Notes under the pieces: model-generated
Told to the model about the DNA's origin: nothing
The model's database searches: none
Seen by the model: only the letters and a program-made list of their open reading frames with translations
Source of the DNA: Jiangella alkaliphila
GTDB taxonomy: Bacteria; Actinomycetota; Actinomycetes; Jiangellales; Jiangellaceae
Assembly (NCBI RefSeq): GCF_900105925.1
Contig: NZ_LT629791.1
Location: forward strand, 186,001-250,000
Direction of reading: 5' to 3'
Length of the DNA stretch: 64,000 bases
Position numbers and translations under genes: made by a program
Shown: piece after piece, positions 1-64,000 of the stretch
Position numbering within the stretch: the stretch's first letter is position 1
Layout: every line of letters starts with the position of its first letter

Positions 1-499
1 GGCCGTCCTCTTCACGCGCGGACGCGAGCGCGATGGAGGCGTGCCGGCCGAAGATCTCCGCGACGTCGGTGTCGTCGTCGTCGAACATGCCGGGCCGGTG
101 GCCGTAGAGGTTCAGCGTGCCGAGCGTGGTCCTGCCGGTGTGCAGCCGCACCGACAGCGCGCTGCGCAGGCCCAGGTCAGCGACCTGCGGACCCCACGCC
201 GGCCAGCGCGGGTCGGTCGCGGTGTCCTCGACCAGGACCGACGCCCGGGTCTCTATGGCGGCCCGGCCCGGCCCCTCCTCGAGCGTGGTCTGCAGCTCGT
301 CGGCCTTGCCCACGCGCGGGTCGGTGGCGCCGGTGGTCTCGATGCGACCGCCGCCGTGCAGCAGCATCAGCCCGGCGTCGTCGCAGACGGTGGCCTGCTG
401 CGCGTACTCGACCACGCGTTCCAGCGTCTGTTCGACGTCGGGCTCTTCGTGCAGCACGAGCGCCATGTCGGCGAAGTCGCCCGCATCAGGTTCGCTCAC
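1..499 (-). CDS. GAF domain protein, probably GAF-ANTAR regulator (3' end missing)
   Basis: The reading frame begins with GTG at 499 and runs off the left edge, so 166 residues are visible. They form one GAF domain (about residues 8-150) with the usual 'DDAGLMLL...' and 'LGTLNLYG' strands and a final helix 'FGRHASIALA'. A ribosome-binding site GGAGGA lies just before the GTG. In Actinobacteria this N-terminal arrangement is typical of GAF-ANTAR proteins, where the GAF domain senses a ligand or redox state and a C-terminal ANTAR domain binds RNA hairpins to prevent transcription termination. The ANTAR part would lie outside the window, so that half of the call is inference. It is divergent from the epimerase gene starting at 591, with a 91-bp gap. 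Confidence 0.75.
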   Translation of the reverse strand, partial: MSEPDAGDFADMALVLHEEPDVEQTLERVVEYAQQATVCDDAGLMLLHGGGRIETTGATDPRVGKADELQTTLEEGPGRAAIETRASVLVEDTATDPRWPAWGPQVADLGLRSALSVRLHTGRTTLGTLNLYGHRPGMFDDDDTDVAEIFGRHASIALASAREEDG

Positions 500-590
500 G
501 CCCGTCCTCCGCCACGTCGAGCTCCATGGTCCATTCTTCCCGACCCGGGTCGGCGGTGTCGATCCTCCCCCATCGGGTACGCACCTGAAC

Positions 591-1562
591 ATGGTGGGTA
601 ACGGCGCTGAACCGCATGCGGTGGTGACCGGAGGAGCCGGTTTCCTCGGCTCGCACCTGTGCGACGCGCTCATCGCGTCCGGCCACCGGGTGACCTGCGT
701 CGACAACTTCGAGACCGGCCGGGCGGCGAACGTCCGGCATCTGGACGACGAGCCCCGTTTCGCGCTGCTGCGGCGCGACCTCAACGTGTACGAGGGCGCC
801 GACCTCGCCGGGCCGGTCGATGTCGTCTACCACCTGGCGGCGCCGGCGGCGCCGAGCGACTACCTGCTCGACCCGGTCGCGACGATGCGCAGCGCCAGCT
901 CCGGCACGCTGAACGCCCTGGACCTCGCCCGCGCCCGGTCGGCCCGGTTCGTGCTGGCGTCGACGTCGGAGGTGTACGGACCGGCCGGCGACGAGCCCAG
1001 CCGCGAGGACCAGGTCGGTCAGGTCGACCCGGCCGACGGCTACGGCGCGTACTACGAGTCGCGCCGGTTCGCCGAGGCGCTGACGACCGCGTACCGGTCG
1101 ACGTACGCCCTGCGCACGGCGATCGCGCGGATCTTCAGCACGTACGGGCCGCGGATGCGCCTGGACGACGGCCGCGTGCTGTCGCGGTTCATCCGGCAGG
1201 CGCTGGCCGGGGCGCCGCTGACGGTGCCCGGTCCCGGCACCCAGACCCGCTCCCTCTGCTACGTCGACGACGCGGTGGCCGGGCTGCTGGCGCTGGGCCG
1301 CGGCGGCTACCCGGGGCCGGTGAACATCGGCAGCCCGGAGACGGTGTCGGTGTTCACGATCGCCCGTACAGTGGCCGAGATCGCCGGCCCGGACGCCGAG
1401 GTCGTCTTCGTCGAGCCCCCGGCCGTCGACGTCCACGCCCGCCGGCCCGACATCACACTCGCCAGCCAGCTACTGGACTGGCGGCCGCGGACCTCCGTGC
1501 GCGCGGGGCTGACGGCCACGCTCGCCTGGTTCCAGCGGGCGGTCGCGCGCGAGCTGTCGTGA
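591..1562 (+). CDS. UXS-like NAD-dependent epimerase/dehydratase with altered YxxxK
   Basis: This is a 323-residue extended SDR of the UDP-glucuronate decarboxylase/dTDP-glucose dehydratase type. The NAD-binding GGAGFLG lies at residues 14-20, the catalytic-Thr/Ser region TSEVYG at 125-130, and 'RIFSTYGPRM' and 'NIGSPETVSV' later in the chain are typical of nucleotide-sugar binding. The catalytic YxxxK reads Y154-Y-E-S-R158, so lysine is replaced by arginine. The frame is open further upstream, but that part is low-complexity shadow of the GAF gene; ATG at 591 places the Rossmann motif at the normal distance. The likely substrate is an NDP-sugar; the exact reaction cannot be read from sequence, and loss of the lysine could mean altered or lost activity. 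Confidence 0.85.
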   Translation: MVGNGAEPHAVVTGGAGFLGSHLCDALIASGHRVTCVDNFETGRAANVRHLDDEPRFALLRRDLNVYEGADLAGPVDVVYHLAAPAAPSDYLLDPVATMRSASSGTLNALDLARARSARFVLASTSEVYGPAGDEPSREDQVGQVDPADGYGAYYESRRFAEALTTAYRSTYALRTAIARIFSTYGPRMRLDDGRVLSRFIRQALAGAPLTVPGPGTQTRSLCYVDDAVAGLLALGRGGYPGPVNIGSPETVSVFTIARTVAEIAGPDAEVVFVEPPAVDVHARRPDITLASQLLDWRPRTSVRAGLTATLAWFQRAVARELS

Positions 1563-1565
1563 GCC

Positions 1566-1829
1566 TCAGGTGCCGCGCTTGGTCCTCATGCTGGTCGCCA
1601 GCAGGACGCCGACGGCGGCGAGTCCCACCTGGACGATGATCTCGATCCAGTCGACGCCGTCGGTGTCGCGCAATGGGCCGACGATCGCGGTGCCGATGAG
1701 CGCGGCCACGATGCCGATGACCACGGTCAGCCAGATCGGGATGGACTGCTTCCCGGGGATCACGAGCCGGCCCAGCGCACCGATGATCGCGCCGATGACG
1801 ATGGCCGAGATGATGCCGGTGACGTCCAC
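1566..1829 (-). CDS. GlsB/YeaQ/YmgE family small membrane protein
   Basis: An 87-residue, very hydrophobic protein with three predicted membrane helices (about residues 4-24, 32-53 and 62-80). The glycine-rich first helix 'IGAIIGALGRLVIPGKQ' and the 'PIWLTVVIGIVAALIG' stretch are the hallmark of the transglycosylase-associated/GlsB family, a stress-induced membrane protein whose biochemical role is not established. It is convergent with the epimerase gene (3-bp gap) and has its own promoter region of about 107 bp shared with the PfkB gene. Confidence 0.85.
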   Translation of the reverse strand: MDVTGIISAIVIGAIIGALGRLVIPGKQSIPIWLTVVIGIVAALIGTAIVGPLRDTDGVDWIEIIVQVGLAAVGVLLATSMRTKRGT

Positions 1830-1936
1830 GAGCCCTCCCGAGGTAGGTGTGTCTCAATCCTGCCCGATGGCATACCCCGATGGCGTGGATTCATCGCGCC
1901 GTGGGTACGTCGCCGGGAACCAACCGAAGGAGCCCC

Positions 1937-2890
1937 ATGGCGCACAGCCAGGTCGTGTTGTTCGCCCCGTCGCCGGTGCTGACGCTCACCATCGAGGATC
2001 AGGCCGGCCAGGCGGACATCCACATCCACGCCGGCAGCCAGGGCGTCTGGCAGGCGCGGATGCTCGTCACGCTGGGCGCGTCGGTGACGCTTTGCTGCGT
2101 GCTGGGCGGTGAGACCGGGATGGTGCTGCGTCACCTGATCGAGGACGAGGGGATCATCGTCAAGTCGGTCGACGGCACCGGGCACAACGGCGCCTACGTC
2201 CACGACCGCCGCGACGGCGAGCGGGTCACCGTGGCCGAGGCGCCGTCCGACCCGCTCACCCGGCACGAGCTGGACGAGCTGTACGGCCTCACGCTGAGCG
2301 CCGCTCTGGACGCCGACGCCGTGCTGCTCAGCGGGCCGTCGGACCATGCGGCGGCGCAGGACTCGATCCCGGCCGACGCGTACCGGCGGCTGGCCGCGGA
2401 CCTGCGCGCCGTCGGGAAGCCGGTCGTCGCCGACCTCGCCGGCGACCGCCTCGCCGCGGTCCTCGAGAGCGGCCTGACGGTGGTCAAGGTCAGCCACGAG
2501 GAGCTGCTCGCCGACGGCCGCGCGGACTCCGACGACCAGGACGCGCTGGTCCGGGCGATGCACGAGCTGCACGACCAGGGCGCCGAGCACGTCGTCGTCA
2601 CGCGGGCGCACGAGCCGCTGCTGCTGCTCGCCGACGACGTCGCCCGGGTCGTGCGGGTGCCGCAACTGCAGTCCGCCGACACCCACGGCGCCGGCGACTC
2701 GCTCACGGCCGGCGTGACGGCGACGCTGGCCCGCGGCGGCGACATCGAGGAGGCCGTCCGGCTGGGCGCCGCGGCCGGCATGCTCAACGTCACCCGGCAC
2801 GGCCTGGGCACCGGCGACGCCGAGGCGGTGCTGAAGCTGCGCGAGCTGGTCGAGATCGACCGGCTGGACGACCGGGCCCGCGACTCATGA
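1937..2890 (+). CDS. PfkB-family carbohydrate kinase (1-phosphofructokinase-like)
   Basis: A 317-residue ribokinase/PfkB-family sugar kinase. The C-terminal PfkB signature 'DTHGAGDSLTAG' contains the GAGD anion hole with the catalytic aspartate D254. N-terminal 'HAGSQGVWQARMLVTLGASV' corresponds to the substrate-binding region; the order of motifs resembles the 1-phosphofructokinase/tagatose-6-phosphate kinase branch. The start at 1937 is chosen because GAAGGAG lies 4-5 bases upstream and 30 extra upstream residues in the open frame show no homology. The stop overlaps the surE start (ATGA), so the two are translationally coupled. The actual sugar phosphate is unknown. Confidence 0.85.
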   Translation: MAHSQVVLFAPSPVLTLTIEDQAGQADIHIHAGSQGVWQARMLVTLGASVTLCCVLGGETGMVLRHLIEDEGIIVKSVDGTGHNGAYVHDRRDGERVTVAEAPSDPLTRHELDELYGLTLSAALDADAVLLSGPSDHAAAQDSIPADAYRRLAADLRAVGKPVVADLAGDRLAAVLESGLTVVKVSHEELLADGRADSDDQDALVRAMHELHDQGAEHVVVTRAHEPLLLLADDVARVVRVPQLQSADTHGAGDSLTAGVTATLARGGDIEEAVRLGAAAGMLNVTRHGLGTGDAEAVLKLRELVEIDRLDDRARDS

Positions 2891-3690
2891 CCGGCCCCCG
2901 TCGCGCCCTCGTCACCAACGACGACGGCATCGACGCGCCCGGCCTGCGGGTGCTGGCCGGCATGGCCCGCGGCCTCGGCCTCGACGTCGTCGTGGCGGCG
3001 CCGGCGGTCCAGTTCAGCGGCAGCGGCGCGTCGATCGTCGCCGGGCTGGAGGAGCGCGACCGCATCGCCCTGGAGCAGCGGACGCTCGACGGTGCGCCGG
3101 CGTTCGCCGTGGGCGCCGCGCCCGGGCTGATCGCGCTGATCGCGGCCTACGGCGCGTTCGGCGACCCGCCCGACGTCGTCCTGTCCGGGATCAACCACGG
3201 CGCGAACGTCGGCCGGGCGATCCTGCACTCCGGGACCGTCGGCGCCGCACTCACCGCCGGCATCAACGGCGGCCGCGGCCTCGCCGTCTCGCTCGACGTC
3301 GGACTGGCCGCCGAGTTCGGCATGGAGCCGCCGGAGACCGAGGCGCACTGGGCGACGGCGGCCGAGCTGGCCGCCCGGGTGGTGCCGGTGCTGCTGGACC
3401 AGCAGCCGGGGACGGTGCTCAACGTCAACGTCCCCGACCGCGAGATGGCCGAGCTGGGCGCCCTGCGCTCCGCGCCGCTGGCCGAGTTCGGCATCGTCCA
3501 GACGACGCTGACCGAACACACCGACAAGCACGTCCGGATCTCCGTCACCGACCTGTCCGACCCGTCCGAGCCCGGCACCGACGCGGACCTGCTGGCCGGC
3601 GGGCACCCGGTCGTCACGGCGCTGCGCTCGGTCAGCGAGACGGACTCGCCGGCGCTGGCCGCGCTGGTGGACGGCGCCGCTCCGGCCTGA
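2887..3690 (+). CDS. surE: 5'/3'-nucleotidase SurE
   Basis: A 267-residue SurE-family metal-dependent nucleotidase, which removes phosphate from nucleoside 5'/3'-monophosphates in the cytoplasm. The metal-binding N-terminal 'TNDDGIDAPG' carries D12-D13, S43/S45 lie in the loop 'FSGSGAS', and the third conserved block 'LSGINHGANVG' carries N103; together these are the SurE metal site. 'HSGTVGAALTA' follows as in other SurE proteins. It overlaps the PfkB gene by 4 bp, suggesting a joint role in phosphorylated-metabolite turnover. The gene is followed by a palindromic repeat between it and the convergent LLM gene. Confidence 0.92.
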   Translation: MTGPRRALVTNDDGIDAPGLRVLAGMARGLGLDVVVAAPAVQFSGSGASIVAGLEERDRIALEQRTLDGAPAFAVGAAPGLIALIAAYGAFGDPPDVVLSGINHGANVGRAILHSGTVGAALTAGINGGRGLAVSLDVGLAAEFGMEPPETEAHWATAAELAARVVPVLLDQQPGTVLNVNVPDREMAELGALRSAPLAEFGIVQTTLTEHTDKHVRISVTDLSDPSEPGTDADLLAGGHPVVTALRSVSETDSPALAALVDGAAPA

Positions 3691-3703
3691 CCGCCCCACC
3701 CAC

Positions 3704-3779
3704 AAGTTGATCTTGGAGTTGTTCGGCAATTGCGGTGGGAAATGTCCAGTTGATTCCCGGAGAACTCCAAGATCAACTT
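3704..3779. repeat. 76-bp palindromic repeat, copy 1
   Basis: The 17-base arms AAGTTGATCTTGGAGTT (3704-3720) and its exact reverse complement (3763-3779) enclose a 42-base core containing GGCAATT and GAAATGTCC. A second 76-bp copy with the same arms and core words lies at 51396-51471. It sits between the convergent surE and LLM genes, where it could act as a two-way terminator or be a dispersed REP/MITE-like element. It has no coding potential. Confidence 0.8.
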
Positions 3780-3802
3780 GGCCGGGCGAGCGATGCGGGA
3801 CG

Positions 3803-4690
3803 CTACCGGATTACCGGCGCGATGATCTCGTCGGCCAGCCAATGCGCGACGCCGTCGGGGAACGGGGGCCGCACGCTGAGCACGATGTGCCCGAAGCCGG
3901 CCTCGATCAGCTCGCCGACCACCGCCTGAGCCTGCGCCACCTGGTCGTACTCGACGATCACCTGGGTGGAGCGGACGATCTCGGCCGGGTCGCGGCCGAT
4001 CTCCTTGCACCGCTCGTCCAGCAGCGCCGAACGCTCCCGCAGGAGACCGAGGTCGAAGTGCGGCGGGCCGGGCACGTTCCACACGTCGGCGTGCTCGGCG
4101 ACGACGCGCAGCGACCGCGGGCCCCAGGCGCCGAGCAGCACCGGCGGACCGGGCCGCTGCACCGGCTTGGGCTCGCAGACGGCGCCGCGCAGCGTGTAGT
4201 GGTCGCCGTCGAAGTCGAACAGGTCCTCGGTCCACAGCCGCCGGATGATCGTGCACGCCTCGGCCAGCGCGGCCCGCCCCTCGGCCGGCGGCACCAGCGG
4301 CAGCCCGTAGGCGGCGTGCTCGCGGACGGCGAACTCCTGGCCCTCGCCGTGTGCGTCGGTCGCGCCGACGCCGAGCCCGAGGATCAGCCGGCCGCCGGAG
4401 ATGACGTCGAGCGTCGCCGCCATCTTCGCCAGCACCGACGGCGCCCGGAAGCGGTTGCTGGTGACCAGGTGCCCCAGCCTGATCCGCGACGTCTGGGCGG
4501 CGAGCGCGGTCAGCAGCGTCCACCCCTCGAACGCCGGCGTCGTCGGCGGGCCGAAGATCGGCACCAGGTGGTCCCACAGCCAGGCGTCGGCGAGGACGGG
4601 GACCTCGTCCGCCTCGCGCCACACCCGCACGAGGTCGTCGTAGCCCGTATTCACCTGCGTGGTCTTGATCCCGAAGCTGACACCGTCCAT
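3803..4690 (-). CDS. LLM class flavin/F420-dependent oxidoreductase
   Basis: A 295-residue luciferase-like monooxygenase (TIM barrel). Typical strands and loops include 'DAWLWDHLVPIFG', 'SRIRLGHLVTSNRFRAPSVLAKMAATLDVISGGRLILGLG' in pieces, and 'PPVLLGAWGPRSLRVVAEHADVWN', which forms the FMN/F420 phosphate site. Whether it uses FMN or F420 cannot be decided here; F420 is common in this lineage. ATG at 4690 is chosen because AAAGG lies about 9 bases upstream; an ATG at 4699 overlaps that site. It is divergent from a MarR regulator with a palindrome between them, so it is probably MarR-controlled. Confidence 0.85.
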   Translation of the reverse strand: MDGVSFGIKTTQVNTGYDDLVRVWREADEVPVLADAWLWDHLVPIFGPPTTPAFEGWTLLTALAAQTSRIRLGHLVTSNRFRAPSVLAKMAATLDVISGGRLILGLGVGATDAHGEGQEFAVREHAAYGLPLVPPAEGRAALAEACTIIRRLWTEDLFDFDGDHYTLRGAVCEPKPVQRPGPPVLLGAWGPRSLRVVAEHADVWNVPGPPHFDLGLLRERSALLDERCKEIGRDPAEIVRSTQVIVEYDQVAQAQAVVGELIEAGFGHIVLSVRPPFPDGVAHWLADEIIAPVIR

Positions 4691-4718
4691 GGTGGCCATC
4701 CTTTCGTCAGTACGACTG

Positions 4719-4739
4719 ATCGTCAGCTTAACTGATGAT
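4719..4739. promoter_or_regulatory. Candidate MarR operator
   Basis: ATCGTCAG-N5-CTGATGAT is an imperfect 21-bp palindrome (7 of 8 half-site positions pair) in the 72-bp gap between the divergent LLM and MarR genes. MarR proteins commonly bind such sites and repress both their own gene and the neighbour. A CAGAAT hexamer at 4750-4755, seven bases before the MarR ATG, may be its -10 element. Confidence 0.5.
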
Positions 4740-4762
4740 CGGTCGATGGCAGAATCGGGGCC

Positions 4763-5212
4763 ATGGCCACCGACGACGACACCGGCTCGCCGCCGCCCGC
4801 CTACCGCCTGCACTACCTGCTCAAGCGGGCCCACCTGCAGCTGGCCGAGCTGGTGGGCCAGGCGCTGGAGCCGTACGGCATCGACCCGCGCGAGCTGGCC
4901 GCACTGACGCTGCTGACAGGCGACGACGCGCTGTCACAGCAGGATCTGGCCCGCCAGCTGCAGGTGGACCGGACGACGATGGTCGCGCTGGTCGACCGGC
5001 TCGAGGGGCTGGACCTGGTCCGCCGCCGGCCCGACCCGGACGATCGCCGGAAGAACGTCGTCGAGCTGACCGAGCACGGACGGCGGACCGGCGCCGACGC
5101 GACCCGGGCGATGGACGTGGTCGAACGGGACTTCCTGGCGGCCGCGCCGGAACTCGTCCCGGCCGCGTTCCGCGACACGCTCTGGTCGCTGTCCCGCGAC
5201 TTTCGCCACTAG
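4763..5212 (+). CDS. MarR-family transcriptional regulator
   Basis: A 149-residue winged-helix regulator. The MarR core is clear: helix-turn-helix 'LSQQDLARQLQVDRTTMVALVDRLE' (about 58-82), then the wing 'GLDLVRRRPDPDDRRKNVVELTEHGRR' with the family's DxRxk/R-x-V signature. Family members form dimers that lose DNA binding when a phenolic ligand or oxidant binds. It is divergent from the LLM oxidoreductase gene, which suggests that enzyme acts on or protects against the effector. There is no Shine-Dalgarno sequence; a -10-like hexamer 7 bases upstream suggests a leaderless transcript. Confidence 0.9.
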   Translation: MATDDDTGSPPPAYRLHYLLKRAHLQLAELVGQALEPYGIDPRELAALTLLTGDDALSQQDLARQLQVDRTTMVALVDRLEGLDLVRRRPDPDDRRKNVVELTEHGRRTGADATRAMDVVERDFLAAAPELVPAAFRDTLWSLSRDFRH

Positions 5213-5316
5213 CCGGACAAGTTTCGCCATCGCCTTGGCGATAGCCCTTCCGCTCGCACCGGGATGATCAGTACGATCCGGGGCAACCGCTTTCCAGCGC
5301 CCGGCCCGGATTGGTG

Positions 5317-7860
5317 ATGCGCATGTCCGCTCCCGAACCCACCCGACGCACCGTGCTCGGCGCCGCCGGCGCCGGCGCGCTCTGGCTCGCCGCGGGCGCG
5401 CCCACGGCCGCGGCGTCGCCCCCGGCCGCGGCCGAGGCCGTCGTCGGGCCGGGCGAGCACCCCGGGCTGCGCTACTGGTACCCCGTCCCCCGCGACCCGG
5501 GCGTCGTGCGCACCGACGTGTGCGTCTACGGCGGTACCTCGGCCGGGGTGACAGCGGCGGTCCGGGCCGCGCAGGCGGGCCGCAGCGTCGCGCTGGTGGT
5601 GTTCGGCCGGCACCTGGGCGGCCTCAGCTCGGCCGGGCTGGGCGCGACCGACACCGGGCGGATCGAGTCGATCGGCGGGCTGAGCCGCGAGTTCTACCGG
5701 CGCCTGGGGGCGCACTACGGCCGCCCCGAGTCGTTCACGTTCGAGCCGCACGTGGCGGAGCAGACCTTCGACGCCTGGGTGGAAGAGGAAGGCGTCGACG
5801 TCTACCGCGACCACCGGCTCGAGGACGTCCGGCTGACCGGCGACAGGATCCACTCGCTGCGCACCGAGAACGGGAAGGTGTTCGTCGCGAAGGCGTTCAT
5901 CGACGCCAGCTACGAGGGCGACCTGATGGCGGCGGCCGGCGTCAGCTACACCGTCGGCCGCGAGGCGAACGCGACCTACGGCGAGACGCTCAACGGCGTC
6001 CAGTTCCGCTCCGGTCACCAGTTCCAGCGCCAGATCGACCCGTACGTGGTCCCGGGCGACCCGGCCAGCGGCCTCGTCCCGGGCGTCGTCGCGGACCCGC
6101 CGGGCAGCACCGGCGAGGGCGATGACCGCATCCAGGCGTTCAACTTCCGCGTCTGCCTGACGAGGGCGGCCGACCGGCGCCCGTTCCCGCAGCCGCCGAA
6201 CTACGACGCACAGCGCTACGAGCTGCTGCTGCGCTACCTCCAGGCCGGCGTCTGGGACGCGATGCGGCTGAACACGCCGATGCCGAACGGCAAGACCGAC
6301 ATGAACAACAACGGCGCGGTCAGCACGGACAACATCGGCCGCAACTACGCCTGGCCGGACGCCGGCCACGCTACCCGCGAGGCGATCTTCCAGGACCACG
6401 TGACCTACCAGCAGGGCCTGCTCTGGTTCTTGGCCAACGACCCGCGGGTGCCGGAGGCGATCCGGGCCGAGGTCAACGGCTGGGGCCTGACGAACGACGA
6501 GTTCGCCGGCACCGGCGGCTGGTCGCACGAGCTGTACATCCGCGAGGCCCGCCGGATGGTCGCCGACTACGTCATCACCGAGCACGACTGCCGGTGGACG
6601 GTGGCCGCGCCGGACCCGATCGCGCTGGCCTCGTACACGATGGACTCGCACAACTGCGCCCGCGTGGTCGTGGGCGGGTTCGCCCGCAACGAGGGCGACG
6701 TGCAGGTACCGCCGGCCGGCCCGTACGGCATCTCCTACCGCGCCATCGTCCCGGCCCGCGGCGAGTGCACGAACCTGCTGGTCGCGTGTGCGATCTCGGC
6801 CTCTCACATCGCGTTCGGGTCGGCCCGCATGGAGCCGGTGTTCATGGCGACGGGGCACGCGGCGGCGGTCGCGGCCGACCTCGCACTCAGCGCCGGCGTC
6901 GCGGTGCAGGACGTCCACTACCCGACGCTGCGGCAACGGCTGCGCGCCGAGCAGATGGTGCTGACGTGGCCGCCGAACGCCGGCGTGCTCGCCTTCGACG
7001 CACCGGGTGAGCTGCGCCCGGGCGCCGCCGGCGACGTCACCGTCACGTTCGTCAACGAGGAGGTGGCGACGGTGACCGGCGTACGGCTCGTGCTGGCCGC
7101 CCCCGCCGGCTGGACGGTGACACCGTCGACGCCCGTGGACGCCGAGGCGGTCGAGCCGGGCGAGGAGTTCGAGGCGACCTGGCGGGTGACGGCGCCGGCG
7201 CCGGCCGAGCCGGTGACGCAGTCGGCGCTCGAGGCCACCGTGACGTACTCCGGCGGCGTCAGCCACAGCGCCGCGCACGTGGTCGCCGTCGCCGAGCCCG
7301 TCCAGGCGCCGCTGCAGACGGCTGCCTCGACGCGGGCGCACTTCGGGCAGCGCGGCGCCCGGCTGGCGATCCTCGGCAACGGCGCGGACCTGTGGACCGG
7401 CATCGACCAGTACGGCGCGATCTTCCACGACGGCGCGGCCGGCCCGGCGACGACGGCGACCGTCACCGTCGTCTCACAGGAGGCCACCGACCCCAACGCG
7501 CGGGCCGGGCTGGTGTTCCGCAACGACCTGCGCGCCGCCGGCACGTCCACCGGCTACGTCGCGCTGGTGGTCAAGCCGGAGAACGGGCTGCTGCTGCTCT
7601 GGGACGCCGACGGCAGCGGGACGGTCGAGTCGGTACTGCGCGCGGTGCTGACGCCGTCGCCGTACCCCGTCCACCTGCGGCTGACCCGCGAGGGGCAGCG
7701 GTTCCACGGCTCGTACAGCCTGGACGGCACGACGTGGCAGGCGATCGGCTCGATCGACCTGCCGACCGCGGCCGCCACCCAGGACGTCGGCGTGCTGTCG
7801 TGCGCACACGTCCAGGACCGGCTCGGCCTGGCCGTGTTCGAGAACCTGACGCTCACCTGA
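5317..7860 (+). CDS. Tat-exported FAD-dependent oxidoreductase with C-terminal beta-sandwich modules
   Basis: About 847 residues. The N-terminus carries a Tat signal (RRTVLGAAGAGALWLAAGA; RR at 10-11). A Rossmann FAD site follows (VYGGTSAGVTAA, about 70-81) and then a GGLSSAGLGATD block, as in the PF12831 FAD-dependent oxidoreductase family, often labelled 'xanthan lyase' in databases. Around residues 560-640 is a NEW3-like Ig module, and the last 180 residues ('RAGLVFRNDL...YVALVVKPENGLLLLWDADG...VHLRLTREG') look like a concanavalin-type carbohydrate-binding domain. It probably acts outside the membrane on a glycan or glycoside. The start is uncertain between ATG 5317 and ATG 5323; neither has a strong ribosome-binding site. 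An ATCGCC-TT-GGCGAT palindrome (5229-5242) lies upstream. Confidence 0.8.
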   Translation: MRMSAPEPTRRTVLGAAGAGALWLAAGAPTAAASPPAAAEAVVGPGEHPGLRYWYPVPRDPGVVRTDVCVYGGTSAGVTAAVRAAQAGRSVALVVFGRHLGGLSSAGLGATDTGRIESIGGLSREFYRRLGAHYGRPESFTFEPHVAEQTFDAWVEEEGVDVYRDHRLEDVRLTGDRIHSLRTENGKVFVAKAFIDASYEGDLMAAAGVSYTVGREANATYGETLNGVQFRSGHQFQRQIDPYVVPGDPASGLVPGVVADPPGSTGEGDDRIQAFNFRVCLTRAADRRPFPQPPNYDAQRYELLLRYLQAGVWDAMRLNTPMPNGKTDMNNNGAVSTDNIGRNYAWPDAGHATREAIFQDHVTYQQGLLWFLANDPRVPEAIRAEVNGWGLTNDEFAGTGGWSHELYIREARRMVADYVITEHDCRWTVAAPDPIALASYTMDSHNCARVVVGGFARNEGDVQVPPAGPYGISYRAIVPARGECTNLLVACAISASHIAFGSARMEPVFMATGHAAAVAADLALSAGVAVQDVHYPTLRQRLRAEQMVLTWPPNAGVLAFDAPGELRPGAAGDVTVTFVNEEVATVTGVRLVLAAPAGWTVTPSTPVDAEAVEPGEEFEATWRVTAPAPAEPVTQSALEATVTYSGGVSHSAAHVVAVAEPVQAPLQTAASTRAHFGQRGARLAILGNGADLWTGIDQYGAIFHDGAAGPATTATVTVVSQEATDPNARAGLVFRNDLRAAGTSTGYVALVVKPENGLLLLWDADGSGTVESVLRAVLTPSPYPVHLRLTREGQRFHGSYSLDGTTWQAIGSIDLPTAAATQDVGVLSCAHVQDRLGLAVFENLTLT

Positions 7861-7910
7861 GAACGCCGGTCCCCCCTGCTGAACGAGGCGAGCGCCTACC
7901 TGCTCAGGCC

Positions 7911-7973
7911 CTTTGCAATGAGCACCTATACGCACCACCCGCGCGCCGGTGCGTATAGGTGCTCATTGCAAAG
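7911..7973. repeat. Perfect 26-bp inverted repeat with 11-base loop
   Basis: Arms at 7911-7936 and 7948-7973 are exact reverse complements (each arm begins or ends with CTTTGCAATGAGCACC), separated by 11 bases. The arms are much less GC-rich than the surroundings. It lies between the convergent FAD-oxidoreductase and EEP genes. It could be a two-way terminator, though it lacks a U-tract, or a dispersed palindromic element; no second copy was seen in this window. Confidence 0.85.
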
Positions 7974-8022
7974 CGGCCAGCACCCACCACCGACCAGCGG
8001 CGACTCGCCGGTCGGCCGGTCG

Positions 8023-8973
8023 TCAGTCGCTGAAGGTCGCGACGACGGGCGCGTGGTCGGAGTCCTCGGCCGCGGCCCGCGGACGCGGGTCGTCGGTGAC
8101 GGACGGCAGCCCGCGGTCGACCAGGCTGTCGACCGTCTCGACCCGCTGGAGCAGCCGGTGCGAGATGAGCACGTGGTCGATCAGCTCGCCGCGGCCGCGG
8201 TAGATGCGGCTGTACCGGCGCGCCTCCGGGATCAGCGGCGCGGTGTTCCACAGCCGCCACGCGTCGCCCTGGTCCGGCTGGTTCTGGCCGGGCGTGCCGA
8301 TCTCCGAGCCACCCGGGCCGAGCAGGATCTGCGTCGTCGCGGCACCCGGCTCGTCGTTGAGGTCGCCGCAGACCACCAACGAGCGGTCCTGCCCGTCGCC
8401 GTCGAGCAACGTGTTCGCCCACTCGCGGACGGTGGCCGCCTCGGCCGCGCGCCGGTACAGCGCGAACGCGCCGTAGCGGGCCCGCTCGGACTCGTCGCGC
8501 GGGTTGAACCGGCCGCCGGGGTAGCTGAGCAGCTTGGACTTGAGGTGACACGTGACGACGTCGACGGTGCCGCCGCCGGCCGTCCGCACGCGAACCCGGA
8601 ACGCCCCGCGGCCCATCTCCGTCGACAGCGCGCCACCGTCGGACGCGCGGACCGGGCCCACGCCGTCGGCGTACGCGACCAGGTCCTCGGTCTCCTCGAC
8701 CGGCAGCCGCGAGATGACGGCGTTGCGGATGCCGCGCGGGTCCGGGTGGGCGGACACGTGCGTGGTCCAGTCGCCGGCCAGCCGCTCGACGAGGTCGTCC
8801 AGCGCGACGGACTCGCCGATCTCCTGCACGCCGAGCACGTCCGGCGCCATGCGGTCGATGGTGCCGGCCAGCGCCTCGAGCTTCGCCTCGTACGTCGCCT
8901 GGTCCGGCGGCCGGCCGTCCTCGTCGCCGGGCCGGAACAGATTCTCCAGATTCCACGTGCCGATGACGGTCAC
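8023..8973 (-). CDS. Endonuclease/exonuclease/phosphatase (EEP) family protein
   Basis: A 316-residue metal-dependent phosphoesterase of the DNase I-like fold. The EEP motifs appear in order: TWNLENLF (Asn8), GVQEIG (metal ligand Glu51), 'VVTCHLKSKLLS', 'VVCGDLNDEPG', 'IDHVLIS' and the final SDHAPVVA with catalytic His. There is no signal peptide. The substrate may be DNA, a phosphoinositide-like lipid or another phosphodiester; the sequence does not decide. It starts with GTG; TAGCGT 6 bases upstream (8980-8985) and no ribosome-binding site point to a leaderless transcript. It lies 9 bp downstream of the MFS gene on the same strand. Confidence 0.85.
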   Translation of the reverse strand: MTVIGTWNLENLFRPGDEDGRPPDQATYEAKLEALAGTIDRMAPDVLGVQEIGESVALDDLVERLAGDWTTHVSAHPDPRGIRNAVISRLPVEETEDLVAYADGVGPVRASDGGALSTEMGRGAFRVRVRTAGGGTVDVVTCHLKSKLLSYPGGRFNPRDESERARYGAFALYRRAAEAATVREWANTLLDGDGQDRSLVVCGDLNDEPGAATTQILLGPGGSEIGTPGQNQPDQGDAWRLWNTAPLIPEARRYSRIYRGRGELIDHVLISHRLLQRVETVDSLVDRGLPSVTDDPRPRAAAEDSDHAPVVATFSD

Positions 8974-8982
8974 GACTCGACG

Positions 8983-10200
8983 CTAGCGGAGCCGGCGCCG
9001 CGCGACCAGAGCCGATCCCACGCCGAGTGCGACGACGACCACCACGAACGCGACCAGCGCGCCGGTGAGCCCGAACGCCCGGCTCGCCAGCCCCAGCCCG
9101 AGCACGGGCACCGCCAGGCCGATGTAGCCGGCAAGGAACAGCCCGGCCAGCGCCTCGGCCCGTCCGGACGCCCCGGCCAGCCCGGCGACGACGGCGACTC
9201 CGGCGGCGAACAGCAGTCCGGCCCCGGCGCTCGCCACGACCCCGCCCAGCACGAACCCGGCCAGCGACGACGCGTACACGGACACCGCCAGCACGCTCAG
9301 CCCCGCCGCGACGAGACCCGCGCCCGTCGTCAGCGTCCCCCGCGGTGGACGGCCGGCCAGCAGCACCTGACCGGTCGCCCCGGCGGCGAACGTCACGAAC
9401 ACGACCGCGCCGGTCAGCGCGTGCGACGGCGCGTCCAGCAGGTCACTCAGCAGCGTCGGCGTGACGGACGTGAACAGCCCGAACACCGCCAGCGCCGTGA
9501 ACGCCGTCAGCGCCGCCGCGTAGTACAGCCCACGCTCGCCCGCCGGCACCCGGACCCGCTGCGGCCGGTACGGCCCGGGCGGGTCCAGCACCGGCGCGGT
9601 CTCCGGCACCAGCGACAGCCCGATCGCCGCGAACACCAGCAGCACGGTGACGACCAGGTACGGCAGCCGCAGCGGGTCGGCGGCGACGTCGGCCAGCAGC
9701 CCGGACACCAGCGGCCCGAGCCCGATGCCGCCGAGGTTCGCCGCGACGGCGACGATCTCGGCCCGCCGCCGACCGGCCTCCGGGCGGGCGGCCCGGTGCA
9801 GCTCGGCGAGGTGGACGGTCGCGGTCGCGGTGATCGCGCCGACGGCGAACCCGGTGAGCACCCTGGCCAGCAGCAGGCCGGGCAGCGTCGACCAGGACAG
9901 GAACACGAAGCCGGCCAGCACGGACACCAGCACCGCCGGCACCAGCACCCGGCGGCGGCCGAACCGGTCCGAGACGTGGCCGACGAGCAGCAGGCTGGCC
10001 GCCACGCCGAGCGCGTAGACGGCGAACACGACCGTGACAGTGGCGGCGGAGAACTGGTCGCGCTGCTGGTAGTCGACGTACAACGGCGTCGGGACGGCCG
10101 AGAACGCCATCGTGACGGTGAACGCGTAGGCGGTGAGCCAGAACCCGGTGCCGTGCGCGACGGTCCCGCGCTCGGGCCGGGTCAGGACCTCGGTGGTCAT
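8983..10200 (-). CDS. MFS transporter
   Basis: A 405-residue protein with about 12 hydrophobic helices. The MFS signature between helices 2 and 3, 'GHVSDRFGRRRVL', is clear, and 'LLLARVLTGFAVGAITATATVHLAEL' corresponds to helices 4-5 of drug:H+ antiporters. The start at 10200 is preferred because GAAGG lies 6-7 bases upstream; ATG at 10206 overlaps it. It is divergent from a LysR regulator, the classical arrangement for a regulated efflux pump. Substrate unknown. Confidence 0.88.
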   Translation of the reverse strand: MTTEVLTRPERGTVAHGTGFWLTAYAFTVTMAFSAVPTPLYVDYQQRDQFSAATVTVVFAVYALGVAASLLLVGHVSDRFGRRRVLVPAVLVSVLAGFVFLSWSTLPGLLLARVLTGFAVGAITATATVHLAELHRAARPEAGRRRAEIVAVAANLGGIGLGPLVSGLLADVAADPLRLPYLVVTVLLVFAAIGLSLVPETAPVLDPPGPYRPQRVRVPAGERGLYYAAALTAFTALAVFGLFTSVTPTLLSDLLDAPSHALTGAVVFVTFAAGATGQVLLAGRPPRGTLTTGAGLVAAGLSVLAVSVYASSLAGFVLGGVVASAGAGLLFAAGVAVVAGLAGASGRAEALAGLFLAGYIGLAVPVLGLGLASRAFGLTGALVAFVVVVVALGVGSALVARRRLR

Positions 10201-10245
10201 CTTCATCCTTCTCGTGCGGTTGACGTCCCCAGCGTGCGCGCGAGA

Positions 10246-10268
10246 AGATCCATCTTGCCAACAGATCT
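10246..10268. promoter_or_regulatory. Candidate LysR binding site in MFS/LysR intergenic region
   Basis: AGATC (10246-10250) and AGATCT (10263-10268) form an interrupted inverted repeat in the 95-bp gap between the divergent MFS and LysR genes. LysR proteins normally bind dyads of about this size next to their own promoter. The assignment rests only on position and symmetry. Confidence 0.4.
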
Positions 10269-10295
10269 TTTCGATTCCACTCATCGGGATCACCG

Positions 10296-11159
10296 ATGGA
10301 ACTCCGCCAGCTCGAACACTTCGTCCTCCTCGCTGACGAGCTGCACTTCACCCGGGCTGCCGGCCGGCTGCACATCGTGCAGTCGGCGCTGTCGGCGTCC
10401 ATCCGCGCGCTCGAGTCCGACCTCGGCACGCCGCTGTTCCACCGCAGCACCAAGCAGGTGCAGCTCACCGAGGCCGGGCGGGCGCTCCTGCCCGAGGCCC
10501 GCCGGACGCTGCGGGCGGCCGCCGTGGCCCGCGAGACCGTGGCCGCGGTGCAAGGACTCACCACAGGGCGGCTGGTGGTCGGGTTCATGCAGGCCTCGTA
10601 CAGCTACGACCTGCCCGATCTGTTGCGCCGGTTCCACACCGCGCACCCGAAGGTGCACCTGCGGCTGCGCCAGGCGCCCAGCGCCGAGCTGGTCGAGGGC
10701 GTCCGCACCGCCCGACTCGACCTCGCCTTCGTCGCGATCGGCGACCGGCCGCCGGGCGGCGTCGCTGTCCGCATCCTCAGCGCCGGGCCGATGCCGCTGG
10801 CCTGCCCGCCCGGGCACCGGTTCGCCGCGGCCGGGCCGGTGCCGCTGGCCGAGGTGGCCGGCGAGCCGTTCGTCGACTTCGGCCCCGGCTGGGGCGCTCG
10901 CACCGCGACGGACGACCTGTTCCGGGCGGCCGGGCTGGAACGGCTCACGGCGTTCGAGGTCAACGACATCCCGCTGTTCACCGACCTCGTCGGGCAGGGC
11001 CTCGGCATCGGCTTCGTCCCGCCCGGTGTGGCGGCCGAGCGGGCCCGGCTCGAGTACGTCACCGTCGACCCCGCGCCCACCTGGCGGGTCGCCGTCGCGC
11101 ACCCGCCGCGCGAGCTGCTGTCGGCGGCGGCTCGGGCGATGCTCGACCTCATCCGCTGA
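10296..11159 (+). CDS. LysR-family transcriptional regulator
   Basis: A 287-residue LysR-type regulator. The N-terminal winged helix is canonical: 'MELRQLEHFVLLADELHFTRAAGRLHIVQSALSASIRALE' in two blocks, then 'LGTPLFHRSTKQVQLTEAGRALL'. The C-terminal two-lobed effector-binding domain begins near residue 90 ('TGRLVVGFMQA'). It probably controls the divergent MFS exporter in response to a small molecule that binds the C-terminal domain. Confidence 0.92.
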   Translation: MELRQLEHFVLLADELHFTRAAGRLHIVQSALSASIRALESDLGTPLFHRSTKQVQLTEAGRALLPEARRTLRAAAVARETVAAVQGLTTGRLVVGFMQASYSYDLPDLLRRFHTAHPKVHLRLRQAPSAELVEGVRTARLDLAFVAIGDRPPGGVAVRILSAGPMPLACPPGHRFAAAGPVPLAEVAGEPFVDFGPGWGARTATDDLFRAAGLERLTAFEVNDIPLFTDLVGQGLGIGFVPPGVAAERARLEYVTVDPAPTWRVAVAHPPRELLSAAARAMLDLIR

Positions 11160-11211
11160 GCGGCACATATGCTCAGCAGGGTCAGTGCTCGACCGAGCCG
11201 TGGGAGCAAGG

Positions 11212-11457
11212 ATGCAGGAAGACGACATCAGGAGCAGGATCAACGCGCTGGTCGAGGACGAGCACGACCTGCGCCAGCGGCTGCAGGCCGGTGAGATCTC
11301 GACCGACGACGAGCACGCCCGGCTGCGTCAGGTCGAGGAGCAGCTGGACCAGTGCTGGGACCTGCTGCGCCAGCGCCGCGCCCGGGTCGAGGCCGGGCAG
11401 AACCCCGACGAGGCCGCCGCCCGGCCCGTCGACGAGGTGGAGAAGTACCTCCAGTAG
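11212..11457 (+). CDS. DUF2630 family protein
   Basis: An 81-residue acidic, helical protein that matches the actinobacterial DUF2630 pattern: 'RINALVEDEHDLRQRLQAGEIS', 'ARLRQVEEQLDQCWDLLRQRRA' and 'PVDEVEKYLQ' at the end. The function is unknown. GGAGCAAGG precedes the ATG. It is followed 12 bp later by a coiled-coil protein and then nhaA, so the three may be cotranscribed. Confidence 0.88.
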   Translation: MQEDDIRSRINALVEDEHDLRQRLQAGEISTDDEHARLRQVEEQLDQCWDLLRQRRARVEAGQNPDEAAARPVDEVEKYLQ

Positions 11458-11469
11458 GACACTGGACAC

Positions 11470-12414
11470 ATGAACCTCGACGACGCGGCGGACGAGCTGT
11501 ACGCGCTTCCGATCGATGAGTTCGTCGAGGCCCGCAACACGCTGGCCAAGCGACTCAAGAGCGAGGGCGACGGCGACGTCGCCGCGCGGGTCAAGGCGCT
11601 GCGCAAGCCGACGGTGGCCGCGTGGCTGACCAACCAGCTCGCCCGCCGGCATGGCGACGAGGTGGCGGCGCTCGCGGAACTCGGCGGGCGCATGCGCAAG
11701 GCGATGTCGGCGATGGACGGCGCGGCGCTGCGCGAGCTGACCGCCGAACGGAAGAAGCAGGTCGACGCGCTGCTCAAGGCGGCGCACAAGGTGGCCAAGG
11801 ACGCCGGGCAGAAGGCCGGCCCCGACCTCATCGAGAGCGTCGCCGCGTCGCTCGACGCCGCCATCGCCGACCCCCGCGCCGCCGAGCTGCTGCGGGCCGC
11901 GCACCTGTCGCACGGGCTCGAACACGTCGGGTTCGGCGCGGCCGAGGACGACGGCGAGCCGGCCGAGGTCATCTCGCTGTCCGACGCCCGGGTCGCCCGC
12001 GGCCAGCGGCTGGAGACGACCCGACGGCCACGCGCCACCCCGCCCGCCGAGGAGGAGGCGGCCGAGGAACCGGCCGTCGAGGAACCGGCTGACGAGGAGC
12101 CGGCTGACGAGGGCGACGACGACGTCGCCCGGGCCGAACGCGAGCTCGAGCAGGCCGAGTCCGCCGTCGACGCCGCCGAGGAGCAGGTCGACGACGCCGA
12201 GGCCGCGCTCGACGAGCAGCGGCAGCGGTTGGAGCGCGCCCAACAGACGGCCGAGCGGCTGACCGAGGAGCTGGCGGCCGCTCGCCGCGAGCTGGAACAG
12301 GCCCGCGACGACGTCGGCTCCGCCGAGGACGACGTCGAGGCGGCCCGCAAGGCGTCCGAGGCCGCCCGGCGGCGCCGCCGCGAGGCCAAGCAGCAGCTCG
12401 GCACACTCACGTAG
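11470..12414 (+). CDS. Conserved actinobacterial coiled-coil protein of unknown function
   Basis: A 314-residue soluble protein. The N-terminal 150 residues are helical, with the recognisable start 'LYALPIDEFVEARNTLAKRLKSEGD' and 'KPTVAAWLTNQLARR', a block I know from unannotated actinobacterial proteins. Residues about 180-220 are an acidic Pro/Glu linker, and about 220-310 form a long coiled coil rich in E, R, A and Q. There is no signal peptide or membrane segment. The stop codon abuts the nhaA ATG with no gap, so the two are probably cotranslated. I cannot assign a function. Confidence 0.75.
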   Translation: MNLDDAADELYALPIDEFVEARNTLAKRLKSEGDGDVAARVKALRKPTVAAWLTNQLARRHGDEVAALAELGGRMRKAMSAMDGAALRELTAERKKQVDALLKAAHKVAKDAGQKAGPDLIESVAASLDAAIADPRAAELLRAAHLSHGLEHVGFGAAEDDGEPAEVISLSDARVARGQRLETTRRPRATPPAEEEAAEEPAVEEPADEEPADEGDDDVARAERELEQAESAVDAAEEQVDDAEAALDEQRQRLERAQQTAERLTEELAAARRELEQARDDVGSAEDDVEAARKASEAARRRRREAKQQLGTLT

Positions 12415-14277
12415 ATGGCGACCGGGCAGACTCCGCGGTCCCGGCGGCTGACCTCGCCGATCCGCGAGTTCATCGCGACGCAGAGCTCCGGCGCGGTCGT
12501 GCTGCTCGCGGCGACCGTGGTGGCGCTGGTGTGGGCGAACTCGCCGTGGCCGGACAGCTACGAGGAGTTCTGGCAGACCGAGCTGGCCATCCGGCTCGGC
12601 GACGCGGAACTGTCGCTGGACATCCGCCACTGGGTCGACGACGGGCTGATGGCGCTGTTCTTCTTCGTCGTCGGGCTGGAGATCCGCCGCGAGTTCGACA
12701 TGGGTGAGCTGCGCGAACGCCGCCGGGTGGCGACGCCGGTGCTGGCCGCGCTGGGCGGGATGACCGTGCCGGCGCTGCTCTACCTGGCCGTCAACGCCGG
12801 CGAAGGCTCGGCCGTGCACGGCTGGGCCATCGCGATGGGGACGGACACCGCGTTCGCGCTGGGTGTGCTGACGCTGGCCGGGCAGCGGGCGTCGCCGCGG
12901 ACCCGGACGTTCGTGCTGACGGCGGTGATCGTCGACGACGTCGTGGCGCTGACCATCATCGCGGTCGCGTACTCCGAGGACGTCTCGATCGTGGCGCTCG
13001 CCGTCGCCGTTGCGCTGTTCGGCGTCGTGCTCGTGCTCAAGCACAGCGGGGTGCGCCACGGCGTGCCGTACTTCCTCGTCGGCACCGGCATCTGGCTGGC
13101 GACCCTCATCTCCGGCGTGCATGCGACGCTGGCCGGCATCGCGCTCGGGCTGATCGCGTCGGCCTTCCCGCCGTCGCGCGAGGACCTGGAACGCGTCGGC
13201 GCGATGTGGCGGCTGTTCCGCGAGCAGCCGGTGCCCGAGTACGCCCGCACCGCCACCCGCTCGCTCGCGACCGCGATCTCGCCGAACGAGCGGCTGCAGC
13301 ACCTGTTCCATCCGTGGGCCAACTACCTGATCGTGCCGTTGTTCGCGCTGGCCAACGCCGGCATGGTGATCAACGGCGACGTGCTGCGCGAGGCGGCGAC
13401 GTCGCCGATCACGCTGGGCATCGTGCTCGGGCTGGTGGTCGGGAAGCCGGTCGGCATCATCGGGGTGACGTGGCTGGCCAGCCGGTTCGGCTTCCCGCTG
13501 ACTGTGCCGTGGCCGCAGCTGATCGGCGCCGGGACGATCGGCGGCGTCGGCTTCACCGTCTCGCTGCTGATCGCCGGCATCGCCTTCGAGGGCCGCGAGC
13601 TCGACGACGCCAAGCTCGGCATCCTCGCCGCGTCGATTCTCGCCACGCTGCTCTCGCTGCTGGTGTTCCGGCTGATCGGACGGCTGCCGCAGCGGGCCCG
13701 GACGGCCGGGCAGGACCGGCTGGCCGCGCCGATCGTCGACCTCGCCGACCCGGTCGACCCCGAGGTCGACCACATCCGCGGGCCGGTGGACGGCAAGGTC
13801 ACGCTGGTCGAGTACGGCGACTTCGAGTGCCCGTACTGCGGCCGGGCCGAGCCGGTGCTGCGCGAGCTGACCCAGGCCTTCGGCGACGACCTGACGTTCG
13901 TGTTCCGGCACCTGCCGCTCACCGACGTGCACGAGCACGCCCAGCTGGCCGCGGAGGCGTCGGAGGCGGCCGGCAAGCAGGGCCGGTTCTGGGAGCTGCA
14001 CGACCTGCTGCTGACCCACCAGGACGCGCTCACCTACCCCGACCTGCTCCGTTATGCCGAGGACCTGGACCTGGACGTCGACCGGTTCGCCCGCGACCTG
14101 TCGTCGCGCCACTTCGCCCTGCGGGTGACCCGCGACGTCGAGAGCGCCGAGCAGAGCGGCGTCGCCGGCACGCCGACGTTCTTCGTCAACGGCGTGCGGC
14201 ACTTCGGCGCCTACGACCTGGAGTCGCTGCGCGCCGTCATCAGCCGCGAGCTCGCGGCGCCGCGGCAGGCGGGCTGA
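12415..14277 (+). CDS. nhaA: Na+/H+ antiporter NhaA fused to C-terminal DsbA-like domain
   Basis: A 620-residue fusion. Residues about 15-430 are an NhaA antiporter: 'GAVVLLAATVVALVWANSP', 'WVDDGLMALFFFVVGLEIRREF', 'AIAMGTDTAFALGVLTLAG' and 'FVLTAVIVDDVVALTIIA', which carries the paired aspartates of the ion site. Residues about 445-610 are a thioredoxin/DsbA-like domain with an intact CPYC (C472, C475) and the cis-Pro loop 'GVAGTPTFFVNG'. The fusion is known in Actinobacteria, but the purpose of the redox domain is not established. The ATG follows the upstream stop directly. The next gene is another redox-type fusion, which hints at a shared redox or pH/salt stress role. Confidence 0.92.
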   Translation: MATGQTPRSRRLTSPIREFIATQSSGAVVLLAATVVALVWANSPWPDSYEEFWQTELAIRLGDAELSLDIRHWVDDGLMALFFFVVGLEIRREFDMGELRERRRVATPVLAALGGMTVPALLYLAVNAGEGSAVHGWAIAMGTDTAFALGVLTLAGQRASPRTRTFVLTAVIVDDVVALTIIAVAYSEDVSIVALAVAVALFGVVLVLKHSGVRHGVPYFLVGTGIWLATLISGVHATLAGIALGLIASAFPPSREDLERVGAMWRLFREQPVPEYARTATRSLATAISPNERLQHLFHPWANYLIVPLFALANAGMVINGDVLREAATSPITLGIVLGLVVGKPVGIIGVTWLASRFGFPLTVPWPQLIGAGTIGGVGFTVSLLIAGIAFEGRELDDAKLGILAASILATLLSLLVFRLIGRLPQRARTAGQDRLAAPIVDLADPVDPEVDHIRGPVDGKVTLVEYGDFECPYCGRAEPVLRELTQAFGDDLTFVFRHLPLTDVHEHAQLAAEASEAAGKQGRFWELHDLLLTHQDALTYPDLLRYAEDLDLDVDRFARDLSSRHFALRVTRDVESAEQSGVAGTPTFFVNGVRHFGAYDLESLRAVISRELAAPRQAG

Positions 14278-14320
14278 ACTGGCTGAACGCACGAGGGCTC
14301 TGACGCCGTACTCTGGGGAC

Positions 14321-15982
14321 GTGCCACGCCAGGGACCTGTGCTGCTGACCGTCGAGGACGATCCCGCGGTGAGCCGCGCCATCGCGCGCGACCTACGCCG
14401 CCGCTACAACTCCGACCACCGGGTCGTCCGGTCCGAGAGCGGGGCCGACGCCCTGGAAGTGCTGCGCGAGCTGACGCTGCGAGGTGAGGCCACCGCGCTG
14501 ATCCTGGCCGACTACCGCATGCCCGGCATGAACGGCATCGACTTCCTCGAGCAGGCCATGGACATCGTGCCGCAGGCCAAGCGGGTCCTGCTGACGGCGT
14601 ACGCCGACACCGACGCCGCCATCCGCGCCGTCAACGACGTCGACCTCGACCACTACCTCGTCAAGCCGTGGGACCCGCCCGAGGAGCAGCTGTACCCCGT
14701 CCTCGACGAGCTGCTGGACCGGTGGGCCCGCGACAGCCGGCTCGGGTACGACGGCATCAAGCTGCTGGGCCACCAGTGGTCGGCCGAGACGCAGCAGCTC
14801 AAGGAGTTCCTGGCCAGCAACCAGGTGCCGTACCAGCACCTGCGCGGGGCCGAGGCCGACGCCTACCAGCGCACCGCCGGGGTCGCCGACGACGAGCTGC
14901 CGGCGCTCGGCCTGTCCGACGGCGTCGTCCTGCGCCGGCCGGGGCTGCGCGAGCTGGCCCAGCGGCTGGGCCTGTCCACCCACGCCGGCAGCCCGCTCTA
15001 CGACCTCGTCGTCATCGGCAGCGGCCCGGCCGGGCTCGGCGCGGCCGTGTACGGCGCCAGCGAGGGCCTGCGCACGCTGCTGGTCGACAAGGTCGGCGTC
15101 GGCGGGCAGGCGGCGCGCAGCAGCCGCATCGAGAACTACCTCGGCTTCCCGCAGGGCGTGTCCGGCGCCGAACTGGCCCAGCGGGCCCGCGAGCAGGCGG
15201 TCCGCTTCGACGTCGAGCTGGTCACCGCCGCGGCCGCCGTCGACGTCGTCGCGCAGGGCGAGGGCCGAGTGGTCAAGTTCGACGACGGCCACGAGGTCAC
15301 CGCGCACGCCGTCATCATCGCCACCGGGGTCTGGTGGACCCGGCTGCCGGCCGAGGGCGCCGAGGAGCTGTCCGGCCGCGGCGTCTACTACGGCGCCGTC
15401 GCGCACGAGGCACACGGCTGCAAGGGCGAGGACGTCTACATCGTCGGCGCGGCGAACTCCGCCGGCCAGGCCGCGCTGCACTTCGCCAACTACGCGAACA
15501 AGGTGATCATGCTGGTCCGCGGCCCGGACCTGCGCCGCCGCATGTCTGAATATCTGGTCGGGCGCATCGAGAACGACCCCCGCATCGAGGTGCGCACGTG
15601 GACCGAGGTCGCCGCCACCGAGGGCGACGGCCGGCTCGAGCGCATCCTGCTCACCGACACCCGCAGCAGCGTGACCGAGACCGTGCCGGCGTCGCGGCTG
15701 TTCGTCTTCATCGGCGCCGAGCCGCCGACGGCCTGGCTCGGCGAGGAATTCGCGCGCGACCAGCGTGGTTTCGTCTTGACGGGTCCCGCCCTGCTCGACG
15801 AGGACGGACGTCCGCCGCGGAACTGGCCGCTCGCGCGCAACCCGTACCACCTGGAGTCGAGCGTCCCCGGCGTGTTCGTCGCCGGCGACGTCCGCGCCGA
15901 GTCGGTCAAGCGCGTCGCGTCGGCCGTCGGCGAGGGCGCCATGGCGGTGACCCTGGTCCACCGGTATCTGGAGGCGACGTGA
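14321..15982 (+). CDS. Response regulator receiver fused to thioredoxin reductase-like flavoprotein
   Basis: A 553-residue fusion. Residues about 6-130 form a receiver domain with acidic pocket 'VEDD', phospho-acceptor D64 in 'ILADYRMPGM' and the conserved lysine in 'YLVKPWD'. Residues about 225-550 are a thioredoxin-reductase-like flavoprotein with FAD site 'VVIGSGPAGLGAAVYGASEG', NAD(P)H site 'VYIVGAANSAGQAALHFA' and C-terminal 'GVFVAGDVR'. The usual redox CxxC before the NAD(P)H site is absent ('YYGAVAHEAHGCKGED'), so it is not a thioredoxin reductase in the strict sense. GTG start; TACTCT six bases upstream suggests a leaderless mRNA. It overlaps the sensor kinase gene by 4 bp (GTGA). Confidence 0.9.
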   Translation: MPRQGPVLLTVEDDPAVSRAIARDLRRRYNSDHRVVRSESGADALEVLRELTLRGEATALILADYRMPGMNGIDFLEQAMDIVPQAKRVLLTAYADTDAAIRAVNDVDLDHYLVKPWDPPEEQLYPVLDELLDRWARDSRLGYDGIKLLGHQWSAETQQLKEFLASNQVPYQHLRGAEADAYQRTAGVADDELPALGLSDGVVLRRPGLRELAQRLGLSTHAGSPLYDLVVIGSGPAGLGAAVYGASEGLRTLLVDKVGVGGQAARSSRIENYLGFPQGVSGAELAQRAREQAVRFDVELVTAAAAVDVVAQGEGRVVKFDDGHEVTAHAVIIATGVWWTRLPAEGAEELSGRGVYYGAVAHEAHGCKGEDVYIVGAANSAGQAALHFANYANKVIMLVRGPDLRRRMSEYLVGRIENDPRIEVRTWTEVAATEGDGRLERILLTDTRSSVTETVPASRLFVFIGAEPPTAWLGEEFARDQRGFVLTGPALLDEDGRPPRNWPLARNPYHLESSVPGVFVAGDVRAESVKRVASAVGEGAMAVTLVHRYLEAT

Positions 15983-17397
15983 CCACCGACTCACGCATCG
16001 ACATCGAGGAACTGCGCACCCTCTTCCTGTTCGAGGCGATGACGCCCGAGCAGCTGGAGCAGGTGGCCGACGCCGCCGAGGTGCGCGCCTACACCGCCGG
16101 CGCCACCGTCTACGCCGAGGGCGAGGCGTCCGACGCGCTGTGGGTGCTGCTCGACGGCACACTGCGGCTGATGCGGCACACCGACGACGACGGCGCCGTC
16201 ACCGTCAACGAGACCGACTACCGCGGCTCGTACGCCGGCGCCGTCCGCGCCTTCGCCACGTCCGCGGCCGCCGTCTACCAAACGTCGCTGGTCGCCGTCA
16301 CTCCGTGCCGGTTCCTGCGCTACCCCGCCGAAGCGTTCGCCGACCTCGTCCGCCAGTGGTTCCCGATGGCGATCCACCTGTTCGACGGGCTGTACCTCGG
16401 CATCCGCACCACCGAGGCGACCGTCCGGCAGCGCGAGCACCTGGCCCAGCTGGGCACGCTGTCGGCGAACCTCGCGCACGAGCTGAACAACCCCGCCGCC
16501 GCCACCGTCCGGGCCGCCGGGCAGCTGCGCGACCGCGTGGCGCACATGCGGCAGAAGCTCGGCGCCATCGCGTCCGGCACGCTCGAGCCGGCCGTCATCG
16601 CCCGGCTGATCGAGATCCAGGAACGCGCCGTCGAGATCGCGTCGAAGAAGCGCGAGCCGCTCACCGCCCTGCAGGAGACCGACCTCGAGGACGAGCTCAC
16701 CGACCACCTCGAGGCGCTCGGCTTCCCCTACGCCGTCGACGTCGCGCCGGTCTTCGTCTCGGCCGGCCTCGACCCCACCTTCTTCGACGACGTCGCCGCC
16801 GAAGTGGGCGACTCCCTCCCGTCGGCGCTGGCCTGGCTCGGCTACACGCTCGAGACCGAGGCGCTGATGGACGAGATCGAGGACGCCTCCAACCGCATCT
16901 CGACCCTGGTCGCGTCGGTCAAGCAGTACACCCACCTCGACCAGGCCGCGCACCAGGAGATCGAGCTGCACCCCGGCATCGAGAGCACGCTGGTCATGCT
17001 CGGCCACAAGCTCGCCGAGGTCGAGGTGCACCGCGACTACGACACCACGCTGCCGCTCGTGCCGGCGTTCGCGGCCGAGCTCAACCAGGTCTGGACCAAC
17101 CTCATCGACAACGCCGTCGACGCCATGGACGGCAAGGGCGTTCTCGAGCTGCGCACCTACCGCGACGGCGACTTCGCCGCCGTCGACGTCAGGGACCACG
17201 GGCACGGCATCCCCGAAGAGGTCAAGCACCGCCTCTTCGAGCCGTTCGTCACCACCAAGCCGGTCGGTCAGGGCAGCGGGCTCGGGCTCGACAACGCCAA
17301 GCGCATCATCGAGAAGCGGCACCGCGGCACGCTCGCCTTCACCACCGGCCCCGACGGCACGACCTTCACCGCCCGCCTGCCCCTGTCGCCCGCCTGA
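15979..17397 (+). CDS. Sensor histidine kinase with N-terminal cyclic-nucleotide-binding-like domain
   Basis: A 472-residue soluble kinase. Residues about 8-125 resemble a cNMP-binding domain ('LFEAMTPEQLEQVADAAEVRAYTAGATVYAEGEASDALWVLL' in pieces). A dimerisation helix carries the phospho-acceptor H167 in 'LAHELNNPAAA'. The HATPase_c domain shows the N box 'NQVWTNLIDNAVDAM', G1 'VRDHGHGIP' and G2 'GQGSGLGLDNAK'. There is no membrane segment. It starts with GTG inside the stop of the receiver-flavoprotein gene, so the two form a coupled two-component pair. The N-terminal domain may sense a nucleotide or redox cue; its ligand cannot be named. Confidence 0.88.
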   Translation: MTTDSRIDIEELRTLFLFEAMTPEQLEQVADAAEVRAYTAGATVYAEGEASDALWVLLDGTLRLMRHTDDDGAVTVNETDYRGSYAGAVRAFATSAAAVYQTSLVAVTPCRFLRYPAEAFADLVRQWFPMAIHLFDGLYLGIRTTEATVRQREHLAQLGTLSANLAHELNNPAAATVRAAGQLRDRVAHMRQKLGAIASGTLEPAVIARLIEIQERAVEIASKKREPLTALQETDLEDELTDHLEALGFPYAVDVAPVFVSAGLDPTFFDDVAAEVGDSLPSALAWLGYTLETEALMDEIEDASNRISTLVASVKQYTHLDQAAHQEIELHPGIESTLVMLGHKLAEVEVHRDYDTTLPLVPAFAAELNQVWTNLIDNAVDAMDGKGVLELRTYRDGDFAAVDVRDHGHGIPEEVKHRLFEPFVTTKPVGQGSGLGLDNAKRIIEKRHRGTLAFTTGPDGTTFTARLPLSPA

Positions 17398-17467
17398 CAT
17401 GGACCACAGGTCTAGGCGTCACCTGTAGGACAGCTCTCGGACACTTCGGTTCGGTTAGGTCGACGGC

Positions 17468-19012
17468 GTGACCGAGCCCCGTCTGAACCGACGCACGTTC
17501 CTGCAGCTCAGCGGCGTCAGCTCGGCCGCTCTCGCGTTGGGCGTCGCCGCGCCCGCCGAGGCGCTGGCCGCCGCCGAGGATGGTGGCGCGGTGCCGGACG
17601 GCGTGTTCGGCCTGGGCGTCGCCTCGGGGGACCCGAGCACCAGCAGCGTGGTCCTGTGGACCCGGCTGGCGCCGCAGCCGCTGGCACCCGACGGCCACGG
17701 CGGGATGCCGCTGCGCCCGGTGCCGGTGCGGTACGAGGTGGCCGCCGACGCGAGGTTCCGCCAGGTCGTCCGGCGAGGCGCCGCAGTCGCCTCGCCGGAG
17801 CTCGCCCACTCGGTGCACCCGGAGATCGACGGGCTGGAGGCGGGGCGCGAGTACTTCTACCGGTTCCAGGTCGGCCGCCAGGTGAGCCCGACCGGCCGTG
17901 CGAAGACGCTCCCGGCGACCGCCGACGCCACGTTCCGGTTCGCCACGGCCTCCTGCCAGGCCTGGTACCACGGCCACTTCACGGCGTACAAGCACCTGGT
18001 CCAGGAGGAGCTGGACGCGGTCGTCTTCCTGGGCGACTACATCTACGAGTACGGCATCACGGCGTCGAACCTGTGGCGCCTGGGCGCGGCCGTCACACCC
18101 GAGCACGGCGTCGAGATCCAGACGCTGGAGCAGTTCCGGCTGCGCTACTCGCTGTTCAAGTCCGACCCGCACCTGCAGGCCGCCCACGCCGCCGCGCCCT
18201 GGATCGTCACCTGGGACGACCACGAGGTGCAGAACAACTACGGCGCCGACGGCTCGCAGTACGGCGTGCTGCCCGAGCACTTCGTGCACCTGCGCGCGGT
18301 CGGCTACCGCGCGTTCTACGAGAACCTGCCGGTGTCGCTGTCGACCCTGCCGGAGGGCCCGGACAGCACGGTGCACCGCGCGTTCGGCGACGGCGGGCTG
18401 GTCCGCTTCCACGTCCTCGACACCCGCCAGTACCGCGACCCGCTGCCCACGGACGCGGCGGACCAGAACCGCGAGGACCGCACGATCCTCGGCGCGGACC
18501 AGGAGGCCTGGCTGTACGACGAGCTGGCGGCGTCGCCGGCCACGTGGAACGTCATCGCCAACGGCGTCACGGTCGCGGCCATCACGACGAACCGCACCGA
18601 CCAGTGGGACGGCTACCCGGCCAACCGCCGCCGGCTGCTGGCCGCGATGCGGACGACGAGCAACCCGGTCGTCCTCACCGGCGACATCCACAAGCACGTC
18701 GCCGCGGAGCTGAAGGCCGACTTCGCCGACCCCGCCTCGGCCACCGTCGGCGTCGAGCTGATCTGCACGTCGATCGCCTCCGACGGCGACGGCGCGCCCA
18801 CCGACGCCTACACGCCCGACTGGGTGCAGCACCCCTACGTCAAGCTCTACGACGGCCGCCGCGGCTACATCCACGTGACCCTGACGGGCACGGCCATGAC
18901 GTCGGAGTTCAAGGTCGTGCCGTGGGTCGAGGCCGACGCCGGCGCCCCACTGGAGACCGTCGCCCGTTTCGTCACGCCGGCCGGTGCGCCGGGTCTGGAG
19001 CGCCTCGCATGA
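17468..19012 (+). CDS. Tat-exported PhoD-family alkaline phosphatase/phosphodiesterase
   Basis: A 514-residue PhoD-like enzyme. The Tat signal is 'NRRTFLQLSG' followed by a hydrophobic stretch. An N-terminal Ig-like module (about 40-140) has 'GVASGDPSTSSVVLWTRL'. The catalytic domain shows 'FATASCQAW', 'VFLGDYIYEYG', 'WDDHEVQNNYG', 'VLDTRQYRD' and 'VLTGDIHKHVAAELK', the metal-binding set of PhoD (Ca2+/Fe3+ enzymes releasing phosphate from esters outside the cell). GTG start at 17468. Its stop overlaps the next gene (ATGA), indicating a functional pair. No convincing PHO box was found upstream. Confidence 0.9.
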   Translation: MTEPRLNRRTFLQLSGVSSAALALGVAAPAEALAAAEDGGAVPDGVFGLGVASGDPSTSSVVLWTRLAPQPLAPDGHGGMPLRPVPVRYEVAADARFRQVVRRGAAVASPELAHSVHPEIDGLEAGREYFYRFQVGRQVSPTGRAKTLPATADATFRFATASCQAWYHGHFTAYKHLVQEELDAVVFLGDYIYEYGITASNLWRLGAAVTPEHGVEIQTLEQFRLRYSLFKSDPHLQAAHAAAPWIVTWDDHEVQNNYGADGSQYGVLPEHFVHLRAVGYRAFYENLPVSLSTLPEGPDSTVHRAFGDGGLVRFHVLDTRQYRDPLPTDAADQNREDRTILGADQEAWLYDELAASPATWNVIANGVTVAAITTNRTDQWDGYPANRRRLLAAMRTTSNPVVLTGDIHKHVAAELKADFADPASATVGVELICTSIASDGDGAPTDAYTPDWVQHPYVKLYDGRRGYIHVTLTGTAMTSEFKVVPWVEADAGAPLETVARFVTPAGAPGLERLA

Positions 19013-19851
19013 GCGGCCGCCACGTCAGAACCGTCACCGGCCTGCGCGCCGAGGGACAGCTCGGCCGCATCGAGCTGGACTGGACGCCGGTGCCCTGGGA
19101 CACCGTCGTCGACCACTACGCGGTGTACGGCGCACCCGACGCCGCCGACGTCGAGGTCGGCCCGGCGACGCTGCTCACGAAGACGGTCTACCCGCACTTC
19201 CGGCACAGCGGCCTCGGCGGCAACGCGCGCCGGTTCGCCTACCGCGTCGTCACCGTCGACGCCGCCGGCGCCCGCAGCAAACCGTCCGCTCCGCTCGCCG
19301 CCAGCAGCCAGGTGTCGGTGACGGCGACCGGCTCGCCGCTCGCGGTGATCGGCCAGTACGACGGCAAGGGCCTGGAGTTCGCGCTCTCGCCCAACGGCTA
19401 CAGCCGCTTCCCCGCGACCTTCCCCGACGGGGTCGACTTCCGCGTGGGCGCCGACGCGCCGGGGACCGGCTGGAGCTACCTGTTCCCCGGCCCGTCGGAC
19501 TCGTGGGCCGGCCGGCGTACCTACACGTTCCGGTTCCGGTTCGACCTGGCCGCGGTGCCAACCGGCGAGATCTGGCTGGCCGTCTGGCTGATCGACAGCC
19601 ACGCGACGATCCCCGGCTCGGCGCTGCTGTCGGTCAACGACACGGCGGTCGACCGGCTGCGGTTCGAGGGCGGCGCGACCCGCGGCTCGCTCGAGGGCGA
19701 CACCACCGTGCCCGGCACCCGGCTTCGTCCGTCCTACCTGGAGCGGCCACTGCCGGCCGGGCTGATCCAGCCGGGCGAGAACGTCGTCACGATGGTCAAG
19801 GACGAGGGGTCCTGGATCGCCTGGGACGCCATCGGCCTGTTCGCCGCCTGA
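19009..19851 (+). CDS. Fn3-like plus polysaccharide-lyase-type carbohydrate module protein
   Basis: A 280-residue protein with two parts. Residues about 8-100 look like a fibronectin type III domain ('VTGLRAEGQLGRIELDWTPV', 'FAYRVVTVDAAGARSKPS'). Residues about 110-280 resemble the C-terminal carbohydrate-binding beta-sandwich of rhamnogalacturonan lyases ('WSYLFPGPSDSWAGRRTYTFRFRFDL', 'LLSVNDTAVDRLRFEGG', 'PAGLIQPGENVVTM'). No signal peptide is visible, so export is unclear, which is odd for such modules. Translational coupling to PhoD suggests it works with or anchors that phosphatase. No catalytic domain was recognised. Confidence 0.65.
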   Translation: MSGRHVRTVTGLRAEGQLGRIELDWTPVPWDTVVDHYAVYGAPDAADVEVGPATLLTKTVYPHFRHSGLGGNARRFAYRVVTVDAAGARSKPSAPLAASSQVSVTATGSPLAVIGQYDGKGLEFALSPNGYSRFPATFPDGVDFRVGADAPGTGWSYLFPGPSDSWAGRRTYTFRFRFDLAAVPTGEIWLAVWLIDSHATIPGSALLSVNDTAVDRLRFEGGATRGSLEGDTTVPGTRLRPSYLERPLPAGLIQPGENVVTMVKDEGSWIAWDAIGLFAA

Positions 19852-19852
19852 C

Positions 19853-20704
19853 TCACCGCCCGGCCGCGAGCGCCGTCCACTCGTCGAGCGTGGCGAGCAG
19901 CTCCGACTCCGTGCCGGCCGGCAGCAGCAGGAGGCACCGGTCGATGCCGGCGCCGGCCAGCGCGTCGAGCAGCCGCTTGTCAGGCGGGGTGTTGAACACC
20001 GTGACGGGGATCGAGCCGCGGCCGGCGTCGGCGGCGCGCTGGCGGAGCACCGCGGCCCGCCGGCCCAGCTCGTCGACGTCGGCCAGCCCGCCGCACTGGG
20101 GGAACCAGCCGTCGCCGAAGGCGAGCACCCGGTCCTCGACGCCCGGGCCGTTGCCGCCGACCAGGACCGGCGGGTGGGGGCGCTGCAGCGGCTTGGGCCA
20201 GGACCACACCGGCTCGAAGTCGACGTACTCACCGTGGAACTCGGCCTCGTCGGTGGTCCAGATCTGGCGCATCGCCAGCACCCGCTCCGCGAGCAGCGCC
20301 ATGCGGGTGCGTGGATCGGTGCCGTGGTTGGCCAGCTCCATGCGGTTCCAGCCGGCGCCGACGCCAAAGACAAAACGGCCGCCCGACAGCCGATCGAGCG
20401 ACGCGACCTCCTTGGCGGTGACGATCGGGTCGCGCTGGGTCACCAGGCAGACGCTGGTGCCGAGCGTGAGCCTGCTGGTCACCGCCGCGATCGAGGACAG
20501 CGCGACGAACGGGTCGTAGGTCTCGGCATACCCCCGGGTCGAGCTGCCATCGGCCCGCCGGCTGTGCACGGGGATGTGGGTGTGCTCGGGGAAGAACAGC
20601 GACTCGAAGCCGCGCTCCTCGACGGCCCGGCCGAGCGCGGGCGGTTCCATGCCGTACTCGCCGGCGAAGGTGGTGATTCCGATGTCCACGACGTCAACGT
20701 ACAT
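19853..20704 (-). CDS. LLM class oxidoreductase, F420-dependent type (TIGR03619-like)
   Basis: A 283-residue luciferase-like TIM-barrel protein. 'FESLFFPEHTHIPVHSRR', 'RLTLGTSVCLVTQRDPIVTAKEVASLDRLSGGRFVFGVGAGWN' in blocks, and 'PPVLVGGNGPGVEDRVLAFGDGWFP' match the F420-dependent LLM family, with the EHTHIP loop typical of that group. The open frame extends far upstream, but that part is the antisense-like shadow of the ATP-grasp gene; ATG at 20704 gives the standard N-terminus. It is last in the minus-strand set nicotianamine synthase-like, ATP-grasp, LLM (26-bp gap), so it may tailor the same product. Convergent with the Fn3 gene, 1-base gap. Confidence 0.82.
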   Translation of the reverse strand: MYVDVVDIGITTFAGEYGMEPPALGRAVEERGFESLFFPEHTHIPVHSRRADGSSTRGYAETYDPFVALSSIAAVTSRLTLGTSVCLVTQRDPIVTAKEVASLDRLSGGRFVFGVGAGWNRMELANHGTDPRTRMALLAERVLAMRQIWTTDEAEFHGEYVDFEPVWSWPKPLQRPHPPVLVGGNGPGVEDRVLAFGDGWFPQCGGLADVDELGRRAAVLRQRAADAGRGSIPVTVFNTPPDKRLLDALAGAGIDRCLLLLPAGTESELLATLDEWTALAAGR

Positions 20705-20730
20705 CCGCGGCGGCGGCCGGCCCTCGTCGC

Positions 20731-21993
20731 TCAGATCGAGGCCGGGGCGACCTCGGCGCCGTCGGCCAGCCGCAGCCGCAGCGAGCCGACGGCGGTGGCC
20801 GCGAACTCGCCGGCCCGGTCGCCCGACGGGTCGACGGCCAGGACGTGGCCGACGCGGTCGTTGTTGTCGCGCGGACGGCGCACCGCCCCCGGGACGTCGA
20901 GCTGCCAGCGGGCGATCGACGGGTTCGCGTCCAGCTCGTCCCGGCCGTCGACGCCGGTGACGACGCCGTCGACGGGCGACAGCACGAACGCGACCGCCGC
21001 CGTGCCGGTCGGGTGCGGGTCGAGCGCCGGCGTGCGGCCGAGCGCGAGGTCGACGAGCAGGGCGAGCGGGTTCACCCCAGTGACCGTGCGGACGAGGTCG
21101 AACACGTAGCCGCCGCCCTGGCGCGGGTTGATCTCGACGATCCGCGGCCCCGACGGCGTCAGCCGCAGCTCCGTGTGGCTGAGCCCGTGGCTGTAGCCGA
21201 TGGCGGCCAGGGCGGCGCGGACATGCTCCGTGACGGCGGCGGCGACAGCGGGCGGCAGTGGCGCCGGGAAGACGTGGCCGGCCTCGACGAACGACGGCGT
21301 GACGCTCTTGCCGGTGATGCCGAGGATCGTCGTCTGGCCGGCGACGGTGACCGCCTCGACGCTGACCTCGGGGCCCTGGAGCACCTCCTCCAGCAGCAGC
21401 CGGCGGGCCAGCGGCTGGTCGCGGGTGTTCCGCTCGACGCCGGTGACCTCGTGGAACGCGTCCTTCAGCGCGGCCTCGCCGTCGACCAGGTGCACCGACG
21501 TGCCGGAGTTGAGGTCGACCGGCTTCGCGACCAGCGGGAAGCCGAGCTCCGTCGCGCGGGCCAGCGCGTCGTCCCACGTCGCGGCGACGGCGAACCGCGG
21601 CCCGGGCAGCCCGGCCCGCGCGAGCACCGTCCGCACCGCGTCCTTGCGCACCGCCCGCCGCATGATGTCCGGCGACGCGCCGGCGAGGCCGAGCATCCTG
21701 CCCAGCTCCGCGACCGCGTCGAGGTAATAGTCGCAGGTCGTGAGCACGCCGTCGATGCGCCGCCGGCAGACGATGCCGATGACGGCGGCGGTCATCGAGG
21801 CCCGGTCGTTCGTGTCGACGACGATCACCTCGTCGGCGTCGCGCACCACCGGGTGCCGCTCGCCGTCGACGTCCGGATAGAGCCCGGGGTCACGAGTGAA
21901 CAGGATGTAGTCGTGGCCCAGCTCGCGCAGCAGCGGCGGCAGCGCGAGCCCCGTCGACTGCACCCAGCTCTCCACCATGAGCAGGGTCGCCAC
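20731..21993 (-). CDS. ATP-grasp carboxylate-amine ligase
   Basis: A 420-residue ATP-grasp enzyme, which joins a carboxylate (as acyl phosphate) to an amine. The N-terminal 110 residues form a Rossmann-like pre-ATP-grasp domain. The ATP-grasp core includes K157 in 'PLVAKPVDLNSGTSV', the adenine-binding strand 'RLLLEEVLQGPEVSVEAV' and the Mg2+ ligands E275 ('SHTELRL') and E287/N289 ('IVEINPRQGG'). The overall pattern is closest to L-amino-acid ligases and biotin-carboxylase-like peptide ligases. GTG start at 21993, one base after the stop of the nicotianamine-synthase-like gene, so the two are tightly coupled. The pairing suggests it conjugates an amino acid to the aminobutyrate product of that enzyme; this is inference. 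Confidence 0.85.
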   Translation of the reverse strand: MATLLMVESWVQSTGLALPPLLRELGHDYILFTRDPGLYPDVDGERHPVVRDADEVIVVDTNDRASMTAAVIGIVCRRRIDGVLTTCDYYLDAVAELGRMLGLAGASPDIMRRAVRKDAVRTVLARAGLPGPRFAVAATWDDALARATELGFPLVAKPVDLNSGTSVHLVDGEAALKDAFHEVTGVERNTRDQPLARRLLLEEVLQGPEVSVEAVTVAGQTTILGITGKSVTPSFVEAGHVFPAPLPPAVAAAVTEHVRAALAAIGYSHGLSHTELRLTPSGPRIVEINPRQGGGYVFDLVRTVTGVNPLALLVDLALGRTPALDPHPTGTAAVAFVLSPVDGVVTGVDGRDELDANPSIARWQLDVPGAVRRPRDNNDRVGHVLAVDPSGDRAGEFAATAVGSLRLRLADGAEVAPASI

Positions 21994-21994
21994 G

Positions 21995-22858
21995 TCAGCC
22001 TCCTGCCCGGGCCAGGATCGCCGAGTTGATGACGTCGTTCACCGGGTGCACCTCCGTGAGGGGCTCGAAACCGTCGAGCGCGGTCCGGTCGATCGGCGGG
22101 TAGAGCAACGTGCGCAGGCCGCGGGCGCTGCGGGCGAGCAGGACGGCGCCCGGGCGCATCGTGTCGGCCAGGTGACGCAGGATCCGCCGCTTCGCCTCGA
22201 GCGTGTCCCCGACCAGCGCGGCCAGCACGACCACGTCGTAGCCGGACAGATCCGCCGCCAGCACGTCGGCCTCGTGGAAGCCCAGCTCGCCGTAGCCGAG
22301 CGCCGTCGCCACCCGTTCGCCGGCCCGCAGCGCGGCGGCGTCGCGGTCGAAGTTGTCGACCGACGCGTCCAGCTCGCCGGCCAGGTAGAGCGAGCTGAGC
22401 GGCAGCGGGCCGGAGCCGACGAACGCCACCGAGCGCACCCGCCGCGGCAGCGCGGACGCGAGGATGCCGATCTCCATGCGGCTGAGCTGCCGGTAGTTGC
22501 CGAAGTACGGGAACCGCGCCAGCTCCTCGCGCGGCGGCCGGCCGGCGACGATCCGGTTCGCCCAGGCGTGCTCCAGCTCGCCCTCGCCGAGGGCGCAGAG
22601 GGCGCGCAGGCGGGGCGCCAGGTGCTGGATCTCGACGTCGTTCAGGACGGCCGGCACGGTCTCCGCCGGCGCCGTCAGCACCAGCCGCACCAGCCGGTCG
22701 AACAGCCCGTCGACCTCCGGCCCCGGACGAAGATCGTCGCGGGCGGCCAGATCGCGGTACACCTCACCCACCGACGCAGTAATGTCCTCCGCCGTCGGAC
22801 GGCGAGGGTCGGTCACGTCGATTTGACCGAATATGTTGCTAGTGAGACTCATGTTCAT
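21995..22858 (-). CDS. Nicotianamine synthase-like aminobutyryl transferase
   Basis: A 287-residue homologue of nicotianamine synthase (NAS, PF03059), which moves 3-amino-3-carboxypropyl groups from S-adenosylmethionine onto an amine. Plant NAS motifs are retained in order: GEGELE (91-96), FPYFGNYRQLSRME (116-129), AFVGSGPLPLSSLYLA (145-160), 'VDNFDRD' with D168 or D171, VVVLAALVGD (209-218), RSARGLRTLLYP (243-254) and 'EVHPVNDVINSAILAR'. Bacterial relatives such as CntL make the staphylopine precursor. It heads a minus-strand operon with the ATP-grasp and LLM genes. ATG at 22858 or 22852 is possible; neither has a clear ribosome-binding site, and a CATGAT hexamer about 8 bases upstream may indicate a leaderless start. 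No Zur/Fur-like box was recognised. Confidence 0.88.
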   Translation of the reverse strand: MNMSLTSNIFGQIDVTDPRRPTAEDITASVGEVYRDLAARDDLRPGPEVDGLFDRLVRLVLTAPAETVPAVLNDVEIQHLAPRLRALCALGEGELEHAWANRIVAGRPPREELARFPYFGNYRQLSRMEIGILASALPRRVRSVAFVGSGPLPLSSLYLAGELDASVDNFDRDAAALRAGERVATALGYGELGFHEADVLAADLSGYDVVVLAALVGDTLEAKRRILRHLADTMRPGAVLLARSARGLRTLLYPPIDRTALDGFEPLTEVHPVNDVINSAILARAGG

Positions 22859-23053
22859 CGGGGCCGATCATGACACACCCGATGGTCGCGCCGCTGCCGA
22901 ACACGCGAAGAAGCCGCGCTTGCCGACCGCTCGGCGCCGGGCTGTGGACAACCGAGCGACTATCCACAAGTCGCGTCCGCAGCGGCCCGGCACCGCGCCT
23001 GCATGGGCAGACTGGATGGCTGATCCCGTCAGTGCGCCGAAAGGGGTGCGACC

Positions 23054-23566
23054 GTGGCGTTGCACGCCTATGCCGACGAGTCCAAGAAGAACGACTACAT
23101 CCTGGCTGCTGCCCTCGTGTCAGCGAGCGACGTCGCCGCCGCTCGTCGCGTTCTCCGCGACCTGCGTATCGGCAAGCAGCGGCGCATCCACTTCAAGGAC
23201 GAGAAGCCGGCCCGCAAGGAGCAGGTCCTCGCCGCGGCTCTCGAGGTGAGCTCCGGCTGCCGCCTGTACGTGTGCGGTGGCCGGCGAAGCGCCCGGGAGA
23301 ACTGCCTCAGCCGGATGGTCCCGGATCTGGTGGATCTCAGCGTCGACCGTTTGGTACTGGAGCTGGACACCGCCACCGAGCTGCTCGACAAACGAGTCCT
23401 GTTCGAGGAGACGAGGAAGGCCGGCGCCGCGATGACCTATCAGCACGAGCTCGCGCACCACGAGCCGCTGCTCTGGGTGCCCGACGCGATCGCGTGGTGC
23501 TGGGCGAGCGGCGGCGGCTGGCGCCAACGCGTGGCCGACCACGTCACGGTCCTGGACGCCGGATAG
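23054..23566 (+). CDS. DUF3800-like hypothetical protein
   Basis: A 170-residue protein beginning 'HAYADESKKNDYILAAALV', which resembles the 'DESG' start of DUF3800 proteins, an RNase H-like fold family often linked to mobile or defence contexts. The conserved acidic Asp-Glu of the motif is present, and 'RIHFKDEKPARKEQVL' and 'LELDTATELLDKRVLF' fit strands and helices of that fold, but the family assignment is tentative. GTG start at 23054 with AAGGGG upstream. It is isolated: divergent from the NAS-like operon (195-bp gap) and convergent with the DUF5107 gene. Activity unknown. Confidence 0.6.
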   Translation: MALHAYADESKKNDYILAAALVSASDVAAARRVLRDLRIGKQRRIHFKDEKPARKEQVLAAALEVSSGCRLYVCGGRRSARENCLSRMVPDLVDLSVDRLVLELDTATELLDKRVLFEETRKAGAAMTYQHELAHHEPLLWVPDAIAWCWASGGGWRQRVADHVTVLDAG

Positions 23567-23735
23567 CGCGAAACCCCGCCTACCAGTCATTCCGGCTGGC
23601 CGCGGGGCTCACTTCTTCGGGCTAGTGCCCTCAGCACGACAAGTCAAACACACCCGCGCGACCAGCGTCCAGCCGGCCGCGCCCCTGGAATCGCTGCGGA
23701 CGTTCCAGGAGCGCGGCCTCAGCCGGTGCGGCCGG

Positions 23736-26501
23736 TCAGCGGCTCTCCTCCGCGGTCAGCAGCGTCTGCCGGCCGCCGGAGACCCGCTCGAGCACGAGCT
23801 GGACGGTGGTGGCGGAACCCGCGTCGGCCTCGAGCTTGGCCGACTCGTACTCGTCGCTGCGGAACAGCTCGCGAACCAGCACCTCACCAGACGCGGCGTC
23901 CACCAGCGAGGCGCGGAAGACCGCGTCGCGGCCGAGGTCGGTCGGGAAGACGTGGCCGCTCACGGTGCCGTCCTCGCCGAAGTCGACGACCGCGGCGCCG
24001 TGCTCGTTGGCGTTCGTGACGCTGTACAGGTCCTGGATCGGCATGAACGTCTCGGTCCACGACTTCGTCTCGCCCGGGCCGAGCACGTCGGGCAGGAAGA
24101 ACCGGTCCGTGACGCCGCCCCAGGGCTCGACGTAGGGCCGGCCGGAGTTGCCCTTCGAGTACGGGTTGGTGTCGAAGGAGCTGTTGAAGCCCCAGGTCCA
24201 GAACTTCATCCCGGTGGTGATGTCGTTCTCCGACACCCGGATGACGCCCTCCTCGTTCTCGTGGTTGACCGCGCCCCACCAGTCGCCCTGCGGGTTCTCT
24301 GGCAGGTCGAGGCCGTAGGCGATGCCGTTGCCGCCGAGCCACCGCGACAGGTAGCGCATGTTGTCGAAGTACAGCTCGCGCCCGGCCTCGCTGTTGGGCG
24401 GCGCATCGGGATTGACGCGGCGCTCGACGTCGGCCATCCAGGTGTAGGACGAGTCGCGTCGGACCTGCTCCAGTGGGGTCAGGTGCTCCACCGTCGGCGA
24501 GCCCTCGTGCAGCGGGCGGCCCGGGCCGAGCGTCGTCAGCGTCCAGTACTCGTACTCCTTGGCGACGGCGCCCGGGTTGTGCAGCGACACGTCGAGGTCG
24601 ACGACCGGCTTGTCCTTGAAGACGGTGTAGGTCGCCGAGATCTCCATGCCCGTGGCGCCGTAGCGGAACCGGCCGTCCTGGCGGTGGTTGATGGTGTCGG
24701 TCTTGGTCATGACGATCGACACGCTGTCGTCGGTCTCGACGATCTCGTAGTCCCACGGCAGGAACCAGTACTTGCCGTGCTCGGCCTCGGAGAACGTCGG
24801 CGCGACGCCACCCCAGACCATCAGCCAGTTCGCGTAGAACGGCGAGTTCGCGCCGTGACCGTAGGGCGTGCCGACGGGGTTGGCGTACAGCAGGTCGTTG
24901 CCGGTCGGCTTGTAGATCAACGAGAGCAGCCGGGCGCCGTAGTCGGGCGTGAACGTCGCCTTGATGTACTTGTTCTCGACGACGATCGCGTCGACCTCCT
25001 CCTCGACGACCCGGTCGCTGACGTTCGCCTGGTCGACGCGGTAGTCCGGCGTCGGCGTCCCCGGCGTGAACGTGTAGTCGTAGTGGGTGAACGTGGTCGA
25101 GGCGTCCTCGTCGACGGTCAGGTAGTCGCGGTCGCGCGGCTCGTAGTCCGCGCCGCGCTCGGGCAGGTCGCCGGCGGGCGCGGTGAACTCCAGCGTCTCG
25201 GCCGCGGCGTTGGTGACGCCCGCGACGTCGGTGACGCTGCCGGCCAGCAGCGTCACGGCACCGGACGAGCCGCGCCCGAACACGCTGCCCTCGGCCAGGC
25301 TGACCACGATCGTGCGCCGGTCGGCGAAGTAGGCGGCGGTGTGCCGCAGCGAGCCGGCCAGGTCCGCGGCCACGCCCGGGGTTCCGGACGGGTCCGCACC
25401 GGCGTCGGCGACCACGCCGCTGAGGTCGAGGACCGTCGACAGCTCGGCGACGCTCAGGCTGTCGCCGGTGGTGCCGGTGCGCGGGCTCTCGACGACCGGG
25501 CGGTCGCCGATGCCGTTGGGCCGCCAGGTGGGCAGCTGTGCGAGCTCGGCCAGCTTGTGGTCGAAGGTAACGGTGAGCTGCCGGCGGTCGTCGCTCACCT
25601 CGACGCCGGCCAGGCCGTTCGCGTGGGGAACGGCCGCGCCCGTGAACGTCACGGCGCCACCGACCGGTGCAGCGGGGTCGACCCGGCCGGCGCTGGTGCG
25701 CAGCGCGCCGTTCGCCGCCGTGCCGGTCGGGTTCCCGAGCAGCTGCAGCGCGTGCTGCTGACCGGCGGCGAGGTCGGCGCCCAGGTAGAGGTCGTAGACG
25801 CGCGAGTCCGAGCCGGCGACCTTCTGGACGTACGTCGCTGCGACGCCGCCGACGGTGATGCGGCTCGGGTTCGTCGTGTAGGCGTGCGCCGCCATCCCGG
25901 CCAGGATCGGCTGGGCGAACGTGACGCGGACCAGCCGCGACGTGACCGGCTCGACGCTCGCGACCGAAGCGAGCGTGGCGGCCGCCGGCGACCCGGCGAA
26001 CGCGAACCGCGCGGTCGAGGCGCCGGCCAGCGCGCTGCCGTCGGCGGCCCGGATCCGCAGGTCGTCGAACGACGACCCGGCGCCGTCCAGCCACAGCTGG
26101 TAGGAGCCGTCGGCGGCCAGTGTCGTCGTGGCGGGCAGCACGATCCGCAGCGTGTCCTGCTCCGGCGTGTCGACGGCGAACACCTCGGCGCCGAGCGTCT
26201 GCAGGTCCGCGCCGTCGAGCGCGGCGTCCGGGCCGCCCGCGGTGCCGCCGTCCACGTGGATGAAGGCGCGGACGGCGTTCGCGTTGGCCTCGACGTACTG
26301 CCGCAGCCCCTCGTCCAGGGCCCGGTCGAAGTCGATCTCGATGGTCTTGTCGTCGGTGGCGACGACGCCCTCGATCGCGAGGCCCTCGTCGGCGCCGGCC
26401 GGCCGCGAGCTCGTCAGCGGGATCAGTGCCGCCAGCACGAGCAGGAGAACGAGACCGATCGGCAGTGACCTGAGTCTGTGCGGCCCGGCTGCGGCGATCA
26501 T
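23736..26501 (-). CDS. Secreted DUF5107 protein with long N-terminal beta-rich region
   Basis: A 921-residue exported protein. The signal peptide is 'LRSLPIGLVLLLVLAALIPL' ending near AGADEG. Residues about 45-500 contain repeated Ig/Big-like beta modules ('RLVRVTFAQPILAG', 'RQLTVTFDHKLAEL'). From about residue 545 a DUF5107 domain, of galactose-mutarotase-like fold, is clear: 'IVVENKYIKATFTPDYGARLLSLIYKPTGNDLLYANPVG' in blocks, followed by 'DGRFRYGATGMEISATYTVF'. Such domains act on or bind sugars. ATG 26501 is set by GAGGAGG 7-8 bases upstream. The promoter-operator at 26533-26600 is the first of four of one type, so it belongs to the IclR-linked regulon. No catalytic residues can be named. 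Confidence 0.75.
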   Translation of the reverse strand: MIAAAGPHRLRSLPIGLVLLLVLAALIPLTSSRPAGADEGLAIEGVVATDDKTIEIDFDRALDEGLRQYVEANANAVRAFIHVDGGTAGGPDAALDGADLQTLGAEVFAVDTPEQDTLRIVLPATTTLAADGSYQLWLDGAGSSFDDLRIRAADGSALAGASTARFAFAGSPAAATLASVASVEPVTSRLVRVTFAQPILAGMAAHAYTTNPSRITVGGVAATYVQKVAGSDSRVYDLYLGADLAAGQQHALQLLGNPTGTAANGALRTSAGRVDPAAPVGGAVTFTGAAVPHANGLAGVEVSDDRRQLTVTFDHKLAELAQLPTWRPNGIGDRPVVESPRTGTTGDSLSVAELSTVLDLSGVVADAGADPSGTPGVAADLAGSLRHTAAYFADRRTIVVSLAEGSVFGRGSSGAVTLLAGSVTDVAGVTNAAAETLEFTAPAGDLPERGADYEPRDRDYLTVDEDASTTFTHYDYTFTPGTPTPDYRVDQANVSDRVVEEEVDAIVVENKYIKATFTPDYGARLLSLIYKPTGNDLLYANPVGTPYGHGANSPFYANWLMVWGGVAPTFSEAEHGKYWFLPWDYEIVETDDSVSIVMTKTDTINHRQDGRFRYGATGMEISATYTVFKDKPVVDLDVSLHNPGAVAKEYEYWTLTTLGPGRPLHEGSPTVEHLTPLEQVRRDSSYTWMADVERRVNPDAPPNSEAGRELYFDNMRYLSRWLGGNGIAYGLDLPENPQGDWWGAVNHENEEGVIRVSENDITTGMKFWTWGFNSSFDTNPYSKGNSGRPYVEPWGGVTDRFFLPDVLGPGETKSWTETFMPIQDLYSVTNANEHGAAVVDFGEDGTVSGHVFPTDLGRDAVFRASLVDAASGEVLVRELFRSDEYESAKLEADAGSATTVQLVLERVSGGRQTLLTAEESR

Positions 26502-26532
26502 CGGGCAACCTCCTCGGTAGGATGTGGCGCGC

Positions 26533-26600
26533 GTTCCCAAATACGAACAAAGTTCGCTATCGTGGACGCGAACGTACTGCGATGATTCGACCTTCGTCAA
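26533..26600 (-). promoter_or_regulatory. IclR-type promoter-operator 1 (DUF5107 gene)
   Basis: On the minus strand: -35 TTGACG (26600-26595), 18-bp spacer, -10 TACGTT (26576-26571), then 14 bases later a 24-bp operator at 26533-26556 with the pattern GTTC-N8-GAAC-N3-GTTC when read on the plus strand. The same operator and spacing recur at 27421-27488, 36620-36686 and 36721-36787. A repressor bound here would block the start region. It lies between DUF5107 and the divergent iclR gene and may control both. Confidence 0.8.
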
Positions 26601-26638
26601 GACACGCGACGAGGTCCGGAACGAGGGGGAGGAGAGCC

Positions 26639-27403
26639 ATGCCCGGCTCCAAGGTGGTGCGCTCGGTCGACCGCGCGCTGGAGATCGTCGAGCTGCTGGC
26701 CCGCAGCGAACGGCCGCAGACGCTGGCGGAACTGTCCGCCACGCTCGACATCCCGAAGAGCACGCTGCACGCGCTGCTGTGGACGTTGACCGGCCGCGGC
26801 TGGATCGAGTCCGACGAGGCCAGCGGACGGTTCCGCATCGGCCTGCACGCGCTGCTGGTCGGCCGTTCCTACGTCGAGTCCGACAACCTGGTCGCGCTGG
26901 CCGCCGCCGTCCTCGACCAGCTCGCCGCGGAGACCGGCGAGACCGTCCACCTCGGCCGCCTCGACGGCACCTCCATCGTCTACCTCGACAAGCGCGAGTC
27001 CGTGCACCCGCTGCGGCTGTTCTCCGCGATCGGCCGGCACCTGCCCGCGTTCACCACCGCGCTGGGCAAGTCGATCCTCGCCGGACTCCCGGACGACCAG
27101 CTCGAGACCCACCTCCCCCGGCCGCTCACCCGGCTCACGCCGCACACCATCGCCGACCTCAAGGCGCTGCGGGCCGACCTCGCGCTGACCCGCGAGCGCG
27201 GCTACGCCGTCGACAACGAGGAGAACAGCGAGGGCATCAAGGGCTTCGCCGTCGCCCTGGGCACCACGAACCCGCCGCACGACGCCGTCAGCTGCGCCAT
27301 CCCGATCGCGCGCCTCCACGACGACACCGAGGAGGCCGTGGTCGCGCGGCTGCGCGAGGCCGCGGGCCGCATCAACGGGCGGGTCTCCAGCCGGGCCTTC
27401 TGA
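26639..27403 (+). CDS. IclR-family transcriptional regulator
   Basis: A 254-residue IclR-type regulator. The N-terminal winged helix is 'VVRSVDRALEIVELLARSERPQTLAELSATLDIPKSTLHALLWTL' in blocks (residues 6-52), followed by the C-terminal effector-binding domain with 'ETGETVHLGRLDGTSIVYLDKRES', 'FTTALGKSILAGL' and 'RERGYAVDNEENSEGIKGFAVAL', the classical signature. Family members bind palindromes near promoters as dimers or tetramers and respond to small carboxylates or sugars. The start at 26639 has GGGAGGAGAG upstream. Four near-identical operators nearby are its most probable targets. The inducer is unknown. Confidence 0.93.
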   Translation: MPGSKVVRSVDRALEIVELLARSERPQTLAELSATLDIPKSTLHALLWTLTGRGWIESDEASGRFRIGLHALLVGRSYVESDNLVALAAAVLDQLAAETGETVHLGRLDGTSIVYLDKRESVHPLRLFSAIGRHLPAFTTALGKSILAGLPDDQLETHLPRPLTRLTPHTIADLKALRADLALTRERGYAVDNEENSEGIKGFAVALGTTNPPHDAVSCAIPIARLHDDTEEAVVARLREAAGRINGRVSSRAF

Positions 27404-27420
27404 GTCGCCAACCAGCGACC

Positions 27421-27488
27421 TTGACGGGGTGCACCGGCGGTTGTAGCGTCACCGTGCACCATCTGGAACATTGTTCCTATTTGGGAAC
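27421..27488 (+). promoter_or_regulatory. IclR-type promoter-operator 2 (Ldh2/DJ-1 operon)
   Basis: Plus strand: -35 TTGACG (27421-27426), 17-bp spacer, -10 TAGCGT (27444-27449), and 15 bases further a 24-bp operator (27465-27488) with GAAC-N3-GTTC-N8-GAAC. -35, spacer length and -10 are identical to those at 36721-36749. The downstream gene starts with TTG at 27553. Confidence 0.82.
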
Positions 27489-27552
27489 ATGAGCGGGCTG
27501 CCGCTCCCGCACCGGAGCCCGGTCACGACCTCCGAGCCCCGTAGGAGCCCCG

Positions 27553-28653
27553 TTGAGCGACCAGCCACGGCTGTACCGTCCCGCCGACCTGACGGCCTTC
27601 ACCACCGCGGTCCTGCGGGCGGCCGGCTGCTCCGCGACCGAGGCCGCCCGAGTCGCGTCGTGCCTGGTCGAGGCCGACGCGCGCGGCCTGCCCTCGCACG
27701 GGCTGTTGCGGCTGCCGCTGTACGTGTCGTCGGTCGACGCCGGCGGGATCGTGCCGGACGCGCCGATGACGTGGGCGCACGAGCACGGCGCGACGGCGAC
27801 GCTGGACGCCGGCTTCGGGTTCGGCCACACCGCCATCGAGCTGGCCATCGAGCGCGCCGGCGAGCTGGCCGGACGCTACGGCTGCGCGGTCGTCGGGGTA
27901 CGCCGGAGCACCCACTTCGGCATGGCCGCTCCCTGGGTGGAGCGACTGGCCGCGCGCGGTATCGTGACGTTCGTGCTGTCGAACACCGGCCCGTCGATGG
28001 CACCGTACGGTTCGGCCGAGCCGCTGCTGGGCACCAACCCCATCTCGATCGGTTTCCCGGTCGACGGCCGGCCGCCGGTGGTGCTCGACATGGCCACGTC
28101 CGCCGGCGCGTTCGGGCGCATCGTCGCCGCGGCGAAGAACGGCGACGACATCCCGGCGGGCTGGGCGCTGGACGCCGCGGGCGCGCCGACCACCGACCCG
28201 GAGGCCGCGCTCAAGGGCGTGCTGCTCCCGTTCGGCGAGCACAAGGGGTCGGGCCTGGCCATCGCCATCGAGCTGCTGGCCGCGGCGTTACCAGGCGCGC
28301 TGCTCAGCCACCAGATCACCGACATCTGGGTCGACCCTGGCTCACGCATGGGCACCGGGCACCTCGTCATCGCGATCCAGCCGGGCAGCCTCACCGGCAC
28401 CGGCGTCTACACCGAGCGGGCGGTCGAGCTGACCGACCGGGTCGCGTCGTCGACGCTCGCCGCCGGCCACCCCGCGGTCCGGCTGCCCGGCGACGTCGAG
28501 CGGCACCAGTCCGAGGCGGCGCACGCCGGCGGCGTCGCCCTGGCCGAGAGCACGACGGAGGACCTCGACCGGCTCGCGATCCGGTTCGCACTCACCCACA
28601 TCCAGCCCATCGGCACCACCGACACCTCTCACCGCAACGGAGCAAAGGAGTAG
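27553..28653 (+). CDS. Ldh2/malate-lactate dehydrogenase family oxidoreductase
   Basis: A 366-residue NAD(P)-dependent dehydrogenase of the type-2 malate/lactate dehydrogenase family (also ureidoglycolate and 2,3-diketogulonate reductases), a fold unrelated to classical Rossmann LDH. The signature 'ARGLPSHGLLRLPLY' holds catalytic H49; 'GVRRSTHFGMAAPWVERLA', 'GTNPISIGFPVDGRPPVVLDMATS' and 'LPFGEHKGSGLAIAIELLA' are all conserved. It starts with TTG at 27553, with TAGGAG 6 bases upstream and no better start nearby. It is first in a two-gene operon under promoter-operator 2 and probably oxidises or reduces a 2-hydroxy/2-keto acid from the regulon's substrate. Confidence 0.88.
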   Translation: MSDQPRLYRPADLTAFTTAVLRAAGCSATEAARVASCLVEADARGLPSHGLLRLPLYVSSVDAGGIVPDAPMTWAHEHGATATLDAGFGFGHTAIELAIERAGELAGRYGCAVVGVRRSTHFGMAAPWVERLAARGIVTFVLSNTGPSMAPYGSAEPLLGTNPISIGFPVDGRPPVVLDMATSAGAFGRIVAAAKNGDDIPAGWALDAAGAPTTDPEAALKGVLLPFGEHKGSGLAIAIELLAAALPGALLSHQITDIWVDPGSRMGTGHLVIAIQPGSLTGTGVYTERAVELTDRVASSTLAAGHPAVRLPGDVERHQSEAAHAGGVALAESTTEDLDRLAIRFALTHIQPIGTTDTSHRNGAKE

Positions 28654-28657
28654 TCCT

Positions 28658-29278
28658 GTGGGGGCCCTGGAAGGCAGCAGCATCCTCTTCATCACCGCGC
28701 ACGAGTTCGAAGACGTCGAGGTCCTGTACCCGCTGCTCAGGTTCAGCGAGGAGGGCGCGGCGATCACCATCACGTACCCGCCCAAGGACATGCCCGGGCA
28801 CTTCTCGCCCCGGTCCTACGCCCCCGATAAGCCGATCACCGGCCGGTTCGGCACCACCATCCCGTTCGTGGTGCTCGAGGAGGGCAAGCGCTGGCGCCAG
28901 GCGCCCACTGCCGACGTCTCCGTCGACGACTACGACGCGGTCTACCTGCCCGGCGGCTTCGGCCCCGACGCGGTCCGGCTGCACGCGCCATCGCGGCGGC
29001 TGGTCGCCGAGGCGCACCGCGCCGGCAAGGTCATCGCGTCCATCTGCCACGGCCCGCAGATCATGATCTCGACCGACCTGCACGAGGGCACCGACCTCAT
29101 CCGCGGCCGCCGCTGCACCGCCTACGCCGCGGTGCAGGACGACCTGAAGAACGCGGGCGGCGTCTTCGTCGACGAGCCGGCGGTGGTCGACGGGAACGTC
29201 GTCACCGGACGCGTCCCCGACGACCTGCCGGAGTTCTGCAAGGCCGCCATCGAGGTCATCGCCAAGACGAGGGCCTGA
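28658..29278 (+). CDS. DJ-1/PfpI family protein
   Basis: A 206-residue class I glutamine-amidotransferase-like protein. The nucleophile elbow 'IASICHGPQ' contains C130 followed by H131; 'YDAVYLPGGFGPDAVRLH' and 'EFEDVEVLYPLLRF' are the other DJ-1/PfpI landmarks. Family members include glyoxalases, deglycases, chaperones and intracellular proteases. In this operon, next to a dehydrogenase for keto or hydroxy acids, detoxification of a reactive aldehyde or dicarbonyl is a reasonable inference. GTG start; the ribosome-binding site AAAGGAG overlaps the end of the upstream gene. Convergent with the SDR gene (4-bp gap). Confidence 0.85.
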   Translation: MGALEGSSILFITAHEFEDVEVLYPLLRFSEEGAAITITYPPKDMPGHFSPRSYAPDKPITGRFGTTIPFVVLEEGKRWRQAPTADVSVDDYDAVYLPGGFGPDAVRLHAPSRRLVAEAHRAGKVIASICHGPQIMISTDLHEGTDLIRGRRCTAYAAVQDDLKNAGGVFVDEPAVVDGNVVTGRVPDDLPEFCKAAIEVIAKTRA

Positions 29279-29282
29279 GGGC

Positions 29283-30038
29283 TCAGCCCTGCTCCACCGG
29301 CACAACGACCAGCTCGGCGACGTTGACCCGCGGCGGGGCGGCAACGGCGTAGGCGATCACGTCGGCGATGTCCTCGGGCACGAGGATCTCCATGGACTCG
29401 CGCCACCCGGTCAGCTGCTCGCGGTTGCCGTCGTGCTGCATGCCGGCACCGAGCTCGGTGCCGACGAAACCGGGCTCGACGTTCTTGACCCGGACCTTGC
29501 GCGGCCCGAGCTCAGCGCGCAGGTTGCGGGTCAGGTGCGCCACGGCCGCCTTCGTCGCGCAGTAGACGGCGTAGTCGGGGAACACCATGTGCCCGCCGAC
29601 GGAGCCGACGTGCACCAGGTCGGCCGCGCCCCCGCCGGCCGCCGTCGCGATCAGGTCGTCGGCGAACGCCCGGCCGGTGTGCAGCAGGCCGGTGATGTTG
29701 GTGCCGATCATCTGGTCCCACTCGCGGGTGTCGGCGGACTCGAACGGCGCGGCCAGCATGACGCCGGCGTTGGCGACGACGAGGTCGGCCCGGCCGAACT
29801 CGGCCCGGACGGTCGCGGCCGCGGCCCCGACGGCGTCCTGGTCGGTGACGTCGACGGGCACCGCGAGGGCGCCGATCTCGGTGGCGAGGGCCTTCAGACG
29901 GTCCTCGCGCCGCCCGAGGACGGCGACGGCGGCGCCGTCGGCGGCGAACCGGCGGGCGGTCTCGGCGCCGATCCCGCTGGTGGCGCCGGTGACGACCGCG
30001 ACGCGGCCGGTCAGGGGTCCTGCGTTGGTTGTGGTCAT
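29283..30038 (-). CDS. SDR family oxidoreductase
   Basis: A 251-residue classical short-chain dehydrogenase. NAD(P) site TGATSGIG (17-24), 'VANAGVM', the catalytic Ser in 'LVHVGSVGGHMVF' and 'YAVYCATKAAV' with the YxxxK pair are all intact. RR in 'LGRREDRLKAL' suggests NADP preference. ATG at 30038; the longer open frame upstream is not conserved. It is divergent from an MmyB-type XRE regulator, a very common pair in Actinobacteria in which the regulator controls the SDR. Substrate unknown. Confidence 0.9.
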   Translation of the reverse strand: MTTTNAGPLTGRVAVVTGATSGIGAETARRFAADGAAVAVLGRREDRLKALATEIGALAVPVDVTDQDAVGAAAATVRAEFGRADLVVANAGVMLAAPFESADTREWDQMIGTNITGLLHTGRAFADDLIATAAGGGAADLVHVGSVGGHMVFPDYAVYCATKAAVAHLTRNLRAELGPRKVRVKNVEPGFVGTELGAGMQHDGNREQLTGWRESMEILVPEDIADVIAYAVAAPPRVNVAELVVVPVEQG

Positions 30039-30156
30039 GGCTTCAGGCTGCGCGCTGCGGGCGGGTCCAACCAGATCGGCTGACGACCAGGAGACCGGAC
30101 CCTGGGAGTGGCACGGCCACCCAGCCGCGCCGACGCAGCGCCTACGCTCAGGAGGT

Positions 30157-31023
30157 ATGGCGGACGGCGACAACCGGCTCGGCGAGTACCTGCGCGCACG
30201 GCGTGAGCTGGCGCAGCCGGCCGACGTCGGGCTGCCCGGCGGGTTCGGCCGGCGGCGGGTGCCGGGGCTGCGCCGCGAAGAAGTGGCGATGCTGGCCGGC
30301 GTCAGCGCCGACTACTACGTCCGGCTCGAGCAGGGCCGCGACAAACACCCGTCCGAGCAGGTCATCGAGGCCCTGGCCGGTGTGCTCGGGCTCGACGACG
30401 ACGCCGTCGCCCACGTCCGTGAGCTGGCCCGGCCGGTGAGCCGCCGTCGCCGGCCGCGCCCGAGGGCGGAACGGGTCAGCCCGGGCGCGGAACGGCTGAT
30501 CCACAGCTGGGCGTTCACGCCGGCCCTGGTCTACGGCCGCTACCTCGACGTGCTGGCCGCGAACGCGCTGGCCGGCGCGTTGAACTCGTGCCTGCGCGCG
30601 GGCGAGAACCAGGTGCGCGCGTTCTTCCTCGACCCGGTCGCGCGCGACGTCTATCCCGAGTGGGACATCATCGCCGCCGAGACCGTGGCCACCCTGCGCG
30701 CGACCGCGGGCGCCGACCTCGACGACCCGCGGCTGACCGAACTGGTCGGTGAGCTGTCGCTGAAGAGCGAGGAGTTCCGCCGGCTGTGGGCCCGCCACGA
30801 CGTCCGGGTGAAGGTGTCCGGCACGAAGCGCTTCCGGCACCCGATGGTCGGCGACCTCACCCTCGACTACGAGACGCTGGCCATCACCGGTTCGCCCGGC
30901 CAGCTGGTCATCGCCTACCACGCGGAGCCGGGCAGCCCGTCCGAGCAGGCGCTGGCGCTGCTCAGCAGCACGGTCGGCGCCACGACGCAGGCGCCGGTCA
31001 GGCCGGCCGAATCAACCCGCTGA
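30157..31023 (+). CDS. XRE-family regulator with MmyB-like ligand-binding domain
   Basis: A 288-residue regulator. The N-terminal HTH is 'LGEYLRARRELAQPADVG' then 'RRRVPGLRREEVAMLAGVSADYYVRLEQGRD' in blocks, the standard start of this family. The C-terminal MmyB-like domain (about 105-275) has 'RYLDVLAANALAGAL' and 'VGELSLKSEEFRRLWARHDVR', a fold that binds fatty acids or similar small ligands. GGAGGT abuts the ATG almost directly, and TACGCT lies 8 bases upstream, so the gene may be leaderless. GGGTCC (30063-30068) and GGACCC (30097-30102) flank a possible operator in the gap shared with the SDR gene. Confidence 0.9.
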   Translation: MADGDNRLGEYLRARRELAQPADVGLPGGFGRRRVPGLRREEVAMLAGVSADYYVRLEQGRDKHPSEQVIEALAGVLGLDDDAVAHVRELARPVSRRRRPRPRAERVSPGAERLIHSWAFTPALVYGRYLDVLAANALAGALNSCLRAGENQVRAFFLDPVARDVYPEWDIIAAETVATLRATAGADLDDPRLTELVGELSLKSEEFRRLWARHDVRVKVSGTKRFRHPMVGDLTLDYETLAITGSPGQLVIAYHAEPGSPSEQALALLSSTVGATTQAPVRPAESTR

Positions 31024-31028
31024 GCGAC

Positions 31029-32018
31029 TCACATACCGGCCAGGATGTCGACGACGACCACCACGGTCGAACCCGCGGGCACCTCCTCCGTGCCCTCGGC
31101 GCCGAACGCCTTGTCGGGCGGCAGCACCAGCAGCACCTGGCTGCCGATCGTCTGGCCCGCCAGCCCCTCCTGCCAGCCGGTCATCGCGTCGGCCAGCCGC
31201 ATGACCGTCGTGGTGCCGCCCTGCCACGTCGAGAACACCTCGGTCCCGTCCCACAGCCAGGTGCTGGAGTTGACGACCAGCCAGGAGTCCGCGCTGACGG
31301 GGTCGCCCGCCCCCGTGATCAGCGGCTGCACCACCATGCCGGCCGGCGGCTCGCCCTCGGCCGGCGTCAGGGCGGGCGTGCCGTCGGCGGCGAGGGTGAC
31401 GACCGGCAGGCCGGCCGGCGGAGTCACCGCGGTGCCTTCGGCCCGCTCGAAGACCGGGCCCGTGCCGAGGATCTCGAACGAGTAGATCGTCGTGTGACCG
31501 TCGGCCGGAGCGCCGAACAGGACCCGGGAGCCGACCTGCGCCCCCAGCATCGAGTCGAGCAGCGCCTGCGGCAGGCCGCCCGGCTCGGCCAGCAGCAGCT
31601 CGGGGCCCTGCTCGTAGGAGCTGGCCTCGATGGTCTGGGTATCCGGATTGAAGGATGCGACGTGCACGGCCACGGCGTCGCCCGACTCGACGACCGGGCC
31701 GGCGCCGACGTCCGCCACCCGGGCGACCTCCCCGGTGAGGGCGAGTGGTGTCTCCACGTTGAAGAACGGCATGGTGCCCGGGTTCCCGGTCAGCGTGACG
31801 CCGGCCAGGGCGGCGACGTCGGCCTCGTGGTCGGCGGGAGGGGCCTCGGCCGGGGGCGGCTCGGCAGGCGCGGACGGCCCGGCAGGCACGGACGGCTCGG
31901 TGGTCGATGCCTGGTCGCGGGCGGACGTGTCGTCGTCCGGCCCGTCTCCGGAGCACCCCACGAGCAGGAGAAGGCTCAGGGCCGTACCGGCCGCGATGAC
32001 GGAAGCGCTACGTCGCAT
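31029..32018 (-). CDS. FKBP-type peptidyl-prolyl isomerase lipoprotein (downstream copy)
   Basis: A 329-residue lipoprotein (signal peptide with lipobox LLVGC) followed by a Pro/Glu-rich linker to about residue 70. Two FKBP-like halves follow: a degenerate one ('AGPVVESGDAVAVHVASF...VGSRVLFGAPADG') and a better one ('SWLVVNSSTWLWDGTEVF...GWQEGLAGQTIGSQVLLVLPPDKAFG...VVVVVDILAG'). FKBP domains catalyse cis-trans isomerisation of prolyl bonds; here the site is extracellular. It is a tandem copy of the next gene (14-bp gap). GC-rich codon use resembles the surrounding genes. Convergent with the XRE gene. Confidence 0.85.
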   Translation of the reverse strand: MRRSASVIAAGTALSLLLLVGCSGDGPDDDTSARDQASTTEPSVPAGPSAPAEPPPAEAPPADHEADVAALAGVTLTGNPGTMPFFNVETPLALTGEVARVADVGAGPVVESGDAVAVHVASFNPDTQTIEASSYEQGPELLLAEPGGLPQALLDSMLGAQVGSRVLFGAPADGHTTIYSFEILGTGPVFERAEGTAVTPPAGLPVVTLAADGTPALTPAEGEPPAGMVVQPLITGAGDPVSADSWLVVNSSTWLWDGTEVFSTWQGGTTTVMRLADAMTGWQEGLAGQTIGSQVLLVLPPDKAFGAEGTEEVPAGSTVVVVVDILAGM

Positions 32019-32032
32019 ATGTGCCGCCCGCC

Positions 32033-32980
32033 CTAGATTCCGGCCAGGATGTCGATGACGTACACCAGCGTCGAACCGGCGGGGATGAGGTCGCCGCGGC
32101 CATCATCACCCCACGCCAGCTCGGGCGGAACCACCAACATCACCCGGCTGCCGATGGTCTGGCCCAGGAGCCCCTGCCGCCAGCCCTCGATGGCTCCGCT
32201 GAGGACGATGGGCTTCCCGGCGCCCTCCTCCCAGGTGTTCTGGAACTGGGTGCCGTCCCAGAGCGACCCGGCGACCTGGACGACCAGGCTGGAGTCCGCC
32301 GTGACCGGCTGGCCGGCGCCGATGAGCAGGGGCTGGACGACCAGCTCCTCCGGCGGCGGGCCGTCGGCGGGAACGATCACCGGCATGCGGACGTCGGTCG
32401 TGGCGCTGTCGGCATGGTCGACGACCGGCAGTCCGGGTTGCAGTCTCGCCTCGGTGCCCTCGGCCTGGACGGGTACGTCGAGCACGGACTCGATCTCGAA
32501 CGCCCACAGCGTGGTCTCGTCCTCGGCCACCGGCGAGGCCAGGAGGAGCCGGGCACCCACCTGGGCGCCGACCAGCACGTCCAGCAGGGCCCCCGGCATG
32601 TTGGCCTCGTCGGTCATCAGGATCTGCGGCGAGCCGTCATAGGTGTTGCCCTCCTCGGTCCCGTCGGAGCCGTTGACGGTCACGACGTCGGCCACCACGG
32701 CGCGATTCACCTCGATGACCTCGCCCGCGCCCGGTTGCATGACGCGGGCGACCGGCCCGGTCACGCGCAGGGGCGCGGTGAAGCCCAGGACGGGCGCGGT
32801 GCCCGGTTCCGCCGTCTGTTCCACCGTGGCCAGCGCCGCGGTGTCCGCGGCCGCGTCGATCGACGGGAGCGCGGACGCGGCAGGAGACGAGCCGGCTGCA
32901 CCGTCCTCCCCGCCGCACCCGGTGAGCAGGACGGCGGTCAGGGTCACGCAGACGGCGGTGAAACGGGTGGTTCGGCGCAT
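32033..32980 (-). CDS. FKBP-type peptidyl-prolyl isomerase lipoprotein (upstream copy)
   Basis: A 315-residue lipoprotein with lipobox LLTGC and the same plan as its neighbour: linker, degenerate FKBP half, then a FKBP half 'SLVVQVAGSLWDGTQFQNTW', 'GWRQGLLGQTIGSRVMLVVPPELAWGDDG', 'TLVYVIDILAG'. The start at 32980 is supported by GAGGA 7 bases upstream and by the signal peptide starting there; upstream ATGs add residues without homology. Both copies probably fold exported proteins, perhaps the large secreted proteins of this region. The 5' side abuts the 166-bp MITE-like element, whose insertion may have altered its promoter. Confidence 0.85.
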   Translation of the reverse strand: MRRTTRFTAVCVTLTAVLLTGCGGEDGAAGSSPAASALPSIDAAADTAALATVEQTAEPGTAPVLGFTAPLRVTGPVARVMQPGAGEVIEVNRAVVADVVTVNGSDGTEEGNTYDGSPQILMTDEANMPGALLDVLVGAQVGARLLLASPVAEDETTLWAFEIESVLDVPVQAEGTEARLQPGLPVVDHADSATTDVRMPVIVPADGPPPEELVVQPLLIGAGQPVTADSSLVVQVAGSLWDGTQFQNTWEEGAGKPIVLSGAIEGWRQGLLGQTIGSRVMLVVPPELAWGDDGRGDLIPAGSTLVYVIDILAGI

Positions 32981-33048
32981 GGGTCCGGTCCTCATCGTGT
33001 GTCGTGGGGCCGTGCCGCCGGGAGTCCCCGGCGGCACGGCCTCGAGCA

Positions 33049-33214
33049 CTAGGGGGTGTCTGACGGATCTTCGGCGGCGCGGATCGACGCCCAGACGCCG
33101 ACCAGCTGCGTTGTGTCATCACCCGATGGCGCGGCATCGAGCTACTTCGACGCCTTGCTGGACCGACGCCTGAACGCCGCCCGCATCCACCAATATCCGT
33201 CAGACACCCCCTAG
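33049..33214. mobile_element. 166-bp MITE-like element with near-perfect terminal inverted repeats
   Basis: CTAG occurs at both outer ends (33049-33052, 33211-33214) and may be the target duplication. Inside, the ends read GGGGTGTCTGACGGAT with a 16-base exact match, 18 of 19 overall. There is no transposase reading frame. The layout (short, TIRs, TA-centred target) is that of a non-autonomous element mobilised by an IS5-like transposase; the family is inferred. The stop codon TAG of the secreted protein at 33211-35421 lies in the right-hand CTAG. Confidence 0.75.
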
Positions 33215-35421
33215 TCGTCGCAGGCGAATGGAGCAGCCGTGTACTGGTACTCCACGTCCTTCGTGAACGGATACTCGACCGGATCACCGCCGGCGGTGGC
33301 CGCGACCGTGTACGTCCCTTCCGGAACCGTGTCGAGACGGGTCCCGATGGAGACGTTCACCGTGGCGCCGGGCGCGATGGAGTCGAACGTCCTCGTGCCC
33401 TGCGGGGTGGTGACGGTGACGTCCTCGGCCGCGACGTCATCGGTGTTGGTCACCCGATAATCCATCCGCGCGCGGTCGGCGAAGCATCTGCCCGACACCT
33501 CGGTCGTCAGCTCGAGTGAGTCGATGCCCTCGTAGGGCACCTCGAGCGAATAGGTCTGGTCGCCCTTGGTCGCGGTCACGTGCGCCACGCCGTCGGGAAT
33601 CGGGCCGTTGACCTTGAATCTGGCGTTCGGATGGGCGTCGGGACGAACGTCCGTGAACGTCTGGGTGCCGTAATCGGTCGTCACGGTGACGTCGACGTTC
33701 GGAACCGTCTCCTCGAGGTTGATCACCTCGATGTCCAACTGCGGCTGCGTGCCGTGCCAGTTGTCGACGTTGGCCTTGGCCGTGATGGACACCGGCGGCC
33801 GGTTGTCGGCGGGCTCGTACAGGCGGACGTCGTCGAACTGCAGCCAGCCCTCGGTCGAGTTGGTGTACTCGATGCCCATCATCACGAAGTCCGGGTAGGC
33901 CGAGTTGGCATGCCACATGTCCGGCCAGGTGCGCTTGGTCGAACTCGGCGCCCGCGTACCGTCGGGCTGGAACTGACTGGTCGTCGACCGGGCATAGCCG
34001 TTGTAGCGGCCGTCGTAGTGGTCGCCCGGGTAGGCGTTGTAACGCCAGACCGGGTTGTTGTTCAGGATGAACGGACGGTAGTAGCGGTAGGTGTGCCAGC
34101 CCACGTCCTGGAACATGCCGCTCCACTCGAGGGTGTAACCCAGTTCGGAGCGCTCGACCGCGAAGGTGTACGGAATGTACGGGAAGAACCGCGGGTCGGA
34201 CTGCGCCATGGCGCGCGGCGCGTTGGTGGTGGTGTCTTCGTAGATCATGCGGCCGGGGTGATCCGGGTCCGGCACGGAGTTGTTGCAGTCGGAGAAGAAT
34301 CGCTGGGACTGCCCGGCCATTCGGCCGACCTCGTAGTAGCCCCCGGCGCTGTTGAAGCCGTTCATGCGACCGCTGACCCACGGGTTGACGCCGTTGCGGT
34401 GGGTTTCCTGCATGCGGGTCAGAACGCCGGTCTCGGAGTTGCAGACCGCGCCGTTGTTGATGCGGTCCGGATCAGTGGCGAACTGGTCCATCAGCACCTT
34501 GCGGTGATAGTGCCAGAAGTGCAGGTTGCGCGGCATCGGGTTCTGGACGTCGGTGACCGTCAGCGCGTGCAGACCGTTGTAGCCGGCACCCCCGTAATTG
34601 AGCGGGTTCCAGTTGCCTACACCGCACTGCGGGGTGGTGTACGCGTTGGTCTGGCTGTCGGGCCACGGGTACTGGTTCTTGCAGTTCTCCCGGCCCAGCG
34701 CGTCGGTCAGCGTGAAACCGTTCCACCGCGGGGTGCCCGGCTCGATGCTGTATTCGCCGTCGTCGCCGTACTCGAATCCGGGGTGCTCGGTCCAGGCCGA
34801 CCATTCCCCGGTCTCCGGGTCGTACCGCTCGCCACCCATCTCATAGCGGGTGACCGTGTACTCCATGCGGTATTCCGCGGGCATCGGGTCGGTGTTGCGG
34901 ATCATGGCGCCGGCGGTGGGGTCGTCGGACCTCAGCTCGGCGACGATGTTGCCCGTCTCCGGCTGCTCGATGACGTGGAAGACGCCCGGCCGCTCGGGCT
35001 GGTTCTTGCCCGAGGTCAGATCCTGCTGGCGGCCGGTCAGCGCGACGGTGATCCAGTTGTCCTCGCCGATCTCCTTGGTCTTCTCCCAGGTCCGGAACGA
35101 TCTGATGGCCTGGCCGAAGCCCATGCCCATCTCGCCCCAGTAGGCGTCGCCGTCGTCGTCGCTGATCGTGTCGTAGACGTTCTCGTAGTTGTCGAGCTTC
35201 CAAGGAATCTCGTCCATGTTGATGTCGAGATCCTCTTCGTCGAACAGCTCGCGGTACTTCAACTCCCAGCCGGGCCGGAAGGTGTCGTCGGCCGCTTGTG
35301 CCGCACCGCCCTCGCCGTCCCCACTGGCCGACGCCGCTGACGGGCCGGCGGTCAGGGTCAGCACGACCGCCAGACCCACCCCCAGCCCCAGCACCGGGGT
35401 CAGTTCACGTCTTCTTCGCAC
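33211..35421 (-). CDS. Large secreted protein of unknown function
   Basis: A 736-residue exported protein. The Arg-rich n-region MRRRREL is followed by a hydrophobic core and ASASGDG. The mature part is rich in Trp, Tyr, Asn and Gly and looks like secreted beta-sandwich glycan-active or glycan-binding proteins ('WKLDNYENVYDTIS', 'FWHYHRKVLMDQF', 'GWHTYRYYRPFILNNNPVWRYN', 'EGWLQFDDVRLYEPADNRPP'), then two Ig-like modules in the last 180 residues. I do not recognise the family and see no certain catalytic motif. GTG 35421 is chosen from AGAGGG about 8 bases upstream and the signal peptide. It lies 70 bp after the SBP1 gene on the same strand, so it is probably transcribed from promoter-operator 3. 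Base composition is visibly less GC-rich than its neighbours. Confidence 0.7.
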   Translation of the reverse strand: MRRRRELTPVLGLGVGLAVVLTLTAGPSAASASGDGEGGAAQAADDTFRPGWELKYRELFDEEDLDINMDEIPWKLDNYENVYDTISDDDGDAYWGEMGMGFGQAIRSFRTWEKTKEIGEDNWITVALTGRQQDLTSGKNQPERPGVFHVIEQPETGNIVAELRSDDPTAGAMIRNTDPMPAEYRMEYTVTRYEMGGERYDPETGEWSAWTEHPGFEYGDDGEYSIEPGTPRWNGFTLTDALGRENCKNQYPWPDSQTNAYTTPQCGVGNWNPLNYGGAGYNGLHALTVTDVQNPMPRNLHFWHYHRKVLMDQFATDPDRINNGAVCNSETGVLTRMQETHRNGVNPWVSGRMNGFNSAGGYYEVGRMAGQSQRFFSDCNNSVPDPDHPGRMIYEDTTTNAPRAMAQSDPRFFPYIPYTFAVERSELGYTLEWSGMFQDVGWHTYRYYRPFILNNNPVWRYNAYPGDHYDGRYNGYARSTTSQFQPDGTRAPSSTKRTWPDMWHANSAYPDFVMMGIEYTNSTEGWLQFDDVRLYEPADNRPPVSITAKANVDNWHGTQPQLDIEVINLEETVPNVDVTVTTDYGTQTFTDVRPDAHPNARFKVNGPIPDGVAHVTATKGDQTYSLEVPYEGIDSLELTTEVSGRCFADRARMDYRVTNTDDVAAEDVTVTTPQGTRTFDSIAPGATVNVSIGTRLDTVPEGTYTVAATAGGDPVEYPFTKDVEYQYTAAPFACDD

Positions 35422-35491
35422 TTGTACTACCCTCTTTCCTTCTGGTGCGTTCGAGAGCTGGTACCGCCTTCTTCCCTTCTGTTGATGGGCG

Positions 35492-36511
35492 CTATTCCTG
35501 GTACTCGGCCGCATTTCCCGGCCGGACCAGCGGAGATGGCACGAAGGAATTTCGGGCGAAGTCTTCTCGCCGGAAGATGGTCACCATGAGGTTGACGCCC
35601 TGCTCGCCGATCTCATCCGGGTCGACCAGGGACGTGGCATTGAAATTGGAGCCGGCCATGATGGCCTCGAATGCCTCGGGAGTTCCGCCCACGCCGACGA
35701 AGATCATCTCGTCAGTACGTCCCGCATCGGCGGCAGCCTTCTGCGCCCCGAGACACATCGCATCGTTCTGACAGAACACGGCCACGAGGTCCCCGTGCTC
35801 GGCCAGGAGTGAGTTCATGACGCGCTCACCGCCGGCTTCGGTCCAGTCGCCGAGCTCGCCGGATTCGACCAGCGACATCTCGGGCAAGGTCTGCGCGAAG
35901 CACTCCCCGAAACTCTCGGCCAGGAGGAGCCCGATCGGGTGACTGGCCGGGCCACCCTTGATGGTGGCGACCTTGCCCCGTCCACCCAGGGCGCTGCCGA
36001 TGTAGTCGCACGAATCCCAGGCGATCGTCGAGTAGTCCGGCCCGATCCACGCGTTGTAGAAGCCGGAGTCGAAGAGCCTGTCCACGAAGACGAGCGACAC
36101 CTGGGAGTCCTTCATCGCCAAGGACACGCCGGGTGCGTTGACCAGATCGCCGCCCGAGACGATGATGCCGTCGACCTCCTGAGCCAGCAGGTCGGTGACG
36201 TCGGCGGCGAGCTGAGCGGGATCGCCGCCGGCGTCCGTGCTGATGGCGGTGACGCCGACCTCGGCCGCCCGGTCCTCCATGGCCGTGTTCAAGGCAGCCA
36301 GGTAGGGGGTCGCCAGCGAGTAGTTGGCGATGCCGATCGTGAAGCCGTCGGCCTGGAAGGCATCGACCGAAGGGGCGGCCGAGGAGAGGCTCGCCGGGTC
36401 CGGCGACCCCGCCGTCTCCGCAGGCTGGTCGGCCGCCTGACAGCCGCCGAGGCCAAGTGCGATCACCGTCACACTTGTCAGCGACACAAGGGTTCGAGTC
36501 GATCGCAGCAT
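35492..36511 (-). CDS. Sugar ABC transporter substrate-binding lipoprotein (SBP1)
   Basis: A 339-residue periplasmic-binding-protein-like lipoprotein of the ribose/LacI-type fold (Peripla_BP_4). The lipobox is LGLGGC; the mature domain has 'FTIGIANYSLATPYLAALNTAMEDRA', 'QEVDGIIVSGGDLV', 'ATIKGGPASHPIGLLLAESFGECF' and 'VAVFCQNDAMCLGAQKAAADAG'. It is a diverged paralogue of SBP2 at 40762 (shared NDAMCLGAQ and DGII.SGG blocks) and lacks its own permease or ATPase, so it probably feeds the transporter at 38251-40739. ATG 36511; AAGGA lies about 11 bases upstream. It is transcribed from promoter-operator 3 together with the unknown secreted protein. Confidence 0.88.
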   Translation of the reverse strand: MLRSTRTLVSLTSVTVIALGLGGCQAADQPAETAGSPDPASLSSAAPSVDAFQADGFTIGIANYSLATPYLAALNTAMEDRAAEVGVTAISTDAGGDPAQLAADVTDLLAQEVDGIIVSGGDLVNAPGVSLAMKDSQVSLVFVDRLFDSGFYNAWIGPDYSTIAWDSCDYIGSALGGRGKVATIKGGPASHPIGLLLAESFGECFAQTLPEMSLVESGELGDWTEAGGERVMNSLLAEHGDLVAVFCQNDAMCLGAQKAAADAGRTDEMIFVGVGGTPEAFEAIMAGSNFNATSLVDPDEIGEQGVNLMVTIFRREDFARNSFVPSPLVRPGNAAEYQE

Positions 36512-36619
36512 GGACGTCACTGTCCTTCTCTGTGATGGAACGTGTGTTCTCACCGGTGGAGCATGCGTCATACGCCGGGCGTGTGGCTCCGGGGGCGACG
36601 AGACCCGCGCCCGCCTGGT

Positions 36620-36686
36620 GTTCCCAAATACGAACTACGTTCTCATACGCGACGTCACCATATTGGCGGCGTCGTTTCGGCGTCAA
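36620..36686 (-). promoter_or_regulatory. IclR-type promoter-operator 3 (SBP1 operon)
   Basis: Minus strand: -35 TTGACG (36686-36681), 18-bp spacer, -10 TATGGT (36662-36657), and 13 bases later the 24-bp operator at 36620-36643 with GTTC-N8-GAAC-N3-GTTC on the plus strand. Its first 18 bases are identical to those of operator 1. It is divergent from promoter-operator 4, the two -35 elements being only 34 bp apart. Confidence 0.8.
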
Positions 36687-36720
36687 GGGGTCGACGAGGC
36701 CGCCGAGCGGCGATGGAACC

Positions 36721-36787
36721 TTGACGAGCCATGGCGGCGGCTGTAGCGTCCCGTCCAGAATTGCGAACCATGTTCGTAATCGCGAAC
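36721..36787 (+). promoter_or_regulatory. IclR-type promoter-operator 4 (ALDH-ABC operon)
   Basis: Plus strand: -35 TTGACG (36721-36726), 17-bp spacer, -10 TAGCGT (36744-36749), and 14 bases later operator 36764-36787 with GAAC-N3-GTTC-N8-GAAC. The -35, -10 and spacing match promoter 2 exactly. It drives the aldehyde dehydrogenase and transporter genes starting at 36851. Confidence 0.82.
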
Positions 36788-36850
36788 ACGCGGCCCGGTT
36801 CCCCGCCGCGGCACTGCGAACGCCATCGACGAAGCTGGAGACGTTGCCGG

Positions 36851-38254
36851 ATGCCTGATGAAGCGGCGTACACCGAGGTGACCAACCCCGGCACCGGTGA
36901 GGTGCTCGGCCGGCTGCCGATCATGACGGCGGCCGAGGTCGACGCGGTCGTCGCGAACGCCGCGGCCGGGCAGGACGCCATGGCCGCGTTGCCCGCTCAT
37001 GCGCGCGCCGCGCTGCTGCTGGACGTCGCCGCCCGGCTCGAGGCCGAGCGCGACCCGCTGGCGGCGCTGCTGGCCGCCGAGAACGGCAAGCCGATCGAGC
37101 AGACCGAGGGCGAGGTCGACGCCGCGATCCGGATCTTCCGCGGCACCGCCGGCGAGGCCACCCGGCTGTTCGGCACCCAGTACCCGCTCGACGCCGTGCC
37201 CGGCCTGGAGCGCAACCTCGCGGTGACGATCCGCGAGCCGCTCGGCGTCGTCGCCGCGATCGTGCCGTTCAACTACCCCGTCGAGCTGTACGCGCACAAG
37301 GCGGCCGGCGCGCTGGCCGCCGGGAACGCCGTCGTCGTCCAGCCGCCGGCCCGCTGCCCGCTCTCGCTGCTGCGGGTGCACGAGCTGTTCGCGGAGGCGG
37401 GCGCGCCGGAGTTCGCACACCAGCTGGTCACCGGCGGTGTCCCTGTGTCGCAGCAGCTGGCCGACCACCCGGGCATCGCCGCGGTCACCCTGACCGGCAG
37501 CACCGTCGCCGGGCGTGAGATCGGCCGCCGCGGCGGCGCGACGTTCAAGAAGGTGCTGCTCGAGCTGGGCGGCAACGACGCGCTCATCGTCTGCTCCGAC
37601 GCCGACCTCGACGCCGCCACCGACGCCGTCGTGCTCGGCCGGCTGGCCCGCGGCAACGGGCAGATCTGCTGCGCCGTGAAGCGGGTCTACGTCGACGCCT
37701 CGGTGCACGACGCGTTCGTCGAGTCGCTGACCGCCAAGGCCGCCGCGCTCACCGTCGGCGACCAGCTCCAGCGCGCTACCGAGGTCGGCCCGCTCATCGC
37801 CGAGTCCGCGGCCGAGGCCGTCGAGGGTGCGGTCAAGCAGCTGATCGACGACGGCGCCCGGCTGACGGCCGGCGGTGTGCGCGACGGCGCCTTCTACACG
37901 CCGGCCGTCCTCACCGACGTGCCGGCCGACAGCCCGGCGCTGGCCGAGGAGATCTTCGGCCCGGTCGCGCCGGTCGCCCGGTTCACCGACCCGGCCGAGG
38001 CGGTCGCCCTGGCCAACGCGTCGCCGTACGGCCTGCAGGCGGCCGTGTTCACCCGCGACGTCTCCCGCGCGTTCTCCATCGCCAAGCGGCTCGACGTCGG
38101 CGGCGTCGTGATCAACGGCTCGACGGCGCTGCGCGCGGAGAACCTGCCGTTCGGCGGGACCAAGGACACCGGCGGGCACCGCGAGGGTTACCACCACACC
38201 GTCCGCGACCTGACCCGCGAGAAGACGATGATCGTGATGGAGGCGTTCGGGTGA
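36851..38254 (+). CDS. NAD(P)-dependent aldehyde dehydrogenase
   Basis: A 467-residue ALDH-superfamily enzyme. Landmarks are 'VVAAIVPFNYPVELYAHKAAGALAAGNAVVV', the NAD-fold 'VTLTGSTVAGREI', the general base in 'VLLELGGNDALIV' and the nucleophile in 'GNGQICCAVKRVYV' (first Cys of CC at the family position). The C-terminal 'EEIFGPVAPV' and 'LPFGGTKDTG' are typical. It resembles semialdehyde/lactaldehyde-type dehydrogenases, but the exact substrate cannot be read. It is first of four genes in an operon with a complete sugar transporter (ATGA-type overlap with the ATPase gene) under promoter-operator 4, so it probably oxidises an aldehyde derived from the imported compound. Confidence 0.9.
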   Translation: MPDEAAYTEVTNPGTGEVLGRLPIMTAAEVDAVVANAAAGQDAMAALPAHARAALLLDVAARLEAERDPLAALLAAENGKPIEQTEGEVDAAIRIFRGTAGEATRLFGTQYPLDAVPGLERNLAVTIREPLGVVAAIVPFNYPVELYAHKAAGALAAGNAVVVQPPARCPLSLLRVHELFAEAGAPEFAHQLVTGGVPVSQQLADHPGIAAVTLTGSTVAGREIGRRGGATFKKVLLELGGNDALIVCSDADLDAATDAVVLGRLARGNGQICCAVKRVYVDASVHDAFVESLTAKAAALTVGDQLQRATEVGPLIAESAAEAVEGAVKQLIDDGARLTAGGVRDGAFYTPAVLTDVPADSPALAEEIFGPVAPVARFTDPAEAVALANASPYGLQAAVFTRDVSRAFSIAKRLDVGGVVINGSTALRAENLPFGGTKDTGGHREGYHHTVRDLTREKTMIVMEAFG

Positions 38255-39738
38255 CGCTGCGGATCCGCGGGGTACGCAAGTCCTTCGGGTCGGTCGAGGT
38301 CCTGCACGGCGTCGACCTCGAGGCCGCGAAGGGTGAGGTGGTCGCCGTCGTCGGTGCCAACGGCGCCGGCAAGTCGACGCTGATCAAGATCCTGGCCGGC
38401 GCGCAGCCGGCGTCGTCGGGCGAGCTGTCGCTCGACGGCGAACGACTGGACCTGCGCTCCCCGCACGACGCGCACGAGGCCGGCATCCGCACCGTCTACC
38501 AGGAGCTCACGCTGGTGCCGGAGCTGACCGTCACCGAGAACCTGCTGATCGGCGCGCTGCCGCGGCGGGCCGGGCTGATCGACTGGCCGGCCGCGCACCG
38601 GCGGGCCCAGGCGCTGCTCGACGAGCTCGGCTTCGGCGGCGTCAAGGCGACGACCAAGGCGGGCCGGCTCAGCGTGGCTCGTCAGCAGATGGTCGAGATC
38701 GCGAAGGCGCTGGTCAGCGAGCCGAAGGTGCTGGTGCTGGACGAGCCGTCCGCGGTGCTGGCCGGCAGCGACCTCGACTCGCTGTTCGCCCTGATCCGGC
38801 GGCTGCAGGAGCGCGGCGTCATCGTCGTCTACATCTCGCACCGGCTGGCCGAGGTCGCGGCGCTGGCGAACTCGATCGTCGTCATCCGCGACGGCTCCGT
38901 CGTCGCCACCACCACGCCGGCGCAGACCGACGAGACCGAGCTGATCGCGCTGATGGCCGGGCGCCGGCTGGAGCGCATCTACCCCGACCGCCGCCCGCCC
39001 GCCGGTGACCCCGTCCTGCAGGTGAACGGCCTCAGCCGCGAGGGCGAGTTCGCCGACGTCAGCTTCGAGCTGCGCGCCGGCGAGATCGTCGGCCTGTTCG
39101 GGCTGGTCGGCGCCGGCCGCAGCGAGCTGGCGCTGTGCCTGTTCGGCGCCACCCGGCCCGACGGCGGCACGGTGCGGCTGGACGGCGCGCAGCTGCGGGC
39201 CGGCGGTCCGGGCGCCGCCATCGGGTCCGGCCTGGCGCTGGTGACCGAGGACCGCAAGCGCACCGGCATCGTCGCGTCGATGACCGTCCGCGACAACATC
39301 GCGCTGGCCACCATGCGCTCGACGATGCGCGGGCCGCTCATCGACGGGCCGAAGCAGAGCGCCCAGGTGGCCGACATGGTGCAGCGCTTCGACATCCGCC
39401 CCGCGCACAGCGCCGGCATGCGCATCGACCGGCTCAGCGGCGGCAACCAGCAGAAGGCGATCCTCGCCAAGTGGCTGCTGGCCGGCCCACGCGTACTCAT
39501 CCTCGACGAGCCCACCCGCGGCGTCGACATGGCGACCCGGGTCGACATCTACCGCACCGTCGACGAGCTGGCCCGCTCCGGCTGCACGGTCCTGCTGATC
39601 TCGTCCGACCTGACGGAGGTCATCGGCGCGACCGACCGGGTGCTCGTCATGCACGAGGGGCGGATCGCCGGCGAGCTGGACTCGGCTGGCGCCACGGAGG
39701 ACCAGGTGCTCGCGCGTTCGATCGGAGAGGCAGCATGA
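38251..39738 (+). CDS. Sugar ABC transporter ATP-binding protein (RbsA/MglA type)
   Basis: A 495-residue protein with two fused ATPase domains, as in ribose/galactose importers. The first has Walker A 'VVGANGAGKSTLIKILAG', signature 'LSVARQQMVEIAKAL' and Walker B 'VLVLDEPSAVL'. The second has a degenerate Walker A 'LVGAGRSELALCLFG', signature 'LSGGNQQKAILAKWLLAGPRV' and 'LILDEPTRGVD', the usual asymmetry in this family. GTG start inside the ALDH stop (4-bp overlap). It energises import through the permease encoded next. Confidence 0.93.
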   Translation: MTLRIRGVRKSFGSVEVLHGVDLEAAKGEVVAVVGANGAGKSTLIKILAGAQPASSGELSLDGERLDLRSPHDAHEAGIRTVYQELTLVPELTVTENLLIGALPRRAGLIDWPAAHRRAQALLDELGFGGVKATTKAGRLSVARQQMVEIAKALVSEPKVLVLDEPSAVLAGSDLDSLFALIRRLQERGVIVVYISHRLAEVAALANSIVVIRDGSVVATTTPAQTDETELIALMAGRRLERIYPDRRPPAGDPVLQVNGLSREGEFADVSFELRAGEIVGLFGLVGAGRSELALCLFGATRPDGGTVRLDGAQLRAGGPGAAIGSGLALVTEDRKRTGIVASMTVRDNIALATMRSTMRGPLIDGPKQSAQVADMVQRFDIRPAHSAGMRIDRLSGGNQQKAILAKWLLAGPRVLILDEPTRGVDMATRVDIYRTVDELARSGCTVLLISSDLTEVIGATDRVLVMHEGRIAGELDSAGATEDQVLARSIGEAA

Positions 39739-40739
39739 CATCCCAGACCGCACCGCCACCCGTCGAGGACGACCGCCGGAGCACCCGGCGGCAGCTGCCT
39801 CGGCTCGTGGTCGGCGGCCGCGACGTCACCAGCGGCGTCGGGTTCGTCGTCGCCCTGGCGCTGCTCGTGGTCCTGGCGGCCGTCACCACGGAGAACTTCC
39901 TGACCGAGCAGAACCTCACCAACCTGCTGCGGCAGATGGTGACGGTCGGGCTGCTCGCCTACGGGATGCTGGTCGTCATCCTCACCGCGGGTATCGACCT
40001 GTCGGTCGGGTCGGTCGTCGCGTTCTCCGGCATCGTCAGCGCGGGGCTGGTGTCCGACCTGCCGATCCCGCTGGCGCTCGCCGTGGGCGTCGCGGCCGGC
40101 CTCGGGTTCGGGCTGGTCAACGGGTTGCTGATCGCCGGGTTCGACCTCGCGCCGTTCGTCGTCACGCTGGCCGCGCTGACCACGATCCGCGGCCTGGCGT
40201 TCGTGTACTCCGAGGTGCCGATCGCGCCGGAGGATCCCGGCTTCTTCACCCTCGGCACGGCGCTGGCCGGGCCGATCCCCGTCCCGACGCTGATCATGAT
40301 CGGAGTGTTCCTGCTCGGCGGGGTCTTCCTCACCCGGACGCCGGCCGGGCGGGCCATCGTCGCGATCGGCGGCAACCGCGAGACCGTGCGGCTGGCCGGC
40401 ATCAGCGTCAAGAAGCACCTGGTGCTGGCCTACACGATCAGCGGCACCTGCGCCGGCCTCGCGGGCGTCATCCTCGCCAGCCGGGTCGGCATCGCACAGC
40501 CCAGCGTCGGCGTCGCGTTCGAGCTGGACGCGATCGCCGCCTGCGTCATCGGCGGCGCCAGCCTGGCGGGTGGACGGGGGTCCGTGCGAGCGACGCTCGG
40601 CGGCGTCCTCGTCCTCTCGCTGATCAACAACCTGCTGAACCTGCACGGCGTCCAGAGCTTCTGGCAGCAGGTCCTCAAGGGCCTGATCATCATCGCCGTC
40701 ATCATCGTCCAGCGCCGCTCCATGGGCGAGCGTGCCTGA
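39735..40739 (+). CDS. Sugar ABC transporter permease (RbsC type)
   Basis: A 334-residue permease with about ten hydrophobic segments. 'NLTNLLRQMVTVGLLAYGMLVVILTAGIDLSVGSVVAFSGIV' (in blocks) is the signature start of the BPD_transp_2 family, and 'GISVKKHLVLAYTISGTCAGLAGVILASRVG' and 'DAIAACVIGGASLAGGRGSV' are conserved loops that contact the ATPase. It forms a homodimer in the membrane. ATG 39735 overlaps the ATPase stop; GGAGAGG is the ribosome-binding site. Confidence 0.93.
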   Translation: MTSQTAPPPVEDDRRSTRRQLPRLVVGGRDVTSGVGFVVALALLVVLAAVTTENFLTEQNLTNLLRQMVTVGLLAYGMLVVILTAGIDLSVGSVVAFSGIVSAGLVSDLPIPLALAVGVAAGLGFGLVNGLLIAGFDLAPFVVTLAALTTIRGLAFVYSEVPIAPEDPGFFTLGTALAGPIPVPTLIMIGVFLLGGVFLTRTPAGRAIVAIGGNRETVRLAGISVKKHLVLAYTISGTCAGLAGVILASRVGIAQPSVGVAFELDAIAACVIGGASLAGGRGSVRATLGGVLVLSLINNLLNLHGVQSFWQQVLKGLIIIAVIIVQRRSMGERA

Positions 40740-40761
40740 CAAGGAACAGGAGCACACGAAC

Positions 40762-41751
40762 ATGAAGGCTTCCCGGATCGGTGCCACAGTGGTCGCCGGA
40801 CTGCTCGCCCTCGGGCTCGCGGCCTGCGGCTCGGACGACTCCGACGACACCAGCAGCGACGGCGGAGGCGACGGCGACTACACGGTCGGCGTCGCGAACT
40901 TCACCCTCGGCGGCCCGTACTTCAACGGCATGGACACCGCGATCCGCGCCCAGGCCGACGAGCGCGGCGTCGAGGCGATCAGCACCGACGCCAACGGCGA
41001 CGCCGCCAAGCTCGCCTCCGACGTCGAGGACCTGATCAGCCGCGGCGTCGACGCCGTCATCATCTCCGGCGGCCCGCTGGAGTCCGCGCCCGCGGTGCTC
41101 AACTCGCTCGACGCCGCCGGCATCCCCGTCGTGCTGGTCGACCGGCAGTTCCAGTCCGGCGAGTACACCAGCTGGCTGGGCCCGGACAACGAGCGCATCG
41201 GCGTCCAGGACGGCGAGTTCATCGCCGAGTACCTGCCCGACGGCGGCAAGGTCGGCATCATCAAGGGCGGCCCGGCCGACAACAGCATCGGGCTGGCCCG
41301 CACCGAGGGCTTCACGTCCGTCATCGGCGCGGACGACCGGTTCGAGGTCGTCGAGGCGCCCGACTTCGGCGGCTGGGGCTCCGACGGCGGCCTGACCGTC
41401 ATGGAGAACCTGCTCGCGTCGCACCCGGACCTCGCCGCGGTGTTCTGCGAGAACGACGCGATGTGCCTGGGCGCGCAGCGGGCCATCGACAACGCCGGCC
41501 TGACCGACCAGATCGTGCTCGCCGGCGTCGACGGCCAGCTGGAGGCGCTGGAGGCGATCGCCGCCGGCGGCAACTACGTCGTCACCGGCCTGAACAGCGC
41601 CGACGAGATCGGCCGGCTCGGCCTGGACCGTGCGCTGGACATCCTGGACGGCGAGGACGTCGAGAAGGACACCGTCGTCGACTCCCCGCAGATCACCCAG
41701 GAGAACGCGCAGGAGCACATCGACCGGCTGAACGAGATCACCGGCTCGTAA
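40762..41751 (+). CDS. Sugar ABC transporter substrate-binding lipoprotein (SBP2)
   Basis: A 329-residue lipoprotein (lipobox LAACG) of the ribose-binding-protein type. 'YTVGVANFTLGGPYFNGMDTAIRAQADE', 'SRGVDAVIISGGPLE', 'KVGIIKGGPADNSIGLARTEGF' and 'VFCENDAMCLGAQRAIDNAG' mirror blocks in SBP1. It is last in the ALDH-ATPase-permease operon, with an AGGA ribosome-binding site. It delivers the substrate to the permease outside the membrane. Having two different binding proteins under one operator type suggests either two related ligands or two affinity ranges. Confidence 0.93.
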   Translation: MKASRIGATVVAGLLALGLAACGSDDSDDTSSDGGGDGDYTVGVANFTLGGPYFNGMDTAIRAQADERGVEAISTDANGDAAKLASDVEDLISRGVDAVIISGGPLESAPAVLNSLDAAGIPVVLVDRQFQSGEYTSWLGPDNERIGVQDGEFIAEYLPDGGKVGIIKGGPADNSIGLARTEGFTSVIGADDRFEVVEAPDFGGWGSDGGLTVMENLLASHPDLAAVFCENDAMCLGAQRAIDNAGLTDQIVLAGVDGQLEALEAIAAGGNYVVTGLNSADEIGRLGLDRALDILDGEDVEKDTVVDSPQITQENAQEHIDRLNEITGS

Positions 41752-41779
41752 ACGCACTCGCTTCCAGGCGCGGGCACAT

Positions 41780-42484
41780 GTGACGATCGACCACATGCGC
41801 CCGTCCTGGAAGCTCGACGAGACCGCCCACGCCGGCCACGAGCACCTCGACCCGGCGTTCGTGGCCGGGTTCGACCGCAAACAGGGCTATCCCGACCCCG
41901 CCTCCGACATCGCGCTGCTGGACGAGCGCGGCGTCCGCTCCGTCGTCGACATCGGCGCCGGCACCGGCCAGTTCGCCGTCCCGGCCGCCGCGCGGTTCGA
42001 CCGCGTCGTGGCCGTCGACGTCTCACCGGCGATGGTCGACTACCTGCGGTCACAGGCCGAGAGCGCCGGCGTCACGTTGGAGCTGGCGCAGGCCGGGTTC
42101 GTCAGCTACGAGCACCAGGGCGAGCCGGTCGACGCCGTCTACACCCGGCACGCGCTGCACCAGCTGCCCGACTTCTGGAAGGTCGTCGCGCTGCACCGCA
42201 TCGCCCGCATCCTGGGGCCCGGCGGCGTGCTGCGGCTGCGCGACCTCGTCTACGACTTCCCGTCCGCGGCGACCGAGCAGATCATGGACCGCTGGGTGTC
42301 CGGCGGCGTGGCCGACCCGGCGGAGGGGTACACCGGCGCCGACTACGCCGAGCACGTCCGCACCGAGAACAGCACCTTCCGCTGGCTGCTCGAGCCGATG
42401 CTCGACCACGCCGGCTTCGACATCGCCGACGTCGAGTACGACGCCGCCGGCCTGTTCGGCGCCTACACCTGCGTCAAACGCTGA
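41780..42484 (+). CDS. Class I SAM-dependent methyltransferase
   Basis: A 234-residue methyltransferase. Motif I 'VVDIGAGTGQFAVPAAARF' binds SAM, followed by 'VAVDVSPAMVDYLRSQAE' (motif II) and 'DAVYTRHALHQLPDFWKVVALHRIARILGPGGVLRLRDL'. The last is typical of Methyltransf_11/25-type small-molecule enzymes. GTG 41780 is given; ATG 41795 is also possible. It lies 28 bp after SBP2 but is not obviously part of the sugar system. Substrate unknown. Confidence 0.85.
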   Translation: MTIDHMRPSWKLDETAHAGHEHLDPAFVAGFDRKQGYPDPASDIALLDERGVRSVVDIGAGTGQFAVPAAARFDRVVAVDVSPAMVDYLRSQAESAGVTLELAQAGFVSYEHQGEPVDAVYTRHALHQLPDFWKVVALHRIARILGPGGVLRLRDLVYDFPSAATEQIMDRWVSGGVADPAEGYTGADYAEHVRTENSTFRWLLEPMLDHAGFDIADVEYDAAGLFGAYTCVKR

Positions 42485-42494
42485 GCAGCCAAAG

Positions 42495-43373
42495 TTAGCG
42501 GCGGCCGTGGGCGAGCAGCGTCCGCACCGCCCACACCGTCTGGTAGCCGCGCCACTCCAGCGCGCCGGCCGCCGACGACGAGTCGAAGTCGACCACCCAG
42601 CCGCCGTCGTCCTGCTGCAGGGCCGCCAGCCGGTCGAGGTCGCGCTCGACGGCGTCCGGGTCGAGCAGCGCGCGCAGCGGCCGGCCGGGCTCCGGCGACA
42701 GGTCGAGCAGGTGCATCGCCTCGCCCTCGATGCCGCCTTCGACGGGGATGCCGCCGTCGGACGGGACCAGCCGGCCCAGCCGCTCCAGCTCCGCTGCCGC
42801 CTCGGGCCGGCTGTCGTGAACGGCGTCGAGGAAGCCCAGCGAGAACATCAGCTCGTGGGCGCGCGGGCGCTCGGTCGCGGCGATGGTCGTCAGGCAGAAC
42901 TCGGTGGCCCGGTCCAGCCACGGGTGTCCGGCGATGACGGGGTCCAGCCGGGCCGCGCGGTGGGCCTGACCCGCGACCGCACTGGTGATCTGCAGCGACG
43001 ACTCCGATGCGTCGGCGCCGATCCACCAGTGCGACGTCCCCTCGGGCACGGTGACCGGCAACGCGAACGGCACGCCGCCGTCGGGCAGCGTCACCGAGGC
43101 GAGCCAGTCGCAGAGCGGGCCGGCCAGGCCGCCGTCGCCGGGACCGGTCTCGGCGAGTACCTCGAACGCGTGCAGCGCGGCCGGCGGCTGGCTCTCCGGG
43201 GAGCGCAGGTCCGGCTCCAGGCCCCAGCCGAAGCCGCCGTCGGGGTTGCGGTAACCGGCCAGGGCGGCCAGCGTCGCCGTCCGGTCGCCGGTGCCGCTCA
43301 CCAGACCCAGCCGGAGCCGGTCCAGCTGACGGGAGTGGCCGGCCATGAACGCGGAAGCAGCGGTGAGATCCAT
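42495..43373 (-). CDS. Prenyltransferase/squalene-cyclase-like alpha-barrel protein
   Basis: A 292-residue protein with repeats of the squalene-hopene cyclase/prenyltransferase alpha6/alpha6 barrel: 'LAGYRNPDGGFGWGLEPDLR' and 'LQQDDGGWVVDFDSSSAA...WRGYQTVWAVRTL', both with the QW-like G-G-F/W pattern. The catalytic DxDD of class II cyclases is not present. GAGGA lies 7 bases before ATG 43373. It is the last gene of a possible minus-strand operon after an MFS exporter (49-bp gap). The role is unknown; a terpenoid or protein-prenyl link is only suggested by the fold. Confidence 0.65.
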   Translation of the reverse strand: MDLTAASAFMAGHSRQLDRLRLGLVSGTGDRTATLAALAGYRNPDGGFGWGLEPDLRSPESQPPAALHAFEVLAETGPGDGGLAGPLCDWLASVTLPDGGVPFALPVTVPEGTSHWWIGADASESSLQITSAVAGQAHRAARLDPVIAGHPWLDRATEFCLTTIAATERPRAHELMFSLGFLDAVHDSRPEAAAELERLGRLVPSDGGIPVEGGIEGEAMHLLDLSPEPGRPLRALLDPDAVERDLDRLAALQQDDGGWVVDFDSSSAAGALEWRGYQTVWAVRTLLAHGRR

Positions 43374-43422
43374 GCCGCCATCCTCGCGCCGCCCGGCCCG
43401 CCCCGCTTGAAGGTTTCGGACG

Positions 43423-44652
43423 TCAGCGGGCGCCGACGAGCTCGGCCTCGGGGCACGGCGCCGGCGCCGGCGCCGCCGCCGACCGGCGGGCCAGGCCGAC
43501 CAGCAGGACACCGGTCAAGATCGCCGTCGCCAGCACCATCCAGCCGGCCGACCGCACGCCACCGCCGTCGATGACGGCCCCCGCCACCAGCGCGACCGGC
43601 AGGAACACCATCCACGACAGCGCGCTCACGCCCGACGCCACACCGGAGCGGACGGCCGACGGCACCGCGTCGTGCAACAGCTTCGACAGGTGGATGCCGG
43701 CGAGGATGGTCAGCACGGCCATGACGACCTGCGCCGGCACGATCAGCGCGGCCGAGGCGCCCGTCGTCAGCACCAGCCCGGTCGCCGCCAGCAGGGCCGT
43801 CCCGCCCACCGCCACCCGGGGCGAGTCCAGCCGCACCCGCCCGGCCAGCGCGCCGGCGATGCCGAACGCCGCCGTCAGCGCCGCCCAGTACGGCCCGAAC
43901 GCGACCGCCGGGACGGCCAGCGCCACCAGCCACAGCGGCCCGAACTCGAACAGGAACGACGTCGTCACGGCGGCCAGCACGATCGCGGCCACGATCGGCA
44001 GCACCCGGCCGCGGTCGCCGAGGATCCGGTAGGTCTGCGCGAGGTGCCGGCGCAGCGACTCCGGCCGGCCGGCCTCATGCAGCCGCGGCTCCCGGAACCA
44101 CAGCAGCGCCACGGCCGCCAGCACCATGAACGGCACGGTCAGGAAGTAGGTCGCCCGCAGCGACAGCAGTCCGGCCAGCCAGCCGCCGGCCAACGAGCTG
44201 CCCACCAGCGAGACGCTCTCGATCAGCCGGATCCGGCCGAGGGTGCGCTCGTACGCGTCGCTGGAGCCGGTCTCCTCGAGCACGGTGTCGTAGACGACGG
44301 CGTCCAGCGTGCCGGTCGACATCGCGAAGTACACGCCCAGCGACATCGCGCTGACCAGGTACAGCGGGACGCCGGTGCTCAGGCCACCGATCAGCGCCGC
44401 GCCCGCCAGTCCGGCGGTCCCGGTGAGCAGCACCGACCGCCGGCTCCACCGGTCGGCCAGCACGCCCGACGGGATCTCGATCAGCGGCACCACACCGGCG
44501 TAGACGGCGGTCATGATGCCGATGGTCATCGGGTCGAAGCCGATCTCGCTGAGGAACAGCTTCTCGATCGGCACCCACAGCAGGACGGCCTGCAGGACAA
44601 CGGCCAACTGCAGCGGACGCAGCCGGCGGCGCAACGCGGTTGGTTTCGGCAT
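43423..44652 (-). CDS. MFS transporter
   Basis: A 409-residue protein with about 12 membrane helices. The MFS loop 2-3 motif reads 'GVLADRWSRRSVLLTG', and 'LYLVSAMSLGVYFAMSTGTLDAVVYDTVLEE' corresponds to helices 4-5. It resembles drug-efflux MFS proteins. It follows the anti-sigma gene by 38 bp on the same strand and could be part of the sigma factor's operon. Substrate unknown. Confidence 0.85.
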   Translation of the reverse strand: MPKPTALRRRLRPLQLAVVLQAVLLWVPIEKLFLSEIGFDPMTIGIMTAVYAGVVPLIEIPSGVLADRWSRRSVLLTGTAGLAGAALIGGLSTGVPLYLVSAMSLGVYFAMSTGTLDAVVYDTVLEETGSSDAYERTLGRIRLIESVSLVGSSLAGGWLAGLLSLRATYFLTVPFMVLAAVALLWFREPRLHEAGRPESLRRHLAQTYRILGDRGRVLPIVAAIVLAAVTTSFLFEFGPLWLVALAVPAVAFGPYWAALTAAFGIAGALAGRVRLDSPRVAVGGTALLAATGLVLTTGASAALIVPAQVVMAVLTILAGIHLSKLLHDAVPSAVRSGVASGVSALSWMVFLPVALVAGAVIDGGGVRSAGWMVLATAILTGVLLVGLARRSAAAPAPAPCPEAELVGAR

Positions 44653-44690
44653 GCCCGTTCAGTGTCAGCGGGACCGCGAAACGTTACGCC

Positions 44691-44954
44691 TCAGGCGGAG
44701 GAATCTCGGAACGCGGCGAGCAGCCGCTCGCGGTCCTCGGGCGACAGCGGCGCGCCGCCGGACAGCCCGGCCAGCACGTCGGTGGTCTGGCGCACCTGGT
44801 CGACGTAGAGGTGGCAGCCGTCGCACAGCGAGATGTGGTCGACGACGCGCCGCTCGGTGGCGGGGTCGAGGTCGCCCTCGAGGAACGCGGTGACCAGTTC
44901 GACCAGCTCGTTGCAGGCGAGGTGGTCGACGGGGTCGTTCAGCGACTCGGTCAC
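44691..44954 (-). CDS. Zinc-finger anti-sigma factor
   Basis: An 87-residue ZAS-type anti-sigma factor. The N-terminal zinc-binding motif is complete: Cys near residue 13 ('HLACNELVELVTAFLEGDLD') and HxxxCxxC in 'VDHISLCDGC'. There is no membrane segment, so it is a soluble, possibly redox- or zinc-responsive factor that holds the upstream sigma factor. GTG start overlaps the sigma stop (GTGA), with GGAGAGGAGG upstream. Coupled synthesis of the two keeps them stoichiometric. Confidence 0.92.
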   Translation of the reverse strand: MTESLNDPVDHLACNELVELVTAFLEGDLDPATERRVVDHISLCDGCHLYVDQVRQTTDVLAGLSGGAPLSPEDRERLLAAFRDSSA

Positions 44955-45616
44955 GGCACCTCCTCTCCGGTGCGGACGGCGGCGTGGTCGAAGTAGCGCT
45001 CCAACCGGAGCCGGACCGTGGCCCGGGCCCGGTGCAGCAACACCCGCTGGTTCGCCGCCGAGATCTCCAGTATCGAGCACACCTCGGCCGCGTCGTAACC
45101 GTGCACGTCACGCAGGGTGATGACCACGCGTTGCCGGGCCGGCAGCCCGGCCAGCGCGGCCGTCACCTCGGACCGGACCTCGGCCGCCAGCAGCGCCTGT
45201 TCGGGCGTGGGCCAGGGCGTCGGCGGCCGCTCCCAGTGGCCGGCCAACGGGTGCCCGGGGGCGGCGAACCTGGCCGGGTCGACGGTGGGACCGCCGCCGT
45301 CGCCCACGCCGCGCAGGCTGCTGGCCGGGACGGTACGCGCTTCGCGCCCGCCGCGCCGGCGGGCGAGGTTCGCGACGATGCGGTAGACCCAGGTGCGCAG
45401 CGACGACCGTCCGGCGAACGTGCCGATGCCGCGGACGACGGCCAGCCACGCCTCCTGGACCACCTCGGCCGCCGAGTCCTCCGTCGACACGTAGACCCGG
45501 GCCAGCCGGACCATGCCCGGCGACCACGCGTCGACGACCTGCGCGAACGCCGACTCGTCACCGGCCAGCAGCAGGCCGGTGAGCACGTCGTCGGGCGGCA
45601 GCTCGGGGGGCGGCAC
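44951..45616 (-). CDS. ECF-type RNA polymerase sigma factor
   Basis: A 221-residue sigma-70 group 4 factor. Region 2 is 'AFAQVVDAWSPGMVRLARVYVSTEDSAAEVVQEAWLAVVRGI' then 'LRTWVYRIVANLARRR'; region 4 is 'ALAGLPARQRVVITLRDVHGYDAAEVCSILEISAANQRVLLHRARATVR'. It is followed by its zinc anti-sigma factor. The start is uncertain: GTG 45616 fits family length but has no ribosome-binding site; ATG 45664 has AGGGGA upstream but adds an atypical Cys/His-rich tail. The gene is divergent from a DrrA-type ABC gene with a palindrome between them. Confidence 0.88.
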   Translation of the reverse strand: MPPPELPPDDVLTGLLLAGDESAFAQVVDAWSPGMVRLARVYVSTEDSAAEVVQEAWLAVVRGIGTFAGRSSLRTWVYRIVANLARRRGGREARTVPASSLRGVGDGGGPTVDPARFAAPGHPLAGHWERPPTPWPTPEQALLAAEVRSEVTAALAGLPARQRVVITLRDVHGYDAAEVCSILEISAANQRVLLHRARATVRLRLERYFDHAAVRTGEEVP

Positions 45617-45636
45617 CGAAACAGCATGGCAGTGGA

Positions 45637-45653
45637 CACCGACAATGTCGGTG
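45637..45653. promoter_or_regulatory. 17-bp perfect palindrome between sigma factor and DrrA-type gene
   Basis: CACCGAC-AAT-GTCGGTG is a perfect 7+3+7 palindrome in the gap between the divergent sigma and ABC genes. It is a likely repressor or activator site; the protein that binds it is not identifiable from this window. Confidence 0.5.
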
Positions 45654-45700
45654 GCACAGGGCATGCTGGTCCCCTGCCAGGAGGAACAAGGAGGTTCCCC

Positions 45701-46659
<959 letters not shown>

Positions 46660-46663
<4 letters not shown>

Positions 46664-47505
46664 CCACCGCCACCGCGGCCCGTCCCGCACCGGCCGAGCT
46701 GAGCCCGCGCGTCGGAGTCGGCGAGGGCATCCGGCAGACCATGACGCTGGCCTGGCGCACCATCGTCCAGGTCCGGCACAACCCGTGGGAGCTGGGCGAC
46801 TTCAGCATCCAGCCGATCATGTTCGTGCTGCTGTTCACCTACGTGTTCGGCGGTGCCATCGCCGGGTCGACCGGTGAGTACCTCACGTTCGCGCTGCCCG
46901 GCATCATCGTCATGAACATGCTGTTCATCACCATGTACGTCGGCACCGGCCTGAACATCGACCTCACCAAAGGCGTCTTCGACCGGCTGCGGTCGCTGCC
47001 CATCGCGCGGTGGGCGCCCATGGCCGGGCGCATCATCGCCGACCAGGTCAAGCAGGCGTGGTCGATCCTGCTGCTGCTGGCCATCGGCATGGTGCTCGGC
47101 TTCCGCATCGGCACCGACGTCTGGTCGGTGCTGGCGGCGATCGGCCTCCTGCTGGTGTTCGCGCTCGCGTTCTCGTGGGTGTCGGTGCTGGTGGGCGTGG
47201 TGGCGAAAGATCCCGAGAAGGTGCAGCTGTTCGGCTTCACGGCGCTGTTCCCGGTGACGTTCGTCAGCAACGTGTTCGCGCCGACCAACACCATGCCGAG
47301 CTGGCTGCAACCGATCGTCGAGGCGAACCCGGTCACCATCCTGGCCGACGCCTGCCGGGCGCTCATGGTGGGCGACGACACCATCGACACCGAGTGGTAC
47401 GTCGAGTCCGCCACCGGTCCGGCCGTGCAGTCGCTGATCTGGGCGGCCGCCATCGCCGCGGTGTTCGCGCCGCTCTCGGTGTGGGCGCTGCGCCGGCGGG
47501 TCTGA
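46660..47505 (+). CDS. DrrB-type ABC transporter permease
   Basis: A 281-residue membrane protein of the ABC-2 permease family with six predicted helices. 'SIQPIMFVLLFTYVFGGAIAGS', 'LPGIIVMNMLFITMYVGTGLNIDLTKGVFDRLRSLPIARW' and 'FVSNVFAPTNTMPSWLQPIVEANPVTILADACRAL' are typical DrrB landmarks. Its ATG lies inside the ATPase stop, so the two are made together. It probably exports an antibiotic-like or lipid-like molecule. Confidence 0.9.
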
Positions 47506-47584
47506 CGCCTCTGGGCGGCTGGCGGGTTTCTGCCATGGCGGTCATCGGTCAGCCTCGACCTCTCGGCCGGGCGGCCGCGCGCCT

Positions 47585-47632
47585 CTAGGCTCCCGGGCAT
47601 CCGCGCCGCTTTCGGCGCCTCTGCCCGGGAGG
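47585..47632 (+). promoter_or_regulatory. -10 element plus hairpin overlapping the subtilase ribosome-binding site
   Basis: TAGGCT (47585-47590) resembles a -10 hexamer. Just downstream is a symmetric hairpin: CCCGGGCA (47592-47599) pairs with TGCCCGGG (47622-47629), and GCGCCG (47603-47608) with CGGCGC (47613-47618), a 3/3 internal loop between and a CTTT loop at the top. The ribosome-binding site GGGAGG (47627-47632) starts inside the outer stem, so the hairpin could limit translation of the peptidase. Confidence 0.65.
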
Positions 47633-47636
47633 TCCC

Positions 47637-50600
47637 ATGCGCCGGTCTCGTCCCCTGCTCGCGCTCTGTGCCGCCGGTCTGCTGGTCGCGGCCGCCGCGC
47701 CGGGCGCCGCCGACCCGGCCCCGGCCGACCTGACGCCGGCCGCCCCGCCCATGACGGACGGCGCATCGTCCAGCGCGACGGTCACGCTGGTCACCGGGCA
47801 CCGGCTGCGGGTCGACAGGTTCGCCGACGGCCGGCAGGCGGTCACCGCGCTGCCCGCGCCGGGCGCCGTCCGGGCGAACCTCAAGGTGGTCGAGCGGCCG
47901 GAGGGCCTCTACGCGATCCCCGCCGAGGCCGAGCCGTACCTCGCGGCCGGGTCGCTGGACCGCGCGCTGTTCAACGTCACCGGCCTGATCGAGCAGGGCT
48001 ACACCGGCGACGCGCTGCCGCTGATCGTCACGTACGCCGGCGGCGGCACCGCCCGGGCCGCGCTGGACGCGCCGGAGCACGCCGTCGTCACCGCCACGCT
48101 GGAGAGCGTGGGCTCGGTCGCCGTCGACGCCACCGCCGCCGACCTGCCCGCGTTCTGGGCCGACGTGGCCGCGGACCTGCCGGACGGCAACGCCCGCCGG
48201 GCCGCGTCAACCATCGAGAAGATCTGGCTGGACGCGCAGGTCCGGCCGGCACTGTCCGAGAGCGTGCCGCAGGTCGGCGCGCCCGCGGCGTGGGCGGCCG
48301 GGTACGACGGCGCCGGCGTCACCGTCGCGGTCCTCGACACCGGTTACGACGCCGCCCACCCGGACCTCGCCGGGCAGGTCGCGGGGGCGGCGGACTTCTC
48401 CGGGAACGGCGTCCAGGACGCGCACGGCCACGGCACCCACGTCGCGGCCACCGTCGCCGGGACCGGTGCGGCCTCCGGCGGCGCCCGCCCTGGCGTCGCG
48501 CCGGGGGCGGACCTGCTGATCGGCAAGGTCCTCGGCGACGACGGCAGCGGCCAGAACTCGTGGCTGATCGAGGGCATGGAGTGGGCGGTCGCGCAGGGCG
48601 CGGACGTCGTCAGCATGAGCCTGTCCAGCGAGGTCACCGACGGTACCGACCCGCTCAGCCAAGCCGTGAACGAGCTGACCGCGGCGAGCGGGACGCTGTT
48701 CGTGGCGGCGGCCGGCAACGAGGGCCCCGGCGCGACCAGCGTCCGGGCGCCGGGGGTGGCCGACGCGGCGCTGAGCGTCGGCGCCGTCGACAAGTCCGAC
48801 GTCCTGGCCGGATTCTCCAGCCGCGGCCCGCGCCTGGGCGACCACGCGATCAAGCCGGAGATCATCGCGCCAGGCGTGGCGATCGTCGCCGCGCGAGCTG
48901 CCGGGACGTCGCTCGGCGACCCCGTCGACGCGCACTACACCAGCCTGGACGGCACTTCGATGGCGACGCCGCACGTGGCCGGCGCGGCCGCGCTGCTGCA
49001 GCAGCGGCACCCGGACTGGGCGGCGGACCGGCTCAAGCAGGCGCTGGTGCAGTCGGCGCAGGAGCTGGACGAGTACACCGTCTACGAGCAGGGCGCCGGC
49101 CGCCTCGACGCCGCCCGCGCCGTCACGCAGACCACCTTCGCCGACACCGCGACGCTGAACCTCGGCACGTACGACTGGCCGCACGACGGCACCGACCCGC
49201 TGGTCACACACGCCGTCACGTACACCAACGACGGCGCCGCGCCGGTCGTCCTGACCCTCGAGGCAACGCTGACCGGCGCCACCGGCGCCCCCGCGCCGGC
49301 CGGCATGCTGACGTTGAGCCGCCCGGAGCTGACCGTCCCGGCCGGCGGCACCGCGACCGTCGACGTCACGCTCGACCCGAACGTCGGCGACCCCGACGTC
49401 TACGGCGGCCGCGTCACCGCCCGCTCGGCCGACGGCGCCGTCGTCGTGCACACGGTCGTGGGCGTGACCAAGGAGCCGCAGACCATCGAGGTGACGATCG
49501 AGGGCATCGACCACGAGGGCGCGCCGGCGGCCGGCACCAGCTCGGCCGAGCTGTGGAGCCTGGACACCGACTGGTGGGGCAGCGGCTTCTTCGGCAGCAA
49601 GGGCGGCGGCAGCCAGCCGGTGGTGTTCCGGGTGCAGCCGGGCACGTACAGCCTGCTCGGCATCCTGTTCAGCCCGGACGAGTCCGGCGAGCAGGCACGC
49701 GAGGTGGCGATCGTCGGCGACACCGAGCTGGAGCTGACCGAGGACACCCACCTCGTGCTGGACGGGCGCACCGCCACGCGCGTCGCCGTCGACACCCCCG
49801 AGCCGACGGAGCACCAGGGCCTCACGCTCGGCTGGTACCGCAGCTCCGAGGAGCACATGTTCAACCTCAAGTACATGCTCGACCAGTACATCGACGTCGC
49901 GTACGCGGCGCCCACCGAGCCGGTGGAGCGGGGCACGTTCGAGTTCTCCAGCCTGTGGGAGCTGTTCGCGCCGGAGCTGACGCTGCGGGCCGGCGGCCGC
50001 GCGCTGGCGCACGAGTACGCGATCGGCTCGCCGAAGATCGACGGCCGGCACCGCTACCCCGTCGCCGACGCCGGCACCGGCACCCCCGCCGAGCTGGCCG
50101 GCCGCGACCTCACCGGCGCCGCCGCGCTGGTCCGCCGCTCCGACGAGATCAACGTCTCCGACCAGGCGGCCGCGGCTGCCGCCGCGGGCGCGTCGGCGGT
50201 GATCGTCCACCATGACCGGCCCGGCTGGCTGCTCACGGAGGTCGCCGAGGGCACGGCCGTCCCGGTGGTGACGATCTCGCAGGCCGACGGGGTGATGCTG
50301 CTGGCCCGGCTGCCTGTCCTCCAGTTCGACGGGGTGGCCGTCAGCCCGTACCTGTACGACCTCATGCAGTCGTGGCCCGCGGCGATCCCGTCCGACGTGT
50401 CCGAGCGGGTGCGCCCGCGCGACCTCGCCGAGCTGGACAGCACCTACGTCGCGACCGGTCCCGAGCACCTGGGCAACGAGGCGCGACACGCGTTCCGGCC
50501 GTACGACAACTACTCCATCCGCAGCCCGCGCGAGGTGGCGCTGCCGTCGCACCGCGACGAGTGGGTCTCGCCCGGCGACACCCGCTGGCAGCAGTTCGTG

Positions 50601-51362
50601 TGGGCGCAGCGGCTGCTGGTCGCGGGCATGATCGAGGGCGAGCGCACGTACACGGCCGGCGAGTCCGACCCGCGGTCGTGGTTCGGCCCGGTGGTCCGGC
50701 CGGGTGTGCCGCTCGACACGGATCACTACGGGCAGTACGGCATGCCCGGCTTCCGCGAGGGTGACGAGCTCACCGTCCTGGTCCGCTCGTTCCTCGACGG
50801 CAGCGACCGCAACGGCGACGAGGCCGGCGTCGACACGACCGCGGCCCGGCTCTACCGCGACGGCACGCTGGTCGCCGAGCGCGATGCGGTGTACGGCGGC
50901 TGGCCGGCGGCGCCGGGGTCCGCGACCTACCGCCTCGAGCTGGACGTCGACCGCGACGCGCCCTGGTGGGAGCGGTCGACGTCGACCCGGACGGCGTGGA
51001 CGTTCGAGTCGGCGCGACCGGCCGCCGGTTCGCGGGCGGCGCTGCCACTGCTGCAGGTCGACTACGCCGTCGACGTGGACCAGTGGGGCGCGGTGAGCGA
51101 CCGCACCCGCACCCGCGTCGGCCTGACGGTGCACCGGCAGGCCGACGCCGCCCCGGTGACCGGCGGCGGGCTGCGGCTCTGGGCCTCCTACGACGACGGC
51201 GCCAGCTGGCAGCCCGCGCGGGTCACCCGCCGAGGTTCGGCGTACACCGCGATGCTGGACCCCGACCGCGCCGCCGACGCCGTCAGCCTCCGGGTCGAGG
51301 CCTGGGACGGCGACGGTAACTGGATCGAGCAGACCGTGCTGCGCGCATACGGCCTGCGCTGA
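47637..51362 (+). CDS. Secreted S8 family serine peptidase (subtilase), 1241 residues
   Basis: A multi-domain exported subtilisin-like protease. Signal peptide 'LLALCAAGLLVAAAAPGAA'; a propeptide region to about residue 200; catalytic domain with D234 ('VAVLDTGYDAAHPDL'), H265 ('AHGHGTHVAATVAG') and S441 ('DGTSMATPHVAGAAALL'), so the triad is intact. Ig-like modules follow ('VLTLEATLTGA'), then a PA-like insert ('ALVRRSDEINVSDQAAAAAAAGASAVIVHHD') and a long C-terminal beta-rich part. The length and long C-terminus resemble large actinobacterial secreted subtilases. It probably degrades or processes extracellular proteins. The leader hairpin may tune expression. Confidence 0.92.
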   Translation: MRRSRPLLALCAAGLLVAAAAPGAADPAPADLTPAAPPMTDGASSSATVTLVTGHRLRVDRFADGRQAVTALPAPGAVRANLKVVERPEGLYAIPAEAEPYLAAGSLDRALFNVTGLIEQGYTGDALPLIVTYAGGGTARAALDAPEHAVVTATLESVGSVAVDATAADLPAFWADVAADLPDGNARRAASTIEKIWLDAQVRPALSESVPQVGAPAAWAAGYDGAGVTVAVLDTGYDAAHPDLAGQVAGAADFSGNGVQDAHGHGTHVAATVAGTGAASGGARPGVAPGADLLIGKVLGDDGSGQNSWLIEGMEWAVAQGADVVSMSLSSEVTDGTDPLSQAVNELTAASGTLFVAAAGNEGPGATSVRAPGVADAALSVGAVDKSDVLAGFSSRGPRLGDHAIKPEIIAPGVAIVAARAAGTSLGDPVDAHYTSLDGTSMATPHVAGAAALLQQRHPDWAADRLKQALVQSAQELDEYTVYEQGAGRLDAARAVTQTTFADTATLNLGTYDWPHDGTDPLVTHAVTYTNDGAAPVVLTLEATLTGATGAPAPAGMLTLSRPELTVPAGGTATVDVTLDPNVGDPDVYGGRVTARSADGAVVVHTVVGVTKEPQTIEVTIEGIDHEGAPAAGTSSAELWSLDTDWWGSGFFGSKGGGSQPVVFRVQPGTYSLLGILFSPDESGEQAREVAIVGDTELELTEDTHLVLDGRTATRVAVDTPEPTEHQGLTLGWYRSSEEHMFNLKYMLDQYIDVAYAAPTEPVERGTFEFSSLWELFAPELTLRAGGRALAHEYAIGSPKIDGRHRYPVADAGTGTPAELAGRDLTGAAALVRRSDEINVSDQAAAAAAAGASAVIVHHDRPGWLLTEVAEGTAVPVVTISQADGVMLLARLPVLQFDGVAVSPYLYDLMQSWPAAIPSDVSERVRPRDLAELDSTYVATGPEHLGNEARHAFRPYDNYSIRSPREVALPSHRDEWVSPGDTRWQQFVWAQRLLVAGMIEGERTYTAGESDPRSWFGPVVRPGVPLDTDHYGQYGMPGFREGDELTVLVRSFLDGSDRNGDEAGVDTTAARLYRDGTLVAERDAVYGGWPAAPGSATYRLELDVDRDAPWWERSTSTRTAWTFESARPAAGSRAALPLLQVDYAVDVDQWGAVSDRTRTRVGLTVHRQADAAPVTGGGLRLWASYDDGASWQPARVTRRGSAYTAMLDPDRAADAVSLRVEAWDGDGNWIEQTVLRAYGLR

Positions 51363-51382
51363 CCACCCGGCCCTGAACCGCT

Positions 51383-51485
51383 CTCGCCCCACCAGAAGTT
51401 GATCTTGGAGTTCTGGGGCAATTACCGGGCGAAATGTCCGATAGATGGCCCACTTTCTCCAAGATCAACTTCGGGGTGGGGCGAG
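51383..51485. repeat. Palindromic repeat, copy 2, with extended outer arms
   Basis: The 76-bp core (51396-51471) has arms AAGTTGATCTTGGAG and their exact complement, and the same core words GGCAATT and GAAATGTCC as the copy at 3704-3779. Here there is an extra outer pair: CTCGCCCCACC (51383-51393) and GGTGGGGCGAG (51475-51485). It separates the convergent subtilase and LuxR-type genes and ends directly at the latter's stop codon. Confidence 0.8.
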
Positions 51486-52502
51486 CTAGTCCGCGCCGCC
51501 GCGAGCACCCGCCGGCCCGTAGCCGTCCAGCCAGCCGTGCTGGGCGGCGTGCCAACCCAGTTGCATGCGGGTGGAGACCTGGGCGCGGTCGAGCAGCGCG
51601 CTGATCCGCCGGTGCACGGTGCGGATGCTCAGCCCCAGCTGGCCGGCGATCGCCTTGTCCGTCAGCCCGGCCAGCAGCAGCGACACCAGCTGTGCGTCGG
51701 CCGGGGGCAGCCGCTGCGGCTGGCCATCGCCGGGCGTCTGCGCCGTCAGAGCGGACAGCTCGAACGCCCGCTCCCACAGCGACTCGAACAGCGCGATCAG
51801 TGCCGCCAGCAGCCCGCTGCGATGCACGACCATGAACGTCGGCTCGGTCTCGGGGTCGTCGGGGGTCAGTGGCACGAACGCCTCCGACCCGTCGATCAGC
51901 GCGAACTTCACCGGCAGCTCGTCGACGACGCGAGCCTGTTCGCCGGCGGCGACGTAGCGCGCGACGGCCGCGCTGCCGCCGTCGGACTCCAGCACCGACC
52001 GTTCGTAGACGGCGCGGGCGGTGACGCCGCGGGCGAGCAGGTCCAGCTCGGTGTCGTTGGCCTCGTGCGGGATCGCGAACGTCGGCTTGACCAGCACCAG
52101 CACCTCACGCTCGGCGCGCCGTTGGAGCTGCTGGAAGCGCTGCGCGACCGCCGGGCGCCCGACGACGACCTCGACCAGCTCGGCCGCCTCGCGCGGCCGG
52201 CGGCTGGCGCGGTACCGCCGCAGCAGCTCGTCGACGACCCGGCGGGTCTCCTGGAGCTCGGCCTGCCGCTGCAGGATCAGCGGCTCGATCGCGATGTCCG
52301 GCGGCGTCGCCAGGAACCGCGGCGTGCGGTCGGCCGTGCGGCTCATCAGCCCCTTGGCCTCGAGCGACGCGAGCACCGCCGCGGTCTCGTCGAGCGACAG
52401 CCCGAGCCCGGTCGCGATGGCCGCCGCGGTGTCGGCGGGCGAGTCGACGAGGGCGCCGTAGACCTGCTCCTCGACGGCGGTGACGCCCGCGGCTTCCAGC
52501 AT
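51486..52502 (-). CDS. LuxR-type regulator with TrmB-like N-terminus
   Basis: A 338-residue regulator. Residues about 8-65 form a TrmB-like winged helix ('QVYGALVDSPADTAAAIATGLGLSLDETAAVLASLEAKGLMSR' in blocks), the middle region resembles a phospholipase-D-like sensor fold, and the C-terminal 60 residues are a LuxR/GerE helix-turn-helix ('LLLAGLTDKAIAGQLGLSIRTVHRRISALLDRA'). This layout is common in actinobacterial regulators of unknown ligand. It follows the DapA-family gene by 22 bp on the same strand. The gene's 3' end touches repeat copy 2. Confidence 0.82.
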   Translation of the reverse strand: MLEAAGVTAVEEQVYGALVDSPADTAAAIATGLGLSLDETAAVLASLEAKGLMSRTADRTPRFLATPPDIAIEPLILQRQAELQETRRVVDELLRRYRASRRPREAAELVEVVVGRPAVAQRFQQLQRRAEREVLVLVKPTFAIPHEANDTELDLLARGVTARAVYERSVLESDGGSAAVARYVAAGEQARVVDELPVKFALIDGSEAFVPLTPDDPETEPTFMVVHRSGLLAALIALFESLWERAFELSALTAQTPGDGQPQRLPPADAQLVSLLLAGLTDKAIAGQLGLSIRTVHRRISALLDRAQVSTRMQLGWHAAQHGWLDGYGPAGARGGAD

Positions 52503-52524
52503 CTGGCCACGGTAACCGGTGCGA

Positions 52525-53454
52525 TCAGGCCGGGAACAGCTCCGGCAGCAGCCGGTGGGCGTCGGCGCCGGCCGGCGCGACGGCGTCGTGCGGGGCCGAC
52601 GACGCGGGCCAGCGCAGGGTCGTCCCGACGTCGGCCCAGCCGCCGACGGTGGCGAGGAACTTGTCCAGGGCCGGGTTGGACAGCCCGGCGGCCTGCAGCG
52701 GGGCGATGTGCCGGCGGAACAGCTCGGCGATGCGCGCCTCCAGGTCGAGCGCGTCCTCCGGGTCCGTCGTCATCATCCGGTACCAGGCGACGGCGCCACA
52801 CGGCGACATCGCGGCGACGTTGGAGTAGCTGCCGTGCGCGCCCCGGGCGATCCCCGTCGCCAGCAGGTGACCGGGCACGAAGACGGACAGGTCGCCGGCC
52901 GACTCGGCCATCGCCGCGTACCAGTCCTCGTCGCCGCCGGCCATCTTCACCCCGATCAGCGACGGCGTCGCCGCGGCGGCCCGCGCCAGCAGCGCCGGCC
53001 CGACCTGCGTCTTCGCGTGCGGCGGGTTGTAGAGGATGAGCGGCACCGGCCCGGCGGCCGCGGCCGCACCGGCGAGGAAGCGCACGACCTCGTCGTCGTT
53101 CAGCGGCACCCAGTCGGGCAGGATCACCTGGATCGCGCCCGGCTCCAGCGCCGCGGCCCGGCGGATCCGGCCCATCATCACCGGCGTCGCGGGGTGCGAA
53201 CCGCCCAGCTGGAACGGCAGCCCGGCCGCCTCGCACCGCGTCGCCAGCACCTCGTTGACGCGGTCGAACTCGTCCTCGTCGATGGCGTGGAACTCCCCCG
53301 CCGTCCCGTGCGCGTAGACGCCGTCGACCCCGCTGGCTACCAGCGTGTCGACCTGCGCGGCCAGCCGGCACCAGTCGATCGCGCCGTCGCCGCCCAGCGG
53401 CAGCAGCACCGTCCCCCACACGCCTCTGACATCGACCGCCCGCAGCGCCTTCAT
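52525..53454 (-). CDS. DapA-family (dihydrodipicolinate synthase-like) aldolase/lyase
   Basis: A 309-residue TIM-barrel protein of the DHDPS/NAL superfamily. The Schiff-base lysine is K170 in 'LIGVKMAGGD', the catalytic Tyr is Y142 in 'PLILYNPPHAK', and the 'GVYAHGTAGEFHAI' loop replaces the usual GTTGE. Members split or form 2-keto acids (for example 2-keto-3-deoxy sugar acids or sialic acid); the altered GTAGEF loop and isolation from lysine genes make a catabolic role more likely than DapA. TAGGCT 7 bases before the ATG and no ribosome-binding site suggest a leaderless transcript. Cotranscribed with a LuxR-type regulator. Confidence 0.85.
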   Translation of the reverse strand: MKALRAVDVRGVWGTVLLPLGGDGAIDWCRLAAQVDTLVASGVDGVYAHGTAGEFHAIDEDEFDRVNEVLATRCEAAGLPFQLGGSHPATPVMMGRIRRAAALEPGAIQVILPDWVPLNDDEVVRFLAGAAAAAGPVPLILYNPPHAKTQVGPALLARAAAATPSLIGVKMAGGDEDWYAAMAESAGDLSVFVPGHLLATGIARGAHGSYSNVAAMSPCGAVAWYRMMTTDPEDALDLEARIAELFRRHIAPLQAAGLSNPALDKFLATVGGWADVGTTLRWPASSAPHDAVAPAGADAHRLLPELFPA

Positions 53455-53547
53455 AGCGACGAGCCTAGAGGCCGGGGCGGGCCCGGAGTCGGGAGTGATC
53501 GCCTCGAGTGGTCTTCGGTAGTGGTCAGCACCGTACTTCGTGCAGCC

Positions 53548-55059
53548 TTAGCCCGCCCGCGGGGGCGGCTTCAGGAAGTGGTGTCCGGTGGGGCTGCGCC
53601 ATCGGGTGGTGCCGTCGGGTTGTCGTTCGACGGTCCAGTTGGCGTGGTGTTTGAGCAGGTGATGGGTTTCGCAGAGCGCGTGGCAGTTCGCGGCCGAGGT
53701 GGCGCCGCCGGCGGCGAACGGGACGATGTGGTCGAGGTCGCAGCTGCGGGCGGCCCGGTGGCAGCCCGGTGCGCGGCAGGTGCGGTCGCGGGCGGTGATG
53801 AAGTCGGCCAGCGCCTTGGTGGGCCGATACTTCCTGCGCCCGAGGTCGAGCAGCTGCCCCGTGCCGGGATCGGTGGATAGCCAGGTCCACACCCCCTCGG
53901 CGGCCAAGGCTCGCGCGACGTGGGCGGGGATCGGCCCGTACCCGTCCAGCTCGCCGGGCTCGTCGGTCAGCCCGCACAGTGCCGTGAACGGGATCGTGAC
54001 GTGCACGCTGATCGGCCGCCGCCGCGGCCCGGTCGTCACCGCCGTTGCTCGCTCGGGCGGGCCGCTGCTCGTCGCAGCCGCGGCAGTCTGGCCGGGGGTG
54101 GGGTCGGGGGTGGGGCGAGTGGCGGCGTCGGCGCAGGCGGTGAGGGCTTCCCAGCCCAGGTCGGCGAGGGCGTCGGCGCGGCGCTGGTCTCGGGTGCGGG
54201 CCGGCCTCCCGGCGGCGGCGTCGGCGCGCTTGGCGTCCGCGGCGGCGACGTTCAACGCCGTGTCGATCGCGGTGGCGTCCTCCGCCGGCATCAGCGCCTC
54301 GACGAACGACATCCCGTCCGACGCCGGCGTGACGGCCACATACCGGCGGTCACGAGCACGCCGGTGACGCTCGGCGGTCTCGACCGGCGCGAGCTCATGC
54401 AGCAACCGCTTGATCAGCGCCCGCAGAGCAACAGAATCCAGGTGCGGCGCCTTCGGCAACACCGCGGCCTCCACCCGCTCCCGCACGGCCGGGTCCTGTC
54501 CGCCGAGCTCGTCGGTGATGACTCGAGCACGCCGCAGATCGATCAACCCGGCCGACAGGCAAGCGTGCGTGTCGGGGAAGTCCTCGACCAGCTGCAGCGA
54601 GTGACCGACCAGGTTCTCCGCCTGCCTGGCGGTGAGGTGGCAGCGCCCGGCCACCGCGACCGCGGTGTTCGTCACCGGGTTCGCCGACCTGTACCCGGTC
54701 TGGTCGGGGCGCATCTCCGCCCGTGAGGCGAGCGCGGCCGAGACCGCCGCCTGCAGACCCTCGGTCCACGCCTCCAACCGGCCGAGCGCCGCGGCCACCT
54801 CCAGCAGGTCACCCGCCTCGGCATGCGCCGGGTCGAACCGGGCGACCATCGCCGCCAGCTCCGGCCCCGGAGGCAACTCGTCCGCGTCGGGCGGGAACAC
54901 CGCCGCCGCAGGCACCGCGGCGTAGCCGGCGGCCAGCAGGTCCAGCTGAGCATCCAGGTCGGGATCGATCACATCGCACGGGTCCAGCACCACGCACTCA
55001 CCCTCCGACGCCGGGCCTATACCCGGCGACGGAGCAGACAGCAGCGCTTCCTCGAACAT
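53548..55059 (-). CDS. HNH endonuclease with DUF222 (13E12-repeat type)
   Basis: A 503-residue protein. Residues about 30-330 are the DUF222 region ('LEVAAALGRLEAWTEGLQAAVSAALASRAEM', 'LTARQAENLVGHSLQLVEDFPDTHACLSAGLIDLRRARVI' in blocks). The C-terminus is an HNH nuclease: 'DRTCRAPGCHRAARSCDLDHIVPFAAGGATSAANCHALCETHH', with the zinc Cys pairs and the catalytic DH. This multi-copy actinobacterial family (REP13E12-like) is often seen as a mobile or repetitive gene. ATG 55059 follows TAGGGT by 7 bases, consistent with leaderless transcription. The physiological role is unknown. Confidence 0.92.
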   Translation of the reverse strand: MFEEALLSAPSPGIGPASEGECVVLDPCDVIDPDLDAQLDLLAAGYAAVPAAAVFPPDADELPPGPELAAMVARFDPAHAEAGDLLEVAAALGRLEAWTEGLQAAVSAALASRAEMRPDQTGYRSANPVTNTAVAVAGRCHLTARQAENLVGHSLQLVEDFPDTHACLSAGLIDLRRARVITDELGGQDPAVRERVEAAVLPKAPHLDSVALRALIKRLLHELAPVETAERHRRARDRRYVAVTPASDGMSFVEALMPAEDATAIDTALNVAAADAKRADAAAGRPARTRDQRRADALADLGWEALTACADAATRPTPDPTPGQTAAAATSSGPPERATAVTTGPRRRPISVHVTIPFTALCGLTDEPGELDGYGPIPAHVARALAAEGVWTWLSTDPGTGQLLDLGRRKYRPTKALADFITARDRTCRAPGCHRAARSCDLDHIVPFAAGGATSAANCHALCETHHLLKHHANWTVERQPDGTTRWRSPTGHHFLKPPPRAG

Positions 55060-55157
55060 GCGAACCACCCTAGCCGGGCCCACCGACAAGATCAATTCGA
55101 CGCCACTCACCCGGCTCGGAAGAGTCGGGCACGGGCAGGATGACCCATGATGTCCCC

Positions 55158-56126
55158 ATGCGCATCGTGGTGATCGGCGGGACCGGTCATGTCGGCACGT
55201 ACCTGATCCCGCGGCTGGTCGCCGCCGGCCACCAGGTCGTCAACCTCAGCCGCGGCACCCGCCGTCCGTACTCGGAGCACCCGGCCTGGGCGGAGGTCGA
55301 GCAGCTGGTCGCCGACCGGGAGGCGGAGGACCGGGCCGGGACGTTCGCCGGCCGGGTCGCCGGCCTGGGGCCGGACGTCGTCGTCGACATGGTCTGCTTC
55401 ACCGAGGAGTCCGCGCGTCAGCTGGTCGACGGGCTGCGCGGCCGGGTGGCGCACCTCGTGCACTGCGGGTCGATCTGGATGCACGGGCCGAGCCGGTCCA
55501 TCCCGCTGCACGAGGACAGCGAGACGGTCCCGTTCGGCGAGTACGGGGTGCAGAAGGCGGCCATCGCGCGGCTGCTGCGCGACGAGACCGCCGGCGGCGG
55601 GCTGGTGACGACGTCACTGCATCCCGGGCACATCAGCGGGCCGGGCTGGCACCCGATCAACCCGCTCGGCAACCTCGACCCGTCGGTGTGGACGGCGCTG
55701 GCCTCGGGCGCGCCGCTGGCCGTCCCCGGCATCGGCGCGGAGCTGTTGCACCACGTCCACGCCGACGACGTCGCGCAGGGCTTCCAGCTGGCGATCGAGA
55801 ACCGCGACGCCGCGGCCGGCGAGGCGTTCCACGTCACGGCGCCATCGGCGCTGACGGTGCGCGGCTTCGCCGGGTACGCGGCGGGCTGGTTCGGTCGCGA
55901 GGCGGCGCTGGAGTTCGTCGGCTGGGACGAGTTCCGCGCCCGCACCGCGCCGGAGTACGCGGAGCAGAGCTGGGACCACCTGTCGCGGAGCCAGTTCGCC
56001 TCGATCGACAAGGCGGTGCGGCTGCTCGGCTACGCCCCGCGGTACACGCCGGAGGCGGCGGTCCGCGAGGCGGTCGAGTGGCTGGCGGGCCACGATCAGC
56101 TCGACGTCGAGCTCAGCGCCGGATGA
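55158..56126 (+). CDS. NAD-dependent epimerase/dehydratase family protein
   Basis: A 322-residue SDR-fold protein starting 'MRIVVIGGTGHVGTYLIPRLVAAGHQVV', a GxxGxxG NAD(P) site at the very N-terminus. 'VHCGSIWMHG' and 'EYGVQKAAIARLL' occupy the Ser and YxxxK positions (Y-G-V-Q-K). C-terminal 'TVRGFAGYAAGWFG' and 'RYTPEAAVREAVEWL' fit atypical/extended epimerases. ATG 55158 is preferred over 55140 because the fold starts there. Its 3' end overlaps the convergent DUF1772 gene by 14 bp. Substrate unknown. Confidence 0.85.
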   Translation: MRIVVIGGTGHVGTYLIPRLVAAGHQVVNLSRGTRRPYSEHPAWAEVEQLVADREAEDRAGTFAGRVAGLGPDVVVDMVCFTEESARQLVDGLRGRVAHLVHCGSIWMHGPSRSIPLHEDSETVPFGEYGVQKAAIARLLRDETAGGGLVTTSLHPGHISGPGWHPINPLGNLDPSVWTALASGAPLAVPGIGAELLHHVHADDVAQGFQLAIENRDAAAGEAFHVTAPSALTVRGFAGYAAGWFGREAALEFVGWDEFRARTAPEYAEQSWDHLSRSQFASIDKAVRLLGYAPRYTPEAAVREAVEWLAGHDQLDVELSAG

Positions 56127-56598
56127 GGTAGGTCGCGAACAGCACGACCGACGCCGTCGAGCTGACCAGCCGGACGTGGTTCCAGGCGGTCCAGCGCGAC
56201 AGGTAGCGCTCCCAGACCTCGGCGCCGGCGGCGCTGGCCGGGTCGGCGGCGTGCAGCTGCTCGTTGAGCGGGACGTTGAACGCCATCGTCACGACGAACG
56301 TGCCGACGAGGATCACCAGGGCCGCCGCCAGCAGCAGCCCGGACGCCGGCCGGTCCAGCCGGAAGAACGTCGAGATCGTCAGGCCGAGCGAGACCAGCGC
56401 CGTCCCGCCGAACGCCAGCCCGAAGACCGGGTTGAGGATGACGACGTTGATCTGCTGCATCGCGGCGATCGCCTCGGGGACCGGGCGCTTCGCCAGGGCG
56501 GGCATCAGGGCGATGGAGCAGAAGAACCACAGACCGGCCATGAGGGCGCTGCCGGTGATCGCGATGACGGTGGCGGTGGTCTCGAGGCTGCCGGACAT
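56113..56598 (-). CDS. DUF1772 (anthrone oxygenase-like) membrane protein
   Basis: A 161-residue protein with four predicted membrane helices. 'SALMAGLWFFCSIALMPAL', 'QQINVVILNPVFGLAFGGTALVSLGL' and 'MAFNVPLNEQL' followed by 'YLSRWTAWNHVRLVSSTASVVLFATYL' match DUF1772, a family related to anthrone oxygenases. GGAGA lies before ATG 56598. It lies 50 bp after the NmrA-like gene on the same strand and may be cotranscribed with it. Function unproven in bacteria. Confidence 0.85.
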   Translation of the reverse strand: MSGSLETTATVIAITGSALMAGLWFFCSIALMPALAKRPVPEAIAAMQQINVVILNPVFGLAFGGTALVSLGLTISTFFRLDRPASGLLLAAALVILVGTFVVTMAFNVPLNEQLHAADPASAAGAEVWERYLSRWTAWNHVRLVSSTASVVLFATYLIRR

Positions 56599-56648
56599 GG
56601 CCGGTCTCCTTCGCTGGTCTCGGTGTGCGGAGGGGGTCGTTGGGCTGG

Positions 56649-57470
56649 TCAGGCGGTCCACACGCCGCGGGCGGCGGCGTCGCGAGCGTAGTCGGAGAAG
56701 TCCTTGGGAGCGCGGCCCAGAGCACGCTGGACGCCGTCGGCCAAGGACGAGTTGCGGCCGTCGAGCACCTCGCGGAACAGGTAGCCGAGCAGCCAGGCGA
56801 TGTCGGCCGGGAGGCCCTCGGTCTCCAGCGCCGCGCTGTAGTCGTCCAGCGGGACGTGGACGAAGGCGATCTCGCGGCCGGTGGCCTTGGCGATCTCGGC
56901 GACCGCCTCGGCGAAGGTCAGCATCCGCGGGCCGGTCAGCTCGTACAGCTCACCGAGGTGGCCGTCCTCCGTCAGCGCCGCAACCGCGACATCGGCGATG
57001 TCGTCGGCGTCGACGAACGGCTCCGGCACGTCGCCGGACGGCAGGGCGACCTCGCCGGCCAGGATCGGCTCGAGCAGGTAGTTCTCGTCGAAGTTCTGGT
57101 TGAACCAGGAGCACCGCACGATCGTCCACTCCAGCCCGGACTCCTGCACGACCTTCTCTGCGGCCTGCGCCTCCTCCTCGCCACGGCCGGACAGCAGCAC
57201 GATCCGCTCGACGCCGGCCTCGCGGGCGGCGTCGGTCAGTGCGGTGATCGCCTCGACGGAGCCGGGGACCGCGAGGTCCGGGTAGTACGCGACGTACACC
57301 CGGCGGGCCCCGGCCAGCGCGGCCGGCCAGGTCGAGCGGTCGGTCCACTCGAACGGGATCTCGGCCGACCGCGACCCGACGCGAACGTCGACGCCGCGGG
57401 CGGTGAGCCGCTCGATGACCCGGCTGCCGGTCTTGCCGGTGCCGCCGAGGACGAGGGTGGTGGCGTTCAT
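56649..57470 (-). CDS. NmrA-like NAD(P)-binding protein
   Basis: A 273-residue atypical SDR of the NmrA/TMR family. The N-terminal 'TLVLGGTGKTGSRVIERLTARGVDVRVGSRS' is the dinucleotide site; 'VERIVLLSGRGEEE', 'WTIVRCSWFNQNF' and 'VDADDIADVAVAAL' are further hallmarks. Some relatives are quinone/NADPH reductases, others redox sensors. Divergent from the AraC regulator, with a palindrome between, so probably its target together with DUF1772. Confidence 0.88.
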   Translation of the reverse strand: MNATTLVLGGTGKTGSRVIERLTARGVDVRVGSRSAEIPFEWTDRSTWPAALAGARRVYVAYYPDLAVPGSVEAITALTDAAREAGVERIVLLSGRGEEEAQAAEKVVQESGLEWTIVRCSWFNQNFDENYLLEPILAGEVALPSGDVPEPFVDADDIADVAVAALTEDGHLGELYELTGPRMLTFAEAVAEIAKATGREIAFVHVPLDDYSAALETEGLPADIAWLLGYLFREVLDGRNSSLADGVQRALGRAPKDFSDYARDAAARGVWTA

Positions 57471-57498
57471 GGTGTCTCCTCCGTTGCTTCGGTGTGTT

Positions 57499-57520
57499 CT
57501 TGACTTGTCGTCCAGTCAAG
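57499..57520. promoter_or_regulatory. CTTGACT-N8-AGTCAAG inverted repeat
   Basis: A perfect 7-bp dyad (57499-57505, 57514-57520) in the gap between the divergent NmrA-like and AraC genes. It could be the AraC operator; TTGACT on either strand could also serve as a -35 element. The two readings are not exclusive. Confidence 0.5.
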
Positions 57521-57619
57521 CAGCGCTCCACCGGCGGATCTATGACTGCTCGGCCGCCGTTCATGCTCGATCGTCCAGCGGGGCTGGATCTCCGGCATGG
57601 ACGGGCGGATACTCGACGT

Positions 57620-58603
57620 ATGACGACGACGCCGGACTACTGGGCGCCCACCGACCCGCTGGGTGAGGCGCTGCATCAGATGCGCATGAACGGCGCGTTC
57701 TACAGCCGTTCCGAGCTGACCGCCCCGTGGGGCATGACGATGCCGGCGATGCCGGGCCACATCTGGTTCCACATCGTGACGTCCGGCCCGGCCTGGCTGC
57801 AGCCCGAGAACGGCGAGCCGCGGCCGCTGCTCCCCGGCGAGCTGGCGCTGGTCCCGCACGGCCGCGGGCATCTCATCCTCGGCGCGCCCGGCGTGCCCGC
57901 GCCCGACGTCATGAGCCTCGAGCGCGAGGCCGTCAGCGACCGGTACGAGCTGATCCGCTACGGCGGTGGCGGCGACCCGACCACCTTGATCTGCGGCGCC
58001 GTCCGGTTCGACCACCCGGCCGCGCGCAAGCTCGTCGACGCGCTCCCCGAGACCATCCACGTCGAGGTCGGCGGCTCGCCGCAGCAGGAGTGGATCCACA
58101 GCACCCTGCGGCTGATGGCGGTCGAGGCGCAGCAGCTGCGCCCCGGCGGCGAGGAGGTGATCACCCGGCTCGGCGACATCCTGGTGATCCAGGCGATCCG
58201 GGCGTGGCTCGAGACCGACCCCGCCGCCCGCACCGGCTGGCTCGGCGCCCTGCACGACGAGCAGATCGGCCGGGCGATCTCACTGATCCACAAGCAGCCC
58301 GACCGCGAGTGGTCGGTGGCCAGCCTCGCCTCCGAGCTGGCGATGTCCCGGTCGGCGTTCGCCGACCGCTTCACCAAGGTGGTCGGCGAGCCGGCCATGC
58401 AGTACCTGACGACGTGGCGGATGAACCTCGCGCTCGACGCACTGCAGTCCGAGCAGGCGACGGCCGCCCAGCTCGCCCGGCGGCTCGGCTACCGCTCCGA
58501 GGCCGCCTTCGCCCGCGCCTTCAAACGCGTCGTCGGCCTCCCGCCCGGCGCCGTCAAGCGCGGCGGCACACCGGTTGTCCACAGCCTCCCGACGTCGAGT
58601 TGA
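57620..58603 (+). CDS. AraC-family regulator with cupin-like N-terminus
   Basis: A 327-residue regulator. Residues about 10-200 form an AraC N-terminal cupin (cupin_6-like; 'PAMPGHIWFHIVTSGPAWLQP', 'LLPGELALVPHGRGHLIL'). The C-terminus has two HTHs: 'EWSVASLASELAMSRSAFADRFTKVVGEPAMQYLTTWRMNLA' in blocks and 'ATAAQLARRLGYRSEAAFARAFKRVVG'. This group usually controls neighbouring oxidoreductases. GATACT lies 6 bases before the ATG and there is no ribosome-binding site, consistent with a leaderless mRNA. Confidence 0.9.
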   Translation: MTTTPDYWAPTDPLGEALHQMRMNGAFYSRSELTAPWGMTMPAMPGHIWFHIVTSGPAWLQPENGEPRPLLPGELALVPHGRGHLILGAPGVPAPDVMSLEREAVSDRYELIRYGGGGDPTTLICGAVRFDHPAARKLVDALPETIHVEVGGSPQQEWIHSTLRLMAVEAQQLRPGGEEVITRLGDILVIQAIRAWLETDPAARTGWLGALHDEQIGRAISLIHKQPDREWSVASLASELAMSRSAFADRFTKVVGEPAMQYLTTWRMNLALDALQSEQATAAQLARRLGYRSEAAFARAFKRVVGLPPGAVKRGGTPVVHSLPTSS

Positions 58604-58681
58604 GGGGAGGCGCTCCATCGGCGAGGCTGGTCTCGCCCGGCCACGGCACTGAACGCACCGGCGTATCGCACCACGCTTGCG

Positions 58682-58690
58682 TTCTAGAAT
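58682..58690. promoter_or_regulatory. TTCTAGAA palindrome overlapping -10 of toxin-antitoxin operon
   Basis: TTCTAGAA (58682-58689) overlaps TAGAAT (58685-58690), a good -10 hexamer 16 bases before the toxin GTG. Autoregulation by the XRE antitoxin or toxin-antitoxin complex at such a site is usual for HigBA-like operons; the site itself is inferred. Confidence 0.45.
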
Positions 58691-58706
58691 ACGTGAGGTA
58701 TATGCT

Positions 58707-59267
58707 GTGGACCAATGGACGATCATTCAGCACCCGGACGTGGTGGAGTGGCGGAAGGGTCTGGACGAAGCCAAGGCCGCCCTCGTGGCCGACGCGCTCG
58801 ATCGGCTGTCCCAGAACGGCCCCGGCCTGGGACGACCGCTCGTCGACACCATCAGGGGCAGCCGGCATCACCACCTGAAGGAACTGCGGGCCCGCACGAT
58901 CCGCGTGCTGTTCGCGTTCGACCCGCAGCGACGCGCCGTCCTCTTGGTGGGCGGCGACAAGAGAGGCGCGTGGAGCCGCTGGTACGCGACCGCCGTCAGG
59001 ACGGCTGACGCCCGGTACGACGAGTGGCTCGATGCGATGACGAAGGAGCGACCGTGGCCTCGAACCCCACTGACCGCACGCCACGAACCGCCGACGGGCG
59101 GCCGTGGGTCGTCTACGACCCCGATGAGGCCAAGCGGAGCATCGGCCCGGCAGCCCTGTCCGAAGCCCGGGCGCAGCTGGACACCGAGATCGCCGCCTAC
59201 CAGCTCACGGAAATCCGCAAGGCCCAGGGACGTACGCAGACGCAGGTCGCTGCCGACATGGGGGTAA
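58707..59267 (+). CDS. HigB/RelE-like toxin (Gp49 family) with unusual C-terminal extension
   Basis: The first about 115 residues match the phage-derived Gp49-like/HigB toxin family of type II systems: 'VVEWRKGLDEAKAALVADALDRLSQNGPGLGRPLVDTI', 'RHHHLKELRARTIRVLFAFDPQRRAVLLVGGDK', 'WYATAVRTADARYDEWL' (in blocks). Such toxins cleave mRNA on the ribosome. Normal members end at about this point; here there is no stop, and the frame continues for about 70 low-complexity residues to 59267, overlapping the antitoxin gene by 214 bases. GTG start with GAGG 8 bases upstream. Either the extension is real or a stop was lost; the toxin may be altered. Confidence 0.82.
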   Translation: MDQWTIIQHPDVVEWRKGLDEAKAALVADALDRLSQNGPGLGRPLVDTIRGSRHHHLKELRARTIRVLFAFDPQRRAVLLVGGDKRGAWSRWYATAVRTADARYDEWLDAMTKERPWPRTPLTARHEPPTGGRGSSTTPMRPSGASARQPCPKPGRSWTPRSPPTSSRKSARPRDVRRRRSLPTWG

Positions 59268-59407
59268 GCCAGAAGCGGATCAGCGCCATCGAGTCCGGCG
59301 ACCTGATGAAGACCGAGGTCGACACCGTCGCCCGCTACGTCGAGGCGCTGGGCGGCCGGGTGCGCGTCGTGGCCGACTTCCCCGAGGGCAGTGTCACCAT
59401 CCGCTGA
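59054..59407 (+). CDS. XRE-family antitoxin (HigA-like)
   Basis: A 117-residue protein whose C-terminal half is an XRE helix-turn-helix: 'ALSEARAQLDTEIAAYQLTEIRKAQGRTQTQVAADMGVSQKRISAIESGDLM' in blocks, then 'VDTVARYVEALGGRVRVVADFPEGSVTI'. This is the standard antitoxin partner of Gp49-like toxins, which neutralises the toxin and represses the operon. GTG 59054 is chosen because AAGGAG lies 5 bases upstream; it lies inside the toxin's extended frame. Confidence 0.9.
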   Translation: MASNPTDRTPRTADGRPWVVYDPDEAKRSIGPAALSEARAQLDTEIAAYQLTEIRKAQGRTQTQVAADMGVSQKRISAIESGDLMKTEVDTVARYVEALGGRVRVVADFPEGSVTIR

Positions 59408-59415
59408 CGGCGCGT

Positions 59416-59445
59416 GGTTCGCGCAGCCACGACGCCGCGCGAACC
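59416..59445. terminator. Two-way hairpin between antitoxin and beta-helix genes
   Basis: GGTTCGCGC (59416-59424) and GCGCGAACC (59437-59445) form a perfect 9-bp stem with a 12-base loop between convergent genes. There is no U-tract, as is common for high-GC terminators; the assignment rests on position and symmetry. Confidence 0.55.
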
Positions 59446-59458
59446 GCCCGCCCCGCGC

Positions 59459-61567
59459 TCAGCTGACCAGCTGGTAGCCGAACTGGACCTCGAGGTTCTG
59501 CGCCCCGCTGGCGCCCGCGACCCGCACCTGCAGCCGCTTCGGCGCGGCCAGCGCGTCAACGGCCGGTGGAACGGTGAGCTGGATGGTCTGCAGCGACGTC
59601 GTGGTGGCCTGCTGCGAGCCGACCAGCGCGCCGGCGGCCTCAAGTTGCACGGTGCAGCTGCCGGCGCCGACCACCCGGGTGACACGGGTGATGCGGATCC
59701 GCTGGCCGTCGAGGTAGAGGAGGTTGCCGAAGTCGTACAGGCCATCGGCGACCGCGCCGGCGACACGCGCGATGAGGCGGCCGTCGAGCTGTTCCATGCC
59801 CTTGTTGCCGATGATGCGGGTCTGCGCGTTCTGCGTCCCGGTCAGCAGGTACGGCCCGACGGCGTTGCCGGCGAGGTCGTTGTTGCTGATCAGCACGTCG
59901 GGCGCGGCGCTGATCAGGCCGTAGTCCTGACGGTGGCTGCCCTCGGCCAGCCGGCCCAGGATGTTGCCCGTCACGACCACCTTCGACGCGGTGGAGCGCA
60001 GGTGGATGCCGGTGCCGGTGAGCATGGCCAGCCCGCCGCCGCTGTAGGTGCCGCCGAGTGCCGCGCCGGCCAGGTCGACCCGGGTGGCGTCGACGACGGT
60101 GATGGGCCAGGTGCCGTTGACCCCGACGGCCCCGGCGACCTGCTCGATGCGGACGCGGTCGCCGGTCTCCCAGCCATGCGCGGTGCCGAGCGTGACCCGG
60201 ACCCCGCCGGAGACGGCGGCAACGCCGGTGACGGCGAGGCCGTAGTCGGTGTGGGCGAAGCGGCCGTTGTTGCCGATGGTGCAGCCGGTGACCGTGACGC
60301 GGGTGGAGGCGACGTCGATGCCGTGCCGGCCCGAGCCGCGGATCACGCAGCCGGTGAACAGGGCGCCGCCGGTGAACGTCTCGAGGATGCGGACGTTGTC
60401 GTGCACGCCGTCGCAGGAGATGTAGCAGTTGGCGAACTTCGCCTGGGCGCCCTTCTCCAGCAGCACCGGGTGGCCGTGGCCGTTCTCGAAGCCGCCGCCC
60501 TCGAAGTAGAGGAACTTCGGCAGGGCGTCGTCATCCGGGTCGGTGGTGATGGTGTTGCGCATCCAGATGCCGTGCCGCCCGAACAGGATCGCTACCCCGA
60601 TGAACTTGATCGAGCCGCCCTGGCCGTCGATGACGACGTTGTCGGTGTTCGGGTTGTCAGTGCCGGCGGCGATGGCGCACTCGACGAACTCGACCGGGTC
60701 GGCCCGGGACGTGTTCGCCTCGCCGTTGAGCAGGATCACCTGCTCGCCGTGGAACTCGTTCCAGACGCAGTTGAGGAACCGGACGGTGTTGCACGAGCGC
60801 AGCAGGATGCCGTTGTAGCCGAGCCGGAACCGGACGTTCTGGAACGTCAGCATGTAGTTGCCGTCGTCCTTCTCGGGGCCGATCCGCTCGGTGCGGATCA
60901 TGTACCCACCCTGAAGGTTCACGCCCTGGAACTGCAGGTCGCGGAAGCCGCCGCCGTGGCAGCCGGACAACACGAAGCCGTCGGCCGTGCCGGTCGCGAT
61001 GAGGAACTGCGTCCCGGTGCCGAGCGAGTCGGTGGGGCCGACGCCGCGGAAGGTGATCGGTACCCGCTCGACCCGGATCGTCGACTGGATGCGGATCTTG
61101 CCCGGCCCGAACTCGATGATGCCGCCGAGCGGCAGGGCGTCGACGGCCTTCTGGACGCGGTCGGAGTCGTCGGTGTCGCCGACGCCGAGGCAGCCGAAGT
61201 CGGCCAGGTTGATCGTCGTCGAGGCCGGGCGCTTCCAGCGGCCGGTGGCGACCCCGTCGACGGCGAAGACGGTGCCGCCGTTGCCGGCCTCGGTGGAGGC
61301 GGCGTCCCAGTACAGCACGCCGCCGCCGATGCCGGCGCCGGCGATGCCGGGGGCGTCCTTCCAGTAGCCGAGCAGTTGGAGCTGGGCGCCGTCGGCCGCG
61401 CCGGCCAGGAGGTCGTCGACGCACTCGATGGTCTCGATGCCGGCCAGCGCGGCGCGTGGGGCGGCCGCCGCAGACGGAGCCAGCGCGGCGCCGCCGGCGG
61501 CGGCCAGGCCGGCGACTCCGAGGGCGGACAGGCCGCGGCGGCTGATCGTGCGGTCACCTGTGCTCAT
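59459..61567 (-). CDS. Tat-exported right-handed beta-helix protein
   Basis: A 702-residue exported protein. Tat signal 'ISRRGLSALGVAGLAAAGGAA'; the mature chain starts with a pectate-lyase-3-type segment ('INLADFGCLGVGDTDDSDRVQKAVDALPLGGIIEFGPG') and continues with many short parallel-beta repeats ('VRFLNCVWNEF', 'VEFVECAIA', 'ALFTGCVIRGSGRHGIDV', 'VTVTGCTIGNNG', 'VVVTGNILGR'). Such proteins bind or cleave polysaccharides; no specific catalytic site can be assigned. ATG 61567 is set by AAAGGAG 8 bases upstream. It lies 131 bp after the ABC permease on the same strand, so it may act on the glycan whose products the transporter imports. Confidence 0.85.
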   Translation of the reverse strand: MSTGDRTISRRGLSALGVAGLAAAGGAALAPSAAAAPRAALAGIETIECVDDLLAGAADGAQLQLLGYWKDAPGIAGAGIGGGVLYWDAASTEAGNGGTVFAVDGVATGRWKRPASTTINLADFGCLGVGDTDDSDRVQKAVDALPLGGIIEFGPGKIRIQSTIRVERVPITFRGVGPTDSLGTGTQFLIATGTADGFVLSGCHGGGFRDLQFQGVNLQGGYMIRTERIGPEKDDGNYMLTFQNVRFRLGYNGILLRSCNTVRFLNCVWNEFHGEQVILLNGEANTSRADPVEFVECAIAAGTDNPNTDNVVIDGQGGSIKFIGVAILFGRHGIWMRNTITTDPDDDALPKFLYFEGGGFENGHGHPVLLEKGAQAKFANCYISCDGVHDNVRILETFTGGALFTGCVIRGSGRHGIDVASTRVTVTGCTIGNNGRFAHTDYGLAVTGVAAVSGGVRVTLGTAHGWETGDRVRIEQVAGAVGVNGTWPITVVDATRVDLAGAALGGTYSGGGLAMLTGTGIHLRSTASKVVVTGNILGRLAEGSHRQDYGLISAAPDVLISNNDLAGNAVGPYLLTGTQNAQTRIIGNKGMEQLDGRLIARVAGAVADGLYDFGNLLYLDGQRIRITRVTRVVGAGSCTVQLEAAGALVGSQQATTTSLQTIQLTVPPAVDALAAPKRLQVRVAGASGAQNLEVQFGYQLVS

Positions 61568-61698
61568 GGCGATCACTCCTTTGTGAGGGCGCGCGGGGGC
61601 ACGCTCCCGGCCGAGGTACGTCTCTCAACCGAGGACGAGAATGTTCAGCTGGGCGAGCAGAACGGGCGTGACGATCGAGCGGGTGGTGCGGCCTGGGC

Positions 61699-62649
61699 TC
61701 AGCCCTTGACCGCGCCGATGAGCATTCCCTTCGCGAAGTGGCGCTGGAGGAACGGGTAGACGAGCGCGATGGGGACCAGGCTGATGACGAGGATCGCCAT
61801 CTGCAGCGACTGCGCCGGCGGCATGACGGTGCCGGCGATGTCCGCGGTGTCGACGCCGAACGCGGCGTTGTCGACCACGTACGTGCGCAAGACCAGCTGC
61901 AACGGCCATTTCTCGGTGTCGTTGATGTAGAGGACGGCGTTGAAGAACGCGTTCCAGTAGGCGACGGCGTTGAACAGCCCGATGACCGCGATGACGGCCT
62001 TCGACAGCGGCAGCACGATGCGGGTGAGGATCTGCAGCTCGTTGGCGCCGTCGATGCGAGCGGCGTCGACCAGCTCGCCGGGGATCTCTTGGAAGAACGC
62101 GCGCATGATGATCACCTGGAACGCGCCCACCATGGTCGGCAGGATCAGTGACCAGTAGGAGTCGAGCAGCCCGAGCTGCCGCACGGTGAGGTACGTCGGG
62201 ATCATGCCCGGCGTGAAGAACAGCGTGAACAGCACGGTGAGCAGCACCGGCTTGTGCAGGAAGCTGCTGGACCGGCTCAGCGAGTACGCGAGCAGGGTGA
62301 CGCAGGTCAGCGACAGCCCGGTGCCGACCACGGTGATGCCGATGGAGATCACCAACGCGCGGGTGACCACGCCGCCGGACAGGATCGCCCGGTACGCGTC
62401 GAGGTTCGGCCGGTCCGGCCAGAGCACGTAGCCGCCGGCCTCGGTGACCTGCTGCTGGTCGGCCAGGCTGGTCGAGACGACGGCGAGGAACGGCAGGATC
62501 ACCAGGGCGCAGGCGATCAGCAGCACGATGCCCTTGAGGCCGCGGACCGGCAGCCCCGGCCGTGGCGTCCCGGCGATCGTGTGCGGCCGGCGGGCCCGGC
62601 CGCCGCGGCGGTCGTCGCGCCGGTCGTCGCGGATGATGGTGTCGGTCAC
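61699..62649 (-). CDS. Carbohydrate ABC transporter permease (MalG/LplC type)
   Basis: A 316-residue permease with six predicted membrane helices and the EAA loop 'EIPGELVDAARIDGANELQILTRIVLPL', which contacts the ATPase. 'FFTPGMIPTYLTVRQLGLLDSYWSLILPTMVGAFQVIIMRAFF' (in blocks) is typical of the LplC/YtcP branch that imports complex oligosaccharides. It starts with GTG inside the stop of the partner permease (GTGA overlap). No ATPase is encoded nearby; in this transporter class a shared MsiK-like ATPase is usual in Actinobacteria. Confidence 0.92.
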   Translation of the reverse strand: MTDTIIRDDRRDDRRGGRARRPHTIAGTPRPGLPVRGLKGIVLLIACALVILPFLAVVSTSLADQQQVTEAGGYVLWPDRPNLDAYRAILSGGVVTRALVISIGITVVGTGLSLTCVTLLAYSLSRSSSFLHKPVLLTVLFTLFFTPGMIPTYLTVRQLGLLDSYWSLILPTMVGAFQVIIMRAFFQEIPGELVDAARIDGANELQILTRIVLPLSKAVIAVIGLFNAVAYWNAFFNAVLYINDTEKWPLQLVLRTYVVDNAAFGVDTADIAGTVMPPAQSLQMAILVISLVPIALVYPFLQRHFAKGMLIGAVKG

Positions 62650-63659
62650 TTGGAGTACACCCCTCTCTCGCCGAGCAGGTGCGCGACCTTGTTGGCGCCC
62701 AGCACCAGGACGACGCCGACCAGCCCCTTGATCAGGCCGACCGCCGCCGACACGCCCCAGTTGCCGCCGATGACGCCGTTGAAGTAGACGTAGGTGTCGA
62801 GCACTTCGGCGGCGTCGGCGCCGACCTGTTGCTGTTGCAGGATGAGCTGCTCGAAGCCGACGGTCAGCACGTCGCCGAGCTTGAGGATGAGCAGCAGCAC
62901 GATGACGCCGCGGATGCTCGGCAGCGTGACGTGCCACAGCTGCCGCATGCGCGACGCGCCGTCGACCGCGCTGGCCTCGTACAGCTCCATGTCGACCCGC
63001 GACAGCGCGGCCAGGAAGATGATCGTCCCCCAGCCGGCGTCCTTCCAGATCACCTGCGACGTGATGAGCGTGAGGAACATGTCGGGGTTGCCGAAGATCG
63101 ACAGCGTCGCCCACTCGTGCGACCGCAGGAAGTTGTTCAGCAGCCCGGCGTTGCCCAGCATGTGCTGGAAGATCGCGACGACGACCACCCACGACATGAA
63201 GTGCGGCAGGTACAGGATCGACTGCACCAGCCGCTTGAGCCGCTCGCTGAGCATGGAGTTCAGCAGCAGTGCGAGCGCGATCGGCACCGGGAACACGACG
63301 ACGATCTGCACGAACGAGATGACCAGGGTGTTCGTCAGCGCGTTGACGAACGCGGGGTCGCCGTTGAAGACCACCTCGAAGTTCTGGAACCCGACCCAGG
63401 GGGAGTCCCAGATGCCGATGTAGGGCTGGTAGTCCTTGAACGCGATGACGTTGCCGAGCAGCGGCACGTAGTTGAACAGCAGCACGACCAGCAGCCCGGG
63501 CACACCGAGCAGCAGCAGGAACCGGTCGCGACGGAACCTGGTCCGCCGCGACGCCCGCGCCTGCGGCGCGCCCGCCCCGGGCGACCCGGGCCGGCCGCTC
63601 CGGCGCGGCCGGCGGCTCCGGCCGGCCGGAGCCGGTGTCGTCTCTACCTCTGTGGCCAT
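62646..63659 (-). CDS. Carbohydrate ABC transporter permease (LplB type)
   Basis: A 337-residue permease: a basic, Pro/Arg-rich N-terminal tail of about 50 residues, then six predicted helices ('FLLLLGVPGLLVVLLFNYVPLLG', 'YQPYIGIWDSPWVGFQNFEVVF', 'LYLPHFMSWVVVVAIFQHML') and the EAA loop 'MELYEASAVDGASRMRQLWHVTLPSIRG'. It pairs with the MalG-type permease. ATG 63659 has GGAGG a few bases upstream. Confidence 0.92.
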   Translation of the reverse strand: MATEVETTPAPAGRSRRPRRSGRPGSPGAGAPQARASRRTRFRRDRFLLLLGVPGLLVVLLFNYVPLLGNVIAFKDYQPYIGIWDSPWVGFQNFEVVFNGDPAFVNALTNTLVISFVQIVVVFPVPIALALLLNSMLSERLKRLVQSILYLPHFMSWVVVVAIFQHMLGNAGLLNNFLRSHEWATLSIFGNPDMFLTLITSQVIWKDAGWGTIIFLAALSRVDMELYEASAVDGASRMRQLWHVTLPSIRGVIVLLLILKLGDVLTVGFEQLILQQQQVGADAAEVLDTYVYFNGVIGGNWGVSAAVGLIKGLVGVVLVLGANKVAHLLGERGVYSK

Positions 63660-63687
63660 GCTGCCTCCATGCCGGTCGGCGGCATCC

Positions 63688-64000
63688 TCAGCGTGCCTCG
63701 GCGAAGGCGGCCTCGAGCTCCGTGCGGATCTGGTCGCCACCCTGCCGGCGCCAGTTGTCCACGACGGTGTCCCAGTACTCGATCGGCTGGCGGCCGGCGA
63801 GGATCTCGAGCGCGCCGTCGTCGACGATCTTCGTCAGCTGGCCGCCCTTGTTGATGGACGCTTCGGAGTACAGGCCCTCGGCGGCGCTGCGGACGACGTT
63901 GGGGATGGCCTCCTCCTGGTAGGCGCGCTGGGCGTCGACCCGGTCGCGAGCGCGCGGGCCGAGCACGTGCGGGGAGTCGGCGACGTACTCCAGCGGCACC
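63688..64000 (-). CDS. ABC transporter extracellular solute-binding protein (5' part outside window)
   Basis: Only the last 104 residues are visible; the gene runs off the right edge. 'YQEEAIPNVVRSAAEGLYSEASINKGGQLTKIVDDGALEILAGRQPIEYWDTVVDNWRRQGGDQIRTELEAAFAEA' (in blocks) is the C-terminal helical end of LplA/YtcQ-type family 1 solute-binding proteins. It lies 28 bp before the LplB-type permease and gives the system its sugar specificity, which cannot be judged from this fragment. Confidence 0.85.
   Translation of the reverse strand, partial: VPLEYVADSPHVLGPRARDRVDAQRAYQEEAIPNVVRSAAEGLYSEASINKGGQLTKIVDDGALEILAGRQPIEYWDTVVDNWRRQGGDQIRTELEAAFAEAR

Follow-up and report, generated by a model that had tools for sequence, protein, structure and literature searches.

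In a genomic survey (PMC7438024), bacterial zincophore pathways of the nicotianamine synthase (NAS) type have an opine dehydrogenase as their last enzyme, and the CntL-type opine metallophore pathways treated there are linked to zinc. The survey used the opine dehydrogenase as its handle and states that caveat itself; a NAS pathway with a ligase as its final step would therefore be missed. Current work on how NAS passed from microbes to plants places the root of the NAS tree with Actinobacteria and describes the bacterial enzymes as scantly known (PMC12454661). Within the openly licensed PMC literature, we found no paper that brings nicotianamine and Jiangella together, and no title or abstract opening that presents a NAS/ATP-grasp pathway. 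Laffont and Arnoux have reportedly reviewed nicotianamine-like metallophores, and their review may mention the pair.

We analyzed a stretch of 64,000 nucleotides from Jiangella alkaliphila (the window), a member of the Jiangellaceae, a family of soil bacteria. Linked genes in it, for a relative of the plant enzyme behind the metal chelator nicotianamine and for a predicted amide-forming ligase, have a site resembling a zinc switch in front of them. Because of this combination, the pair probably makes an undescribed zinc-binding molecule. The relevant features of the window are as follows.

21995-22858, minus strand: NAS-type aminobutyrate (3-amino-3-carboxypropyl) transferase gene, assigned by Pfam NAS match, structure model and catalytic residues
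20731-21993, minus strand: ATP-grasp ligase gene, predicted L-amino-acid-ligase type, GTG start, with ATP-grasp_4 and LAL_C2 domains; 3' of NAS in 20/20 Jiangellaceae loci
19853-20704, minus strand: LLM oxidoreductase gene, with Bac_luciferase and F420-dependent TIGR03619 matches
22843-22857, minus strand: candidate Zur operator TGAACATGAGTCTCA, overlapping the NAS start codon, with 10/11 fixed positions of the S. coelicolor Zur motif
22867-22872, minus strand: possible -10 hexamer CATGAT, 8 nt 5' of the NAS ATG, read from the sequence and from 12 aligned upstream regions within the genus

Layout and conservation of the gene pair

The NAS stop codon and the GTG start of the ligase gene are 1 bp apart, and 26 bp separate the ligase stop from the LLM gene on the same strand; on re-reading, the coordinates and spacings that the first-pass annotation had given for the three genes proved correct. 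The 20 Jiangellaceae genomes searched were well assembled and at least 90% complete, and NAS and the ligase occur together in 20/20 genomes in which NAS was found. The neighborhood comparison covered the window locus and 19 other fetched loci of 13.5 to 20.9 kb each, with genes in the fetched loci predicted by a home-made codon-usage caller rather than a standard one. NAS and the ligase are the sole families present in all 20 loci, the next family, an SDR, reaching 12/20. Their spacing is 1 to 2 bp in 19 loci, with an apparent overlap in the remaining one. The comparison supports the first-pass annotation's grouping of NAS with the ligase: the two genes form a conserved unit in Jiangellaceae.

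No transporter common to all 20 loci was found. In roughly half of the loci, the fetched stretch includes a DrrAB-like ABC-2 exporter in another orientation, its gene families being present in 10/20 and 11/20. Two half-transporter ABC genes lie 5' of NAS in a single locus, L036. Among the gene families of these loci, no linked opine dehydrogenase is conserved across the 20.

The two enzymes and their relatives

The NAS protein matches Pfam NAS (PF03059) over residues 26 to 284 with 207.2 bits (cut-off, 27.1), and residues 1 to 17 are predicted to be disordered. The best matches of its structure model are MtNAS (Z 28.6) and CntL (23.7), with the next at 18.2; by this model, the protein has a NAS fold, distinct from general methyltransferases. 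Its score against the CntL equivalog model is 26.8 bits, below the cut-off of 350. In alignments, E96 and Y122 correspond to the catalytic residues E81 and Y107 of MtNAS, and the catalytic Glu and Tyr are kept in 25/25 NAS aligned, which upholds the NAS-like identity proposed at first pass. The equivalent of plant E73 is E92, also kept in 25/25; E73 is essential in AtNAS1 and described as plant-only (PMC10248798).

The plant NAS motifs quoted in the first-pass annotation are all present, and its claim of a full set holds except at VGMD, which reads VGDT in the window protein. In Arabidopsis NAS1 the 206-VGMD-209 motif is required (PMC10248798). Its final Asp is missing from 19/20 Jiangellaceae NAS (present in 1/20), which leaves room for a product other than nicotianamine. 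The Asp is kept in 4/4 actinobacterial NAS without a ligase, which form one side of a branch in the NAS tree (96/96), and is absent from archaeal L086. The same tree places L086 inside Jiangellaceae on a long branch, a placement that we do not believe.

The ligase carries ATP-grasp_4 (63.7 bits) and LAL_C2 (50.8 bits) domains, both above cut-offs. Its nearest solved structure is BL00235, and the first six fold matches of its model are all L-amino acid ligases; confidence in that model is moderate, with a mean pLDDT of 68.6 and values below 50 for nearly all of the first 89 residues. Domains and model together place it in the L-amino-acid-ligase type, with a putative amino-acid-joining activity. 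The best NCBIfam model, PRK02186, represents the ATP-grasp half of a fused argininosuccinate-lyase-like protein and was matched with 205 bits against a cut-off of 625. Four genomes with an unpaired NAS gave no ligase with the query that, in a separate search, matched in the 20 Jiangellaceae, and the ligase tree holds just four ligases from outside the family, three of them long-branched.

The closest ligase relatives found outside Jiangellaceae head operons encoding an SbnA-like enzyme, an MFS exporter, a nickel/peptide-type importer and DUF364 (Pfam: putative heavy-metal chelation). None of the matches to SbnA, NikA and MdtH reaches the curated cut-off. A Zur-like site with at most two mismatches lies near the ligase start in 5/6 of these sister operons versus 3/98 other upstream regions; the sister operon L080 has no site with fewer than three mismatches. 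A search of the Jiangella genome for the MFS exporter of the sister operons gave no close homologue, the best match having 34% identity over part of the protein. Zur-like sites also precede NAS promoters in two other actinobacteria. At L033, a NAS gene without a ligase is divergent from Opp-type importer and MFS genes, and the promoter region between them holds two 10/11 sites.

A candidate Zur element at the NAS start

In 20/20 loci, a single 15-bp element lies at the NAS start or 74 to 155 nt 5' of it, and in each it fits 10 of the 11 fixed positions of the published Streptomyces coelicolor Zur motif, making it a predicted site of the 7-1-7 type that breaks the palindrome at one fixed position. 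Genome-wide, 172 sites are equally good, against 13 in the reversed control. A first-order Markov control gave 0 matches in 20 simulated windows; because the real genome has 172 sites, we prefer the genome figure. In the 14 in-frame loci, synonymous sites of NAS codons 1 to 6 are fixed at 4/4 versus 20/100 elsewhere in NAS. In a matrix scan built on five sites that we picked from context, the element ranks first or second in the window as well as in the other 19 loci. If CATGAT serves as the -10 hexamer, a leaderless NAS transcript is possible.

Among other sites of the Zur pattern in the genome, TGACAATGGTTGTCA is flanked by genes for ZnuA and a Fur-family protein (L103), and TGAGAACGCTTCTCA lies near an L33 gene (L122) and falls short of the 10-of-11 motif test; judged by pattern and position, both are plausible Zur sites of this genome. 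Two candidates were rejected as regulon members: TGATCATGGTTCTCA is a dispersed repeat, judged by its contexts, and the eight copies of TGAGAACGATGTTCA all fall inside a single longer repeat that is probably an insertion element.

The element could instead be the site of another regulator, or a translation-start signal that in other genera also opens a coupled leader reading frame. We consider this somewhat unlikely, but it is the strongest of the alternatives. In 6/6 genomes of genera g5 and g6, a 25- to 52-codon reading frame begins within the element and has a stop codon that overlaps the start of NAS, and conservation among the 12 aligned upstream regions of the genus extends past 15 bp. 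Against this reading, the leader peptides diverge after about seven residues, the match to the published Zur motif is 10/11, and the element holds first or second place in the scan with context-chosen sites.

Proposed pathway and comparison with known systems

A number of indirect observations suggest a metal, and zinc in particular. The reading that we favor, tentatively and with somewhat less than even confidence, is that two enzymes, repressed when zinc is plentiful, make an amide-capped, nicotianamine-like chelator. The NAS-type enzyme would transfer 3-amino-3-carboxypropyl units from SAM onto an amine starter, giving a nicotianamine-like chain of presumed length. The ligase would then, in the proposed order of steps, activate a carboxylate as an acyl-phosphate and link the chain to a putative partner amino acid via an amide bond. 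With ample zinc, the presumed metal, Zur would be bound over the transcription start and the operon would be off. The product may be secreted.

Some observations run counter to a zinc chelator. No transporter is linked in all loci, and the genome lacks a close exporter of the sister type. The element breaks the Zur palindrome once, the genome holds 172 sites as good, the VGMD Asp is lost in 19/20, and L080 is without a site of fewer than three mismatches.

The pair might also make an internal metal buffer, ligation changing its charge or metal choice while the product stays inside the cell, as nicotianamine serves inside plants. A zinc site would suit this equally, as would the lack of a linked exporter or importer throughout the 20 loci and of a close MFS exporter homologue. 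We regard it as unlikely, since relatives of each enzyme in other actinobacteria adjoin MFS and Opp-type transporter genes and since about half of the loci hold the DrrAB-like exporter, albeit in the other orientation. Less probable still is a role unrelated to metal: the NAS-type enzyme would supply a non-protein amino acid building block, azetidine-2-carboxylate-bearing or otherwise, and the ligase would convert it to a dipeptide acting, for example, as an antimetabolite. Bacterial azetidine-2-carboxylate synthases, which also cyclize SAM, list ATP-grasp neighbors (PMC11794875), and the loss of the plant VGMD Asp would fit; the Zur-like site in 20/20 loci and the DUF364 and importer genes of the sister-ligase operons argue against it. 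The first-pass annotation's third enzyme and final oxidation fall, because the F420/LLM oxidoreductase, 26 bp behind the ligase here, has no homologue in the 19 other loci, and in L024, L026, L027 and L029 nothing separates the ligase from the FN3-like and PhoD genes, which in the window come after the LLM gene. As the LLM gene adjoins the pair in this genome only, it is dropped from the pathway, and a three-enzyme route is rejected as very improbable.

The zinc-repressed pathway may be one case of a wider zincophore logic, which we hold possible with less confidence than the pathway itself: a chelating aminocarboxylate backbone, derived from SAM by NAS (Jiangellaceae) or built by an SbnA-like enzyme (sister operons), would be finished by one ATP-grasp amide ligase clade in place of an opine dehydrogenase, with Zur controlling all of these operons. 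If so, two compound classes would be new, one of amide-capped, nicotianamine-like metallophores and the other represented by what the Streptomyces-like operon makes. The candidate zinc switch and the presence in 20/20 genomes make zinc dependence and product directly testable.

Among known systems, CntL-type opine metallophore pathways (staphylopine, pseudopaline, bacillopaline and yersinopine) share a NAS-type aminobutyrate transferase and a zinc link (PMC7438024); here, in contrast, a ligase gene follows NAS in place of an opine dehydrogenase gene, no transporter is linked, and the CntL model is matched far below its cut-off. Plant and fungal NAS share the PF03059 fold, the catalytic Glu and Tyr and the E73 equivalent, whereas the window NAS has VGDT for VGMD and a coupled ligase gene. 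The archaeal thermonicotianamine synthase MtNAS is the closest solved fold, with the same catalytic residues, but has Gly at the aligned E73 position and lacks the VG.. insertion. The azetidine-2-carboxylate synthases AzeJ and VioH are alike by description in their SAM-derived aminobutyrate chemistry and in having ATP-grasp among listed neighbors (PMC11794875), whereas their characterized pathways involve NRPS. The L-amino acid ligases (BL00235, BacD/YwfE and RizA) share ATP-grasp_4 and LAL_C2 with the window ligase and supply the first six fold matches of its model; the window ligase has only about 25% identity to them and differs in having NAS as its partner.

Conservation of the NAS-ligase pair

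The three genes of the window locus were assigned as follows.

21995-22858, minus strand, nicotianamine synthase (NAS)-type gene (Pfam NAS, 207 bits)
20731-21993, minus strand, ATP-grasp ligase gene (Pfam ATP-grasp_4 and LAL_C2)
19853-20704, minus strand, LLM oxidoreductase gene (Pfam Bac_luciferase; F420-dependent TIGR03619 family in NCBIfam)

NAS is present in 20 of the 22 Jiangellaceae genomes searched (own genome included), the two without it being 75 and 81% complete, and the NAS of named Jiangella species is 73-92% identical to that of the window. The ligase lies behind NAS on the same strand in all 20 loci, in support of the NAS/ATP-grasp unit proposed in the first-pass annotation. In 19 loci the two genes are 1 or 2 bp apart; in the other (L038), the best-aligned ligase start overlaps NAS and an alternative start lies 2 bp past the NAS stop. 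Among the gene families called across the 20 loci, only NAS and the ligase occur in every one, the next family reaching 12, and no LLM homologue was found in the other 19. Thus, the conserved unit is the pair, and the LLM gene drops out as the suggested third pathway member.

The neighbors of the pair vary by genus. In Jiangella, the recurrent ones are a DrrAB-like ABC-2 exporter, a short-chain dehydrogenase, an MmyB-like regulator, and a fucosidase; other genes are found outside it. FN3-like/PhoD genes stand directly behind the ligase in L024, L026, L027, and L029; only in the window genome does the F420/LLM gene lie between them and the pair. The window ORFs at 18984-19851 and 23054-23566 have no Pfam or NCBIfam match, and the former recurs adjoining PhoD in relatives.

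NAS is rare beyond Jiangellaceae. Class-wide, it occurs in 22 of 393 genomes, 20 of those Jiangellaceae. A phylum-wide sample yielded 5 of 396, the window genome among them, two of the matches being weak (27.5 and 36.8 bits) and from genomes 79 and 84% complete. No ligase homologue was found at E 1e-20 in four NAS-bearing genomes (G290, G751 of the same genus, G098, and G647). A 473-kb plasmid of Halocatena marina also carries a NAS gene (L086, 7986-8750; 37% identical), with no ATP-grasp gene among the genes listed within 8 kb.

Predicted functions of the two enzymes

The predicted NAS structure (mean pLDDT 86.2) matched archaeal MtNAS (Z 28.6) and bacterial CntL (Z 23.7), other methyltransferases scoring 18.2 or less. 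E96 and Y122 align with MtNAS E81 and Y107, and correspond by motif and spacing to Arabidopsis NAS1 E77 and Y106, the plant positions being taken from the numbering in PMC10248798. According to that paper, NAS1 E77Q and Y106F are inactive, and the enzyme also needs E73 and a VGMD motif, both of which its authors considered to be conserved in plant NAS alone. We found the E73 equivalent in all 25 aligned NAS (20 from Jiangellaceae). The VGMD Asp is present in 1 of the 20 Jiangellaceae NAS and in 4/4 actinobacterial NAS without a ligase, and is absent from archaeal L086. With the E73 equivalent kept and the VGMD Asp mostly lost, our reading is plant-type NAS chemistry in Jiangellaceae, possibly with a changed acceptor or chain length.

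The closest solved relative of the ligase is BL00235, and fold matches 1 to 6 of its model (moderate confidence) are all L-amino acid ligases. In a tree of 30 ligase sequences, those of Jiangellaceae group together (99/99), and next to them stand six outside sequences (98/97), the branch uniting both groups having 96/97. Of the six, five come from a single genus, at a guess Streptomyces-like, and the sixth from another family. A common operon is headed by the ligase in all six sister loci (L078-L083). In L078 (9109-19901), Pfam assigned DUF364 (described as putative heavy-metal chelation), a PALP enzyme (present in 5/6 loci), an enolase-superfamily (racemase-like) protein, an MFS protein, a methyltransferase, and an SBP_bac_5 binding protein, behind which lie ABC permease and ATPase genes identified by sequence. 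The nearest NCBIfam models are SbnA for the PALP enzyme (239 bits; cut-off, 350), NikA/Opp5 for the binding protein (154; cut-off, 600), and MdtH for the MFS protein (156; cut-off, 469); as all score below cut-off, these are likenesses and not memberships. The sister operon is a candidate second zincophore pathway, and we found no paper describing such a pathway.

A Zur-like element at NAS

The sequence TGAACATGA[A/G]TCTCA occurs exactly once in each of the 20 loci. In 14, the element and the beginning of the NAS frame overlap; in the six genomes of two other genera (L036-L041), it lies 74-155 nt upstream. All six have a small ORF of 25-52 codons that begins in the element and ends with a stop codon overlapping the start codon of NAS, the peptides diverging past about seven residues. 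In the 14 in-frame loci, NAS codons 1-6 are invariant, including synonymous sites (4/4 codons with a choice), whereas in the rest of the gene 20 of 100 codons for invariant residues are fixed in this way. Residues 1-17 of the model have pLDDT below 50. On both counts, selection seems to act on the element DNA more than on the peptide.

The element matches 10 of the 11 fixed positions of the ChIP-derived Streptomyces coelicolor Zur motif, tGaNNatSatNNtCa (PMC5472717). By a matrix built on five sites that we selected from context, it ranks second in the window, where the higher-scoring site falls within a membrane-protein ORF, and first or second in each of the 19 other loci. Genome-wide, 172 sites fit the motif this well (reversed control, 13); sites of this quality are not rare, and it is the placement and conservation that are unusual. 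Separately, TGAGAACGATGTTCA lies within a long sequence present in eight identical copies (L100, L104, L105, L106, L108, L109, L110, and L114), probably an insertion-element end, and TGATCATGGTTCTCA belongs to dispersed repeats outside genes (L115, L116, and L118-L121), which are often paired in inverted orientation with a spacing of about 55 bp.

Putative zinc-linked contexts and proposed pathway

In L033 (9618-16905), NAS lacks a ligase partner and an Opp-type ABC importer with an MFS gene is encoded divergently to it, with two 10/11 sites in the shared promoter region between NAS and importer. L131 (10150-10420), which is from the same genus and shares this arrangement, has one 10/11 site before its ligase-less NAS; L034 has none. 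Near the ligase start, five of the six sister operons have a Zur-like site with no more than 2 mismatches, compared with 3 of 98 other upstream regions of the same loci; L080 has no site under 3 mismatches there. In L084 (3971-10400), which belongs to a different class of the phylum, about 2.4 kb with transposase-like ORFs separates NAS from genes resembling Fur/Zur and ZnuABC by sequence. These contexts provide independent support for zinc.

No transporter is linked to the pair throughout the 20 Jiangellaceae loci, so the product may be either secreted or intracellular. The simplest account is a zinc-repressed two-step pathway leading to an amide-capped aminobutyrate chelator. The two genes, their pairing, the residues, and the element were observed directly; the order of the reactions, the substrates and product, the metal, and the regulator are inferred. 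In other actinobacteria, relatives of each enzyme occur apart from the other, within operons that carry transporters and Zur-like sites; in Jiangellaceae, both enzymes share one transcription unit behind a similar site.
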